DNA of 64,000 bases, taken from positions 40,998,368-41,062,367 of the forward strand of contig CM055106.1 in assembly GCA_029204225.1 (NCBI GenBank), read 5' to 3'. Each line of letters begins with the position of its first letter. Within the stretch, counting starts at the first letter, position 1. This stretch comes from Diphasiastrum complanatum. Taxonomy: Eukaryota > Streptophyta > Lycopodiopsida > Lycopodiales > Lycopodiaceae. This document shows, one piece after another, positions 1 to 64,000 of this stretch. The translations under genes and the position numbers were made by a program. Under the pieces are notes generated by a model, which did not search any database, was not told where the DNA came from, and saw only the letters and a list, made by a program, of their open reading frames with translations.

Positions 1-1131
1 CTAAAAGTACATCTTTGATTGCAATTTTTTTTCACATCTTTGTACTAGAGTAAGCTTGCCAGTTTGCAAATGTGTCTTGCTTGTTACACTAGGTTATGGC
101 CTCCTCTAATTTGAGAGTGTATCATGTGTGGTCAAGTAATTGCTGCTAGTTCTCCCCTAGTTATTTTTCTCAACACCTGTGTTGTAACTTGTTAACGAGT
201 ATGTGCATTCCTGAATTTATCTTAATGCACCATTCAAATATTCAAGTGAGTTCTTTGTTTCTACTTGGCTTGTTCCTGGTTGAGATTGCAGGATGATCTG
301 TACTTCCTCATATGTTATATGCTTGCTCCAAAGTTAAAGTAGTTGACCTCCTTTTAATGGGCCAATGAAACTCTTATGACCGTTCTTGGGGGGCATTAAA
401 AATGGATAGCATCTAGTCTGTGGTCCCTAATTCTGGATTGATCTTGATGTTTGCTTTCTCTTTTATGACATGTTCTATTAGAATGCATCTTTTATTTCAT
501 AGCACAGAATTGAAAGCGTATCATATTGGGGCATGTGAAGGATAAGAGATGCCATTTCGCTTTTGCGGAGTTAGAGAAAATACAACATCTGGGGTGTGCT
601 GATACAGGAGCTTTCTTTGGCTTTCGAATTTTGTGATAGAGCTAGTATATATCTTCCACTTTTTGACATTTTAACTAGAGAATGTTTGCAATTCTAGCTA
701 TATATATTTTCAATGCTGTTTTAAATCTCAAAAGCCACTTGCAATGAGTATTGTCCATTTATACGATTGTTCATTTTTTGCAGAGTTTGCCTACTTATGT
801 TGCATTTTACATGCTTTTAAGCCTATTATTTGGAAACCGCTTTGCTGTTTAAAGAAAAGCAACTTAAATTTGACCTGAAGCCAACCTGGTCAAATTAAAT
901 ATTGAAAAGGATGTTATAAAGTTGTAAAGTTTCACTCGAAAAGAATGGATTTGGATTTTAAGAAGCATAATCATGTGAACATGTTTTAGAAATGGTATAA
1001 TTTTGTACTATTTTGCCTGTAGATAAGAAACTTTAAATGGAAAAGAATATAAAAATGCCTGTGTAGTATGCACGTCTGGTGGGACCTTGAAAATATGCTA
1101 AAAATTCTTCTTCTTCTTTTTCTTCTTGCAG
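1..1131 (+). other. Probable intron upstream of the OSB-PPR gene
   Basis: No open frame of useful length or recognisable family is seen here. The stretch ends in a long pyrimidine tract followed by TTGCAG at 1126-1131, a strong 3' splice site for the exon at 1132. I therefore infer that most or all of it is an intron of the gene that continues to 4708. An upstream exon within this stretch cannot be excluded. Confidence 0.5.
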
Positions 1132-4100
1132 TGCTCGTCCGGCAGAAAGTTGGATGACAAGAACCTTGGAGGATAGACGTGAGAGTTTAGTTCTGCTCTG
1201 GTTTTGATTAATGCTGCTATTTCTTTTTTGCCTTTTTTGTTGGCCTTCCCAATCTATCCCCCTTTTATAACCGTACGCGCTATCTACGATTCTCGCAGTT
1301 CTTCTGCTTCTTCCGCTGTTGTAAGTTAGCCAGGTGTGATGGACTGTTAATATGCCTGCGTGTTGTGCTGCTCCCTTTTGATGTGCTGGATTGGCTATGG
1401 ATGGGCTATCAGGCCAAGCAGGCAGAATAGAATGTCTCTGGCAACAGTTCTTCTCGGATCCTTCGCACTGCGCTGAAAAGGTGAAACTGCCACTACCCTA
1501 TCTATTTCCTTCATTTATATAATGAAATGCTTTAGGATGACTCCAATGGACACCCTATTTTAACTGCGGTGATCATTCTAGTATCTTGTGGAGCTTTGAT
1601 GGTTGCAGTCTACTATATTCCAAGAGCTGTGATCATTCTAATATATTTGCTTGAAGCTATGGCTTCTATGGTTGCATGTCTGTATTTCTTTTCAGAGAAA
1701 TTCAAGATTTCCTGAATATAAACATAAGACTGCAAAGAGGGTACTATGGATTCAAAATAGGTTCAATCCTCCTTGGGTGCATGCTAGGCTAGCTGCCATG
1801 GTAAAATGTCAAGAAGAGGGGGAAGCTGGTGTTTCAACTCCTGAAATCTCTGGTATGCTTATATTTTACTCATGTTCACTTTTTGCCATCAGCATTGCCT
1901 GAGTGAGGAGAGATCAATTCGCAAATATGTTCAAACTTGAAATGCACATCAACTTTCCTAAATCATAATTTGTCAATTCTGATGCATGCTGGTTTAGGGC
2001 CTGCAGGCAGAGTAGTTAGAATGGAACAGCTCTGGCATGAGTTTTTTTCGGATCCATCACAGTGGTGGGACAACAGATTCATTAAGGTATGGCTATCCAT
2101 CTTAACGCCCATTGAAGGTGACTTTGTTTGTAAGGCTGTGAGGACGGTTTTGAATTTTTTTTAGGCTTCAGTTGCTTTGGCTAATCAGTTTTGACTTGCA
2201 TCTATTGATGGGGCTTTTGATGGTGCTGACTTTAATTCAGTTGAACTGTTGAAGCTATTTGTCTGCTGATTTATGTATTGTTTTGTAGAAAAGTCCAAAG
2301 TACCCGGACTTTGAACATAAGAGTACACATGAGTGCCTATGGATTAAAGGTCGGCTGAATCCACCCTGGGTTAAAGCAAAGATGGCCACTATGGCATTAG
2401 GTCATGTACAGTCTGGTGGTGGATTGAGATCACGGTATGGTTTTGATCCCTGTCTGGACTCTTGAGCCCTATGCTAAGAGTGCATCATGTCTTTTTTGTC
2501 GCCGGACTTTTGAAATTAACCCATTTTCATGTTTCTTTGTAATTATTATATGAAGCATGCAGGGTGCCCGACTCCTTTGGCAATGGTGATAATGTGAGCA
2601 AACTCTGTCAGGAGGGACGATTGAAGGAGGCAATGCATATGGTAGAGCTTATGGTCCAGCAAAATGTTCAAGCTCCAATCAATGCCTATGTTGGCCTTTT
2701 GAAGGGATGCGCCAGAAGGAAAGCCCTGGCGGAAGGCAAGCAAGTGCATGCCCTTATAGTCAAAAGTGGACTTGATTCAGACATTTTTATAGGAAGCACC
2801 CTTGTGTACATGTATGCCAAGTGTGGCAGTGTGCTGGATGCACGTAAAGTATTCAATACAATGCCTGCACACAATGTGTTTTCATGGACTGCTATCATCT
2901 CAGCATATGCCGAACATGGACAAGGTGAGGAGGCTATTCATCTGTTTCAGCAAATGCAACAGACAGGCATAGCACCAGACAAGGTTGCATTTGCTGTTGT
3001 CCTAAGAGCATGTGCCAGGATTGCAGCTCTAGATCAGGGCAAACAGCTCCATTCTGATGTCATTAAACGTGGCTTTGAGTCCGATGTGATTCTAGGGAAC
3101 ACCCTTATTGACATGTACGCCAAGTGTGGCCGTGTGCTGGATGCACGCAAAGTATTCAACACAATGCCTGAGCACAATGTATTTTCATGGACTGCTATCA
3201 TCTCAGCATATGCCGATAACAGACAAGGCGAAGAGGTCATCAATCTATTTCAGAAAATGCAGCAGACAGGCATAGCACCGGACAAGGTTGCGTTTGTTGT
3301 TGTCCTAAAAGCTTGTGCCAGTATTGCAGCCTTGGAAAAGGGCAAACAGCTCCATTTCCACATTATAGAAAGTGGCTATGAGTCGGATGTTATTGTGGGT
3401 AGTGCCCTTGTTGACATGTATGCAAAATGCGGGTGCATAGAGGATGCATGTGAAGTGTTCAACAAAATGAAGGAACGAGATGTGGTGTCATGGAATGCGA
3501 TGATTGCAGGATATACACAGCAAGGGCTTGGAAAGGAGGCTCTTGCTCTGTATAAGCAAATGAAACAGGAAGATGTGCAGCCAAACAATGTCACATATGT
3601 TGTTCTCCTGAATGCATGTGCCTGCATTGCAGCCCTGGAACAGGGCAAGCAGCTCCATTCCAGCATCATCCAAAGCGGCTTCGAGTTGGATGTGATTGTG
3701 GGTACTGCCCTTGTTGACATGTATGCAAAATGTGGGAGCATAGAGCATGCATATCAGGTGTTTGATAGCATGAATGAACGGAATGTGGTGTCATGGACTG
3801 CGATGATTGCAGGATATGCACAGCAAGGACATGGCAAGGAGGCTCTCACACTTTTGAAGCAAATGCAAAGGGAAGGCATGAAGCCTAATGAGGTTACCTA
3901 TGTTAGTGTTCTCTCTGCATGCAGCCATTCTGGCCTAGTAGATGAAGGTCGTCACCTCTTTGGAATCATGTGCAAAGATCATGATGTTACACCAACTTTG
4001 GATCATTATTCCTGTATGGTGGATCTTATGGGACGTGCAGGGTGCCTGGTTGAGGCTGAGGACTTTATAAAGATAATGCCAATTCAGCCTAATGCTGTGG

Positions 4101-4708
4101 TTTGGATGACTTTGCTCGGTGCTGCTAGAAACCATGGGCATGTGGAAATAGGAAGACGTGCCTTTAATTGTGTTGTGAAGTTGGAACCAGAAAACGCTGC
4201 AGCTTATGTGCTTCTATCAAACATCTATGCAGCAGCAGGCCAGAAGGATGAGGTAGCAAAGATAAGAAAAAAAATGAATGATGCAGGTGTGAAAAAAGTG
4301 CGTGGGTGCAGCTGGATTGAAGTAAGCAATCAGGTACATGCCTTTATTGAAGGTGATGCAATTCATCCACAAAGCAAGGAAATTCATGCAGAATTGGATA
4401 GATTGGCGAATTTGATGAAGGAAGCAGGGTGTACGGCTGATTTGAGTTGGGTGCTGCATGATGTGGAGGATGAGGAGAAGGAGAATGCTTTGTGTGAACA
4501 TAGTGAGAAGCTGGCAATTGCTTTTGGTCTCATCAGCACACCCCCTGGGACACCTATTCGCATTAAGAAGAACCTTCAGCTGTGTGGTGACTGCCACAAT
4601 GCCACCAAGATAATCTCCAAAATTGCCAAACGCGAAATTATCGCAAGGGATGCAAACCGATTCCACCACTTTAAGGATGGCTTCTGTTCCTGTGGGGATT
4701 ATTGGTGA
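1132..4708 (+). CDS. OSB-type PDF motifs fused in frame to a PLS-class DYW PPR protein (5'-partial)
   Basis: Exons are inferred at 1132-1178, 1413-1480, 1696-1852, 1998-2086, 2289-2434 and 2563-4708. All have GT-AG borders and the phases match at every junction, giving 883 visible residues before the TGA. Exons 2-5 encode two copies of the PDF motif of plant organellar ssDNA-binding (OSB) proteins. The last exon encodes a PLS-type PPR array, E/E+ motifs and a DYW cytidine deaminase domain. Known roles of the two families are organellar ssDNA binding and recombination control (OSB) and C-to-U RNA editing in mitochondria or plastids (DYW). The protein is therefore probably organellar, but its N-terminus and any transit peptide or OB-fold lie outside the visible exons. 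The last exon has no ATG near its start: its first codon completed across the splice is Arg, then GTG (Val), and the first in-frame ATG is at 2633, inside the first repeat. This supports reading through from the PDF exons. The alternative is two genes, an OSB-like gene and a separately started PPR gene. Confidence 0.8.
1413..1852 (+). other. First PDF motif (exons 2 and 3), diverged
   Basis: The two exons join in phase 0 at 1480/1696. The first half reads CLWQQFFSDPS and the second has PEYKHK, LWIQ and NPPWVHARLAAM. This follows the OSB PDF pattern (W..FF..P..WWDNR, then PDFKHK, LW, NPPWV). The WWDNR block is replaced by CAEK and PDF is replaced by PEY, so this copy is the more diverged of the two. 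Exon 3 ends in phase 1 and matches the start of exon 4. Confidence 0.75.
1998..2434 (+). other. Second PDF motif (exons 4 and 5), canonical
   Basis: The exon at 1998-2086 encodes QLWHEFFSDPSQWWDNR. The exon at 2289-2434 begins KSPKYPDFEHK and continues with LWIKGRLNPPWVKAKMATM. These are the hallmark residues of the plant OSB PDF motif. The intron sits between the WWDNR and PDF blocks, at the same place as in the first copy, so the two motifs arose by duplication of an exon pair. Exon 5 ends in phase 2, and the final exon at 2563 supplies the single missing base. Confidence 0.85.
2563..4708 (+). CDS. Terminal exon: PLS PPR array, E/E+ and DYW deaminase
   Basis: Residues are counted from the Val codon at 2564. 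A partial first motif (about 12-38) is followed by repeating L-S-P motifs to about residue 440, then L2 and S2 (to about 510), E motifs (about 511-580) and a DYW domain to residue 714. Deaminase residues are intact: H646 and E648 in HSEKLA, C674 and C677 in CGDCH, then HHF at 701-703, C708 and C710, and a terminal DYW. The PG box reads RGCSWIE instead of the usual PGCSWIE. Successive triplets are very similar to one another, showing recent internal duplication. With the published fifth/last-residue code, the S and P motifs suggest a target roughly A-G-n-Y-G-n-G-Y-n-A-A upstream of the edited C; that reading is inference. A 165-aa antisense frame at 4217-4714 is a shadow of this exon. Confidence 0.95.
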
Positions 4709-7700
4709 TGACAAGTGTAAAAGGCAGTTTCACAAGCTTAGTTGGAAAAGAAGAAGGCTTAGTTCTGGAATTTTTGGCAGCCTTAATTGTCAAATGGTAT
4801 AGCCCAATTCCCATATGGTTTGAGCTCAATTCCATATAATCTGTATTAACATGTATTTTTTGTACATCCCAGTGGCAGAAAAGAAATTGTATAGAGCTAA
4901 AATGAAGCACCAAACTTTCCATTTTTGGCCCTACCTCGTAGGCAGGGGTATCGGAATCACTACACCAAAAGGCACGTTCACCTTGGGGACAATAGCACAC
5001 ACGATATCGAAGGTGAAGACACTGTAAGATTAAATTTCTCAAATGATCTTTTCAAGCTACTATTGTCCATGTACCAAATTTGTCTACAAATCTGCTATCT
5101 GTTAGCAGAAAAACAAATTTAGGACATAAAGTAGAATTTGAATCTGATCAGTGTAGAGGTATCGATAGCTAGCACTCAAAAAGAGGCATGGATACTTGTA
5201 TAAATTAAGTCATTGTTATTCTGCTACCAATCAAGCTCTGGATTTTTGCATGAAAAGCATCATTGCTAAGTGGATTTATGCATGAATCTGAAAGTTAATG
5301 CATGTGCACGTTCTAACCCTATTCACTCGCTGTTAGAAGAGTTTAAGTTGTTTTTGTGCTCGGTGGTGTATTTCATTCTCTTGGAATTCTGTTCTTCACC
5401 TTGTAGATGTGGTTTGTCGGTTCATCTTCCTCATCAAATTTGCATCTGCCTTGCAAATTTGTGTGAATGGATTACTTTGATTTGCATCTACCTTGCAAGT
5501 TTGTGTGATTGGATTACTCTGATTTGCTTCAAGCGATTGTTTTGATGATGGTTGTTTGAATGAGACGACATTGCAATATCAAATTTTTCTCCCTTGTCAT
5601 ATTTTTGGCGGATTAGAACATCTTTGCCATCTTTATCCTTTTGCCATACTGTACAAGAAGTAGCTAATATCCTACTACATTCCATCACAGCACAGCTCTT
5701 GATAGTCATTATGACTTTTCATGAACTGTCAAGGGGGAAAGATGCTTCAGGCAGTGAAATTATCATTAGTAGTAGATGAACTGAACCATAACTACAGTTT
5801 CATCAGTAGAATTACATGTAGATGTGATAGAATTTTTTATAGCTAATTGGAGTACCATTTGGATAAACCCACAACAAGAATCGAATTCAACAGAAAAATG
5901 AAAATGGAATACATATGCTTTTATTGAAGTAAACCGCGAAACCATGAGTAATTATCCTATTAGCAAATGTAGCCTATTGGTTGAGGGCTCCTTTCCTAGT
6001 TTCATTCCATCACATACAGTATAAAAATATGATCAAGATGGTGTAATGGTCTTGTGGTTGGACTCTGTAGAGATAAAGATTGCATGTTTGTTTTGTGCTA
6101 CTTGATGAATCTATGGTTGTGGCATTTGATGCCTTAAAATAAACATTACAAGGTCTTCATATAATATTAAATGCTTTATATTGTGTCTATGGTGGAAATG
6201 GTTTCATTGTGCAAATGTTATGGATATAGGTTAGGAGCTACATGTTACACGTCTTGTTCCATGCAACAACTTAGAGGGAAGGAGAGTTGTTGATGGCTAT
6301 TGTCAACCATGCAACCAATGGTTGGATCTTTGCACCTTTAAACACAACAATCATTGTTTGTAGATGAAGATAAGTGTTGGGACTAAAGGATGCAAGCCAT
6401 GAGAATGAGATACCAAACAACAAAAAGAGATGGCCAAAAAGAGGGTTGTTGTGGCGGGTGAAGCTTGAAAATTTGCCTAGTAGCTTACAATGTGGAAGAG
6501 GTTGCATGGACAAAAACTCTTGTGCCATCATAATGAGCCACTTTGCAACACAAATGAAAGAAGGTATTATGACCATTGATGACTCCTTGAATGCTAATTG
6601 TTCTTTTACATGCCAAATAATTCATCTTTTGTACGTTTTTTCCAAATGCAAAGTTAATTGATATTTTTCTAATGCTCTCAAGTGGTGCATGCATAGGATC
6701 AAGTTATCACCACTTTGCACAATTGATAGTTGACTTGAATGAATACTTCCAGCTTACTATTTTCTAATCAAAATTTGTATATTCTTGTCATTAGAAATGC
6801 TTCACTACTATTTTGAACCTATTGATCGCACCAAACACATGGGTTATTGTTGAGAGTAGCTTATCAAGTATTCATATCTAGCAGCCATCTTTTTTATGTC
6901 ACTTCAAGGGATTGTTTGTTCTTTGTTTTTTATACATAGTAAGTTGTTTGACTCGTTCTATATGCTTTTGACAAAGTCTTTTTGAATCTTTTAGTCCTCG
7001 CTCTAGACAAAGAGTATCTGGGGCATACAATGAAATGGCTACTATAAAAGCATACCAGTAGCAAAGCAATTCCTTGTCACCAGTTTGTGGCTACATTTTT
7101 AGAAAGTGCTTATAATTGTTTAGGCTAATATGTAGTTTGTAGAAAATCACGTCAAAGCAAATAATTGACATCGGCTTGTTGACAAAAAAGCATTGCCAAG
7201 AAAAACCTACTTGGGAGAAGTATTTGCCAGCATTGTTGTTATTGCATTGTTGTTATTGCAGGCGGTAAAGTTATGGGTGGTTGACAAAAGGTAATTCTAA
7301 TTGTCTTCAATTATGGCATAATGATTAGCATTTACTTTTCTTACCCCATGGATTGAGTTCTTGCTTCAAAGTTTGTACATGACCAAAAATGTGGATACAA
7401 ATCAAAAATATATAAAAAATGATCTTTTGAATATAGATAGATAATGTTTATTTGATTATTGTTGTTGGTGATGATGTTGGTTTGTCATGCAAGTTGAGGG
7501 CCTAGGGATGTATGTAAGAAAAAGACAAGGACACAATTTTTTTGCTATTTATGAAGGTGCATCTACAACGTGGGCATGCATGTAGGAAAAAGAAAAGGAC
7601 ATGAATGTTTTGCTATTGATGACTTGTGTGTATTGGTGCATTTAAAGGAGTGAATTCTTGCAATGGAGTCCCTAGCAACGTGGCAAAGCTTTTTGTGGGC

Positions 7701-8438
7701 ACAAATCATAAATTCTCATTTGGGTTTACCAAATTGCCTTTATTATGCTCGTTCCATATGCGTTGTTGAATCATTGTTTTATGATTGTGTTCTCCTTTCG
7801 AAATGGCATCATAGTTTCTCGTTTTATTGCTTGCCTCAAAATATCCCTAAGGAATCCAAGCCCTTGAAAGATATGGTGTGGGCTAAAAGTTGGTGTGGTT
7901 GAAAGAACCACCTGGCTCAAGGCAAGAAAAAATAAAACCCCGTGCAAAATTCATCTAGGACACACCATCCCCCCCTCGGTTTGAAAAACACGGGCCATGT
8001 CCTGCACATGGGCACACACTTGTAGCATATTTGATAAATATTTGAGATTTGAGAAAGATATTTCAGATGCAATATATAGTATCGGCATGCCAATCCTCTT
8101 CCAAATAGAAGAGATTGGTTTTACTCTTACTTTTAGAATCCCAAATTGTATGCAGATGAAGGATAGAAGGGCCTATATCAGTGATTTAGTGATTGAGACT
8201 GGTCTCCCCTTATTGCAATATGATATTGCAAGGGATTTCATGAAAGAAGTGTCGCTTCTCAGCAATTTTTTTCTACAAGGCATCAAGGACAACAACGACC
8301 CTTTGTCACATTGTAGCCTTGGTGCTTGCTCACCTGCTGTGAAGTTTCTCTTTACTTGTCAAATTCTTTACTTGTGTACTTCTTTACTTGTAACTACTAT
8401 ATCATTTATCTAATGAAATTCTTCATGGTTGTTTGTAG
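4709..8438. other. Gene-poor stretch downstream of the PPR gene
   Basis: About 3.7 kb contains only short, unconvincing frames. The first few hundred bases are the likely 3' UTR of the PPR gene. The stretch includes a 42-bp tandem repeat at 5438-5528 and a degenerate duplication of about 60 bp (7503-7562 and 7570-7642, sharing the gtaagaaaaaga-type core). No gene family was recognised, although further exons of the ULP2-like remnant could lie in its right part. Confidence 0.5.
5438..5528 (+). repeat. 42-bp tandem repeat, 2.2 copies
   Basis: Two adjacent 42-bp units begin with ATTTGCATCT at 5438 and 5480, and a third partial unit starts at 5522. The two full units differ at only a few positions. 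The repeat lies in noncoding sequence and no function is suggested. Confidence 0.85.
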
Positions 8439-8790
8439 TGATCATTGGAGCTTAATTGTAATTTCTATAAAGATCATAGATAATAATATCGTAAATCTTT
8501 TTAGTGTAAAGATGAATTTTGCCAGCAACACACACAAGGATATTGACTCACTGCTGTCGGAGATATGTAAATATTTTTCAATAGAGAATCCCAGGATAGG
8601 AGCATGTGAAATTGTGAGCATTGAGGTAATAATTGTTAAGCGTCTGTACCTTCATCCCATTATTAATCAATGAAATGTATTGCAGACACCCCAGCAAAAT
8701 GACTCATTTAGCTGTGCGTGGTGTACTCTATACAATGCAAAATTATTTTTTATGTGGTACAATCTTCAAGAGGACGTTGAAATTTCAAAG
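8439..8790 (+). pseudogene. ULP2/SENP-like SUMO protease remnant (C48 peptidase, two exons)
   Basis: Two exon-like segments, 8439-8625 and 8686-8790, join in phase 0 across a 60-bp GT-AG intron. The first begins DHWSLIVISI, the catalytic-His block of C48 peptidases. The second begins TPQQNDSFSCAW, matching the PQQ..S.DCGLF catalytic-Cys block of the ULP2 (SENP6/7-like) group. His, the oxyanion Gln and the Cys are present. The position of the catalytic Asp (usually LDS) reads LFS, and DCG reads SCA, so activity is doubtful. A good donor (GTGAGT) follows at 8791, but minus-strand retroelement sequence starts about 20 bases later and no downstream exon was found. I infer a host gene remnant interrupted by the retroelement. 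A transposon-carried ULP domain is possible but less likely given the ULP2-type sequence. Confidence 0.6.
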
Positions 8791-9060
8791 GTGAGTTATT
8801 AGCCTTTTCTATTTTATTTTCAGGCGCTGATGGTTTTTTTTAGCCTTGGCCAACTCAGTTGAAGTTGCTCCTTTGAACCTGTCAAAGCGGCCTTGATATC
8901 CCTGAAGGGCCACTTTGTATGTTTCCACTTTCTTGAACAAATACGCGATCTCGGTCGGAGTGACCAGATGATTTGGTATTTGCGTCTGAAGATATGCATC
9001 ATGCTCAAGGGTGGTCGCATCCAATTCAGCTTGAAGACGCGTGCGATCCTGTTCCGTCAT

Positions 9061-10773
9061 CTACAATTGACCCTTCAGCAGTTGCACCTGTTGTTTTGCA
9101 TCCTGCACGGCCTTATCCACCTGATCCTGTGCGGTTGTCAAGGCGTCTTGCAGGGAGCTAACATATCCTTCAAGGCGATCAGCATGTTGCTGGCCCAGCT
9201 TCTTTTCAACTTCAGACTTGTCTTCATGCTGTTTGGAGATCTTCAACTCTTGATCCAGTTGGACAATCTTTTGGCTGATCAGAGTGTTTTCGGATCCCAT
9301 ATCTGAAATTCTCTGCTCTATTTCTTTCTTCTTATCCAGCATAGACTGGATCACTTGCTCAAGGCTTGAGACCAAACCCAGAGCATCATCAGAATCTACT
9401 GTCATGGAGGCGGCAGCAGCAGGAGGACCTGATGGTACTGTCCTTGGTTGGCATGGAATAAGTGCCAATACTTCTTCTTCTTCAAAAATATCTTCTTCCT
9501 CGAAATCCTCATGCACGATGGCGTCGAAGTACTTCGGAGATCTCACAGCTTGGTCAACCCGAAGTGCGACTGGGCTATCTTCAGTGTGAGGGTGCTGACT
9601 TACATCTTCAACATCGACAATAGTGTCGTGGATCTGTTCGAGTCCTCTTCCAAGGGATTGGAGGTCAAAGGGCGCAAGGCTTTGGGGCATTTCAAAAATT
9701 TTGGCGGCCCCAAGGGGGTCAAAATCATCGAACATATCCATGAAAAACTGCGTGTTTGGTGAAGTAGCTTCAGTGTGCGGGGGTGAGGCGGCCTGGGCAG
9801 CTGTGATGGGAATGGTAGCCCCAATGGTCACAAACTGTCCTTGTGTGGAAGCAGAGGTGAGGGAAGCATCAGAGGCGAGAGAAATTGGAAGCTCAGTGCG
9901 AACAACAGCAAGGGGTGGAAGCGCAACTGACGATGTATGCCTAGTGCGACGTCGTGACGCGGAAGGCGAGTCAGGAATGCCGATCTCACTGCGTGGACAA
10001 CGTCGACTATGAGAACTCGAGGCCTGGTGAGATGACTCGGCCGGTGCTTCTTCATAGATCGAAAGCACAGAATCCAGGTGGAAGCCATGGATTTTGTTTT
10101 CTAGGTGAGAGGCCGCTAGGAGAGACGATAAAGAGCCAATAGCGAACTGCTGCTTAGTATTGCCCTCAATAGCTCGTTTGAACTCACCAAAAACAGTCTT
10201 GAACCAATTATATGGTTCAAGAGGGGCTTTGGCCAACTTGGTATATGACTCAACTATCCTATGGAGGATCTGTGAAGTGATGTGGTGTTTCCGGAGGTTC
10301 CCAACCATCAGGAAGTTGTTCAGTAGCTGGGCAGCAGTGTGGATGGAAGGCTTAGTGATGGCTTTAAGGAGGTATTCGTCGTTTGTCCAGTGCAGATCAT
10401 TGGTGAGGTCAATGTAAGGCTTTATGGCCTGTTTGGCCTGCTTATGATTGGGTGAGGCCTGTGTACCGGATGCTATACCTATGGCTGCAAGGGCGGCCTC
10501 AATGACGCGCACCTTGTGTGTGGCTCCCTGAAAAGTGAGATAAAATTTGGATTTATCTTCCTTCCACATACTGAAGTCAAGAGTGATGAAATCCATGTTG
10601 ATTCTGCCAGAAAAGGCTCTCTCATGAATACCCATTGTAGTGAGCAGAGGCTCCGCAAGGGTCATCCACCGAGTGACCATGCTTGTGCTAGGAAGTATCA
10701 TGATGTCCGTTGCAGATGGGATATCACGATGGATAGCATAATGCAGAGACTGGGAAGTATCAGTAGAAGACAT
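9061..10773 (-). CDS. Accessory open frame downstream of pol, coiled-coil C-terminus
   Basis: From the ATG at 10773 the frame encodes 570 residues. An upstream in-frame start at 10992 would add 73, but the MSSTD start looks more natural. I do not recognise the family. Residues 1-240 look globular and have a mixed helical composition. Residues 241-400 are a Ser/Pro/Ala/Arg-rich linker. An acidic block lies near 420-440 (EDFEEEDIFEEEE), and residues 460-570 are rich in heptads and probably a coiled coil. More heptad-rich open sequence continues in the same direction to about 8.81 kb. It lies downstream of integrase, in the same direction as pol, where some Tat-lineage elements carry extra genes. 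It is much longer and less decayed than the pol region beside it. It could be an element-encoded structural protein or a captured host gene, and I cannot decide between these. Confidence 0.6.
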   Translation of the reverse strand: MSSTDTSQSLHYAIHRDIPSATDIMILPSTSMVTRWMTLAEPLLTTMGIHERAFSGRINMDFITLDFSMWKEDKSKFYLTFQGATHKVRVIEAALAAIGIASGTQASPNHKQAKQAIKPYIDLTNDLHWTNDEYLLKAITKPSIHTAAQLLNNFLMVGNLRKHHITSQILHRIVESYTKLAKAPLEPYNWFKTVFGEFKRAIEGNTKQQFAIGSLSSLLAASHLENKIHGFHLDSVLSIYEEAPAESSHQASSSHSRRCPRSEIGIPDSPSASRRRTRHTSSVALPPLAVVRTELPISLASDASLTSASTQGQFVTIGATIPITAAQAASPPHTEATSPNTQFFMDMFDDFDPLGAAKIFEMPQSLAPFDLQSLGRGLEQIHDTIVDVEDVSQHPHTEDSPVALRVDQAVRSPKYFDAIVHEDFEEEDIFEEEEVLALIPCQPRTVPSGPPAAAASMTVDSDDALGLVSSLEQVIQSMLDKKKEIEQRISDMGSENTLISQKIVQLDQELKISKQHEDKSEVEKKLGQQHADRLEGYVSSLQDALTTAQDQVDKAVQDAKQQVQLLKGQL

Positions 10774-10992
10774 GATGAGTAGAAAGGAAATGTGAGATGC
10801 GTGAAAGTATAATAGAAAGCAGTCCAGGAAGTTTGGAAGGCTTTGGTCGTGGGAAAAATTCGCAAGAGCTTCGCTAGCACAAGTGAGGAATGAATCGAAT
10901 TCAGCCAACTTATAGGTGAATTTGGTGGGTCCATTACACTGAATACTAGTTTGGCTGATCAGTTCTGAACAAAAATTTGCAGGCATGTACAA

Positions 10993-11400
10993 TACTATGA
11001 AAATAGGCTATAAAAATCTTGGCGAAGGTTTATGGGAATCTGAACCTATCAAGCAAATGTTTTCCAGGGCTGACGAAGGATGAACCTCTGCCCAAGAGGC
11101 TCCTTTGCCCAACTATTGTCATAAATACATTTTTTCACAATCTGAACCTATGGACAACCTAATTTTGACAATTTAAGATCACGGTTCATAATGAGGTTAA
11201 GGTGCTCGGCGAAGGTTCCCAAATTGGCATATCACTGATCCTTCGTCTGACTCAAAAAACTGGATTTTTCCTGGACAGGAACCTTCGCCCAACTCAAATT
11301 AGATAAATCTAGAGTGGATGTATAGTCTGAGAGCTCAACGAAGGTTTCTAGTACTATATTGGCCACATCTGACCAAAACAATGATTTTCTAAGTCATTTT
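10993..11400. repeat. Noncoding spacer with iterated CGAAGG/CCTTCG motifs
   Basis: The core GGCGAAGGTT or its complement AACCTTCGCC, or a close variant, recurs at about 11023, 11067, 11207, 11236, 11278 and 11335, on both strands and roughly every 30-140 bases. The sequence between the motifs differs, so this is not a simple tandem repeat. The same motif fills the leader of this element at 15.3-15.96 kb. Confidence 0.6.
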
Positions 11401-11921
11401 TTTATCAAATAGATTGTCCTTCCTTTTCCCCCATGCTGATGACTATTTTGACTTTTGCTCATCAGTCTTTTCTCAATTTTTTTTTTACTGTCTTTTTCAC
11501 TCAAAAATTGAACAAATAGAATATTGAAACAACAAATTGAAAAACAAATAAAATCAAAAAAATCCTTGAGATCAGGCTTGTTGATCTGGTGGAGCCGGCT
11601 GCCAAAACTTGCATAATCGGCTGCCATTCACCTAAGTATCAAATCGTTTTCCATCCAAGTGCTCAAGAATTACTACGCCATAGTTCAGGATTTCCTTCAT
11701 TTTATACGGGCCTTCACCGTTAAACTTCAACTTTCCCTTGATCAACTTGGTTTTGTATTTCAATGCAAGATCTCCTAGTTTCAGATCCTTTTTGTGCAAT
11801 CGACGATCGTGTCATGCCTTGCGGTGGGCTTTCTCTGCTGCTAACGCATGAACTGCCATCAATTGGGTTTCACACAATTTGTGCAAGGCTTCATGACGGA
11901 GTTGTAAAGACTTATCATCAT

Positions 11922-12780
11922 TTAATCGTTCGGTTGCTGCATGTGTAAGGATGGGATTAAAAATTTAATTGGCATGACAACATCTTGACCATAAACCAGT
12001 TGAAAAGGTGTTTGATTTGTACTATTTTTGTAAGCGGTTCTGAATGCCCATAACGTTGCATACAATTTATGTTCCCAATCAGACCGACTTGCTTCAACTA
12101 TCTTTGTCATAATGGTGCAGAGAATCTTATTGGAAGATTCAGCTTGGCCATTCTCTCTAGGATAGTAGGGAGCGCTAAATCTATGTATCACAAAAAAATC
12201 TTCCAATAAACACTTTATTGTTTGATTAAAAAAGTGTGTACCCCGGTCGCTGACAATCTCGATCGGACATCTAAATCTGATTATAATATTTTCATACAGA
12301 AACTTGGTCGTAGATTTTGCATCAGCAACTTTGACAGCTTTTGCTTCAACCCACTTGGTCATATAATCAGTTGTTACGATAATGTATCGAGCTTGAGATC
12401 CTTGTGCGGCAGGATGAATAGGACCAACATAATCCAATCCCCATTTTTCAAATAGTGCTTGCGATAAAACCGGATGCAAGGGTTCATAATTCTATCGAGT
12501 AGGTCGTTGTGCTCGCTGGCAAACATCACATGTCTAAATAAAATTTTCTGTGTCCTTATAAAGCGTAGGCCACCAACAACCTGATTGCAAAAGTTTGCGA
12601 ACAATAATATCTGTAGAGAAGTGTCCTCCACCCATGTCATAATGTGAAAACATGATTAAATCTGGAACTTCATGCGGTAAAACACATCTTCGTAGAATAT
12701 GGTCTGATCCATGATGATACATTGTCCTGCAATTAATTGATAAGGTTGAGTCTTATGAATCAATTGTCTCTTCTGTACTT
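11922..12780 (-). mobile_element. Integrase region of the Tat-like element
   Basis: A His-containing zinc-binding segment (HYDMGGGHFSTD, then CWWPTLYKD) lies at about 12.53-12.72 kb. The DDE core lies at 11922-12479, with LDYVGPIHP, SDRGTHFFNQ and ENGQAESSNK around the three acidic residues. The order matches Ty3/gypsy integrases. No chromodomain was seen after the core, which fits Tat rather than chromoviruses. The region is a broken fossil. Confidence 0.9.
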
Positions 12781-14265
12781 TTGTCAAGGAGCCATTTGGT
12801 TGTCCTAGCATCACGTACTCAACAATATCCACTGCCCACTCAGGTACGGCTTCAACATAGAACAATGCAGCATCTAGTAGTTTATCATCCACTTCAGTAT
12901 TAACTGGTGCGGATTCAATTCACGAAACGTGATCGGCTAGATAATGTTGCTTCCCCTTTCGAACCACAATGCAAAAGTCAAAGTCAGTCAATAACAATAG
13001 CCATCTTGCAATACGTCCAGTATTGCACATCTTGTTTACCAAGTAAAGTAACGGCTGATGATCCGTATAAAATGCAAAGTGAGTTTCCATGAGGTAGTGA
13101 TGAAATTTTCAAACGGAAAAAATCATGGCTAACGCTTCACGTTCTGTTGTTGAATAATTCTTCTCTGGATCTATAAACTGTCTGCTTGCAAATCGTATAG
13201 GATAATTCTTCTTATAATCACCTGGCTGCGTCAAAACTGATCCAATGGCATATTTTGAGGCATCCATATGAACATGAAATTCTATCATCCAATCTGGAGA
13301 ACGCAGTATTGGTGTTGAAGTTAATGCTTTTTTTAACTTTTCAAAGGCTTCTAACGCCTCTACTGTCCAAATAGGAACAATAGTCAGTTTGTATATAGCG
13401 TGCTAAATCCGCAAAGAAGATAATAAAAATGCGATAGTAGTTCGCATGACCTATAAACACATAAACTCCACGAATTGTCGTTGGCGGTGGCCATTCCACA
13501 AAAACCTTCATCTTAGAATAATCGGTGGCAATACCATGTCTTGATAGCACATGTCTAAGCACAACTCCGTGGGAAACCCATATCTGGCATTTTTTTGGAT
13601 TTAGAGAAATGTGATATATGCGGCATCTTTCAAATACTTTCTCCAATCGATCCAGATGGTTTGCATCTATACTAATGGACTCCCAGGTCATCCAAGTAAA
13701 TTTCAAGAAATTTCTGCAGATAATATTTAAAAGCAAATTGCATTACTTGTTGGAACGAAATTGGTGCATTACAGAGTCCAAAAGGCATTACTTTGTAAGC
13801 ATAGATGTCCCATTCTGTTGCAAAAGCGGTTTTGTGATGATCGATAGGTGCTATCTTAACTTGGTTGTGTCCACTAGATCTATGTAAGAAACTATAAGCT
13901 TTCGCTCAAGCAAGGCGATCCAAAATGTTTTCAGTGAAAGGTAACGAAAAGTGATCCTTCCGCGTCACTTTGTTCAATGCTTTGAGATTCACACAAATTC
14001 TCAATTTTCCATTCTTTTTAGGAACAATGACAATCGGTGAAATCCATTCGGTATGCTCAATCTCATAAATGAAATTGGTGTCAAGCAATCTCAAAAGTTC
14101 TTTCTTTATCAGGTCCGCAACATTAGGATTACAGCGATAGAACTTTGTAATCTTTGGGACTACATCAAGTACTAAAGGTATGGTATGTTCAATCACAGAT
14201 GTCGGAATACCCTTTAGATCTTGATAAGTCCATGCAAAGCAATTTTGATACTTAATAAGTAACAT
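12781..14265 (-). mobile_element. Reverse transcriptase and RNase H region of the Tat-like element
   Basis: The start of RT is clear at 13906-14265 (TEWISPIVIVPKKNGK, RICVNLKALNK, KDHFSLPF). The later RT part lies at about 13.34-13.74 kb, and RNase H-type sequence follows to about 12.9 kb, ending before integrase. The gene order gag-RT-RH-INT is that of Ty3/gypsy. The region is decayed, with several breaks. Confidence 0.85.
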
Positions 14266-14986
14266 GCAGAGTGCTTGATACTGTTCAGGAGTAAGTTGTG
14301 ATCCAACTTGTACAATCTTTTCCGGTTCTCCTGGTTCAACAAGATTCCTGAACCGCCATCTATCACAGCTGCTTCTTTAGGAAATTGTCTATGTTGTATC
14401 AGCATAGTGATATTCTTTTGTTCACTCTCCCAAGCGGCTCCAACATGGAGTACTTCATTAGATTCTTCAAATCTAGCACAAAAAAGTGGCTCCTAATGGA
14501 CTTCTGGTTCTTCTTGAGCTACTTTTGCTTTTGGCACCAACTTCAGGAACTCTCCCAATGAAATATTGATCTTACTAGACAAAATATTTATGAGTAGTTC
14601 TATTTGTGGCGCTTCTGGTTCAGTCATCTTGAAGGGTTCTTCATGATGATGCAACTGATCATTCATATCTGTACGTGGATTTCTTGGAGGTTACAATGGT
14701 GAAGAACGAACTTCTGTTGTTGCTTTAGCAGCTTCAAGCTCTTCTTCTTCTTGCAGATGTTTGATCCACTGTCTCATATGCTGATATCTTCATTTTTCTG
14801 CATGAAGATTTGGATAGACTCCCGATGCTATTGGTATATTGTTCAATGGTATAGAATCAACAGGTATTGGATCCACTACTGGTTCTTTCTGCTTCTGTGT
14901 TCTGGTGACCACCATCAAGGGTGCACTTGGTTTAGAGCTTCACTTGATTGTTATCAAATTTACAAGTGTTGTAGCTGGTGGTGGCT

Positions 14987-15120
14987 TCAGTCTTGCTGGA
15001 CAGTCTTTATAGCAATGCCCATAACCACAGTCACGACAGAATGATACAAATTTCTCTTTATTTGGACATTCTGCAACTCTGTGATTTTCTCCACATGCAA
15101 AGCATCCAAGTGGTACTCTG
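14987..15120 (-). mobile_element. Two gag-type zinc knuckles with CX2CX3HX4C spacing
   Basis: Minus-strand translation gives CFACGENHRVAEC and then CRDCGYGHCYKDC. Both have a three-residue gap between the second Cys and the His, where the usual retroviral knuckle has four. They lie between the leader and the RT region, as expected for the end of gag. The main gag core is not recognisable upstream of them. Confidence 0.75.
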
Positions 15121-15289
15121 GTCCAATTTCTAGAGGCTTGTTGTTGAGCGACAACATAAATAACGTACTATTCTGTATCGTGAAAAAGATTTCGAAATTC
15201 AATCAATCGATACTTCTCAAAAATGAAAAATTTCTTAGAATCCAAATCAGAATATATCAGATTGGATCCAAATTTTGACAGAAACTTGA

Positions 15290-15990
15290 TCTGGAAAATC
15301 AGATCCTAAAAATAGGACTGGCAAAGGTTCCCTAGGCAAAGATTGGCTCGGTGAAGGTTCAACAGTGCTATTTTGAAAAAAAAACTCTCTAATCAATTTT
15401 TTTGACAATTTCTCGGGCAATAACCTTCGCCGACCTCTCAGATGAAAGATTTGACACAAATAAAACTGTGGAAAACCGGACGAAGGTTTTTGACACAAGA
15501 AAATATAGAATCTGAAGTTTGGCGAGGTTAAAAATCAAGATTTTCTATGATCTGGACAAGAAGAATCTTCGTCGAGCTCAAAAATAGTATTTTACTATAA
15601 ATAGAATGTTCTGAAAACTCGACGAAGGATCAAGAGTAATACTGGTATTTTTGCAAAAAAGTGACTTTTTTGGCAAAAATATGGCAATATGACAATTGAT
15701 CTTCTGAAAACCCTTCTTTTTTTGGTATTATTCTTCGCCGACCTGGTAGTAGATAGATCTGAATCACACCTATGTACAGGGAATCGAGCGAAGGTTCTTT
15801 TTCTGTATTTTTAGGGTTTTGATGATTTTTTTGTGTTTTTTCGTGATTTTTCTGATGTTTTTGGAAATCTGCTGGAAATTAATCTTCGCCCTGCAAACTG
15901 AAGGATCTGTGAACAGAACCAAAGGTATCTGCAAGTTAGCAAAGGTCCTTGAAAGAGGGCAAAAAGTTATAAGCTCTAATGACGCTTTTT
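15290..15990. repeat. Leader with iterated CGAAGG/CCTTCG motifs
   Basis: Between the primer-binding site and the zinc knuckles, variants of GGCGAAGGTT or AACCTTCGCC occur about ten times (near 15310, 15345, 15424, 15480, 15520, 15570, 15620, 15733, 15790 and 15885) in both orientations. No long frame is present. The same motif set occurs in the spacer downstream of integrase at 11.0-11.4 kb. Confidence 0.6.
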
Positions 15991-16262
15991 ATCTCCTTTT
16001 GACCAAAATCTGACAGATTTGACCAATTTTTGTTGTTTTTTCTGATATCTCAAATCAAATGGATCTTAAGATTGGTGATCTGAATAGCTTTTCCTGTTTA
16101 ACAATCAAATTAGATTTCAAATAAGCAAATCCACTCAAATCATACAAAATCACTCCCAAACTAACCCTAAATGCAGATCTAATACTATTCATGCCACGAC
16201 AAGATGCCTAATGCAAGCTAACCATCCAACAAACATGCTGCAAACTGAAAAATTGGCGTAGC

Positions 16263-16280
16263 TCCCCGGCAACGGCGCCA
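16263..16280 (-). promoter_or_regulatory. Primer-binding site, tRNA-Asp type
   Basis: The minus strand reads TGGCGCCGTTGCCGGGGA, an 18-base match to the tRNA-Asp-type primer-binding site common in plant Tat/Athila elements. It lies four bases inside a ...GACA end, which I take as the inner end of the 5' LTR at 16285. Confidence 0.85.
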
Positions 16281-16284
16281 AAAT

Positions 16285-17030
16285 TGTCGTGGGTTCCTTT
16301 CCTTGCCTAACCTGAAACCAAGATCTAGTCAATCTAGCATCAAAGAGACGTAGTTAGTTGTCACGCGTAGGTTCGTTCCCATGAGAGCGATAGTATAGTT
16401 TAGATTTCAATCATGAATGGAGGATTCACATCTAACTCTAACATCCATTAACCCTACGATCCATTAACACTACATCCATTAACACTACGCATCCACAACA
16501 AGATAGCTTACTCTTTCTCTCTCTCCCTTTCTCTCTCATAAAAAGTATAATAACATACAATCCCAATAACATTTAGATCCAACAATTAGCAAAATCCAAA
16601 GAAAGCATGAGAGATGGAGGAAAAGTGATAGAGAGCAAGGACATTCATCAATCCCTTCTTGAAGAGAACCAATCTGCTTTATTGAAATGAGAAAATGAAC
16701 ATGAGGAGCAACTCGAGTTGGTCTCTTTTTATAGTAGAGAGGAGGACCCTGGCCTCTATTGGTCCATTTTTGCCTCCCTAATTATTCAAATTTAAAAAAA
16801 GAGTGGGAACCATCTAAATTGGAGGGAAACCCAACTTTATTCACTAACTTGACATTTAGGCCTTGCGACATTAAAAGTCTCGCAAAAAGGCATAAAGTTC
16901 TTTTATTGACTTTCTAATTAATCAAATAACTATGTGATCATCGGGTTGGACTTACATACGTAGGGTGCCAAGTCCCTCTCACTTATTATCTAGGGTTAGG
17001 GTTGCCTTGGGATCCGCAAACCCTCCAACA
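16285..17030 (-). repeat. 5' LTR of the Tat-like element (outer end approximate)
   Basis: The inner end is fixed by the primer-binding site. On the minus strand it contains CTATAAAAAG (complement at about 16724-16733), a good TATA box, and AATAAA (complement at about 16680) as a likely poly(A) signal, in the right order. A CT-rich run lies at about 16511-16537. The outer end is uncertain and could lie in the CA/CT repeats at about 17.03-17.06 kb. No second LTR copy was found in the window. Confidence 0.6.
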
Positions 17031-17119
17031 CACACACACACATTCTCTCTCTCTCTCTATGGTTCGGGCCAGTTCTCATAGTGCGCGTGATGGAAGGGAG
17101 GCCCGAGGAGCTCTTTTTG

Positions 17120-17560
17120 GAGGGCGGGGGGGGGGGGGGGTGGGTGTTGTTAACTTGGAGTGAAACTTAATTTTTTTTTGAAGTTAACTTAAATGTGCAT
17201 GGTAGGTGAAAAGGGGGGTGGCTGGCTAGAGGTTAATTAATGGTTCTTTTTTCGCTTTTTGTTTCTTTGTTTTCCACGGGCATTGTTTTAGTCATTAGAG
17301 ACTACGAAAATGCAAATGCAGTTAACTTTAAATTGAATTATGATAATTTAAGTAATTGTGTAAACTAGATTTTCTGTGCATCGATATGGTGTTCTCGGCA
17401 TTTTATTGCTTACAATCCATTTGTAAAATTCATTGGTATAATTTTAATAAGCATGTGGGTCTATTAAAAACTGTATTTTCTTTGGACATTGCTTTATTAA
17501 TGAATAATTATACTTGTAATGATGATACTTGAACGTAAATTTTTAAAATTTTTCAGTTTT
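17120..17560. other. Gap between two retroelement pieces
   Basis: A poly-G run (about 17127-17140) is followed by AT-rich sequence with no open frame. Nothing was recognised. It may include the flank or leader of the gypsy fragment that starts at about 17.56 kb. Confidence 0.4.
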
Positions 17561-18810
17561 CACCGGCAAATGGATAAGGATGAAGTTTCGATGGGGGGGA
17601 CACGGAAATTCACCTGACATCACTCGGTAGTGATGGGGAGAACACTGAAATTCATTCGGCATCACTAGATAGTGACGGCTTCTTCGTTAATATAAGCTAT
17701 TGCAAACTTTGGGCAAGGCGGTTTTGGAACTGCATCAAAGCAATAAACAACGTGATAACCAAATGCAAAATCTTTTTCTTCAATTACAAGCTATTAATTC
17801 ACACAACTTGGGCTACCAACCAAATTTTTTTTCCCGCAATAAAAGGTTTAAACGCCCGGAAGTTGTGGAGGATTGGGTAAATCGTTGATGAGCTATTTCA
17901 GCTTGCACAACGTCCCAAAAAAAAGCAGATATCATCAGTCTTGTTGTTTCTTGAGGGCAAGGCCTGCTTGTGGTGGAGGGAACTACCTGTGAAACTGGTG
18001 ATTTGGGCTGAATTCCTGCGAGAATTCCGTAAAGCTTTCATCACAATAGACGATTATGAGTTATATATTTGCTTCATTAATTGCAAGATGGGCAACCAAG
18101 AATTGGACACCTATGTCCAAGAGTTCTTGGATTTTTTGGCCAAGGTGCCACTTTTTGATAGGAAGTTGGGTCAGTGGCAGTTGATTCACGGACTGCCAAC
18201 CGATTATCAAAACGAGTGCAAACGGAATATCCTCCAATCCCTGGAAGATGCTGTTCGAGTGGCTAAGGCCTATGATAGTACCGTCGTTGCCTCAAGAAAA
18301 TGCGCGCACAAAACTTAAAATGGAAAAATCAAAAAACAAGCGGAAGAAGCAGTTTTTTGACGAGCTGGAAGCAAATAGTCTCTATTTATGGAGAGATTGA
18401 TGTACAACCATTGCCGATGATTTCCTCGGTTGAGTTATTCTGATTATGAACTTTTTCATTTGATTTTAAAATCTCGTCTGCATTGTGATGTTGGTGATGT
18501 GAACGTGTTTTCCTGTTTTAGCACCAAAAATTCACATCAGTGACAACAACAACTACAAGATTTAAAACAAGAACTTGGTGAAGTTTTTCCGAAACAGCTA
18601 CCTTACGGACTACCACCAGCTCGATTGGTGGACCGTAAGATAGATCTATTGCTGGATAGTCATCCTATCTTCAGACAACCTTACAGGTTTAGTCAAAAGG
18701 AAGAGGAGTAAGTCGCTAGGCAAATCGAGGAATATCTTAGGATGGGGCACATCACACCAAGTAAGTCTCCATGGGGAGCACCCGTCCTTCTTAAGAAACT
18801 TACATCAAGC
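17560..18810 (+). mobile_element. Ty3/gypsy fragment: gag core and start of RT
   Basis: Gag-like sequence at 17700-18318 includes GKACLWWRELP, FRKAFI and a long helical region, as in plant gypsy gag. At 18590-18805 a segment reads LPYGLPPARLVDRKIDL and later GHITPSKSPWGAPVL, the N-terminal border of a gypsy RT. The protease region between them is not clear. The copy is truncated at about 18.81 kb and broken in several places. Confidence 0.8.
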
Positions 18811-20470
18811 AGTAGGCTTTTTATAGCTACTCCCTGATATTGTTGCTTTATTATAGTTGACGTATAATATCTCAATTCGCCTTTTGGCCTTTACACTTTC
18901 TACATGCATACCGTTGTACTCCGATGGGTTTCCCCATCTTTTATTAATAAAAACAGGAAGTTTCTTCTTCTCCAATATTTTTTCTACTACAAAAAGCCAC
19001 CAAACAACATTCACTCCTTATAAATGAATACAATTCCGTTCAAATTGATCATAATAACTTATATTTCTATCAAGTCGACATGATTTTAAGCTTCTTATGC
19101 CACAAAATTGTTCACAAACTCACTGTTCATATATATCACATTTCAACAATAATCTGTAAAGTAATAATCAACCCAAGATAGACTAATTCTTTTCTCATGT
19201 TTTGTGTATGATATAAAACATTCCTAATGGAGAAAATCATGATGTAATTTTTCAATTTTTTTGCATTTTTTAAAACTAAATCAATCGCAGCTATGCTGTA
19301 AAAAAAAATAATACAATCATATGTATAATCGAGTATGTTGTCTAATACAATAAAAGTATAATCTTATCAATTTGTTGTAACTTTTAAATGTCTATTCAAA
19401 ACTTACAACAAACTTATATCAAATCTCTTCTCATAAAATTCAAACTTATGAAGACCATGCTCATATTTCAAAATCAAAATATAAATTCATTGCACAAAAT
19501 AATTTTCCACATTTTTGAATTTCATCATCCACACCATTTTAATCTTAAAAAAAAATTCAGCTTATTATTCTCCTCTTATGTAGCATATGTCTTCCCATAA
19601 TGCTAAAATTCTAGGATTCACATAAGGTAAAAGTACGGCAATATGACATGGCAAGGTCTTTGTTGTACAATACCACATCGTTACGTAAAAGGCTTAGGCC
19701 CAAGAATTTACACAATTTTGAATCGAATTTATTGTATTCAAATAGATTTCCAATTTTAGATCAAATTTGCTTGAGCGACATTCTTTGTGGGGCCTTAAAA
19801 TATGAGCTTTTGAGAGGAGGATCATCTTCATGCATTGCACACAATCCAAAATTGCTTCATCCAACTCAAATCTTATAATTCCAAGGCATTTATGGACTCG
19901 GTAAAAGTAGGAGGTCACATTGTAAAGCGAGAGACTTTTCTCTCAAGAAATGTGAGTGGCGAGAGAGGGTAAGGTGACCGCTACACATGGTAATCAACTC
20001 GCCCATCAATAGTGTAGTGTCATGTGCCATATGTCAAGGCATATGACATTATAGCAAGTAACAATGAGGACTTGGGAGGGGGGCCCATAATGGCACACAA
20101 CATTCACCCTTTAGATTCTAGTACTAATGAGCAAAAATACCCTACCCTCGCCCCATTATGTCTGAAGTGCATGTGTCTCTTGCCAAAAACGGGCGGGGGG
20201 CTCTAAAGACCATGAGCTTTGTTGCATGCGGGCCGCCTCGTGTTCTCTGTTCTCGCTGCGCTACTCTTTCATTTTGCAAGCAACCCTCGCAGGCGCTACC
20301 ATCGCTCGCTCCTCCTCCTCCTCCTCCGCATGATGCTGCTGATAAATCCCATTCCAATCAAAATACCCATGTACGTGATTTGATCCGCTGGAGCATGCTG
20401 TTTTCGGACCAGGAGATCGATCGATTTCTCTTCATTCTGTTCGGATATGAATTGTTTCTTCATTTGTGCA
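18811..20470. other. AT-rich intergenic stretch, GC-richer toward its right end
   Basis: No family was recognised from 18.8 to 20.1 kb. From about 20.15 kb the composition becomes more GC-rich and includes a run of CTC triplets (20310-20330). A possible donor (CCCAT/GTACGT near 20370) and an acceptor (TTTGTGCAG at 20463-20471) suggest an upstream exon or 5' UTR of the small gene that follows. Confidence 0.4.
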
Positions 20471-20480
20471 GCTGGTTGGA

Positions 20481-20945
20481 ATGGGAAGACCTCGGTTTAG
20501 TCGTGCAGCTCTTGAACGATTTCGAGAACGACTCGTTTGTCACCTACGAGCTCAGTTACCGCTTGAAAAGCAAGCTCAGCAGAATTCTGTTGCCACTGTG
20601 GTTGCTCACAGATCACTGGAGCCAGCCCGGAAGGTTAAAAGACATAAGAGTATGCCAAATTCTCATGCGGTTCTTCTTCGAATAAGATCTCAGATTGTTG
20701 CTCAGTTACGAGCACACATCGCTGCTCTACGGGTGAAAGAGGAAGCTAACGACGCAGAGCCAGGCAAGTGCTCAGTCATTGCAGTTCCTGGAACAGAAGT
20801 ATCATCAAACGCTAGGGTTTTCGAGGAGGATCCAGGGTACATAAGTCTTGGGGAGTCTGTGGCTTCCAACTCTTCGGAACTGAAGAGGCGCAGGGCAATA
20901 AGACGAAATAGGAAAAGATTGCAGAAAACGAAGCCGCATACTTGA
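20481..20945 (+). CDS. Arg-rich small protein of unknown function
   Basis: The frame encodes 154 residues from the ATG at 20481, which lies 9 bases after a good 3' splice site. It is rich in Arg and Lys and ends in a basic tail (KRRRAIRRNRKRLQK). Two helical, basic stretches resemble each other (AALERFRERLVCHLRAQL and AVLLRIRSQIVAQLRAHI), so it may contain an internal repeat. No family is recognised. Support for this frame comes from a diverged tandem copy at about 21.23-21.76 kb, where many codon differences are silent or conservative. A second overlapping frame (20158-20685, 175 codons) is also open and partly similar between the copies, so the coding frame is not certain. The basic composition suggests nucleic-acid or ribosome binding, which is inference only. 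Confidence 0.45.
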   Translation: MGRPRFSRAALERFRERLVCHLRAQLPLEKQAQQNSVATVVAHRSLEPARKVKRHKSMPNSHAVLLRIRSQIVAQLRAHIAALRVKEEANDAEPGKCSVIAVPGTEVSSNARVFEEDPGYISLGESVASNSSELKRRRAIRRNRKRLQKTKPHT

Positions 20946-21224
20946 CGACGTTTAGGTTGGTGATCTCCTGAAGAAAGTCTATATTCAGTTGCTTGTGATG
21001 AAATCAACGTTATTGCAGTGCCAGCGCCAACGCACCCCGCGCCCCTACTGCCAATGTCGCAGCATCGTTGGTCAGTTGAAAAAACACCGTGTATTGATGA
21101 TGTTGTTTGGGAAATTTGAATTGCTCTATTTCGATAGAGAGATCAACGACTGAATTCCGTTTGCGGCCTCCGTTATAATTTTTCTTTTTTCTTTTATTGA
21201 GTACCACATTTGTGGTTGCAATAA

Positions 21225-21757
21225 AAAGACCTCGATCTAGTCGTGCAGCTGTTGCACTCTTCCGAGAGCGAGTCGTAGCCCACCGCCGAAAAGCAAGGTT
21301 AGCAAAATCTGCTTATTCCTGGTGAGAGCGCGGCTGTAGACTTTCACAGACTATAGTCAGCCAATTCAAAAGACGTATTAAGATCAAACTAGATTTTCAC
21401 GGAATTCTTCTTTGCATAAGATCTTAAGCTGTATGTCGTAAGTTACGAGCACGCACGGCTATTCTACGGGCCAGAGAAGGGGCTTAGGAAACTGATCGGA
21501 GGTATAATAAGTGCTCAGCGCTCAGTGACCATTACAGTTCTTAAAACAAAAGTATAAATTAAAACGCTTCGCTGTCTTTGGGCGATTCGGGCTGCACAAG
21601 TGTTGCTAGGTCTCTGGCATTCGATTTATTCTATCTTACAAGGAAGAAGGAGGCGCAGGAAAAATTAAGCGCAAACGAATTCACTATTCCTTGACGTCTA
21701 CGCTCAAAAAACCTCAGGCAGCGTCATTTGTCAATTGCTTGTAATAGAAACTACACT
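21225..21757 (+). pseudogene. Diverged tandem copy of the Arg-rich gene
   Basis: Similarity to 20472-21005 starts at AAGACCTCGATCTAGTCGTGC and runs through the segment AAGTTACGAGCACG to the shared tail CAATTGCTTGTAATAGAA. The offset between copies is about 755 bases. The equivalent reading frame carries several stop codons (for example in the segments matching residues 35-45 and 75-80 of the first copy), so no full protein can be made. The start codon is also not conserved (AAAAGACC in place of ATGGGAAGACC). It is probably a dead duplicate. Confidence 0.6.
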
Positions 21758-21759
21758 AT

Positions 21760-23150
21760 CTTTCATTGGATTGATTATAACATATTTTGAAATCTGTTCA
21801 TCGCATGCATGACTTGACTTGCAAATCCGCTAGAAATATTGGTTTGACTCTTGAGATAGACCAATTCTGTTATGGAATTACACCAATTTTGCAGCAGTTT
21901 TATCTCGATGGATCGTGAACATGTATATTCAGGACCCATTTCCAATAGATGGCTACTGCACCACCTCTGTAATGGAGGTGGTGGTGCAAAATACGATGCT
22001 GCGTAAAATTGTTGCATATATCATGCCATCAATGCCAGAACTCTCATGTTTTTGGTTTGCTTCATCTAGGATTCAGCAATAAATATTGCATATATTCAAC
22101 TATAATTCTCTCTTAAGTCCTTTACATACTTGTTATGGGACATAATCTTCTTCTTTGTTTATCATGGACTTCAAAAGTCATATTAGTAGCACTTTGCTTT
22201 CTTGTGGTTACACTAATTTTACAATCTACCGAATCATCTAATTTGTCAAATGTAATTGCAACCCAATAAATTATGGCAGAATGATGTTGCAACCCAATAA
22301 ATTATGCAAAATGATGGTGTTTGCATAATATAATGTTATTCACAAAGAAAATAGAGAATATTGCCATGTCAATTCTTTAACGTGAATTTTATCTAAAGAC
22401 TCTAGGTTAGTGAAAATCAATAGCTTTAAATGCAAAAGGAGAACCTGAAATAAATGGTGAGGCACAACAAAATTTTCTATTGCAATAACATTGAACCTAC
22501 ATGCAAGTTCTAGGAGGCCTAGTCAAAAGATTTTGAATAGGGGTACTAGCATCATTTATAGTAGTATCAATTAGTGCATGTATGAAAGATTTTCCATGTA
22601 TGACCTCGCGCTTAGGTTTTGTTTTTATCAAATAATCAACATTGCATTCTAGGTCAAGAAATTTTTTAAAATATGCAAATACGAACTTAAACCAAATTTG
22701 GTAAGCTTATTCATGGACAAAAGTGAGGGCCGAACTAGCAAAGAAGGGGCTGAATTTTTTCCTTCAATAATATTGGTATACTTAATTAGTTCAAAAGCAA
22801 AGTGATTCCATTGTGTAAATTTACCAATGTTGTATTTAGAACATTCATTCAATTCTAAAGCTAGGATATGTAAAATTTGCTAAAATTTTGAATTGTTCTG
22901 ATGCAAGTTAGCTTTTCTCTAATTTGAGTATTATGCTTTCTAAAATTTGTTCCATGGCGATTCCATGAATGTTTTTTACATGCATGGATGGTCTACAATT
23001 GTTTTGACTGGTTATACACATGCATACTGATTGTTCTGTCATTTAGTAGATATGACTTATGGATTTTGAATAACTGGGTTTTATGTAAAACAAATTCGTA
23101 ATGATGATCAGTAACAAATGTTGTATGCTTGCATGCCAATGAAACAATGG
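21760..23150. other. AT-rich intergenic stretch
   Basis: No gene, RNA or element was recognised. A 21-base motif (aacccaataaattatg with short flanks) is repeated at about 22260 and 22290. All frames are short. Confidence 0.5.
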
Positions 23151-23154
23151 ACTA

Positions 23155-23480
23155 GTAACTTTGGGACTTACCAGCCTCTTAAGTACTTTTGTAATCAGCA
23201 TGATCTTTGGGGTAGGAAAGTCTGACGTTGAATTGATGCAAGAATTTGATCATGAAATCTGTTATATAAGAGACAACTCTAATCAAGTTGCAGATGCTCT
23301 TAGTCGGATCAAGGAACCGAATGAATTATCTTTCACCCATATTTCTACAGATCTATATCTTTCGTTTAGAGGACGGCATGAAAGTGATTCTCATTTTGGT
23401 CATATTTGGAACATAGATTGGACCGGAAGAAATGAGGATTGGGACGAATTCACAGGGGACTCAACTAACAAAGAAAGATG
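23155..23480 (+). mobile_element. Ty3/gypsy RNase H-end fragment
   Basis: A frame contains ELMQEFDHEICYIRDNSNQV followed by ADALSR. This is the conserved RNase H to integrase border of gypsy elements (E.L..YD.EI.Y..G..N.VADALSR). It is an isolated broken fragment. It lies on the opposite strand to the chromovirus piece at 24.1-24.9 kb, so they are separate insertions or rearranged parts. Confidence 0.75.
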
Positions 23481-23600
23481 ATATAATTGTAGAATAGTTA
23501 CCATTTGAACTAGATTGTTATTTCTTAATGGAAAAGTTTGTGTACTAGAGGATGATAAGCTCAAACATAGAATTTTGTTTGAATGTCATGAAATGCCTTG

Positions 23601-24097
23601 TGTAGGATAAAGTCTATTCCAATGATCCTATTCTAAGCATGCCAATACAAGCAACCACAAAGGGAACAAATGGTGGACAAACCAACCCAACCAATCCTAG
23701 ATCAAACGGATCTAGCCCCCAAGCTATGGATCAATCTCAATGAGGAATGAGGAATCACTCAAGCAACATGTAGCTACCAATCACACAATCAAGCATGCAC
23801 TAGTGAGAGCCCAATAGGTATACTTATACCCTCCAAGGCCCATGCACCACTAGTAATGCATTGTGACACCTCACTGGACACCTCTGCAGCCTATCTGGGC
23901 CACGTCATCCAATTTTCCAATGACTCACTGATAGACCCATACAAATCCACCATCACGAGTTTAGGCCTACAACCATTAATTATGACCTTATACACATAAG
24001 GGCTCCAATTCCCTTATAGTCACAATCAACTTACCGGCTGTCGGTCTACTAATCCCTAGCATGGATACGCTACCCGAGACTAGTCGTGGGCATGACA
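23601..24097 (-). repeat. Probable 3' LTR of a chromovirus
   Basis: On the minus strand the purine run AAGGGAGGAAGAA (complement near 24099-24111) is followed by TGTCATGCCC at 24097. A candidate far end (complement of TGTAGG) is at 23601, giving about 497 bases with TG...CA ends. It directly follows chromodomain sequence, as a 3' LTR should. It resembles the LTR start at 29307. Confidence 0.55.
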
Positions 24098-24960
24098 TTC
24101 TTCCTCCCTTATTCAAGTTCTGTCCTCAAAACTTAAAACTAGGGAAGTTCCTCCTTAAGCTCCCTTCCTGCTCCCAGGAATCATCATCGTCTGTGCATCC
24201 CTTCCATCGAACCAGATGCTCGGTAACCATATGATTTCTCCATCGTTTAGTTCTTGTATCCAAGATCTTTTTGGGTTCAAGTCGAGACATACCCAATGAC
24301 TCATCCAACAGGTCCAATTGGTCTCTAGAACCAAGATGTTCACCTTTACGTAGACTCTTCATGAGTCGGCTTACGTGAAAAACCAGGTGCACTTGAGTTC
24401 CTTCCGTGAGGTCCAACTGGTAAGCTAAGAATCCGATCTTTTTCAAGATCTGATATGGTCCTCTATACCTAGGGGACAATTTATAATGCTTGTCGGTACG
24501 CATTACACTAGAATCCATCGGGATTCTCAAATATACCCAATCCTCCACCCGAAAGTCTCACGATGATCTTTTCATATTAACATAATGTCGGTCCCTATCT
24601 TGGGCACACTGGACATTCTCACATGCAATCTGTAGCATTTCCTGCATATCGTGTAGGAAATCCGCTACCTTTTCAAACTTGATCGTCCGAGTCCCTGCTG
24701 CAATGGGTGATCTAGGCTCAAAACCGTACATAAGCATAAATGGGCTATAACCGGTAGCCGAATGCTTACTACTATTATAGGCAAACTCGATCAATAGAAG
24801 ATACTTCTCCCAATCAAATTATTGTTGAGAAACATATGCTCATAGTATTTGTTCCATCGTCTGATTTGTTCTTTCCATCAGACCATCGGTCTCAGGATGA
24901 TTAGAAGAACCCAAGCTCAGAGTTGCCTCAAGTTTAGCAAAATTAGGGCCCTTTTTGGAC
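24098..24960 (-). mobile_element. Chromovirus (Ty3/gypsy) integrase end with chromodomain
   Basis: Minus-strand frames at 24558-24794 (EFAYNSSKHSATGYSPFML) and 24126-24548 encode the end of integrase. They contain LSPRYRGPYQILKKIG, VFHVSRLMKSL and a chromodomain-like tail (EPKKILDTR...LVRWKG, then SWE). Only this 3' portion of the element is present before the sequence changes at about 24.96 kb. The copy is broken. Confidence 0.85.
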
Positions 24961-25200
24961 TCAAAAAGGGCCTCTTCCTTGCCTAAACATGTTTGCTAAT
25001 TAGGATTAATTAACTCATTAAGTATCCTATGTGGCAGTTCACTCTGGGTTTATCATGGGTTAACTCACATTTCAATAGGCTCTACTTGAACCTAGTGTAA
25101 TATAGCAAGGACAGTAGATTTTAATGTAGCCTAAAATTTTAAATCCAATGTGAAGGCTTCAGTTTTTAAAGCCTTCAAATATCGGCTTTTTTCAACTCAA

Positions 25201-25825
25201 AATGAAAAAAAAGAGGGCCCAAAAACCCTTTGGGCCCCCATTTTGAAAAGCAAATTCAAAATTTTTTTTGAGGGAGGGGGCATGGGGGTACAAAGCCCCC
25301 CCCTTTGTCCTTTTCTCCTCCTCCTCGGGGCTTCAGGCACATCGCGGACCACCACCACCCCTTCGGGCCGCTGAGTTAGTTGGGCGCCCAGAGCCCCGGA
25401 GGCCACACATACCCCCTCCTGAGGGAGGGGGGTTTTGCGTGGGAGAGTGCACCCACCACGCGCCAAACCAAGCCAGTAGATGGACGTGAAAGGGGATGGA
25501 CGCAGAGGAGAAAAGGACGAGGGGGCTGTTGGTCCGCGAGAAAAGGACAATGAGGAGGAGAAAAGGACAAGGGGAGGTATGTGTGGCCTCCAGGGCTTTG
25601 GGCACCCAACTAACCTAGCGGCTCGGAGGGGTGGTGGTGGTCTGCGATGTGCCTGAAGCCGCGAGGAGGTGGAGAAAAGGACAAAGGGGGGACCGGGTAG
25701 GGTACAAGGGGGGATGGGGGGGGGTTGGCTTTGTACCCCCATGCCCCCTCCCTCAATTTTTTTTTTTGAATTTGCTTTTCAAAATGGGGGCCCAAAGGGT
25801 TATTGGGCCCTCCTTTTTTTTTAAA
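25201..25825. mobile_element. Fold-back (long inverted repeat) element, GC-rich
   Basis: The left arm (about 25201-25425) and right arm (about 25575-25825) are inverted copies at roughly 90% identity by eye, around a centre of about 150 bases. Paired landmarks are CCCTTTGGGCCCCCATTTTG (left) with CAAAATGGGGGCCCAAAGGG (right), and CTTCAGGCACATCGC with GCGATGTGCCTGAAG. The centre carries several copies of GAGAAAAGGACAA. Both ends are A/T runs next to GGGCCC. No transposase is encoded, and the Pro-rich frames inside are side effects of composition. It fits a non-autonomous fold-back or MITE-like DNA transposon. Target-site duplications could not be fixed. Confidence 0.8.
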
Positions 25826-25889
25826 ACATTTACTAATGTCGTTACGCCTTCTCAGTACCTTAGTTGAAAGATTCTCAAGGAACTGAAAA

Positions 25890-28800
25890 TTCTAAGGAGG
25901 GAAGAAGAGTGGACATCAGATGGTATTAAGTGAAATCGAAAAATGTATTTCATAGTTAGGATTTTAAATAAATCTCAGTAAATAATTGCTTAATACTGGT
26001 TATTAATTTCCTAGATAGAATTCATTTAGTCACAATTCATAGTTTATATCTTTGTAACCATTGAGTTATCTATAGTTTTGGGTGTCAATTGTAATTTTAG
26101 AAGTAGAGTCTGATACATGGATTACATTGGATCTGTTAGTTGACAGAAGCTTGTCCCTAGATTTGATGCATCAGTAGGGGATTTGAAGCTTATTCATTAA
26201 CCAGAAAAGATCAAGATGTAATATTGAACCATGTTAATTCTTCTGTCTAAATCATAGAATCAGGTGTGGATTTGTGGTATCCATCTAATAGGCATGCCAG
26301 TCATCCAAATAAAGGGATTCTCCAGTTTTGGGAACAAGGTATAATTTTTCTATATGGATTATAGGGCAGCTAGATGATCAATGGATCTCTAGTATATCAT
26401 ATAAGGCGGTTAAGGGCTTTTTGGAAAGAAAAGCTGATGGTATGGGACATCAGTAATTTTGAAAAGGGAATTTTAGGACTGTAAAAATCTGATGATCAAT
26501 GGTGTGTTTTAGTACCTAGTCGCGATGGTGGGAAAATTAAAACCGTTTGATCAAATGTGGGGTATTTTGGAAAAATTTGAGGTTTAATCTAGATCCCAAA
26601 GTGGTATCTCATTTTTTACAAAATCAGAGGCCCTCAAATCTATTTCTTGCTCTCTTAATTAATCCTTTCTTCTTAGTAATTTCTCGAATATAAGACATCA
26701 GACTGGTTCATATGATTTTTTCCAGTATGAAGTTATTCTTCTGAAAGACTGTTATGTCATATAAATTACTACTTGTGTGAATAGACTTGGAATTCAGATA
26801 AATTCTAAGGTGAAAGTGTTTCAATTTCTTAAACCTAGAATATCTCTTTGTGCATAAATGAATTTCGATGAAATGGTAGTTTCTATCACCTCGGGTTAAA
26901 AATATTTGAAGGAAAAGTTATGTTTGTAATAGAGTGAATCTTTTAGTGGATGCACTTATTACTGACTTTTCTTGGATTTAGATATTTTCATATATCATCT
27001 TTCCAGTTAACTTTTATTGAAATTATAATTTCTTTAAAAGGAGGGGTGAAGTGGTGGGATAAAATTCTATTTGGGAATCTATAGGTTGCATTGTTTTTGG
27101 GAAGAGAACCAATTGTGGTATAGAAATGGTCTGAAAGGAATTTTGGATAGATTCAGAGTAAGATACCTAATTGGAACTTTTCGAATAAGAGAAATTCTCT
27201 AGGGATTGTGGTGGACAATCTGGAACTAGAACAGGTTTGATATTTGAATCATTATCTATAAGTAGTACAGTAAAAGGTCAAAGGTTACTAGTTCCATTTT
27301 AATTTGGAATAGAAGTAAGTTTGATCAGAGTTCTACATTGGATCAACCTAATCTTAGTTTAGTACTAGGATCAGAGAGGGTTTGATTGAGTGAAGAAATT
27401 ATGTGATTAGAGGTAAGTTGGATTGGAAAACTATTGAGAGTGAATGTTATTCATCTCAGAGATTTTTCGGATATGTTATTTACTCATGAGAAATAGAAAA
27501 TCTTTTGTAGCTGAGTTACAAAATCTCAGTGAGATATGTGAGTAACATATGTGGGTTCTAGAGGAATCTGCCAAATAAGAATGTGTTTATTTACTGGGTC
27601 AGAGTGAGATTATTCACATATGTGCACAATTAATCTTGTATGAATCTACTATGTATTCCTAGTTACTAGGGTTATTTGGTGCACTTAACCTAGTCGGCAA
27701 ACATAGATATATGGTCAAGTATTGTTTTGACATATTCTTGTAGAGTTAACAAATTTTTGTGTGGAAGATTTATGGATTAACTTATAAATGATTTGGATAA
27801 GGATCTAAATGTGGTGTACTAGTATAATTGAATTTTTCACCTAGACATTTGAGATTTCTGAATCCAGAGTGCTCAATTGGATAACAAATCATAATGAATC
27901 CAAGAATAGTATCTGAATTGATATTCAGCAGGACTTTGGGTATCTAGATTTGATTCTAGATTGTAATCTAAAGTTTTTGTAGTTGAAAATGATTGTCATT
28001 TTAGTATGTGTTCAATCTTTAATTACCAGTGGTTATAGAACTTGAATCTTGCATTTTAGTTAAAGAATTCTGTTTGAAGAATATTCCTAAAATCCAGTAT
28101 TTTCTTAGTGGAAAGATTTTGGAATCATTCTTACTTTTCTTGAGTTATGTTGGACATATACTCCAATATCCTGTAAATGATTAAGTATGGTTTTGGATTT
28201 CAGAAAATTATGATTGACGAATCATATAAATCTAAATATTTATGATTGACGAATCATAAATAGATTTAGAGGATTCAAAGGAATGGTGATGATTCTTGAG
28301 TGTGATGATTAATTCTTGATCTATTATTTGAGTAAGAATTCAGATTAGTGTTTTTGAATCTCTCTACTTCAGTATTTTAATTGAGAACCTATGGATCTCA
28401 CAAACATTATCTTATTTATCTAGTGGATGCTATTCTACTACAACATGATATCAGTAACCATCTTTATCCACCAAAAACTTCAAATTTACTGTCTAGAACT
28501 AAATCTAGATATCCAAAGATCTGTTGAATTTTTCAAAAATTCAGTTGTCATTCTTGGAACTATTATGATTTGTTATCCAATTGAGAGCTTTGGGATACAA
28601 TCACTAATGAATTGAGTTTATTTCACAACTGAGAAATACTCATCCAAGAAATTCGTATATGTCTGCAGATGCTTGAGTACAATTTTTCGTTTGGTTGGAC
28701 CTCCAGTTATCATAGGAGACAGACAAGTCTATTAAGATGAATGAATGCTATTTTCTTGTATTTGGTGCTAGAAACATGAGCATTTAACTCAAAAGAGTAT

Positions 28801-29306
28801 CTGGGATACTCATAGTTGTGTTTTAATCATTCGATATCTTAATGATTCTCCTAGAGTTTCTAGTTGAATGAATTATCATATCTTAGAATTGGATTCTAAG
28901 GATAGTTTTACTTGGAAGCTTTTTATAAATTGTCTGCCAGAGTTTGTAGATAATTTTAGACTGTAAATATTATTTCTTTTCTTTAACTTTAGTCTCCTAA
29001 GTTAGGGAATATTTCACTCAATGGTTCATGTAAGTGTTTTACATGATGGTGATGTTACTAACTTGTGTTGAGTGTAACTTAGTTGAGAAATTTATTGCTT
29101 AGTGTACTTTTCAAACTTGAGTCGTACTCTAGAACAGAGGTTAACGATTGGAAATAGGTTTATCTCTGAGTACTTGTTTGATATGGAAGTTAGACTAAGA
29201 ATAATGATTTTCTCGGTTAATATTGAAAGTTAAAGGAACTGTTCTTGTAATTCTTTTCCTGTCTTGAGGAGCTTCTAACGATAGAAGCAATTTAAGGAGG
29301 GAAGAA
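25890..29306 (+). mobile_element. Heavily decayed chromovirus interior
   Basis: This stretch of about 3.4 kb has no long frames and is AT-rich. It ends at a purine run (AAGGAGGGAAGAA, 29294-29306) directly before an LTR start, as the inside of a plus-strand element should. A faint integrase signal (FRLVGPPVIIGDRQVY) is readable near 28670-28730. I infer a very old Ty3 chromovirus copy with a great many breaks. A different decayed sequence cannot be ruled out for the left half. Confidence 0.45.
28209..28268. repeat. Duplicated hairpin motif
   Basis: TATGATTGACGAATCATA occurs twice (about 28209 and 28239). Each copy can pair TATGATT with AATCATA around a GACG loop. The second copy is extended by the flanking inverted pair TAAATCTA and TAGATTTA, making a longer imperfect hairpin. 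Confidence 0.7.
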
Positions 29307-29821
29307 TGTTATGTCCATATTCGGTTAAGGGCCTGGAATAGTCCTAATATGGTAGACCGGCCCTCCAGTACTCGAGATTATTGGTCACGCCGTGATTTAA
29401 TTCCACGTCAAGGCCTGTTTGTGACTAATTACTTTGAGAGGACCCATACACTCTAATTGAGACATTTGGAGCATTGCATGTCTGTGTGAAGATATAGGTA
29501 GGAGGACTGCATGAAGAGATGTGATCTATTTATAGTTGATCCTGCATGGAGATTGCATGGTTACATGCACATGATTCTACTCTCTATATAAGGAGGTGGG
29601 GATTCTCCCGTCGACATATTGGGGTTAAGTTAACAGGTTCTCTCTTCTTCTCTTGCTTTACATGGCATGGCTTGGCGGCTAGACCTAAGTTTGATCTAGG
29701 ATTGGTTGGGCAGTTTGGCTCCACAGTCTCTCTTATTGTGTTCTCCTATCCTGATCTTAGGGGCAATCCTTTTGAGGGTCTTAACAGTAATATAGCAGCA
29801 GCTTGCTTTTTTCCGTGTACA
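29307..29821 (+). repeat. Chromovirus 3' LTR or solo-like LTR
   Basis: It starts TGTTATGTCC immediately after a polypurine run and contains CTATATAAGG near 29582-29591 as a TATA box. A plausible end is GTACA at 29821, giving about 515 bases, close to the 497 of the LTR at 23601-24097. The two also share short blocks (TAGTAGACCG/GGTAGACCGG and GTGACTAATT). The far end is approximate. Confidence 0.5.
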
Positions 29822-30424
29822 ACGTAGATGAATGCTTGTTGTGATTGAATGCACTTTCATTGTCGTTTGATCGCGCTTGTTTATTCACTTTGATCAGAAC
29901 ACAGACGTCTACGACTCCTCAATTTCTAATCAGACGATGGCTGTCTTTGACGCCTGAGGAACTCGCATTATCATATTGCTCTTCCATTTATTTCAGAACT
30001 ATATTTCACATTAAATCTGATTTCAGTAGTACCACATACAAACCATCTCTAATCTCTTCGGTATGAATTATTTTTTTAAGATCCTGTTGAGAAATAAGAA
30101 TACTTAAAGCTGTGATTACATTCATTAGAACGGGAGAGCTGTTCCGCAATATTCCTGCTCTCTTCTCCGTTCACATTCTTCTATCTCCCTTGCCCCATCA
30201 CGAAATGCGGAACTTCTAGACATACTAAGGAAGAGTGCACCACTGTGAATGTAAAATATATCGAAGGTCCTGCCGAGGAAGTACTCTTTATTTTTCAGAG
30301 TGATGCGAGTACTGCAGCATCAGCCCACCAGGATAGACCAAAGTTTGCGCCAAGAAGACACAATCCTCCTGAATTTGTTGGACCAGCGATGAAGTCACAA
30401 ACCACGACTTAACTACTGTCGCGC

Positions 30425-30553
30425 AACTGTTACAACTGTGGAGAGCCAGGACATTTTTCATCTGACTGTCCTTAGCCACGAAAGCCGATTGGTTATGTAC
30501 CTCTATGCTCGAACTGTAGGGAGCCTCGCCACAAGTATCCTGACTGCCCTCAG
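30425..30553 (+). mobile_element. Two zinc knuckles at the end of gag
   Basis: The first reads CYNCGEPGHFSSDC, a standard CX2CX4HX4C knuckle. The second reads CSNCREPRHKYPDC with the same spacing. A basic Ser/Lys-rich stretch follows (KRKNSSKKKSSSKSTNK). They belong to the Ty3 element on this strand. Confidence 0.85.
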
Positions 30554-31010
30554 TCACAGCCGCGACCTAAGTATCAGTATGTAGAAACACTAGCTTCAAC
30601 GAAGCGCAAAAACTCTTCGAAGAAGAAATCTTCTAGCAAGTCAACAAACAAATCTACAACCAAAGAAAATCTTAAAGATGACCCCGACTATGACCGTAAT
30701 GCTACAAAATTATTTGCAAAAGACATCTCAGCAGAAGCGAAAGAAATTATCAATACTGAACTATAGTCAGCTGCTGCAGGTGGTCACATTCGAGGAAGGG
30801 GACGATAAAATACCGAAGACCAAATTGTCTAATGCCGTTATTGACAAGCCAATCTCGAAATCAAAGACGCAGGACTATGATATAGTGACTGATATTGGAT
30901 CTCTTCGTCCAAACATCACTTTTGAGCAATTGTTAGCAGACAACACTTATTACCATAAGCAATTGAAAGGTCTTTCTATCCCTAAAAAGAGAAAAAGAGT
31001 TTCTTTTTTA

Positions 31011-32065
31011 GGTCAAGGGCGTTACAGTTTCTGTGACGGTTTCTCTGGTTATAATCAGGTTGGAGTGAGAAAGGAGGATCATTCAAAGACCACGTTTACT
31101 ACAATTTAGGGCACTTATGCCTATAACAAAATGCCTTTGGTCCTTGCAACGAACCAGAATGATGTTAATTTTGCTACCTTCCTAAGAACTTTTCTTGAAA
31201 TTTGCATTGATGATTTCTGCGTTTATAGTGATATAAAAACAAGTCTATAGAAGCTGAAACTTATATTGCAATGGTGTCAAGATATTTGTTTATCGCTTCA
31301 CCCTAAAAAATATTTTTTCGGTATGAGAAAAGGAATTTTACTTGGACACAGAATATCAAACATAGGAATAGAGGTCGATTAAGATAAAGTTGAGCTTATA
31401 AAATGATAGAAAACTCCAAAGTCAAGTTACATGGTTCTAAGTTGAGGGAATCTCACATGAATCATGTGAGTTTCCTCCTGATACCAATAAATCTACATAA
31501 ACTAAGAGCTTTCTTAGGACATGTCGGCTATTATCGAAGATTTATCCAAAATCATATCTCTATTGCTGCTCCTCTTACACATCTACTTAAGAAACAAGTG
31601 GAATACTTGTGGACGAATGAATAGCAGAAAGCGTTCGAAGAACTTAAACATAGGTTGATTAATCCTCCTATACTGAGACCACCCAACTGGGCTATTCTAT
31701 TTCATAGTTATGTCGATGTTTCTGCATTTTCTATTGTGGCGTCTGTTTGAGCCAAAAGGACGATCAGAAGAAAGACCATCCCGTATACTATGCAAGTCGA
31801 CAGCTCAGTGCCTCGGAGAAGAATTATTTGGCTATAGAAAGGGAAGCACTTGAAATGATTTTTACTGTTAAGAAATTTTGACATTATTTGCTGGGATATG
31901 TTTTCATTTTTCATGTTGATCACTATGCTCTAAAGTATCTCGTGAATAAACCAGATTTATCAAGACGAATTGCTCGATGGGTTCTACTTTTGCAGGAATT
32001 CACTTATCAAGTAGAACTTTGCCAAGGAAAATATCATATGAATGATGATTATTTATCGCAACTCA
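31011..32065 (+). mobile_element. RT and RNase H parts of the plus-strand Ty3 element
   Basis: RT landmarks are FCDGFSGYNQV, ICIDDFCVYSD (the catalytic-loop region), RAFLGHVGYYRRFI and APLTHLLKK. RNase H landmarks are HPVYYASRQLS, EKNYLAIEREAL and DHYALKYL. The order and spacing fit gypsy pol. The region is broken in several places. Confidence 0.85.
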
Positions 32066-32289
32066 GCATAGGAAAAGTTGAAAAATCAATTAATGATGAT
32101 TTTTCAGACGAAAATTTATTCAAAATCTCATCTACGAATTCGTTATATTCTGATATCATTACTTATCTTAAGGATCAGATATATCCGAATGGATATGATT
32201 TGGAGAAAAAGACAGTTTTTTAATATAAGATATCACCTTATACTATTATTAACAATGTCCTGTACAAGCTTGGTGCTGATCATCAACTA

Positions 32290-33253
32290 AGAAGATGTCT
32301 CAAAACTAAAGATATTAGAAGGGTTGTACAAGCCTCACATTCAGGAGATGTCGGCGGACACTTTGCTTTAAAGAATACTGTCAATAAAATTTTGACTGCC
32401 AAGTATTGGTGGCCAACTATGTTCAAGAATGTATCGAATTATATACGTTCGTGTGATCCATGCTAGAGATATGGAAAGCCAACAAAAGCAATGAAATGGC
32501 TGTTGACACCAATCCTACCTCTTGCGCCATTTGAGAAGTGGGAGATTGACTTTGTTGGCCCAATCAAACCCTGACTCGACATACTAAGTGTCGTTATATT
32601 CTTGTTGCAACGGATTATGCTACAAAGAACGTTGAAGCAGAAGCGATGAAACGAAACGATGCGAAAACTGTCGTAGCGTTCTTATTCAAATCTATAATAA
32701 CAAGATATGGTTGTCCTCTTGAACTAGTAAGTGACCGTGGTACACATTTTTTTAAATGACACAATACGACTGCTGACAACGTATTTTCTGATTAAACACA
32801 GAAAGACAACCCTATAATCCAAAATGACATACTATGTAAGATCCTGAATAAAATTACTACTGCACATGTGACTGGTACCTTCAGTTCTATGGGCTTATCG
32901 AAATTCAGAAAAGATCACTACGAAGTATGCATCCTATTTTACCTATTGAATTTGAAGTAACTTTTCGTATTCAAGCTCAACGAACAGATGCAGAATGTAA
33001 TAACGAAAGGTTGACGACTATTGAAGAACTATCTGAAGCTCGTGCAAATTCACAAAATTTAACGAAGGAAATCCAGGAACAACGAAAGAAAAAGTATGAT
33101 AGTCGTATTAGGAAAAATGGTCTTAAAACTGATGACTTTGTGATAATTTATGATAGTCGACATCAAAAGTTCCTTGAAAAATTTCATATGAGATGGCTCG
33201 GACCTTATAAAGTTATACAGGTGTTTGAGAATGGTTCTGTTCAACTCCAATAA
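32290..33253 (+). mobile_element. Integrase part of the plus-strand Ty3 element
   Basis: Landmarks are SGDVGGHFALKN and YWWPTMFKN (zinc-binding region), EKWEIDFVGPI and LVSDRGTHFF (DDE core), and a C-terminal part with KKYDSRIRKNG and RWLGPYKVIQVFENGSVQL. The last matches the GPYKI.....VYELE module of gypsy integrases. It is decayed, and no chromodomain is present. Confidence 0.85.
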
Positions 33254-33429
33254 CTTGAAGACAAACTATTACCGACACGAATTAATGGGTCCAAACTCAA
33301 GAAATATTATCATTGACCAAAAATTTTCTTTTTCTCTTTTCACACACTTTTCTAGGATCTTTTTGAAATTTTTTGCGACTTTTCTCCTACCTTTTCTAGA
33401 ATTGTTCGTGAATTTTCTACCACTTTCTA

Positions 33430-33665
33430 GCATTCTCTTTCTAGCATTTTTCTAGAATTTTTCTCCAACTTTTCGAGAATTTTTTTAGTATCTTTTTCCA
33501 ATTTTTTGAAAATTTTTTCTAGTTGTTTTTTCCAACTTCTCAAGAATTTTTCTAACATCTTTCTCCAATTTTTTGAAAAATTTTCTAGTATATCTATCTC
33601 CAATTTTTTCGAAAATTTTTCTAGTATATTTCTCCTAGTTCTCAAGAAGTTTTCTACTATATTTT
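33430..33665. repeat. 33-bp degenerate minisatellite
   Basis: About seven imperfect units of around 33 bases follow each other, of the type CTAGTATCTTTCTCCAATTT plus TTTGAAAATTTTT. Because the period is a multiple of three, the minus strand stays open and would encode a Lys/Glu/Leu-rich peptide (ILEKFSKKLE-like repeats), which is most likely chance. Related TTTTCGAGAATTTT-type sequence continues less regularly to about 34.08 kb. It lies just after the integrase of the Ty3 element. Confidence 0.75.
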
Positions 33666-33898
33666 TATTTCCGAGAATATTTTAAAAAATTTTCTAACAT
33701 TTTACTAAAAATCTTTTTCAAGAATTTTTTGCCTGTTTTTTTCCATCACCATTTCTAAAATCTTTTCGAGAATTTTTCAAGACTTTTTGAAATCTTTTCG
33801 AGAACCTTTCGAGACTTCTTCCAAAATCTTTCAAGAAATTTTCGAAAATCCAGATTCATTCTAGAATTTTAGAGATTCTTATGGAAGCTTTTCGAGAA

Positions 33899-33985
33899 TC
33901 TTTTGAGAATTTTTTGAGACACCCAATTTCTAAAAAACTTTTGAGAATTTTTTGAGACACCCAATTTCTAAAAAACTTTTTCAAG
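33899..33985. repeat. Short direct duplication, unit about 38 bp
   Basis: The block TTTTGAGACACCCAATTTCT with flanking CTTTTGAGAATT and AAAAAAC occurs twice in a row. It sits in the T-rich decayed repeat tract downstream of the minisatellite. Confidence 0.75.
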
Positions 33986-34479
33986 GATTATTTTTGTAGA
34001 TTCTGTTCTAGCATGTTTGCGAGAATTTTTTAGAATCTGTCTAGCATCTTTTCGAGAATCATTCGAATATCTTTCTACGGACTTTTTGTATCCATCTGTT
34101 TAAGATGATGGACACATTAAATTTACTCCCACGTGTTTACGCTTATACATAGAAATGGATTTATTTATTTTATTTTATTTTATTATTTTCATCTTATAAA
34201 TGGTCTTACCATCATTAAGACTGATCTGTCAAATCATATTTTGAAACTATGAGCCATGCATGCCCTTAATAACGGAAATGACAAATGTCATGTCATCATG
34301 ACACGTCATCATCCCCTCCACATCGCCACTGCATATCATAGTCATTTTCTATTTTCCTCCTCACACTTTCTTCTTGCGTTTTTTATGTTTTTTTAAGTTA
34401 CTTATGATCACTATCTTTGCGTTCAAGCATTCTATTACAACCTGTTGCGATCTGCGGAGCTTCCGTCAATTATTTGAGA

Positions 34480-35323
34480 AAATGTCTTCTGGATCCAGCT
34501 CTTCTATTATTTGAAAAGCACGCGCAAGAATCCGGTTTTTACAATGGCGTGTGAATTATATGATGCTACTAGGCGCAGTAGGCATCGCCTTCGATGACTG
34601 GAAAACACCATGGGAAAAGGACGACTTTGTCTGGTTATGGGCCCAGTTATCTATCGAGCAGAAAGGATGTCTCTGTTGGGGCATAATTCAAGGAAAATTC
34701 ACAGTTGCGCCTTTCGGATTAGCTGAGTTATACATAGGCTTTTTAACTATGTATGTCTTAGAATACATTCATATTAAAAAATATCAATTTTTGCGGAATG
34801 AAGACAATAAGCGACAATTTTGGAAGCGGAAGTTGCGGTTCCAATTGTACAAACCAAAAGATGTTGCAGACATAGGCGCTTTTGATGAAACTAGATTGCT
34901 CATCAATGTAAATATGGCATATCCAGAACTTTTCAGTCTTTACATGGATTGGGAGCAAAATCTTGCTGACTATTTTGCAAAAATTCGACACAATCTGCAA
35001 GATCGAAGAAAATCAATTCATTATAAGCACTTTTGTACATATTCATTTTGGTAGTTTGGAACTTTTGCAACAAAGACTTTAATTTTTGTCCAGAATCTTT
35101 ATGTTAAAAGTTTTTTTATAAGATTTTTAGCTCACTTTTGTAAGGAAATCACACTTCGTAGTGATTCAGATGAAGATAAAAAGTTAACTCAGGAGCTGTT
35201 TGATAGAACATTGCTCCCTGTTAAGCTTGAAGAATTTGGCAACCTACCAATTGGCCATTATACAAAATCAAAGGAAACCTTGATGTTGTATGAGGATCAA
35301 CAAAATTTGGAGTTAGCCCAATG
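34480..35323 (+). mobile_element. Unrecognised coding-like region between integrase and 3' LTR
   Basis: The longest open part is 34551-35054 (167 codons). It contains DDWKTPWEKDDFVWLWAQLS, an aromatic helical stretch (FGLAELYIGFLTMYVLEYIH) and a basic/acidic C-terminal half. Coding-like sequence resumes up to about 35.32 kb with an acidic composition. The family is unknown to me. It lies in the same position, after pol and before the 3' LTR, as the 570-codon frame of the Tat-like element, but no similarity between the two is visible by eye. It is treated as a broken accessory gene of the Ty3 element. Confidence 0.45.
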
Positions 35324-35664
35324 ATTACATGAAGAATTGAATTCATCATGACTATTTATTCTTGCCTATGTAATGGTGTGTTTCTATGTGATGCTAAATT
35401 CTGATCTTTGAAGTTTTGAAGATGTTTTGAAGTTTGATTCCTGTTCTCAATAATAATTCAAAGATCAACTCTAATCAATCTATTCAATTCAAGAAGCAGC
35501 AAGTCATATATTCTCTAAAGCAAAAGAAATATCTAAAGGAAGGAACATATGAAGAAATATCTTTTCACCTTGATAAATATATGAAGAACTGAATGATTCA
35601 CAAATGATCCTCAAAATAAAGATTATATGTTCACGAGGACGTTTCACATTTGAGGAAGGGGATA

Positions 35665-36350
35665 TGTGATGCCACGAAATTGTTAAATATTGAATATCAA
35701 TCTAAATAGGGCATGATCTACTCAAAAATGAAGATATGAGCTAGATAAATATAAATCTCATGAAGACTTGCCTTGTATTGAAAGGAAAGACCTCTAGAAG
35801 GGAAACGCTGCCTTGGACAGCCTTTATTAGGTCATCTACGCGAAATGACTAAATATGAATCGACATATTAAACTAGAGTAATTTCAAGTCTTAGTTAAAT
35901 ATATCTCTTATGGTATAATTGAACATTCATTCAACCTAATTGTTAACTAGATCTTTTCACGGGAGCGACGCACCTATAGTCTTAGAGGTGTGTTTGTTCG
36001 TTCCATAGAATATATATTGATCACACGCTTCAGTCTTGATCATCAAGAGAGAAAGAGTTTATGTATTTGTGAGAGGTTGAAGAAGTGAACAGAGTGTTGA
36101 GAATTATTCTCTCTTATTTCTGTTCTTTGCACTATTGAGTGTGAGTGATCTTGAGTCTACTAGCAATCTCTACAACATTACATGAATTACTCTCTGGTCA
36201 GACAAACTCTCTAGTGCATTACAGTCGTTTGTTGTATGTTCATAAATATGCTCTAAAGAACTGTCTTAAAATCATCTTATTTGTCTATTGCGAACACTTT
36301 CTTTTCGGCACTCGAATAACATCTACATTTGGTACAGTCTAGCACAATCA
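35665..36350 (+). repeat. 3' LTR of the plus-strand Ty3 element (far end approximate)
   Basis: It starts TGTGATGCCACG right after the polypurine run TTGAGGAAGGGGA. It contains ATATATATTG near 36010 as a possible TATA region. The far end could not be fixed and is placed near 36.35 kb from a change of composition only. Confidence 0.5.
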
Positions 36351-36894
36351 TGATAGAACTATATGTATACATCTGAGATGTCTGTCCCTGACTGAGTCTT
36401 TTATCTGTGTTCTTGCTTGTAACTGACATAAGTTTCTAATGTACTCTAAAACTATGTGTGCTCTTTAACCATAACCTTGGACTTAAGTTGTTGAGGACTT
36501 TTGTCTAGATCCAAACAGTTCGCGAACACGATTAACTAATTGTCTGCACAAACACAAATACATTGAACATTTCTCGACTCTCTGTTGACACCTTAATAAG
36601 CCGGAGTGTAGTATTGCTGTACTACTCTGATAACATCTCACCTGTAGAACGCATTTGATTCGATTTGATAAAGGCAAGATTGTTGTTCTGAAATTATTAA
36701 CACTCCACACCCCTAGCACAAGTAATATTGGTTACTTTCTAATGTCTATTGACAACCAAAATAACTCTCAAATCCACTTCACTCGAAATAAATCATAATT
36801 GTACCAAATACATAACTTTCAAACGCTATCCTTTGAGGGTTCAACATTATTTACTACAAAATCTATATTAACCTTGTTGGTATAGTACGACTTA
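36351..36894. other. Unassigned stretch between elements
   Basis: It has only short frames. It could be flanking host DNA or the remaining part of the LTR to its left. Nothing was recognised. Confidence 0.4.
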
Positions 36895-38780
36895 GTCAAA
36901 TGGTGCTTGAGCCAATACAGGATGTAATGGCTCATAGTTCTCCTTCCTTGGTCTACGTGCCCTCTGACATATATCACATTGCTTGATATATGCCTCAGTA
37001 TCCTTATGCATTGCTAGCCACCATCAGCCGAATTGTAGGATTTTGCATACTGTAACATCCACTACAAAGTGTCCACCTCCCATTGCTTCAGGGAGAGGGA
37101 CATGATCTGACTTGTCTCATGGGGCATGATACAACGACAAATGATATTATTCGCCTCTCTTAGATACAGTTGGCTGACAATCAACTGATATGGATGAGAT
37201 TTAAGTACAAGTTTCCGATGTTGCACCTTGGATAATGACCGATCAGGTTGGCCGATCATCAAATACTCAACTAGTCCGTGGCCCAATTCGGTACAACATC
37301 CACGTAAAATAAAGTAGCATCTGGTAACTCATCATCAAGCTGGGGATCCTTCTCCATTGATTTGATTCAAGATACATGATCTGCCCTATAATGCTGCTTG
37401 CCTTTGCGTACCACTATTCGGAAATCGAACTCCAGCAACAAGAGTAACCATGTAGTGATTCTCCTTGTTGTAGGTTATGTTGACTAGGTATAGCAAAGGT
37501 TGATGATCAGGTAGAATGCAAAATGAGTTGCCATAACATAATGGCAAAGCTTCCTAACCGCAAATACCATTGCCAAGGCTTCTCACTCAGTCATTGGATA
37601 GTTGATTTTAACATCGTTGAGTTGTCGACTGGCGAAGTGAATAGGAAATATTTTTTGTGCTCACCTGGCTGGGTCAATATTGCTCCTATAGCATACTTTG
37701 ATGTGTCGGTATGGCACATGAAACTCAATTGTCCAATTGAGAGGCCATAAGATTGGTGCATATATAAGTGCATCCTTTAGCTTTTGGAAAGTTTGCAGGG
37801 CTTCGAGTTTTGCCATATGGAATGGTTCTTGTTGATGGTTCACATATGATCTGTGTGGTGAACCTTGTGGTGCAGTCATTAGTTGATATCCATCTGGTGT
37901 AGTGTCTTGAAGAGCTACATGTAGATATGCAGTTTCCTTCGCTTGTGCTTCTTATATCCAATGCTTGATCTTATGATATTGTCTTTGTTCATCCTTCACA
38001 TTTAGATAAAATAATCCTGCTCTTCTTGATGTTGAAGGTTGATGAGCTGGCACTGATACAAAATGTGTTGATGATGGAGCTACCTCCTTGCACTTTTATG
38101 CTCTCGTTACAATATGAGGACGCATTACACAAGTGACAATATTTGTGCGTCAGCTTGAGGTTCTGCTTCAGTATCAGATTGAAGTGTGATTCTGGATACA
38201 AATGGGACACCAAACATTGTCCTGTTGAGGATACTGCTACAAATAAGGATTTGGTTGTGATGCTATAGTATTATGAAGAGCCTTCAAATTCTAGTCAAAC
38301 TGGGCTGTGAGTTATTTCATCTACTGCTTGTGTAGCTTCGTGATCTATTGCATCAGTGATTCATTGGAAAAACTCGTAGAGGTTGAGTTCAATGTAATTA
38401 GAGGAGTTGAAGTGTGAAGTGCTGTAGTTCCTGGTGTGGAATCATCATCCGATCCTTCATTTTCTTCTCATTGCGTCTTCCATAGCTTTGTGCAATGTGG
38501 CATACTGCTCCCGTCTTTTAAGCTCTCGTTTGATGCTTCTGGGTAGTCCCGCTAGGGATGACATAATGATCGCATAATGGGGAGTCAGCTTCACATTACG
38601 ACTTTTGCAGCTTGAATCTTGTGATCAAAGCTGCTTTTACCACTTTTTAGTTTGTTCAGTCTCGCGTCGTCTGATTGAAAAACCAGTCTAAAGCCGCTCA
38701 TGTCAAGGACATTGGAAACAATTGCACCTTCCAATGCTAAAGGTATAACTTGTAGTTGGTTTCCTATCATCATTAGTACT
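36895..38780 (-). mobile_element. Truncated Tat-like Ty3/gypsy fragment
   Basis: On the minus strand, gag-like sequence (GLPRSIKRELKRREQYATLH, 38.46-38.55 kb) comes first. An RT-end/RNase H part follows at 37.59-37.88 kb (LQTFQKLKDALIYAPIL), and then the RNase H-integrase border at 36.9-37.29 kb (VEYLMIGQPDRSLSKVQHRK and CDICQRARRP...EPLHPVLAQAP). The 37.1-kb part is clearly related to 12.66-12.89 kb of the first Tat-like element (VEYVMLGQPNGSLTKVQKRQ). The fragment stops abruptly at 36895 inside integrase. It lacks LTRs and is broken throughout. Confidence 0.8.
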
Positions 38781-38849
38781 TGCCTAGCCAACATAAAAAA
38801 AAAAATTCCATAGTTTTGGCAAATAATCATATCTCGTATAACCAGACCA

Positions 38850-39790
38850 TAGTTAGATATTCTCTTGACATATTTCAAAGCGAGAGACATGGAAACTTAT
38901 ATAGATTGGCACATTGTTATTTTGATACTAGTCAAGCCTTGAAAACCCTTGTTCTTGTCAATAAAGCATTACTATGGCATCTTCGATTATGACCCTTGAG
39001 TCATACATCTGAACGATCCCTAGCACTTGATCTTGACTATCCAACCGATAAAGTCGACCTCCCTGTCTGCCATAGCTGCATCCTTGGAAAGCAGACTAGG
39101 ATTCCCTTTAAATCAAGTCATAGGCATGCAACCGTAAGATTTGTTAGACGTTGTTCATTCAGATATATGTGGTCCAATGCAAACTTTGTTGTTGCTTGAT
39201 GCAAAGTATTTTACTACCTTCATTAACGAATATTCAAGAAGAACAGTTGTTTATTCATTAAGCAAAAATCGGAGGCTTTCAACAAGTTTCGACAATTCAA
39301 AGAGATGCATAAAAGCAAATTGCTAAAAGAATTAAAGCATTGAGGTCCGACAACGAGAGAGAATACATCTCTATCGAATTCAAGGAATATTGCCTTAGCA
39401 ACGACATTGAGCAACAATAAACTATCGCCTATTCACCTCAGTTGATTGGTCTTGCTGAGACAAAGAATAGAACCTTAGTCAAATCAGCAAGATGCATGTT
39501 ATCACATGCGACACTTCCAAAGTCCTTATGGGCTGAAGCAGTTTCAAGTGTAGCTTATATTATGAACAAATGTCCTACTAAAGGTCTCTCAGAAAAAACA
39601 CCATACGAAGTTTGGATAGGCTCCAAACCTTATCTATCGAATTTACGAGTTTTTGGATGTATCACTTATGCGCAAATTTCGCATGATCTCAAGAAGAAAC
39701 TCGACTTCCAGAGTATCAAAATCTCTATGTCCTTCCACTTTTCTGATGAGATTTCCACTACCTGCATATCGACACCACTCTGATAAATAG
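38850..39790 (+). mobile_element. Ty1/copia fragment: GAG-pre-integrase and integrase
   Basis: Landmarks are the pre-integrase region (CHSCILGKQTRIPF), DVVHSDICGPM, RSDNEREYIS, RTLVKSARCML and KSLWAEAVSSVAYIMNKCPT, then TPYEVWIGSKP and LRVFGCITY. The order matches copia integrase. The right-hand half of the same element probably resumes at 42.95 kb. The copy is broken. Confidence 0.85.
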
Positions 39791-42700
39791 GAAATCTAAA
39801 CAAAGATTCATTTATGAATCTCATGGTCCAAAGGATACTAATGGAAATAGTACCTTCTCCTCCTATGTATTTCAAGCTCTATCTTACAATATTTGTTGTC
39901 AATGATGATATATTTAGTGTTACCAACCCCGTCTTGTTTTTGACAAGGGCATATCAAAGTAAGTCTCATTAGTCTACAAAACAAATGGAATAGTGAAATT
40001 GTCAAGGTGAATTATCAATGTTGATGAATGCCAGTTTTGTTCGACAAGTGCCATACAGTTCTCACTCTCTGTATCATTTGTTTATTTTCTTGTTTCTCTT
40101 CACCTGTTTTGTGTGATTAATTTTTGCATGAGAAATAACTATTGCACGAGAGTCTTTTGTAGAGCATCTCAAGAACACATTTTCATTCAACTATCCATCT
40201 TCAGATCACCTTGCAAAGAGTTTAAGATCTTTGAGTATACTAAAAATTTGCGAAGTACATCTCACGTCAGAGTTGATTCCTACATCTCATCGGCATCTTC
40301 ATTTTCAAGTCAACCAGAACAAGATCAAAACAAATTTAGTAAAAAATTATTCAATCTTTAGTCCAGTCGCATGTTCAATGTGTTTCAACTGCGTGTTCCA
40401 AACGCAGATCCAATCTGGAGCATGCAAGTTGCAGATAACAACATCTCCACCAACATAGTTTGAGGGGGGGGGGGATATGCAGGCATCCACTAGAGCATCC
40501 ACATTGCCAACAACATCATCAACAAGATCGACAGCCAAGGTCACAAAACCAAAGACAACAACGACAAGGCTTAGCAAGCAGATGGACAATCCAAAGTGAC
40601 TCAATAAGAAAAAGTACCCCAGTCACGACGAAGATCCTTCAGAAAAACACAAGCATTGGAAATCGGTCTCCTTCATCGACTAGCCTCTTGTCACAACATC
40701 TGCATCCATTCTCATGCCTATCGCCTACACCACCTACCGTTGTCACCACCACCACCACCCTTCCTTCCATTTGTTTGTTTACCATCAATTCATTGTTCTT
40801 ATGAGAAATCTCCAATTTTTGATAGTCTTACCAAAGTGCTAAAAGATCATTGCAAGTGTCTTGCGGAGACCAACTACCACCTACAATGGTTGATCAGCCG
40901 AAAGAAGATCTAAGAAGCAGGCAAAGTAGCTAGAAGAAATAAAGAGAAAGATCCAAGACGATGAGGAGGAAAGGACAAAAACTTAAGCAACAATTGAGTC
41001 AGATCGATCTTGATCAAAAGAAACTCTCTGGAACAATGATAGTCGAATCCCCTCTTATGAAGCTCAAAGAGATCCAAAAGTAACGGATCAAAGCAAAAAA
41101 TAGCTGCAAAAAAAAAATGATGAAGACAATAGTGAGCGTACAAAATAAAGTGAGCTTCTCACCCAACAAGTGGTGGTCAAAGCTCGACATTGCAAGGGTC
41201 CAAGGCTGCAACTGTAGAACTATTAGTTCCTTCACCCTTCCACCAAGCCTTCATCATGTTTTCCTACCATCACCAAACTATCCGTCCAATCTGTTTCTAC
41301 CACCAATTTGTTGGTACGTCCATTCCCTTGAAGACTGTTGACCCGAAATTTGTGTGACCTACTGATCGAAGGTTCTCCTCTTCTCGTCAAGGCAAGAGCA
41401 TCGACAAGATTGTAACTTCACCTGAGAAAAGAATTGCGGAAATGCCCAAAAGCAATATGGAGGATATAGACCTCCCAGAAGCTAGCACCTGCCAAGAAAC
41501 CAAAGATGAAACTATCCATGGCAGAGGCAAAAGACAAAAAAAGAAGAAAGCACTCGAGCATGCAAGTTGTGAACCTTGGGAGCTCTCCAAATTTTGAGAA
41601 TGTCAATCACCTACAACAATAAGACATGAATCTGGTTAAATTTTGGCAAATTGTGAAAGTAGTTTTTGATAAAGACTGACAACAATAAACACTTGGTTTT
41701 ATGCAAGCGAAAGAGGATCTATGCTTTTCCAAGTGACAATTGAAGATGCCAATGCGGAAGCAAAATGACATCATTCAATATGAGTTGCAGTGGGTCTTGC
41801 AACACATTAGGGGTGGGATGATGCTGGCTGATTCTGATGAATCCCCAAGATACTCGGTCAAAGCTAACCAAGAGCACCTCTCACCTTAGACCAATGAGGT
41901 CTCTGAGAAGATGAGACGAATGAGAGCCAAGAAATGCTAGTTAGGAATGACAAGCAAGAACTGTGTAAGCCTCATGGTGAATCCCAAAAGATGGAATGAC
42001 CATGTAAGAACTAGTATTTCTAGGCAAAGTAATAAATGCAAGTAGACCTCTCTTAAAGAAAGTAGAGTGAGCCACCTTTTGATGGTGACCTCTAGTGGAG
42101 AGCATTATTCCACTTGTAATTTGTGTAATGTGGAAATGCCACTAGGATGCCACCTAAAGAGCTCTCTTGCTTATTTAAGAGACTCCCTCTTTGAGAAGAG
42201 CCTTTTGTGTATTGTATCTACTCCATGTTGAAATGATAAGAGCCTCCACAAGTTTGGTGCATCCATTGAGCTCCTTGGTCATGCTTGTTTCTTGAGTGAT
42301 GCATTCATGATCTTGCCCTTCCATCCTTTGTGCGTGGTTGTGGATAATAGAGTGGATTAGTTTTTTTGCTTTCCTAGAGTGGATTAGATTTCATTTCTTG
42401 TTTGTGGATTAATGTAGGAATCAACATTTAGGTAAACTAAATAGGCTGGGTTTGTGATTCTTGCATATCCTCTTACAACCTTGTTCTTGATATTCTTGGG
42501 CTGTCCAAGAATCAAAAAATGAGTGTTTCTTGATTCTTGGACTGCTAAAATGCTGGCTAGTTTAGTTCATTTCTTGTTCTTGTTTTGTGAAATGTATGTG
42601 CAGATTAGTTTTGGTATGTTTAGGATCTGAATCAATTCATTTTGCAGCACAGTGGAAGTAGATTTCATGGTTTGTTCACCTGGACTACATGCTGATCATT

Positions 42701-42949
42701 TGGTTGAACATTTCGGTTACATGTTGGTTTAATTGCATGTGACACGGTGTAAGAGTGACCAATCTGAGTGTCCTCTAACAGGCAGGGCAAGAACTACAAC
42801 GATTATCACTCTCCTTTGGCCTGATTTGGGCTTGAAACAACACATGAACATCCAAAAAAATGCTCAAGAAGCCTGATAACAGACAGAACCATTCTTGAAA
42901 ACATCAAAAGTAAAAAGTTAGCAACTAATCCTCTGGAGCAGGGGATCTG
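39791..42949. other. Unassigned 3.2-kb block separating two copia halves
   Basis: This block stands where the first half of copia RT would be expected. It contains a G-run border (about 40460-40469), CAC-rich sequence near 40.75 kb and a Lys-rich coding-like piece at about 41.38-41.60 kb (GRGKRQKKKKALEH). An LTR-like stretch lies at about 42.06-42.34 kb, with CTTATTTAAGAGAC as a possible TATA region. I infer a nested insertion into the copia element, but no family could be named. Confidence 0.4.
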
Positions 42950-44110
42950 TAAACAAAACTCCATAAAGCACTTTATGGCTTGAAGCAATCTCCTTGAGCA
43001 TGGTTTTAAAAATACTTTTTTTATTGATAACGGCTACACACCAAGCTCTTCAGATTCGAATGTCTACTTCAACTCAGTGCAACATTCTTTTATGATTATC
43101 ACTTTGTTTGTGGATGACACATTGCTTTTTAGCAACAATATCGATATGATAAAAGATGCTAAGACAATGCTATCTTCCGAATTCGACATGATCGATCTGG
43201 GCAAAGCTCATTATTGTCTAGGTATTCAAATGCAAAGAGACAAAAAGCAGAAATTGCTTTATATTACTCAGCAAAGATACATTCACAATGTATTAATCGA
43301 ATATAATATGAGAAATTGCAAAGTACCTCTCTCACCAATGGATCCAGGGGTCAAGATGTCGAAGGACCAATGTCCCCGAACAATCGAAGAGAAGGAGCAA
43401 ATGCGTGAGTATCCTTATCATTTGATAATAGGATCTCTTATGTACACGATGATCTATACCAGACCAAACATAGCTTTTGTACCATAACGTGCCACATGGA
43501 TTTATTTATTTTCCCTTCTCAAATCCAACATGTTTTTAGCAAGTCCTTTGCAGGGTCTTGATGAGATCTCATAAGCGTTGGAAGGCTCTTATCAAAGTCA
43601 TGAGATATCTTCGAGCTACTATGGACTTTTGCATTTGTCGTGGAGGAGTCTAACAACAAACTCAATATTCTCAATGGTTTTTCAGATGCAAGTTGGGCAG
43701 GAAATGTAGACACTCGTAAATCCACTTCAAGATTTACATTCTTCCTCAACAATGGTCCTAATTCCTGGAACAGTTGCAAATTTTTTTTGATAGCTCTATC
43801 TTCCATTGAATCAGAGTATATTGTAGTCTCTCAAGCTACAAAGGAAGCAATATGGTTGAGAAACTTACTTTTAGATATCAGTCTGAATCAATATGCTTCG
43901 ACAATTCTATTTTGTGATAATCAAAGTGCCATTGCTTTATCAACCAACCCTATATTTCATTCTAAGAGTAAGCACATTGAAATTAAGTATCACTATGTCA
44001 GAAGCAAAGTTCTCGACAAAGAGATTGATTTGCAGTACTGTCGAACGCAAGATATGACAATGAATATTTTTACTAAAGCATTAAGCTTGGATGCACAGAA
44101 AAGTTTTTGA
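42950..44110 (+). mobile_element. Ty1/copia fragment: RT and RNase H
   Basis: Landmarks are KALYGLKQSP at the start, ITLFVDDTLLFSNN (YVDD-type catalytic box, here FVDD), FDMIDLGKAHYCLGIQ, GSLMYTMIYTRPNIAF, then the RNase H part (GFSDASWAGNVDTRKSTSRF, IESEYIVVSQATKEAIWLR, LFCDNQSAIALSTNPIFHSK and KHIEIKYHYVR). The order is that of copia. An LTR follows at 44147. The copy is broken. Confidence 0.9.
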
Positions 44111-44146
44111 AGGTCAAAGCATTCATGGATTCAAATTAAGAGGGAG

Positions 44147-44509
44147 TGTTGGATTATTCTCCTGATTATTGACTAATCGATCTTTTGATCTTCATCCACT
44201 TATTATCTAGTTCTGCAGTTTTATGCATGTTTTTACACAGTCTGCAGAAATACTTAAGAATTGCTCAAGCTATAGACTTGCCCTTCTAGCAAGTAGATTT
44301 TCAAGAAGTACTAGCTGGATGGATGCCAGCTCACTATGGCCAACTGGTCATTCAGATCTATGACCTAATTAGCTGTCCTACTGGACTAGCCACATTTTCT
44401 TATTATAAATAGCTGATCATACTTCTATTATTTTGAATCATGTAGCAGCTCTCTCAAGCTTTCAAGCTTGAACACTCTTGAGCATTCTAGCTTAGTTCTT
44501 TAGAGTTCA
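44147..44509 (+). repeat. 3' LTR of the copia element
   Basis: It starts TGTTGGATTATTCTCC after the purine run AAGAGGGAG. TATTATAAATAGC near 44400-44412 is a good TATA box. The end at ...GAGTTCA (44509) is a guess from the CA dinucleotide. No 5' partner was recognised. Confidence 0.6.
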
Positions 44510-45700
44510 TTTATGTCGAAAATTAGTGGGAATGAGCGGAAGCTGATGAGCGGGCTTGGTGTGTAGGATCAGAAGCGCAACAGACAGCAGCAGAATAATC
44601 AAAATGAATGAATCACACAGATGCACAATGAAACTGTCATGTACTTTTAGTACATTTGTGTTTTTTAAGGCAATATTATATCCATTGTAAGCTTTGTAGG
44701 CCCAAAAGGAGCTATTAGCCTTAAGAACAAGGCAGTTCTCTCTTTAGGCCCTCCAAAGTAATTAATAAGGATAATAGGCCAACAAGGGCCCAATGTAGCC
44801 TAAATAGTACTTAACAAGGGTTAACTATCTCTCAAGATAGTTAAGTTTAGTTAAGTGAGAGCATTGTCTATAACTAGGCAAGAGACATCAATTTGTGAAT
44901 CTTTTGGCTTATTTGCAAGTGAGAGCTTCTAGCTTCCTTCTGAATGTGAGCCATAGGGATCTCCATTGCTGGGTCTCATGTGCCCTATCCACATGAATCC
45001 ATGCTCAATGTTCTCCGTACTTTGTAGAGCTTTATCTCAACTCTAATTTGCACCAATTTTCAAGCCATTTGGATAAGATATACAAAAGGTATTGCACTTT
45101 TTCTAAAAGCTGTCAAAATAGGTGACTAGAATTTTGCTTTCACTTGATTTGAATTTTTCAGATTTGATCTGAGCTTTTATTTCAAGTTTCTTTTTGGGGG
45201 ATTTTAGAGCATTCTTTTAGCTTTGATTAGATCCATATGGCAGGTCATTTGGATTAGTATAGAAAAAGTTATAACAAATCTTGATTCCTAGCTCAAGTTT
45301 TGTTAGTTTTCTTTCTTCAAACTTTTCAGAACTGTTCTTTGATTAGTTCGACCTATCAAATCACCTCCAATCATTAATCTGATACATAGGCTGATAGAAC
45401 TTGTTGTTAGATTTTCAGAGGTACTGAGTTTGTGTGATTTGGATCAATATTGAGGGAGTTATGATCAATTTAGTGGAGATGGATTAAGCTGGCCAAAATT
45501 CTGAAAATTTTCTTGTGGAATCTCCAAGTGAGAGATAAGCACTTCAAATTTTCATTCTTGAAGTTCAGGTTCTTTGTGAATTTGTTTTTTTTCAGGTCTT
45601 CATTTTGAAGCTTTCATCAAAAATCACTATTAAAAAGAAAATGACCTAATCCGACCCACGACAACCCTAACCCTAAGGCTAAACCTAATAATAACAATAA
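44510..45700. other. AT-rich stretch without genes
   Basis: It has no long frames and no recognisable family. It may be part of a long LTR or leader of the gypsy piece to the right. A short CCCTAACCCTAA near 45666 is too small to count as telomeric repeat. Confidence 0.4.
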
Positions 45701-45724
45701 TAATAATAAAAAAGTAGCCTCCCT

Positions 45725-46250
45725 CAAAATTCGCGAAAACCTTCCCCGGGCGACCCCCTCATGAATTCTCTGCTCCTGCCAGCGGCGACTTCTCATCAAC
45801 TTCTCGCGAAATTTCTCCTCCACGGGCGACTCCCTGCGATTTCTCTGCTCCTGCCAGCCACGACTTCTCATCAACTTCTTGTCTCCCTTCACGCGAATCC
45901 ATGCGATTTTTTTCCCTTACCCTGGCGGGCGAATACCCTCCCTCTCGCGAATACCTCCCTTCTCCCTGTTCCGGCGAATACCCCTTTTCCTCCCCCACCT
46001 TGCTCCGCAAATTTTTCCCCCGGCAAATACCCCCCCTCCCACCTTGCCCCGAGAATACCCCCAGGCGAATACAGCCCCCTTGCCCCGCGAATACACCCTC
46101 CCCCCGGCGAATACACCCCCCTCCTCGCGAATTCTACCTCCTCCTCGCGAATTCCTCTGCCCCTCTTCCTACGGCCTACCCCCTCGTCGCACGCGCCTCC
46201 CACCCCTCGCCCCTTCTCTCTCAGCCGCGCTCGCTGGCCGCCTCCTCATA
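45725..46250. repeat. C-rich degenerate repeat block with CGCGAATA cores
   Basis: Cores such as CGCGAATAC, GGCGAATAC or CGCGAATTC recur more than a dozen times between C/T-rich spacers of about 15-30 bases. The left part is built from longer units that share GCTCCTGCCAGC and CGACTTCTCATCAACTTCT. The GC content is far above that of the flanks. Several Pro-rich frames run through it on both strands, which is typical for such composition and not evidence of a gene. Confidence 0.7.
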
Positions 46251-46499
46251 CAGAGTATTCCACGAAGATTCCCTAGAAATATTCTACAGCATATTCCTTT
46301 CCCTCCCTCTCTTTTGTGCTCAAAAAAAAAATTGCCAACAATTTTCAGATTTTTTCACGATTTCTAGTATTTTTCGTCGAGCACTCCAATGTTTCATGGA
46401 TTTCAAAGTGTTATCCATTTCAATTTGTAAATTTTTTTTAATACCCCCCCTTTTGTATATAACCCATTTTACTAGTATTTCTATAATTTCCATAACTTT

Positions 46500-46910
46500 C
46501 TTGTTTCAGCTCGGATTCCAGTAAAAACAAAAAGTGGTCATAACGACGAGCCTAACACTATTCAGCTATTGAAAATTTGTGATTATTACTTTTCAAATTG
46601 TTTTAAAGACCCCATTTTACCTTCAGTCAAAAATCTTTGTGATTTGTTTACAAATTTTCAAATCTTCATATCATCTCCGTTTTAGATCGGATTCAAGCGC
46701 TGCAAAAAGTAAAATTGTTCGTGGTGACAGATTGAACACAATTGCTACTTTATTTTAATTTGTTACACTTTCCATTCACAACCACTTTATTCTTCGAGGA
46801 CTTAGAATCTTTAAGTGGGTGGAGAAGAGCAATTTTACCAGCTTGTAAAATATCATTCTGAATAAATTTCAGACGGTGAATTCATAGTCCACAAGTCTTC
46901 ACTAGTCATT
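46500..46910 (+). repeat. Leader with two diverged copies of a unit of about 150 bp
   Basis: A block starting GCTCGGATTCCAG at about 46510 and another starting GATCGGATTCAAGCG at about 46685 share order and spacing (CGGATTC, AAAAAGT, the GTGGT...AC region, then T-rich sequence). They precede gag sequence at 46911, so this is probably the leader of the gypsy fragment. Confidence 0.4.
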
Positions 46911-47960
46911 AATGATGGACCGTTATAGTCAAAACATTCAATTTCTATCTATTGATGAAATACAATCTGAAATCGTACATTACAGTCTTGTACTTGACGG
47001 ACAACCAAGTTCAATCAACAGTGATGATTGGTTGATTGAATTAGAAGTTTATTTTCGTCATCGCCATTATTCTGAAGAAGATAAAATCTATTTCGCTTCA
47101 TTGCGCTTTCAAGGACAAGTTCGAGCATGGTGGGATACTCAAGCACATTCGAACACAAAGCTTTGGAGTCAATTCAAAATTGCTTGCATCGATAGTATTA
47201 CCAGATTTTATGAGAAATAATTCGAATCTCCCAAACAAACTGGTTCTGTACAACAATTTAATTAGCAATTCTTGGCATTGGTTCAGAAGACAAAATTTGA
47301 GTATAGAAAATGTTTGAACTACTATTTAAATTCTCTTCAAACTCCTATCGGAAATGTGCTTCAACCACATTCTTCCAAATCCATTTATGCTGCTAGTTTT
47401 ATGGAGTTGTGCAATATGATGGATCGTGCACTTGCTCTGGAGCACTTATCTACAAACCATATCAATGAATGGTGGAAAGTCACCACTCAACGGAAACCTT
47501 ATTATTACAACCAACGACTATCTGAATACGTTAGTCCTACCTTTGATGGAAGCATCCACTCCATTAATGTAGACAATTGGCTAGAGGATTTGGATTATAA
47601 CTTCTACTATAGTGGAGGTATTGGTGAAAGTGATATAGTTTTATTTGCTTCATCGGGTTTCCAAGGTCGTGTTCAGTCATGGTGGAACATCGTTCACGAC
47701 TTTCTTTCTGAAAACTGGAGACAGATCTTCAATCGATTTGACTTCATCCAATGGTGTTCTTTGAGCCAAATAACTATAGTTTGAGAATTCCAATAGATGG
47801 TTCCAATATTTGATTATGGAGAAATATATCTTGTACAATGCTATATATATGGCTTATAATCTTAATATTGGAGCATTATAGAAAATTATCTGCAAACTAC
47901 TTCTCTCCAGCCTGGATTTCAATTAAGGGAAACTATGGAATATGCCTTAAAGTATGAGCA
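46911..47960 (+). mobile_element. Ty3/gypsy gag fragment with a duplicated gag core
   Basis: Gag starts at the ATG at 46912. A first core has INSDDWLIELEVYF and FQGQVRAWWDTQ, with a second core downstream at about 47.54-47.75 kb (INVDNWLEDLDYNF and FQGRVQSWWN). The two cores resemble each other, so the gag contains an internal duplication. Gag-like sequence fades at 47.95 kb, where minus-strand copia begins. No pol remains. The copy is broken. Confidence 0.75.
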
Positions 47961-49737
47961 ACAAGAACTTGTGTAAATTGTCTTTTAGTCCCACATTGAT
48001 CACAAAGATCATTGAAGTCATTAGACTTGTACTCACCTCCACTATCTGATCTTAGGACTTTGATCTTCCTACCTGTCTGATTTTTGACCAATGCTTTGAA
48101 GCTCTTGAAGTTATCAAATGCATCTGATTTCTTCTTCAAGAAGTAGATCCACGTCTTACGTGACATATCATCAATAAAGGTCATGAAATAGAAGGCTTTA
48201 CCTAAGGACATGGTCCTCATAGGCCCACATAAGTCTGTGTGGATTAAATCCAGGATGTTCTTTGCTCTTGCAACACCCCCTTTATTGAACTTCTCTCGAT
48301 GCTGCTTCCCATATACACAGGATTCGCACATCGATTTCAGGTGATCTTCTATGGTAGGCAATCCTGTTACCATCTCCAACTTTCTCATCAAACAGAGGCT
48401 TCCCAAGTTGAAGTGACCAAGCCTCTTATGCCACAACTCAGTTTGTGATGGAATGGACGATACAAGTCCATGTTGTCCCTTAGTTGTAGCATTCAACCTG
48501 TACAATTTTGTATTGGGCTCTCTTACTTCATCCGCAATAACTTTGAACTTTCCATATCCTTCACAAAGCAACGATCATGGGCAAATTCTACTTTCAACTT
48601 TTGATCAATAATGACTCCAACAGAAAGTAGATTTTTCTTCAAACCTGGTACGTAAAGTACCTCCCTGATCATCCTACTTTTGCCATCAGGTAGTTGGATT
48701 GAAACGGTGCCTATCCCCTTGATCTTGCACACCTCACCATTTGCTTGTGAAACAGATGTTCCTTTATCCAACACTTTCAAGCTATTGAACCAATTCTTGT
48801 TATCTGTCATGTGTCTTGTGGCTCCCGAGTCAATATACCATGCTTGATCATCTTGATTAGATGACAATGCAGATATGAAGATACTAGAGTTTTCAATCTC
48901 ACCCTCATCGACAAGGTTACCTGCTTGTTTTGGTTGCCCCTGGCCTTGTTTCGCCAGGAATTTGCGACATTCACTCTTCCAATGGCCCTTATTACCACAA
49001 TGGAAGCACTTGCCTTTCTTCCTGGTTTTACTGGAAGATCCCTCGTCCTCCTAAGACTTGGCAAATTGCTGCTTAGACTTATTCTTGCCCTTGCCCTTGC
49101 CTTGTTTTTGGCGTGTCGCAAGTGCTTGATCATCAGTATTTTGACGTCTAGCTTTCACCATTTCTCTACGTTGCTCTTCCTGCATCAAGATTCCTGTGAG
49201 CTCGTCAAAGGTTGGCAATCTTTCTCTTGATGCTATTTCGCTCACAAACATTTGATAGGGTTCTGCAATGCTGCACAATGCATTGTGCACCAGCTCCACG
49301 TCACGTATGCGCTCACCAATAGAATGTAGTTCATCTCTCATTGTCTTGATTCTGGTCATGTACGTCTGAATGTGCTCTCCTTGCTCCATGCAGGCACTAT
49401 TCAACTCTGACTTTAGAAACATGATTCTTGACGGATTTGACATCTCAAACTGCTCCTTTAGCACATCCCATGCCTGTCTGGGTGTAACAGCATCACTAAT
49501 GTGGGTAATGATGTGATCCTTCACTGACAAGTTAATGAAGGTCAAAGCTTTCCTCATCTTTTTGTCGAACACTTTGATATCTGTTTTATTTGGTGGCCTT
49601 CTCTCATCACTTGTGACAACTTCCCACACGTCTTTCTCCATCAGTATGTTTTTCATTTTGAATTTCCACACAGCATAGTTGGAAATCCCGTCCAATTTGC
49701 TACTTTCACTCAAAATGGACTCTCCCATGTTTGCCAT
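47945..49737 (-). mobile_element. Ty1/copia 5' half: gag, protease, start of integrase
   Basis: On the minus strand, gag begins at 49737 with a UBN2-like region (DGISNYAVWKFKMKNIL, DAVTPRQAWDVLKEQF). A zinc knuckle follows (CFHCGNKGHWKSEC, near 49.0 kb). The protease active site lies at about 48.83 kb (WYIDSGATRHMT). The GAG-pre-integrase region (LWHKRLGHFNLGSL, CESCVYGKQHREKF) and an integrase start (DLIHTDLCGPMRTMSLGKAF, LRSDSGGEYKSNDF) come next. It is cut off inside integrase at about 47.95 kb, next to the gypsy gag. It is less decayed than most copies here but truncated and with a few breaks. Confidence 0.9.
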
Positions 49738-50780
49738 CGCAAAACTGCTTGAAACTTCTGTCGTAAGCTAAAAACAGTATGCCAAGGCCAACGGTGATGT
49801 CAGAAGTTGAAAATAATGACCTGCGTTTTTTCCCTTACCTGGCCACTCGTCGCTTTTCCACCAATTTGAGAGCCAAATCGGTATCGCCTTCCGAAATCCA
49901 CTCAGTCGTCAACTCCCAACAACGTGCCCAGTGGAATGGTGAAATTACTTATGAAATTATAGGGCCAAATTCCTTGAATCATGTAGGTGGATAACCAATC
50001 TAGCCACCAACTTGGCAAAAATCTAGGGTTAGGTAAGATTGGCAAATTAGGGGAAAAATGGTCAATCATCTTCCTTATTACATGCTGGATTTTCACCTAA
50101 CTTGAGGTGGGGAAGATCTTTTTGTACATACAATCCATCTCTCATAGTAATGACTTAGATTTTTGAGAGCAAATCGGCAATCTTGAGCTTCTTCACTATT
50201 TGTCTTGTGTTTTTGTGTAAGTATTTCAATCAAAACTTGATTACTATAATTCTCTAATATTAGGCCCCATACTGGAGGCTATTCCACATGTGTGTGGGGT
50301 TGTATTTTCATATTTGATCATTCTATTTGATTGCTCTTGGTTGTAAGATCCTAGTTTGCTAATCTAGATCAAGGTACTTTCAACATCAAATGTGTCAAAG
50401 CACCTTTTCTATTTTATGATCAGAGTTTTCCAAACTATCAAACATGTAATGTATCCACAAAAATATGATGTACTACCTTAAAAGTAGATATCGTTCATGA
50501 TAGTGATGGTTTGATACAATGTCATGAATTGTCACTTGAACTACATACTTTGGTACTTGCATTATCATGACATAGACTATATAATTTGTTTTACATGAGA
50601 ATGTGAATGGTTATGAATGATTCAGATGATACAATGGCTCATGCTATGGTGTCTAAGCCTTTTGTGGGTTTGGATAATAAAAAGCTCCCACCTCTATATG
50701 GTTCCCACCACCTCAAGCATGGTACATATATGTGACTTGATAGCATGATTTATTGACATGTGGCACTAAAAAACGTTGAT
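49738..50780. other. Sequence upstream of the minus-strand copia piece
   Basis: Part of this may be the leader and LTR of the copia element on the minus strand, but no primer-binding site or LTR border could be fixed. The rest is AT-rich with no recognisable family. Confidence 0.4.
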
Positions 50781-51480
50781 AATGCCGATCCAATGTTTTG
50801 CCTTATGGTGAGGTCTTTACCTTAGTGTCATACCACTATGGTACATAATAGCCAGATTGAGTGGGTGAACCAAGTGATTGAAGATATGATTTCATGTGAT
50901 TTTGTTGCTAAAATAATTGTTGATTGTATCGAAATTTTCTAATAACAATAGGAAGCATTTGGCCATTCATATGCTCAGTCCTTTAATGGCAGTGTATGGA
51001 TATGATCCATGAGCTCCAATCTAGGTGGGCCTTGCTAGCAATAAGATAGAGAGTGCAAAGGCATATGTGGGAGGCATGCAAGAAACTTTGCTTCTTGCCA
51101 AAGAAAACATGAAGTGAGCCCAAAGATTGTGATGACACTTATGAGGAACAACATAGGAGATCTTTGGAACTAAAAAAAAGTAAAACCTTTTTCCTTTGAG
51201 TTCCCACAAGATATTAGGATTTATGTACTGAAAAGTGTTTAAAGGTGTCATCTCAATATTGTAGACCATGGACGACCAAACAAAGCATTAGAAGAGTTGT
51301 GTATAACCTCAGATTCTATTGAAGTTCATTTGGCCTTTCATGTAAAAAGACTTAAATGATATTTACATGATGAGGACAACCTTGTAAATGTTTTGGGTAG
51401 ATTGAAAGAAGTAGATGTTGTGGATCATGCATCTCATGTATCCCTTGGGAACTCAACAACATGACAAGCAGGCTACAAGT
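50780..51480 (+). mobile_element. Ty3/gypsy integrase-end fragment
   Basis: Readable pieces in order are an ERVN-like motif (EWVNQVIEDM), VYGYDP, KIESAKAYVGGMQETLLLAK, SLELKK and VHLAFHVKRLK, matching the C-terminal half of gypsy integrase. It is strongly decayed, with many breaks and no LTR. Confidence 0.7.
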
Positions 51481-51639
51481 GTTATAGCCCTACCCGACCA
51501 TAATTTTTGGTGCCATTTTTGGGGAGCGATTCACTCTCATCTTGCTGGTTAGCATTTTTGTTCATGTTTTGTGGTTAGTTGCCTTTAGGCATCATGGTCT
51601 TCCCATGCTAATGTTAATTCTTCCATTGTGATGATTGGA

Positions 51640-53129
51640 AGGAGGACTTTGATTGCACTTTCTGACGAATCAAACTTGGACACTGGTTGACTTCCCCACT
51701 CACAAGAGAGTTATCGACAACAAGTGGGTTTTCAAGAAGAAGATCAACTCAGATGGTTCCATTGCAAATAGAAAGCATGAATGGTGGCTAAAGGATTCAC
51801 TCAAGTCCAAGGAGTGGATTATCAAAAAAATTTCAATCCTGTTGTCAAGATGCAGTCAATTAGGACTCTGATTTCGTTAGCAGCCGCAGAAGACCTCGAA
51901 ATGCACCAAATGGATGTGAAGACAACATTTCTCAATGACAACGTCGAAGAGGAGCTGTATACTTTCCAACTGGAAGGATTCAAAGTCAAAGGCCAAGAGC
52001 GCAAATTGTGCAAGCTGCACAAAGTAATCTACAGTCTGAAACAGGTCGCAAGAGCATGGTTCAATAGAATCAACTCTTATCTCATTCAATTGGGATTTGC
52101 AAACAATTCAGCTGACTGTAAGTTTATTGGAAGCATATAGGCACCAATTCAGTTCACCGAGCTCTTTACATTTATGATGCATTTATTTTGTCTAACGACA
52201 CTTCTCTTTTGCACACTACTAAGAGTGATCTGTCAAAAGAATTTGACATGACTGATTTAGGAGTTGTCCATTCTTTCCTAGGAATTTACATTACTAGAAA
52301 TAGGCTTCAGAAGAAGATCTATCTTATCCAGCATGCATATCTAAAAGGCATTTTAGAAATTTTTCATATGTCTCTTTGCAAACCAATTGATACTCCAATG
52401 GATCCATGTATAGTATTGACTAAACCTAATTGTGCTTATTCTGATCATTCACTAATAGGATCTTTGATGTATGCAATGTTGTGTACTAGACCAGATTTAG
52501 CATACACAGTTAGCACGTTAAGTCAATTCATGTCTAATCCTAGGATCTCTCATTGGAAAGCATTAAAGAGAGTGATGAGATATATTTAAGGGATTTTAGA
52601 TCACATTTTATGTTATGATGGAAATGCTATTGACCCACTCGTCTTGCGAGGCTACTCCGACTCAGATTGGGGAGGAACAGGCTCTACTAGAAAATCTACC
52701 TCTGGGTTCTGTTTCTATCTAGCAAGGGAACCGATTTCGTGGATCTCAAAGAAGCAAAAATCAGTTGCGCTTTCTTCGACAGAGGCATAGTACATCGTAG
52801 CATGCCAAGCTTCAAAAGAAACTGTATGGATTAGGTTGTTACTTCACTACTTACATCACACTCAGTTCAATGCTACCACCATTTTGTATGACAACTTGAG
52901 CTGTATTTCACTGTCACTGAATCCCATATTTCATGGCAAATCCAAGCACATAGAAATCTAGTATCGTTTCATTTGGGAGAAAGTTTTCTCAGGGCAAGTG
53001 ATCCTTCAATACTGCTCCACAACAAAGCAGACATCTTCACCAAAGTGCTTCCCAAGATCAAGCATCAGAAGTTCTTCAACATGCTGAACCTGACGAAGAT
53101 ACCAAGGCACCAACCGTCTTATGGGAGAC
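51640..53129 (+). mobile_element. Ty1/copia 3' half: RT and RNase H
   Basis: Landmarks are TWTLVDFPTHKRVIDNKWVF, VAKGFTQVQGVDY, LAAAEDLEMHQMDVKTTFLN, CKLHKVIYSLKQ, FDMTDLGVVHSFLGIYITRN, SLMYAMLCTRPDLAY and, in the RNase H part, YSDSDWGGTGSTRKSTSGFC. It runs directly into an LTR at 53130. Integrase and gag are absent. The copy is broken. Confidence 0.9.
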
Positions 53130-53280
53130 TGTTGGAAATTAAGCCCACAGTTGTCTCCTTGGTGAAAGACTAGTTTCGATTTCATGATTCTTCCAACACG
53201 TTTATTGATCATTAATCTAGGGTCAGGTAAAACCAACTTTGGTTCTACGTCTGCTCATCTGATACCTGCAGGAATCACAA
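53130..53280 (+). repeat. Start of a copia 3' LTR
   Basis: TGTTGGAAATTAAGCCC, a typical copia LTR start, follows the purine-rich ATGGGAGAC. The sequence changes at about 53.28 kb, where the next copia piece begins, so only the first part of the LTR seems to be present. The right border is approximate. Confidence 0.5.
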
Positions 53281-53289
53281 ACTTAGAAA

Positions 53290-56070
53290 ACCAATTTATT
53301 TGAAGAACATCTACAAAGAAAACTTATATCATCTGAAGGTACGCCTTCTCAACAAGTTCATCAGATCCATGAGCCCATGGACGTTCTATGGCATAGAAGA
53401 CTATGTCATATGAACATGTTAGCATTGTACAAAGCCAACCAACATGGCGTATTCACAAGTGTTAGCATCAAAGATTCAACCAGTCAAAATCCTGCGATGT
53501 GTGCCACAAAGGCAAGATGTCCAGTACACCCTTTACAAAGGACTCCTTCAGGATGTGAGAACTCCTGGAGCTGATACATTCGGACATCTATGGACCTTTC
53601 GACGTGGTTTCTATAGGAGGCTCAAGATACTACATCACATTTATTGATGATCTTAGTAAATTTGTTGTTGTCTACTTCATCCACAACAAGTCAAAGGCAC
53701 CTGATAAGTTTATAGAGTTTGTAAACTATTCAGAGAAGTGGACTGAGAAGAAAGTCAAGTAGATACGAACTAACAGAGGTGGAGAATATATCTCCAACTG
53801 ATTTGTTGATTTCTGTAGCAGTCACAGAATCCTTCACATGAAGACTACAACATACACACCACAATACAATGGTGTTGCAGAGAAGAAGAATAGGACTCGC
53901 ATGGAAGCAGCAAGATGCATGATGGCCTACTCAAAGGCATCAAGATCACTATGGGCTGAAGCAGTAGCTACAACCGCCTACCTATAGAACATGATAGGTG
54001 TGGTGGGGAAACAAGTCAAATCTTGCTCACATACATATCTTTGGATGTGTAGCATATGCACACATTTCAGACAAGAAGAGAAAGAAACTGGATGAAAAGG
54101 TGGAGCAAGGTTTCTTGGTAGGCTACGATGTAGATTCTTCATACTGTAGAATCTACATGCCTCAGACTAGTAAAAATTGTGAGAGAGAGATGTCAAGTTT
54201 GACGAAGCAAGAATGATGGTTGATGGCATGGCTACAATATTCTCAACAAGCAGTATTACAACTTGCTCACACTGACAGAGGGATCCAACCCTAAACATTT
54301 GGATCAAGATGTTCGTGACTGTGAATGAACTAAGTGACAGTGTAGACGATGAGCAGCAAGACATGCAACTTGTACCTAGAACATCTGCAATGCACAATGG
54401 TTTTGTTGTCAATAGGAGGGACAACGACAAAGCAGTCGCTGATCCAGCATCATCTCCAAGGAGCTCTGCAAGGGAGAAAAGACAATTCGTCAGGTATATA
54501 CCAGACAGTTCAGATTCCACTCAAGAAGAGTTTTGTGAATTTAGAGGTGAACTACAAACCTATCAAGAAGCTGTTGAAAGTCCAAAAAAGGACAAATGGA
54601 TAAAGGCCATGGAAGATGAGATGAACTCCATGAAGCCAAATAAAGTATGGACTCTCGAACCAGTACTGGTAGACAGAAAGACTATCAGATACAAGTAGAT
54701 CTATAAGTACAAGTATGGAGCTGATGACAAGGTGTCACAATACAAGGCAAGGCCGGTAGCTAAAGGTTTCTCGCAGAAGTATGGTGTTGACTACACCGAG
54801 ACCTTGTATCCAATCGTCAAAGCATATCTCCATACATTTTTTGATGGCATATGCAGCAACATACAACCTAAAGATCCACATTGTGGACGAAAAGACTGCG
54901 TTCCTACATGGAGAACTCTAGGAAGAAGTCTACATGGACCAGCCACCAGGTTCTACTTGTAAGTCATTTGTTGACTATGCCTGCAGGATGCACAAGAGCA
55001 TCTACGGATTCAAACAACCTACCAAGCAGTGGTACAAGAAGGATCATGCACTCAGATCCTCTGGCTTCCAACCTTTAATGGTTGATTACAACGTCTATGT
55101 GAAAGTCATAAATGATAAAATTATTATTATTGTTGTCTACGTTGATGACACACTGATTCTTTCAAAGCGCGACACACTGATTGCACATACTTAGGTATTT
55201 CAAGATATTTCAAGAAGATATTTCAAGGCACTTTGAAATATCATACTTAGATGAAGCAAAATGCTACCTGGACTTGCAGATTAACAGAGATCTTGAGGGT
55301 GGAAGATTGTATCTACACTAATCAAGATATATTCAGGGAGTAAACACTCCAATGCTTCCTAGCACAGTGCTGACGAATGAAGACTATCCCAGAGATGATG
55401 CAGAGCACTACATAAGCCTTACTGAATTCAGACTTATTGGTTTATTGATATACTTGGTAGACAATACACGGCCAGACATTTCTTATGTAGTGTTTAGATT
55501 GAGCCAATTCAACATTAATCCAGGACCTACACATTGGAAAATTGCCAAGAAGATCTTGCAGTACCTGCAGTAGACAAAGGACTATGATCTTTGTTTTTCT
55601 CGTGATGCAGGATTTCAGGTGAAGTCCTACAGTGACGCAAGCTGGGCATCTATTAAAGACGACTCCAAGAGCATCTCCAGAGGCTATACGATCGTAGTGC
55701 AACTATTATTTGGGTCATCAACAAGAAGCAGACCATTACTGCCTAATCATCTTGTGAGACAGAGTACGTTGCTGCAGCCAAGATGGCTAATGAGCTGACA
55801 TGGCTCAAACAGTTCCTAGATGGACTGGAAGAGAATGACAATGAGCCGTTGATGTTGTACATGGACAACACCTTTGTTATACATCTGACGAAGGACCATG
55901 TGTTTCATTCCAAAATGAAACACATTGCCATCAACTATCACTTGATCAAGGATCTGGTTAAAAGGAACGAGCTGAAGACCGTGTTCATTTCAACGAAGCA
56001 GATGGTAGCCGATATCCTCACAAAGCCTTTGGACAAGGCAATGTTTGAAAGGCAAAAGCTAATGATATAA
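53290..56070 (+). mobile_element. Ty1/copia element: pre-integrase, integrase, RT, RNase H, broken
   Basis: Landmarks in order are LWHRRLCHMNMLALYK, an integrase core with GSRYYITFIDDLSK and GVAEKKNRTRMEAARCMM, then IFGCVAYAHISDKKRKKLD. RT has KDKWIKAMEDEMNSMKPNKV, VAKGFSQKYGVDYTE, IYGFKQPTKQWY and VVYVDDTLIL. RNase H has SDASWAS, the ESEY-like CETEYVAAAK and MVADILTKPL. Gag and protease are not present. No LTR was recognised after 56070. The copy has many breaks. Confidence 0.9.
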
Positions 56071-57322
<1,252 letters not shown>

Positions 57323-57374
57323 GGTTTCATTCTAACATCACGTGAAGTTGGGTTCATTCTAACATCATGGCTCA

Positions 57375-58260
57375 AATGTGAAGTTGGGAGATAACTATAC
57401 ATATAATATAAAAGGAGTTGAAAATGTACAGGTTGAACTACTTTTAGAGAAGATTGGAAACAGAAAGGACATGTTTTATGTATTACGAATCAACAAAGAC
57501 TTACTTTTATTATTAGCTATTGCGAAGCGATACATCATAGTGCAATTTCATGAAGAAATGTGTCTCATCAAGAGAAAGGAAAATGAAATAGTAATTGAGG
57601 ACATATAGGACGATTATACAAATTTCAAGCTCAAGTAGTGGATCATAATGCAAGTGTTGCGAAGATTGGATCAATGTTTCACAAAAGGTTTAGACATCTG
57701 AATCACAAAAGTCTACAAGTCTTGAGGAAATACAATATAGTTACAAATTAAAAACCAGAAATAAAATGAAAAATAATTTCGCCTTCCATCTTGAATCTAT
57801 AAACCTTGGTTTTATGGGCATAATATTGAATCTATTTTATATATGAGTTTTGGAATTCAATTAGATCTAAGTTTTGCATCTAGTTTTCCAATTTACTTCA
57901 TGAGAAGACAAATGTAGTTAGAAAACATTGGGGGAAGAGCATGCATTTACAAGTCAAACAGAATTGTCAGGTTTTCTCATAAGTTTACACAAAGTTTGTG
58001 AAGTCTTTAGACGCGGATAGTTTCTGAATATTTGAAAGTTATCCATAGTGTGGCTAGTATGTTTATGACAAATGAGCTAAAGAAGTAAGTTTTGCAATCA
58101 AAATGCTCGAATAGCTTCTAGACTAGGATCTCGTCAATTTATTTTTAAATTCAAGTCCAAAAAATGTTGTAGAAAATCGAATTCCAAAAGAATCGTATAC
58201 GAGTTGAAAACTAGATGTAAGTGATTTGAGAGTGTTTGGTAGCATTGCAACTTCTATTGA
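57375..58260 (+). mobile_element. Ty1/copia fragment: protease end to integrase
   Basis: A frame at 57378-57608 contains YNIKGVENVQVELLLEKIGN, FYVLRINKDLL and a CLIKRKENEIVI motif, the region between protease and pre-integrase of copia. Faint matches follow: RFRHLNHKSLQVLRKYN near 57.69-57.74 kb and DVSDLRVFGSIA near 58.21-58.25 kb. No RT is left. The copy is heavily broken. Confidence 0.75.
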
Positions 58261-58412
58261 ATAATGCTTTACTACTGCAGGCCTTTTCTAGTGTGCCTAT
58301 GTAGGTTTACTCAGATTAACATGCAACGCCAATTGAATTTGCAATGTTTGGTTTCATGTTTTTAAGGTATATCAAGCTAACCACTAATTGACGATATAAT
58401 ATTTGGTCTACA

Positions 58413-58724
58413 ATGAAGAAACAAAACGTTTCTAATTACAAAGCCTTGCTAGCTTTCAGCCCTCTGCCTGATGAAAGATTTGCGAACACGAAAGTCAAGA
58501 GACACGAAGCACGAAAAATTCGCGAACACTTGACGAGAAGACACGAACATGAAAGACTCACTAACGAGAATCTTTTGTGGTCCAACATGAAAAAGTCAGA
58601 TGACATAAACGAAACCAACGATGAGACACAAAAAACGTTGCGAAACCCTCTCTCTGCCCTCACGCTCCAAAGAGTACCAGCGAAGAGTCATGCAAGTACC
58701 CAAAAGTACAAATATCTGACTTGA
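58413..58724 (+). CDS. Short basic open frame, unrecognised
   Basis: It has 103 codons from an ATG and a hydrophilic composition rich in Lys, Arg, His and Asn (RHEARKIREHLTRRHEHERL). No domain is recognised and no splice sites or promoter are evident. The local sequence has a repeated CGAACAC motif (58489, 58522, 58544), so the frame may be incidental. It lies just beyond the last copia remnant. Confidence 0.2.
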   Translation: MKKQNVSNYKALLAFSPLPDERFANTKVKRHEARKIREHLTRRHEHERLTNENLLWSNMKKSDDINETNDETQKTLRNPLSALTLQRVPAKSHASTQKYKYLT

Positions 58725-60540
58725 TGGCATGACGTCAACAGATACAATCTAGGTCGTGGCTAATCCAGCACTCTTGTAATTTTCTGATTAGTTGTAGATG
58801 TTTAGTCACTCTAATCTTAAAAGTTACATAGAACGACTATATACTTGATGGATAATACTTGACAACAGAATATAGAATACACATACATTGTAGAAGTCTG
58901 ATGCTAATAAGCAATCAAGATGAAATACAGACGATAAGTCCGCCTGCGTGCGAGACAAGTTCTGTAATCATGATCCATAGAGATCCACAAGTCTGCTAGT
59001 AAGCAAGACATCTATTTGTGAGAGAACTGTATTTTCTCTCACGCCAGTTCTAATTGCCTTCATGATCTCGTAACTCAATATCAATATAGTCAAATAAATT
59101 TAAGTATCATTGGAAGGTGTCTATAATATCCAAGCTTACAATTTGTCTGAGGTGTCTAAGACAATCATGGAACTATTGCTAGTAATATATTGTTGATTCT
59201 TGCAAGAGGTGGTAAAATTAGAATTATGTCACCTCGAATAGAAAGATGAACTATGAATTGCAACATCTTACGCCAATCTTGCAATTTCAATTTGCTTAAT
59301 TCACTATCTTTGGTGATTTACATAACGAATGGGCATAACCTGTTGGAGTTCTCATTTGTTTTATGACATATTTAACGTGCGAGAATTCAACTTGCTCTCT
59401 TGTGAGAATCGATGGCATGCTAGGGAGAATTTTATCTCCACTTTCAGTATATTGAATCCAGTAGGGTCTTTTCTCGTCGACCAATTATAGATGTTTACGA
59501 GTTTTTTAGTTGTCTTTTATGCCAATGATATAGTTCCATAGTAATTCACCGACGTGTTTAACTGTGCATAGGATCCAATAAATGATTAATTAATAAAGCC
59601 CTCCAAAAGAGTAATTTATAAAAAATAGACAATTGTTTCATGCCATCAATTGATTCGTTCCACAGATAATTGACGTCATGATGTTTAAGCCATTTCCCCT
59701 CAAAAAATCACCTATTCAACTTTCGAAAAGGGTGATCAAGCAATATTTGCAATGTTTTTTGTAGAACACTTTTTACAACATATTTTTGCTATGTCAACCT
59801 TCCAAATGAGGCCCACAAATGTAACATGCGTTATAATTCGATGTAGTTAACCATGCATAGTTCATAAACTAAATGTGAGATAAGCTTAGTCAAATGTACT
59901 CAAACCAAGATATCATAAGATATAGTATCTACTTAAATGTTCACAAAACCAACTCATATGACAATACATATACCTGAACATTCACTTAATCCGAGGTAGC
60001 GATGCATTGTCCACATTAAAATTCCATGAACAATGAAGTGCCTTTGTTGAATAGGTCTCAAATTGTCGTAAGCATAAATATCATTTCAAAGAATGCACAA
60101 TTCCTCTACCAAAGTTAGAAGATGTGTGCACAACATCAATAAATCTCAACATCTTCCAAATTTACTCTGTTGATTTGAGTAATATCTTCATCGCTAGACT
60201 TATCTGAACATAATTATTAGTCTCCTTGTGATAAATTGCATATATGCACAAATACAAATACAAATACAAATGACATAAAATTAGTCAATTTGAAAAAAAA
60301 CATTGATTCTTATGTTTTGATTTTAAATAATACGATTCTTATATGATTCTTTTGTATCTTGTTGCAGATTATAAACTTACATTTATCTTTTTTTTTTTGT
60401 TATCACAGGTATAAAACTCTAAAGATATGAAACTCTAATGCTAACATGCATTGTGATTTTATTGATTTTCATTTTTACTTCTTTTCAATATATTTTTGGA
60501 TTAAGGTTTTATATTTAAGCATTAGAGCTCATTGTAATGC
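58725..60540. other. AT-rich intergenic stretch
   Basis: No gene, RNA or element was recognised. All frames are under about 65 codons. A short ACAAATACAAATACAAAT run lies at about 60248-60272. Confidence 0.5.
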
Positions 60541-61375
60541 ATTGTATGTTATGAATATAGTAATCATGTCGGGGTCCTACAATGGTGAGAGTAGTGGAGA
60601 TTATGTTTCAAATTTTTATGTATCACTAACTCCCGAGCAAAAAACACAATTGCAAAATGGTTAGTCAAGGTGAAGGTGCTGGACTGGCCTCACAAGCGAC
60701 TCTCTCACCCTCCCATTCCAAAGAGTCCTCCACAAATTCCTATTACGACATAGATCCATAAGTGAATATTATTTTTAAATCGTAAGGGGATGGTGGTTTT
60801 AGATAGAATGTATTTTTTATGCCAACATTATTTTGGCGATAAAATATTTGTGAAATGGGCCGAACAATTTATAGAACTTAAATCGTGAATTGTTAACACT
60901 CCTCGTGAAGAATTTCCATAGGATGTAAAATCGACACAAAATAAATAAATAAACATATGAGCCTGTGGATAAGAGCGTCATAATTCAGTACGGCGAGCTT
61001 ATAGAGATGAGGCATCCAAATCTCATTGTTGTTCAAGACATGATTGGAACTTGATAAAAGCCGATTCAAAAACAAAGTACAGGTTTTAAAAAGATCTCAT
61101 CGCAACTAAGATGCAAGGAGTGGACAATCCTAAGTTGAGATCGAACGAGAAGGGAGGCTTGCAAGCAAGCATGGTAATAGAATCTAATTTACTTTTCTTA
61201 ATATGCATTATGACTAGTTCCAACCCAACTCTAAGCTAATTTAAACTTAAATTGAATTTATAGACGTTGGCGAACTATGGACGTCTACTAACTAAAGAAG
61301 AGTACGCTATGTCTTTACAAATTCTATGAGGCATTTGTCGATAAATTGAAGAGCGAGAGTCATCCTCTACATGTA
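60541..61375 (+). other. Coding-like pieces, possibly a decayed gene or transposase
   Basis: An open piece starts at the ATG near 60567 (MSGSYNGESSGDYVSNFYVS, to about 60664) and continues in a second frame with Ser-rich sequence. A further piece at about 61.10-61.17 kb reads KMQGVDNPKLRSNEKGGLQA and meets a possible donor. Another at about 61.26-61.37 kb reads YGRLLTKEEYAMSL and then KLKSESHPLH. The style recalls DNA-transposon or host exons separated by short introns, but I cannot name a family. It appears decayed. Confidence 0.3.
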
Positions 61376-61489
61376 AGTTTCTATAAAACATTTACCTTTT
61401 GTATTTGTCGCATATTATTATAAAACGTGTTTACTCTTAACCATAAGCATTAATCATTGTCTTGTTTTCTTGGATTTCAATGCTCAGGA

Positions 61490-61997
61490 CCAAATCCATT
61501 GAGTAATGAGCATCCTGAAAGATTCAGCCGAAGTCGACTCCATCGACTTCGAAGCCATTGAAGTCCAAAGTCTGACTTCATCAACTTCGACTTCTCCATG
61601 TGTATAAACAAATTGAACTTCCGAAGTGTCCGACATCAAAGTCATCGACTTCTCAATGTATATACTCAACTTACTTCACCAAGGTACCCGACATCGAAGT
61701 GTTCAAAGTACCTGACTTACTTCATTCCATCAACTTTGACTTCTCAAGTATTACCCATCAACCGAACTCATCTCCATCAACCGAATCAGTCGACATGTCC
61801 GACTTTGTCGACTTAACCAAATTCGTCATCAATCAACAAATCTGACTCAGACGACAAATAGGACCAGGCCGAACTATCTGATGAGTCCAAACTATTTGAC
61901 TTCGTCATCAGGGAAAAGCTGTCAGACGACTTCAAGTACATCTCTGACAGTCCACCTAATTTGTACGTACATTTACAGCTAGAGAAGACGACCATCT
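61490..61997 (+). other. Degenerate repeats with CGACTTC cores and an acidic coding-like tail
   Basis: From about 61.53 to 61.85 kb, units of about 60 bases share CATC(A/G)ACTTCGACTTCTC and CCGACATCGAAG in loose order. From about 61.84 to 61.997 kb the sequence is coding-like with an acidic composition (DESKLFDFVIREKLSDDFKY) and ends in TAA after LQLEKTTI. No family is recognised. It may be the end of the same decayed gene as the stretch to the left. Confidence 0.3.
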
Positions 61998-63170
61998 AAT
62001 GCATAACGACAGTGCATTAAGTAGTTAAGACTTCATGCTCCCAATGCACTGAGCACTGACATGTTGTAGATTTACTAAGCTAAATTCTACTGCTTTTTTA
62101 AGGTGACATTTTCACGTGCTAAAACATCCTTTTACACATTATTGAAAACAAGGTATTTGAGGGGGTCCTAGTGTGGTCTTATAATCGCATGGAAGGCAAA
62201 TAGGAGATAAATCCTAAAGTAGCTTTCAATTTAGATAATTTGTACAAAACATATATATAGCAACTTGGTCCTAGTTCATTTGGTGATCTTATTTTTCGAG
62301 ACATCCATCAATAAACAAAATACAACAACTTTTGCCAACTAATCTCAATCGGCTAATTCACAATCAACTTCAACTAGAACAACAATTTTATATTATTGCA
62401 AGGCTGGGAGGCCAAATTTTTTGAGCTTTCACTTATAGTTAGGTCACCTACAACGACAAGTCACCACAACATAACCTCAGGTTACAATCACCATGATGTC
62501 ACAAGCCACTCAACTCTACCAAACAAAGTAAAAAGAGGAGGCTAGAAAAGGAAAATTATCCAAACACCTTGTGTTCTTGTGGTGCTTAAGCTTTCCTTGT
62601 ATTGTTGATGCTTTCATAACTAGTTTTCTTCAAGCTTTCATGTGTTGAGTCTATTCTTGTCCATACATCATATATAGACATGTATATTCACATACAATCT
62701 AGAATTGATAGATGATTCCAATTCACATGGATGGCAAAATGTGGATTCAAAAGCATAGGTTGTGATGCAACAAACTACATGGCATGTTGTTTGTTGCACT
62801 CACAACATTCAAAATTGCATTGAGGTTAATTCTTATAGAGAATGTATGCTAATCTAACCTCAACATTTACTAACTCCCATATATAATCAAGCATAATATT
62901 TTTGTTCATGAGTTCCTTTGTTAGAACTTTTGATTGCCCCTCCAATTCAAGAAGAAATTTGGTGTGATTAACTGTAAGAAGAAATTTGACCTCTCACTTG
63001 TTGTGATTGACTGTAAATCATACCTAGGCAAATCTTGATTTGCATTGTATTTATAATATTAATGTATATTCTTGATATATCGGCGTCTAGACATAATGCA
63101 CTATTGTGTAGAACCAAGGAAACTGGATATCCTCAAAATATGCTTTTACTGTATTTGATGTTTGCAAAAG
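61998..63170. other. AT-rich intergenic or intronic stretch
   Basis: Nothing was recognised. If the exon set that starts at 63171 belongs to a longer gene, part of this may be intron. Confidence 0.4.
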
Positions 63171-63745
63171 TTTGAGCCAAATTTTGATGACTTTGGAGCT
63201 TTGGTTCAAGGCTTCAAGCACCGTAGAACAGCTGAGTGTAAGCCTTACACATTTCTTGTGCGAAGTGGATATTTTATAGCTCTATACGTACCAGGAACCG
63301 TTGATGTGAGCTCATGTTGATACTGAAATTTTCAACTTTTTCTATCTTGAACGGTTTCTTTTGGATCTTCCATTTTGTTTTATTTGTATTGGTTATGAAG
63401 ATAATGATTGATCTAACATTGCAGCAACAAAAACATATGGATTCCTTTGAAGTAAATGCATCATTGAATATTTTTTAGCTTGTTTTTGTTTTTATTCTTA
63501 GCTGACCATGAAGAACTCATGATGTTGACGCTCGATCCGAGGTTGCAGCACCTGGAACATATGGATAGCTTTGATGTCAGTCAAACTAACAGATTTGCTC
63601 TGTATACTTTATGTAGGAACTTCTAGCACCATCAAGATCAACATTCAATATAAGGGCTCGACAGTACAAAAAAGTAGGTCATAAACAAAGAACATGCAAC
63701 TCCGACGCTGACACTTCAGGAGGAACACCTCCAGAAGCCGACTGA
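63171..63745 (+). CDS. Four phase-0 exon-like segments ending in a zinc-knuckle-like tail (5'-partial)
   Basis: Proposed exons are 63171-63305 (45 codons), 63425-63451 (9), 63549-63575 (9) and 63617-63745 (42 codons plus TGA). All are multiples of three, with AG before and GT after where expected. Exon 1 has HRRTAECKPYTFLVRSGYF, which is unrecognised. The two 27-base exons are duplicates (QQKHMDSFE and HLEHMDSFD). The last exon ends with QYKKVGHKQRTC, resembling the CX2CX4HX4C knuckle (C..C.K.GHN.RTC) seen in MULE/FAR1-type proteins, but the first two Cys are not present (RQY where Cys-x-x-Cys is expected). The two donors inside (GTAAAT, GTCAGT) are weak. It could be the 3' end of a host or domesticated-transposase gene, or a decayed one. 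Confidence 0.35.
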
Positions 63746-64000
63746 AATGACTGTTTTATTATCGTGGAACTCGCCCCGTAAGGGCAAAGCTCCTATTGCA
63801 AATACATCTTCAGCATAAGCAAGAGATAGAAGCATAGAATGCAAGTATTCAGACCTTCATTTAGGTTAGAGAGGCAAATTGGCCTTAAGAATTGAAATGG
63901 ATTCCGCACTCACAATAACATGGTCTTCTCCATAGTACCAACTTACAACAATTCGACTAGAATAACCTCAGATATTCCCAAATCACCACTGAAAATTCTG
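63746..64000. other. Sequence after the last exon candidate
   Basis: It may include the 3' UTR of the exon set to the left. No poly(A) signal or gene was recognised before the window ends. Confidence 0.4.

Follow-up and report, generated by a model that had tools for sequence, protein, structure and literature searches.

The plus strand of a 64,000-nucleotide stretch of Diphasiastrum complanatum DNA (contig CM055106.1; the window) carries a gene in which OSB-type PDF motifs are joined to a PLS-class PPR-DYW protein, and this fusion was confirmed as real at the sequence level. The gene is one member of a large family, not a singleton, and the joined genes appear to form an editing-factor class that has not been described. 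The initial annotation had placed the PDF and PLS-PPR-DYW parts in one protein; this was borne out by relatives that hold them in one exon, by intron phase and by selection.

Structure of the gene in the window

One open frame was read from the sequence across five exons (Table 1). All introns between 1413 and 4708 have GT-AG borders, the phases after the first four exons are 0, 1, 0 and 2, and the frame ends with CSCGDYW and a stop. As had been noted, the PPR exon lacks an ATG at its beginning and its frame runs back into PDF 2: it is open from 2543, and the earliest in-frame ATG lies at 2633. Two PDF motifs had been described as joined in phase to this exon. The joins, the frame and PDF 2 held up, but PDF 1 (1413-1852) is degenerate and lacks WWDNR; in an alignment with three relatives it reads SHCAEK where those designated C13 and L007 have SQWWDNR and C18 has SQWWDRR (L002 gave no alignment there), and its PDF triplet is PEY.

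Table 1. Features of the PDF-PPR-DYW gene (window positions)
Feature	Positions	Strand	Evidence or remark
3' part of ancestral first exon (KYAKNSSSSFSSCSARPAESWMTRTLEDR)	1091-1178	+	relatives on C13 (L049+L004) and C18 (L050+L006)
PDF 1 first half, degenerate (SHCAEK vs relatives' SQWWD(N/R)R.DK)	1413-1480	+	alignment with relatives
PDF 1 second half (RFPEYKHK...LWIQNRFNPPWV)	1696-1852	+	
PDF 2 first half (MEQLWHEFFSDPSQWWDNRFIK), intact	1998-2086	+	omega 0.27 (0.13-0.57), 18 nonredundant loci
PDF 2 second half (KSPKYPDFEHKSTHECLWIKGRLNPPWVKAKM...)	2289-2434	+	omega 0.38 (0.23-0.57), 40 nonredundant loci
Phase-2 intron, PDF 2 to PPR exon, 128 nt	2435-2562	+	at homologous junctions GT 49/49, AG 47/49 by script and 2 by eye
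Exon with PLS-PPR tract, E, weak E+ and DYW deaminase	2563-4708	+	no in-frame ATG within first 70 bases
DYW deaminase domain (HSE, CGDC, HHF and CSCGDYW present)	4427-4705	+	PF14432 1-93/93, E 9.4e-44; genome place C15:41002794

A Pfam search of the window protein returned PPR repeats, an E motif and a full-length DYW deaminase domain. The E motif and the DYW domain exceeded their curated cut-offs, and E+ stayed under its own (16.5 of 24 bits). Tandem P-L-S PPR motifs are present, and HxE, CxxC and the C-terminal DYW of the deaminase were all read from the translation. In a search of solved structures, the PPR-DYW part matched best the synthetic PPR-DYW protein 9kfx (E 7.5e-272). With the PDF part, the best Pfam match reached only E 0.088 and no PDF model turned up; against solved structures, one search gave nothing better than E 0.61 and another gave no match. 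We take the motif to be a PDF motif by resemblance. The naming also draws on the description in excerpts of an OSB review (PMC6963530), where the motif of the OSBs has about 50 residues and occurs in one or more copies. The alignment of PDF 2b of the window with an OSB-like exon on C13 scored 101 (16 of 36 residues identical), with shuffled sequences giving a mean of 20.1 (sd 4.2, maximum 36), and by this resemblance an OSB-type PDF motif is present in the window protein. Scans of the window for tRNAs and Rfam families gave no matches.

The window copy has neither the ATG nor most of the leader known from relatives. The frame of the first-exon remnant extends upstream to a stop at 1088-1090, and its sole in-frame ATG lies at 1154. 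No organelle targeting sequence was seen in this copy, and the 10 kb upstream of the window showed no homology to the leader of two relatives. An exon start proposed at 1132 was not upheld: the position falls inside the coding sequence of two relatives, whose first exon is unbroken from the ATG, and the acceptor-like site there is probably part of a tract of Ser codons (TCT) and no splice site. First exons of relatives consist of a low-complexity leader followed directly by PDF sequence. The leader begins with ATG in the relatives on C13 and C18 and in 18 of the 19 loci L010-L028 (the exception, L019, starts too late), and is roughly 85-105 aa long in most of them.

The gene family and selection on its PDF motifs

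The 1.74-Gb genome of D. complanatum was searched, and the family size given here is a lower-bound sample. The PDF-PPR layout was found again at 46 loci besides the window. All 47 PDF places examined among the 150 listed (window gene included) lead into an in-phase PPR exon on their own strand. Phase was kept at each of the 49 PDF-PPR junctions in these loci, with introns of 105-216 nt that fall into all three length classes modulo 3; the 47 junctions confirmed by script represent 42 distinct sequences. Of the 150 best-scored DYW domains, 54 were preceded on their own strand by a PDF match no more than 6 kb away, and none had one downstream or on the opposite strand. Relatives compared with the window were 75-87% identical in the main DNA alignments, and the best-ranked ones 78-84% identical in the protein of the PDF 2 exon.

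Nineteen long loci were modelled, 17 of them picked for long open frames and so biased toward intact copies. In-phase GT-AG introns were found at three junctions in 18 of the 19, and 11 gave a protein of 816-1237 aa from the first Met to the GDYW stop. Seven had truncated frames, which indicates that part of the family is decaying. The models largely conserve the WWDNR, PDF and LW positions (exceptions include WWDSR and WWDTR), the L010-L028 group has just one half of PDF 1, and most models differ from one another in their rough PPR codes.

At two diverged loci a PDF half-motif (the C-half), the PPR tract and the DYW domain lie in one uninterrupted frame of 653 and 867 aa, so the fusion there needs no splicing assumption. 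Three further single-frame places were implied by the DYW-PDF scan; by their spacing they are a duplicate of the first locus and one more gene pair.

Omega for the intact PDF and for the PPR segment that precedes the first Met was 0.27-0.43, against 0.74-1.83 in shifted frames; it was 0.35-0.43 for three segments compared with the window. The set for the first half of PDF 2 was filtered to 22 loci, of which 18 copies were left after near-duplicates and stops were dropped; one of its shifted frames (0.74, 0.40-1.52) overlaps the range of the true frame. These values indicate frame-specific purifying selection at the protein level, acting on the two PDF 2 halves as well as on the PPR segment ahead of the first Met.

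OB-fold search

The initial annotation had suggested looking for an OB-fold exon upstream of the window. None was found by Pfam in the three forward frames of the 10 kb preceding the window or of positions 1-1133 (best match there E 0.43, to another family), in searches that could miss a very diverged or intron-split OB-fold. The genome holds 12 PF00436 matches, none at a listed PDF-PPR place; within 1.5 kb on either side of them there was no PPR and only weak PDF matches (best E 0.04). An OB-fold N-terminal to the PDF motifs was thus found neither in the window gene nor in the relatives examined. On C13, two PF00436 matches under the cut-off (24.3 and 21.1 bits; cut-off 26) lie on the same strand as a PDF exon without PPR. 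We read the two matches as OSB-like OB halves, and a stand-alone OSB-like gene that lacks PPR is apparently present in this genome. The suggestion of a retained OSB-like DNA-binding and recombination module, by which the fusion would connect DNA maintenance with editing, was not supported, since no OB-fold was found and the relatives pass from leader straight to PDF.

Interpretation and alternatives

The window gene is probably a member, its own 5' end probably lost, of a large nuclear family of the layout leader-PDF-PLS-PPR-E-DYW, whose products would be organelle-imported C-to-U editors with the PDF as an extra contact. The class is best read as C-to-U editing factors encoded in the nucleus, with a nucleic-acid-binding N-terminus derived from OSB. 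The predicted product runs from the leader through at least one OSB-type PDF motif, complete or halved, to the PLS-type PPR tract, the E motif and the DYW deaminase. The leader would carry the protein into the organelle, the PPR tract would bind a particular transcript upstream of the target C via the 5/last-residue code, and the DYW domain would deaminate this C to U. The PDF segment may act as an additional single-strand nucleic-acid contact, either raising the affinity for the transcript or tethering the factor to the nucleoid, the site of transcription. In the excerpted OSB review, pentatricopeptide repeats come up in connection with the RNA polymerases of yeast and animals (PMC6963530).

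The PDF exons might instead be passengers, an OSB-type gene having lent its 5' exons with leader and PDF so that a PPR-DYW frame gained import, with no editing role for the PDF. The direct joining of leader to PDF, the degenerate or half-present PDF 1 and the lack of an OB-fold in the searches fit such an origin. A passenger would drift, however, and both PDF 2 halves are under selection about as strong as that on the PPR part, with WWDNR, PDF and LW mostly conserved; we regard this account as unlikely. A protein with two jobs, its PDF on organelle DNA (recombination surveillance, R-loops) and its PPR-DYW part editing RNA, is improbable. According to the excerpts, the PDF of AtOSB1 suffices for ssDNA binding (PMC6963530), and loss of OSB1 is followed by more R-loops at two of three repeats tested and by more ectopic recombination (PMC8330923, in part), which would fit such a protein. 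That no OB-fold was found speaks against it, and PDF matches ahead of 54 of the 150 top-scoring DYW domains suggest an expansion of editing factors, not a DNA-maintenance gene. We also give little weight, if slightly more, to a bolder form of the editing reading, by which DYW enzymes tethered via PDF to ssDNA or R-loops at the nucleoid would carry out a large share of the lineage's organelle editing; editing would then be built in at transcription, and a deaminase held on ssDNA could also hit organelle DNA.

Adjacent OSB-type and PPR genes, duplicated together and never in one message, are hardly credible as an explanation. Reading through the donor at 2435 would reach a stop at 2463-2465 and give an OSB-like end, but the two one-frame loci contradict separate genes at those places, and the selection on the pre-Met PPR segment and the constant phase, whatever the length class of the intron, also speak against them; the intron in the window has 128 nt, and its in-frame ATG at 2471 is closed off by a stop at 2540. 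Separate genes were rejected on the 49/49 phase, the one-frame loci and the 54-to-0 arrangement. Misassembly was rejected on the phase-kept layout at 47 loci, the one-frame loci and the same-strand, upstream-only position of the PDF. A more serious possibility, somewhat short of an even chance, concerns the window copy and leaves the family real: this copy may be a 5'-broken pseudogene on its way out. It has no in-frame ATG before 1154 in the first-exon remnant, no homology to the leader of two relatives in the upstream 10 kb and a degenerate PDF 1, and seven of the 19 long relatives are truncated. Its 2.1-kb PPR-DYW frame is nevertheless fully open despite the divergence from its relatives, and the omega values against the window point to constraint on three segments.

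The family shares with the PLS-class PPR-DYW factors of land plants the PLS tract, the E motif and the DYW domain with HxE, CxxC and a C-terminal DYW, and differs from them in its added N-terminal PDF motif(s). We know of no description of PDF motifs ahead of a PPR tract. Literature searches on OSB, DYW, fern, lycophyte and gene fusion gave nothing pointing to such a fusion among the matches listed, which is not proof of its being unpublished. In fusions of the rps14-sdhB type in grasses, exon joining provides a nuclear gene with 5' exons and targeting taken from another gene for an organelle protein. The likeness lies in this origin of the 5' exons; in contrast to those cases, selection still acts here on the joined upstream module, and copies of the fusion make up a large family. 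With AtOSB1-4, organellar ssDNA-binding proteins, the PDF motif is held in common (PMC6963530, excerpts), but OSBs, as described, consist of an OB-fold and PDF alone, whereas the family has no OB-fold that was found and has a PPR-DYW enzyme attached.

If these genes are expressed, about one-third (54/150) of the best-scored DYW domains in the genome would follow a motif that is otherwise familiar from proteins of organelle DNA maintenance. The family would offer a natural way to learn whether extra single-strand nucleic-acid contacts or nucleoid tethering benefits editing factors, and its PDF could be an auxiliary module for designed PPR editors. It would also show how a class of editing factors could expand by capturing the 5' exons of another organelle protein.

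Exon structure and domains of the window gene

The initial annotation had joined OSB-type PDF motifs in phase to a DYW-type PPR exon, and this reading was upheld. The PDF exons and the PPR-DYW exon were read in one frame; all five introns were GT-AG, with cumulative phases of 1, 0, 1, 0 and 2. The last exon contained a DYW_deaminase domain covering 93 of 93 profile positions (Pfam, E 9.4e-44) and an E+ motif below its Pfam cut-off, and the PPR-DYW part matched a solved synthetic PPR-DYW protein in the structural database (E 7.5e-272). The 169 residues upstream of the PPR exon matched no Pfam family significantly, the best E-value being 0.088. They include MEQLWHEFFSDPSQWWDNR...PDFEHK...LWIKGRLNPPWV, which resembles OSB sequences. 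Together with the description of the motif in PMC6963530, this likeness identifies the segment as the predicted PDF motif of OSB proteins.

The PPR tract contains four tandem P-L-S units at 2707-3915 with 303-nt spacing; identity to the first unit is 79, 66 and 64% in the later three. This spacing and identity indicate internal duplication within the tract.

Coding blocks of the window gene, other features of the window and a candidate OSB gene elsewhere in the genome
Feature	Position	Strand	Description
Coding block 1	1132-1178	+	read in one frame with the other five blocks; 5' border doubtful
Coding block 2	1413-1480	+	same frame
Coding block 3	1696-1852	+	same frame
Coding block 4	1998-2086	+	same frame
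Coding block 5	2289-2434	+	same frame
Coding block 6 (last exon)	2563-4708	+	PLS-type PPR tract, E, DYW
Integrase core domain beside RT-like frame	11925-14376	-	integrase core by Pfam
Copia-type LTR retrotransposon piece	42984-43484	+	RVT_2 (Pfam)
Copia-type LTR retrotransposon pieces	47936-49767	-	gag_pre-integrase, integrase core, copia gag (Pfam)
Copia-type LTR retrotransposon piece	52122-52586	+	RVT_2 (Pfam)
Candidate stand-alone OSB gene	G000 C13:6218671-6165220	-	two OB halves below the cut-off, separated by about 20 kb; PDF exon about 33 kb beyond them

The RT-like frame (13909-14376, minus strand) looked gypsy-type by eye and had no Pfam match. An open frame of 648 codons adjoining the retroelement (9064-11007, minus strand) had no Pfam match at E 0.001.

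PDF-PPR junctions in the genome

The genome (1.745 Gb, 5176 contigs) was searched with PDF 2, and 931 first-look candidates yielded 166 matches, the best 150 of which were listed. From these 150, 47 places were examined: the window gene (L001), the best-ranked matches (L002-L008), L010-L028, and the next by rank with apparent duplicate places left out (L029-L048). L010-L028 comprised 17 loci picked for open frames of at least 578 aa, L027 with a 176-aa frame, and L028, which shares the window's contig at a distance of 0.6 Mb. A PPR exon followed the PDF exon on the same strand in all 47 places, giving 49 junctions since L021 and L022 carry two each. GT was present at the homologous phase-2 position in 49 of 49 junctions and AG in 47 by script; the remaining two (L038 and L044) differed slightly in length, and by eye their sequence shows an AG in frame. 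Intron length modulo 3 was 0, 1 and 2 in 32, 10 and 5 of the 47 script-confirmed junctions, and in 27, 10 and 5 of the 42 distinct junction sequences. In the 15 junctions with an intron length that is not a multiple of 3, only splicing can keep the frame. The PDF exon of L065, outside the 47 and chosen as a suspected stand-alone OSB, had no PPR within the following 2.2 kb.

L021 and L022 each carry two PDF-PPR units in tandem, around 3700-8200, the first PPR frame entering PDF-like sequence of the second unit. This layout suggests growth via tandem duplication or unequal exchange.

DYW domains were also scored (150 matches of 472 candidates). At 41 of the 150, a same-strand PDF 2 match lay upstream at a distance of 5 kb or less, compared with about 0.03 expected for random places; the three other arrangements gave none. 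A second search used an OSB-type PDF consensus (150 of 920 candidates scored). With the merged set of both PDF searches (238 matches) and a distance of 6 kb, 54 of 150 scored DYW matches had a same-strand upstream PDF, with 0 downstream and 0 on the opposite strand. The proportion on the 23 large contigs was 46 of 119; both lists are best-scored parts with near-duplicate contigs, and the true PDF-linked share may be higher or lower.

Some PDF-consensus matches shared an open frame with a scored DYW match. These were L063 on C1 (653 codons, KYPDFKHKKTQEALWLVDRQNPPWV...PPR...SCRDYW) and L064 on C18 (867 codons, RYPDFKHKETQEALWIDGRSTPPWV...PPR...SCRDYW), and coordinates alone implied three further places; identical spacing suggests that the five represent three distinct genes. 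The PDF part inside the L063 and L064 exons is the C-terminal half only, and the Pfam scan found no PDF family in either. Because of these single frames, the fusion does not depend on predicted splice sites. The DYW domain of L011, L012, L013, L023, L025 and L026 has PFG or PSG, whereas that of the window gene, L063 and L064 has PPG.

The 5' end and the OB-fold

In two relatives, on C13 and C18, a first exon with an ATG ran unbroken via a Ser-rich stretch to SW(V/M).STLEEE and then PDF 1. Of the 19 loci L010-L028, 18 had a similar ATG exon that passed straight into the PDF 1 C-half, the exception being L019, where the contig end falls ahead of the leader. Spliced models of these loci were GT-AG and in phase throughout in 18 of 19; L026 had no donor by the search pattern, its PPR-DYW frame being open nonetheless. 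Eleven of the 19 models were complete from first Met to the GDYW stop (L011-L016, L018, L020, L023, L025 and L028, with L014 and L015 near-identical), and the other 7 of the 18 in-phase models were truncated.

Homology of the window copy to the relatives' first exon stops near 1105; its frame opens at 1091, with the sole in-frame ATG at 1154. The first exon had been placed from 1132. The block is coding in frame, but this border is doubtful because the acceptor-like site at 1131 aligns with the Ser-codon tract of the relatives. The window copy either starts from a new upstream exon or is 5'-broken.

No OB-fold exon was found in the spliced models of L010-L028. The OB-fold profile PF00436 matched 12 times in the genome, never at a listed PDF-PPR locus. 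Two of these matches, on C13 and both under the curated cut-off, look like one OSB OB-fold in two halves. The L065 PDF exon, which ends in a stop with no PPR, lies further along on the same strand, and the three pieces may belong to one OSB gene with very long introns.

Selection and possible function

Omega (Nei-Gojobori) was computed pairwise across all nonredundant copies free of stops, and codon bootstrap gave the 95% ranges. It was 0.27 (0.13-0.57; 18 copies) and 0.38 (0.23-0.57; 40 copies) for the first and second halves of PDF 2, 0.43 (0.27-0.66; 30 copies) for the 23 PPR-exon codons ahead of the first Met, and 0.36 (0.26-0.47; 38 copies) for the following 108 codons. These ranges are too narrow, since stop-bearing copies were removed per segment (before filtering 4, 2, 3 and 1, in the order given) and the pairs have common ancestry. 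The two shifted frames gave 0.74-1.83, the lowest value (0.74, 0.40-1.52; PDF 2 first half) overlapping the in-frame range. It is the frame contrast, rather than the omega ranges, that carries the argument for selection. Of the 47 script-confirmed copies, 4 have a Met in the pre-Met segment, where the window gene has none.

Predicted 5/last-residue PPR codes, parsed by a rough pattern that misses some motifs, differed among most models but were identical in L014/L015 and in L021/L022. Differing codes are expected if the models serve different sites. The simplest mechanism would be an ordinary DYW editing factor that has gained an extra contact to single-stranded nucleic acid. According to PMC6963530, the PDF of AtOSB1 is enough for ssDNA binding, and PMC8330923 describes OSB1 in Arabidopsis as limiting R-loops at some mitochondrial repeats. 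The link between DNA maintenance and RNA editing proposed in the initial annotation is a possible, putative role; the lack of an OB-fold exon in the L010-L028 models speaks against it. The open-access literature searched, mostly at listing level, showed no PDF-PPR-DYW protein. The enzyme class itself is already known, and what would be new is the N-terminal module, which is conserved and multiplied; to our knowledge, no protein of this layout has been described.
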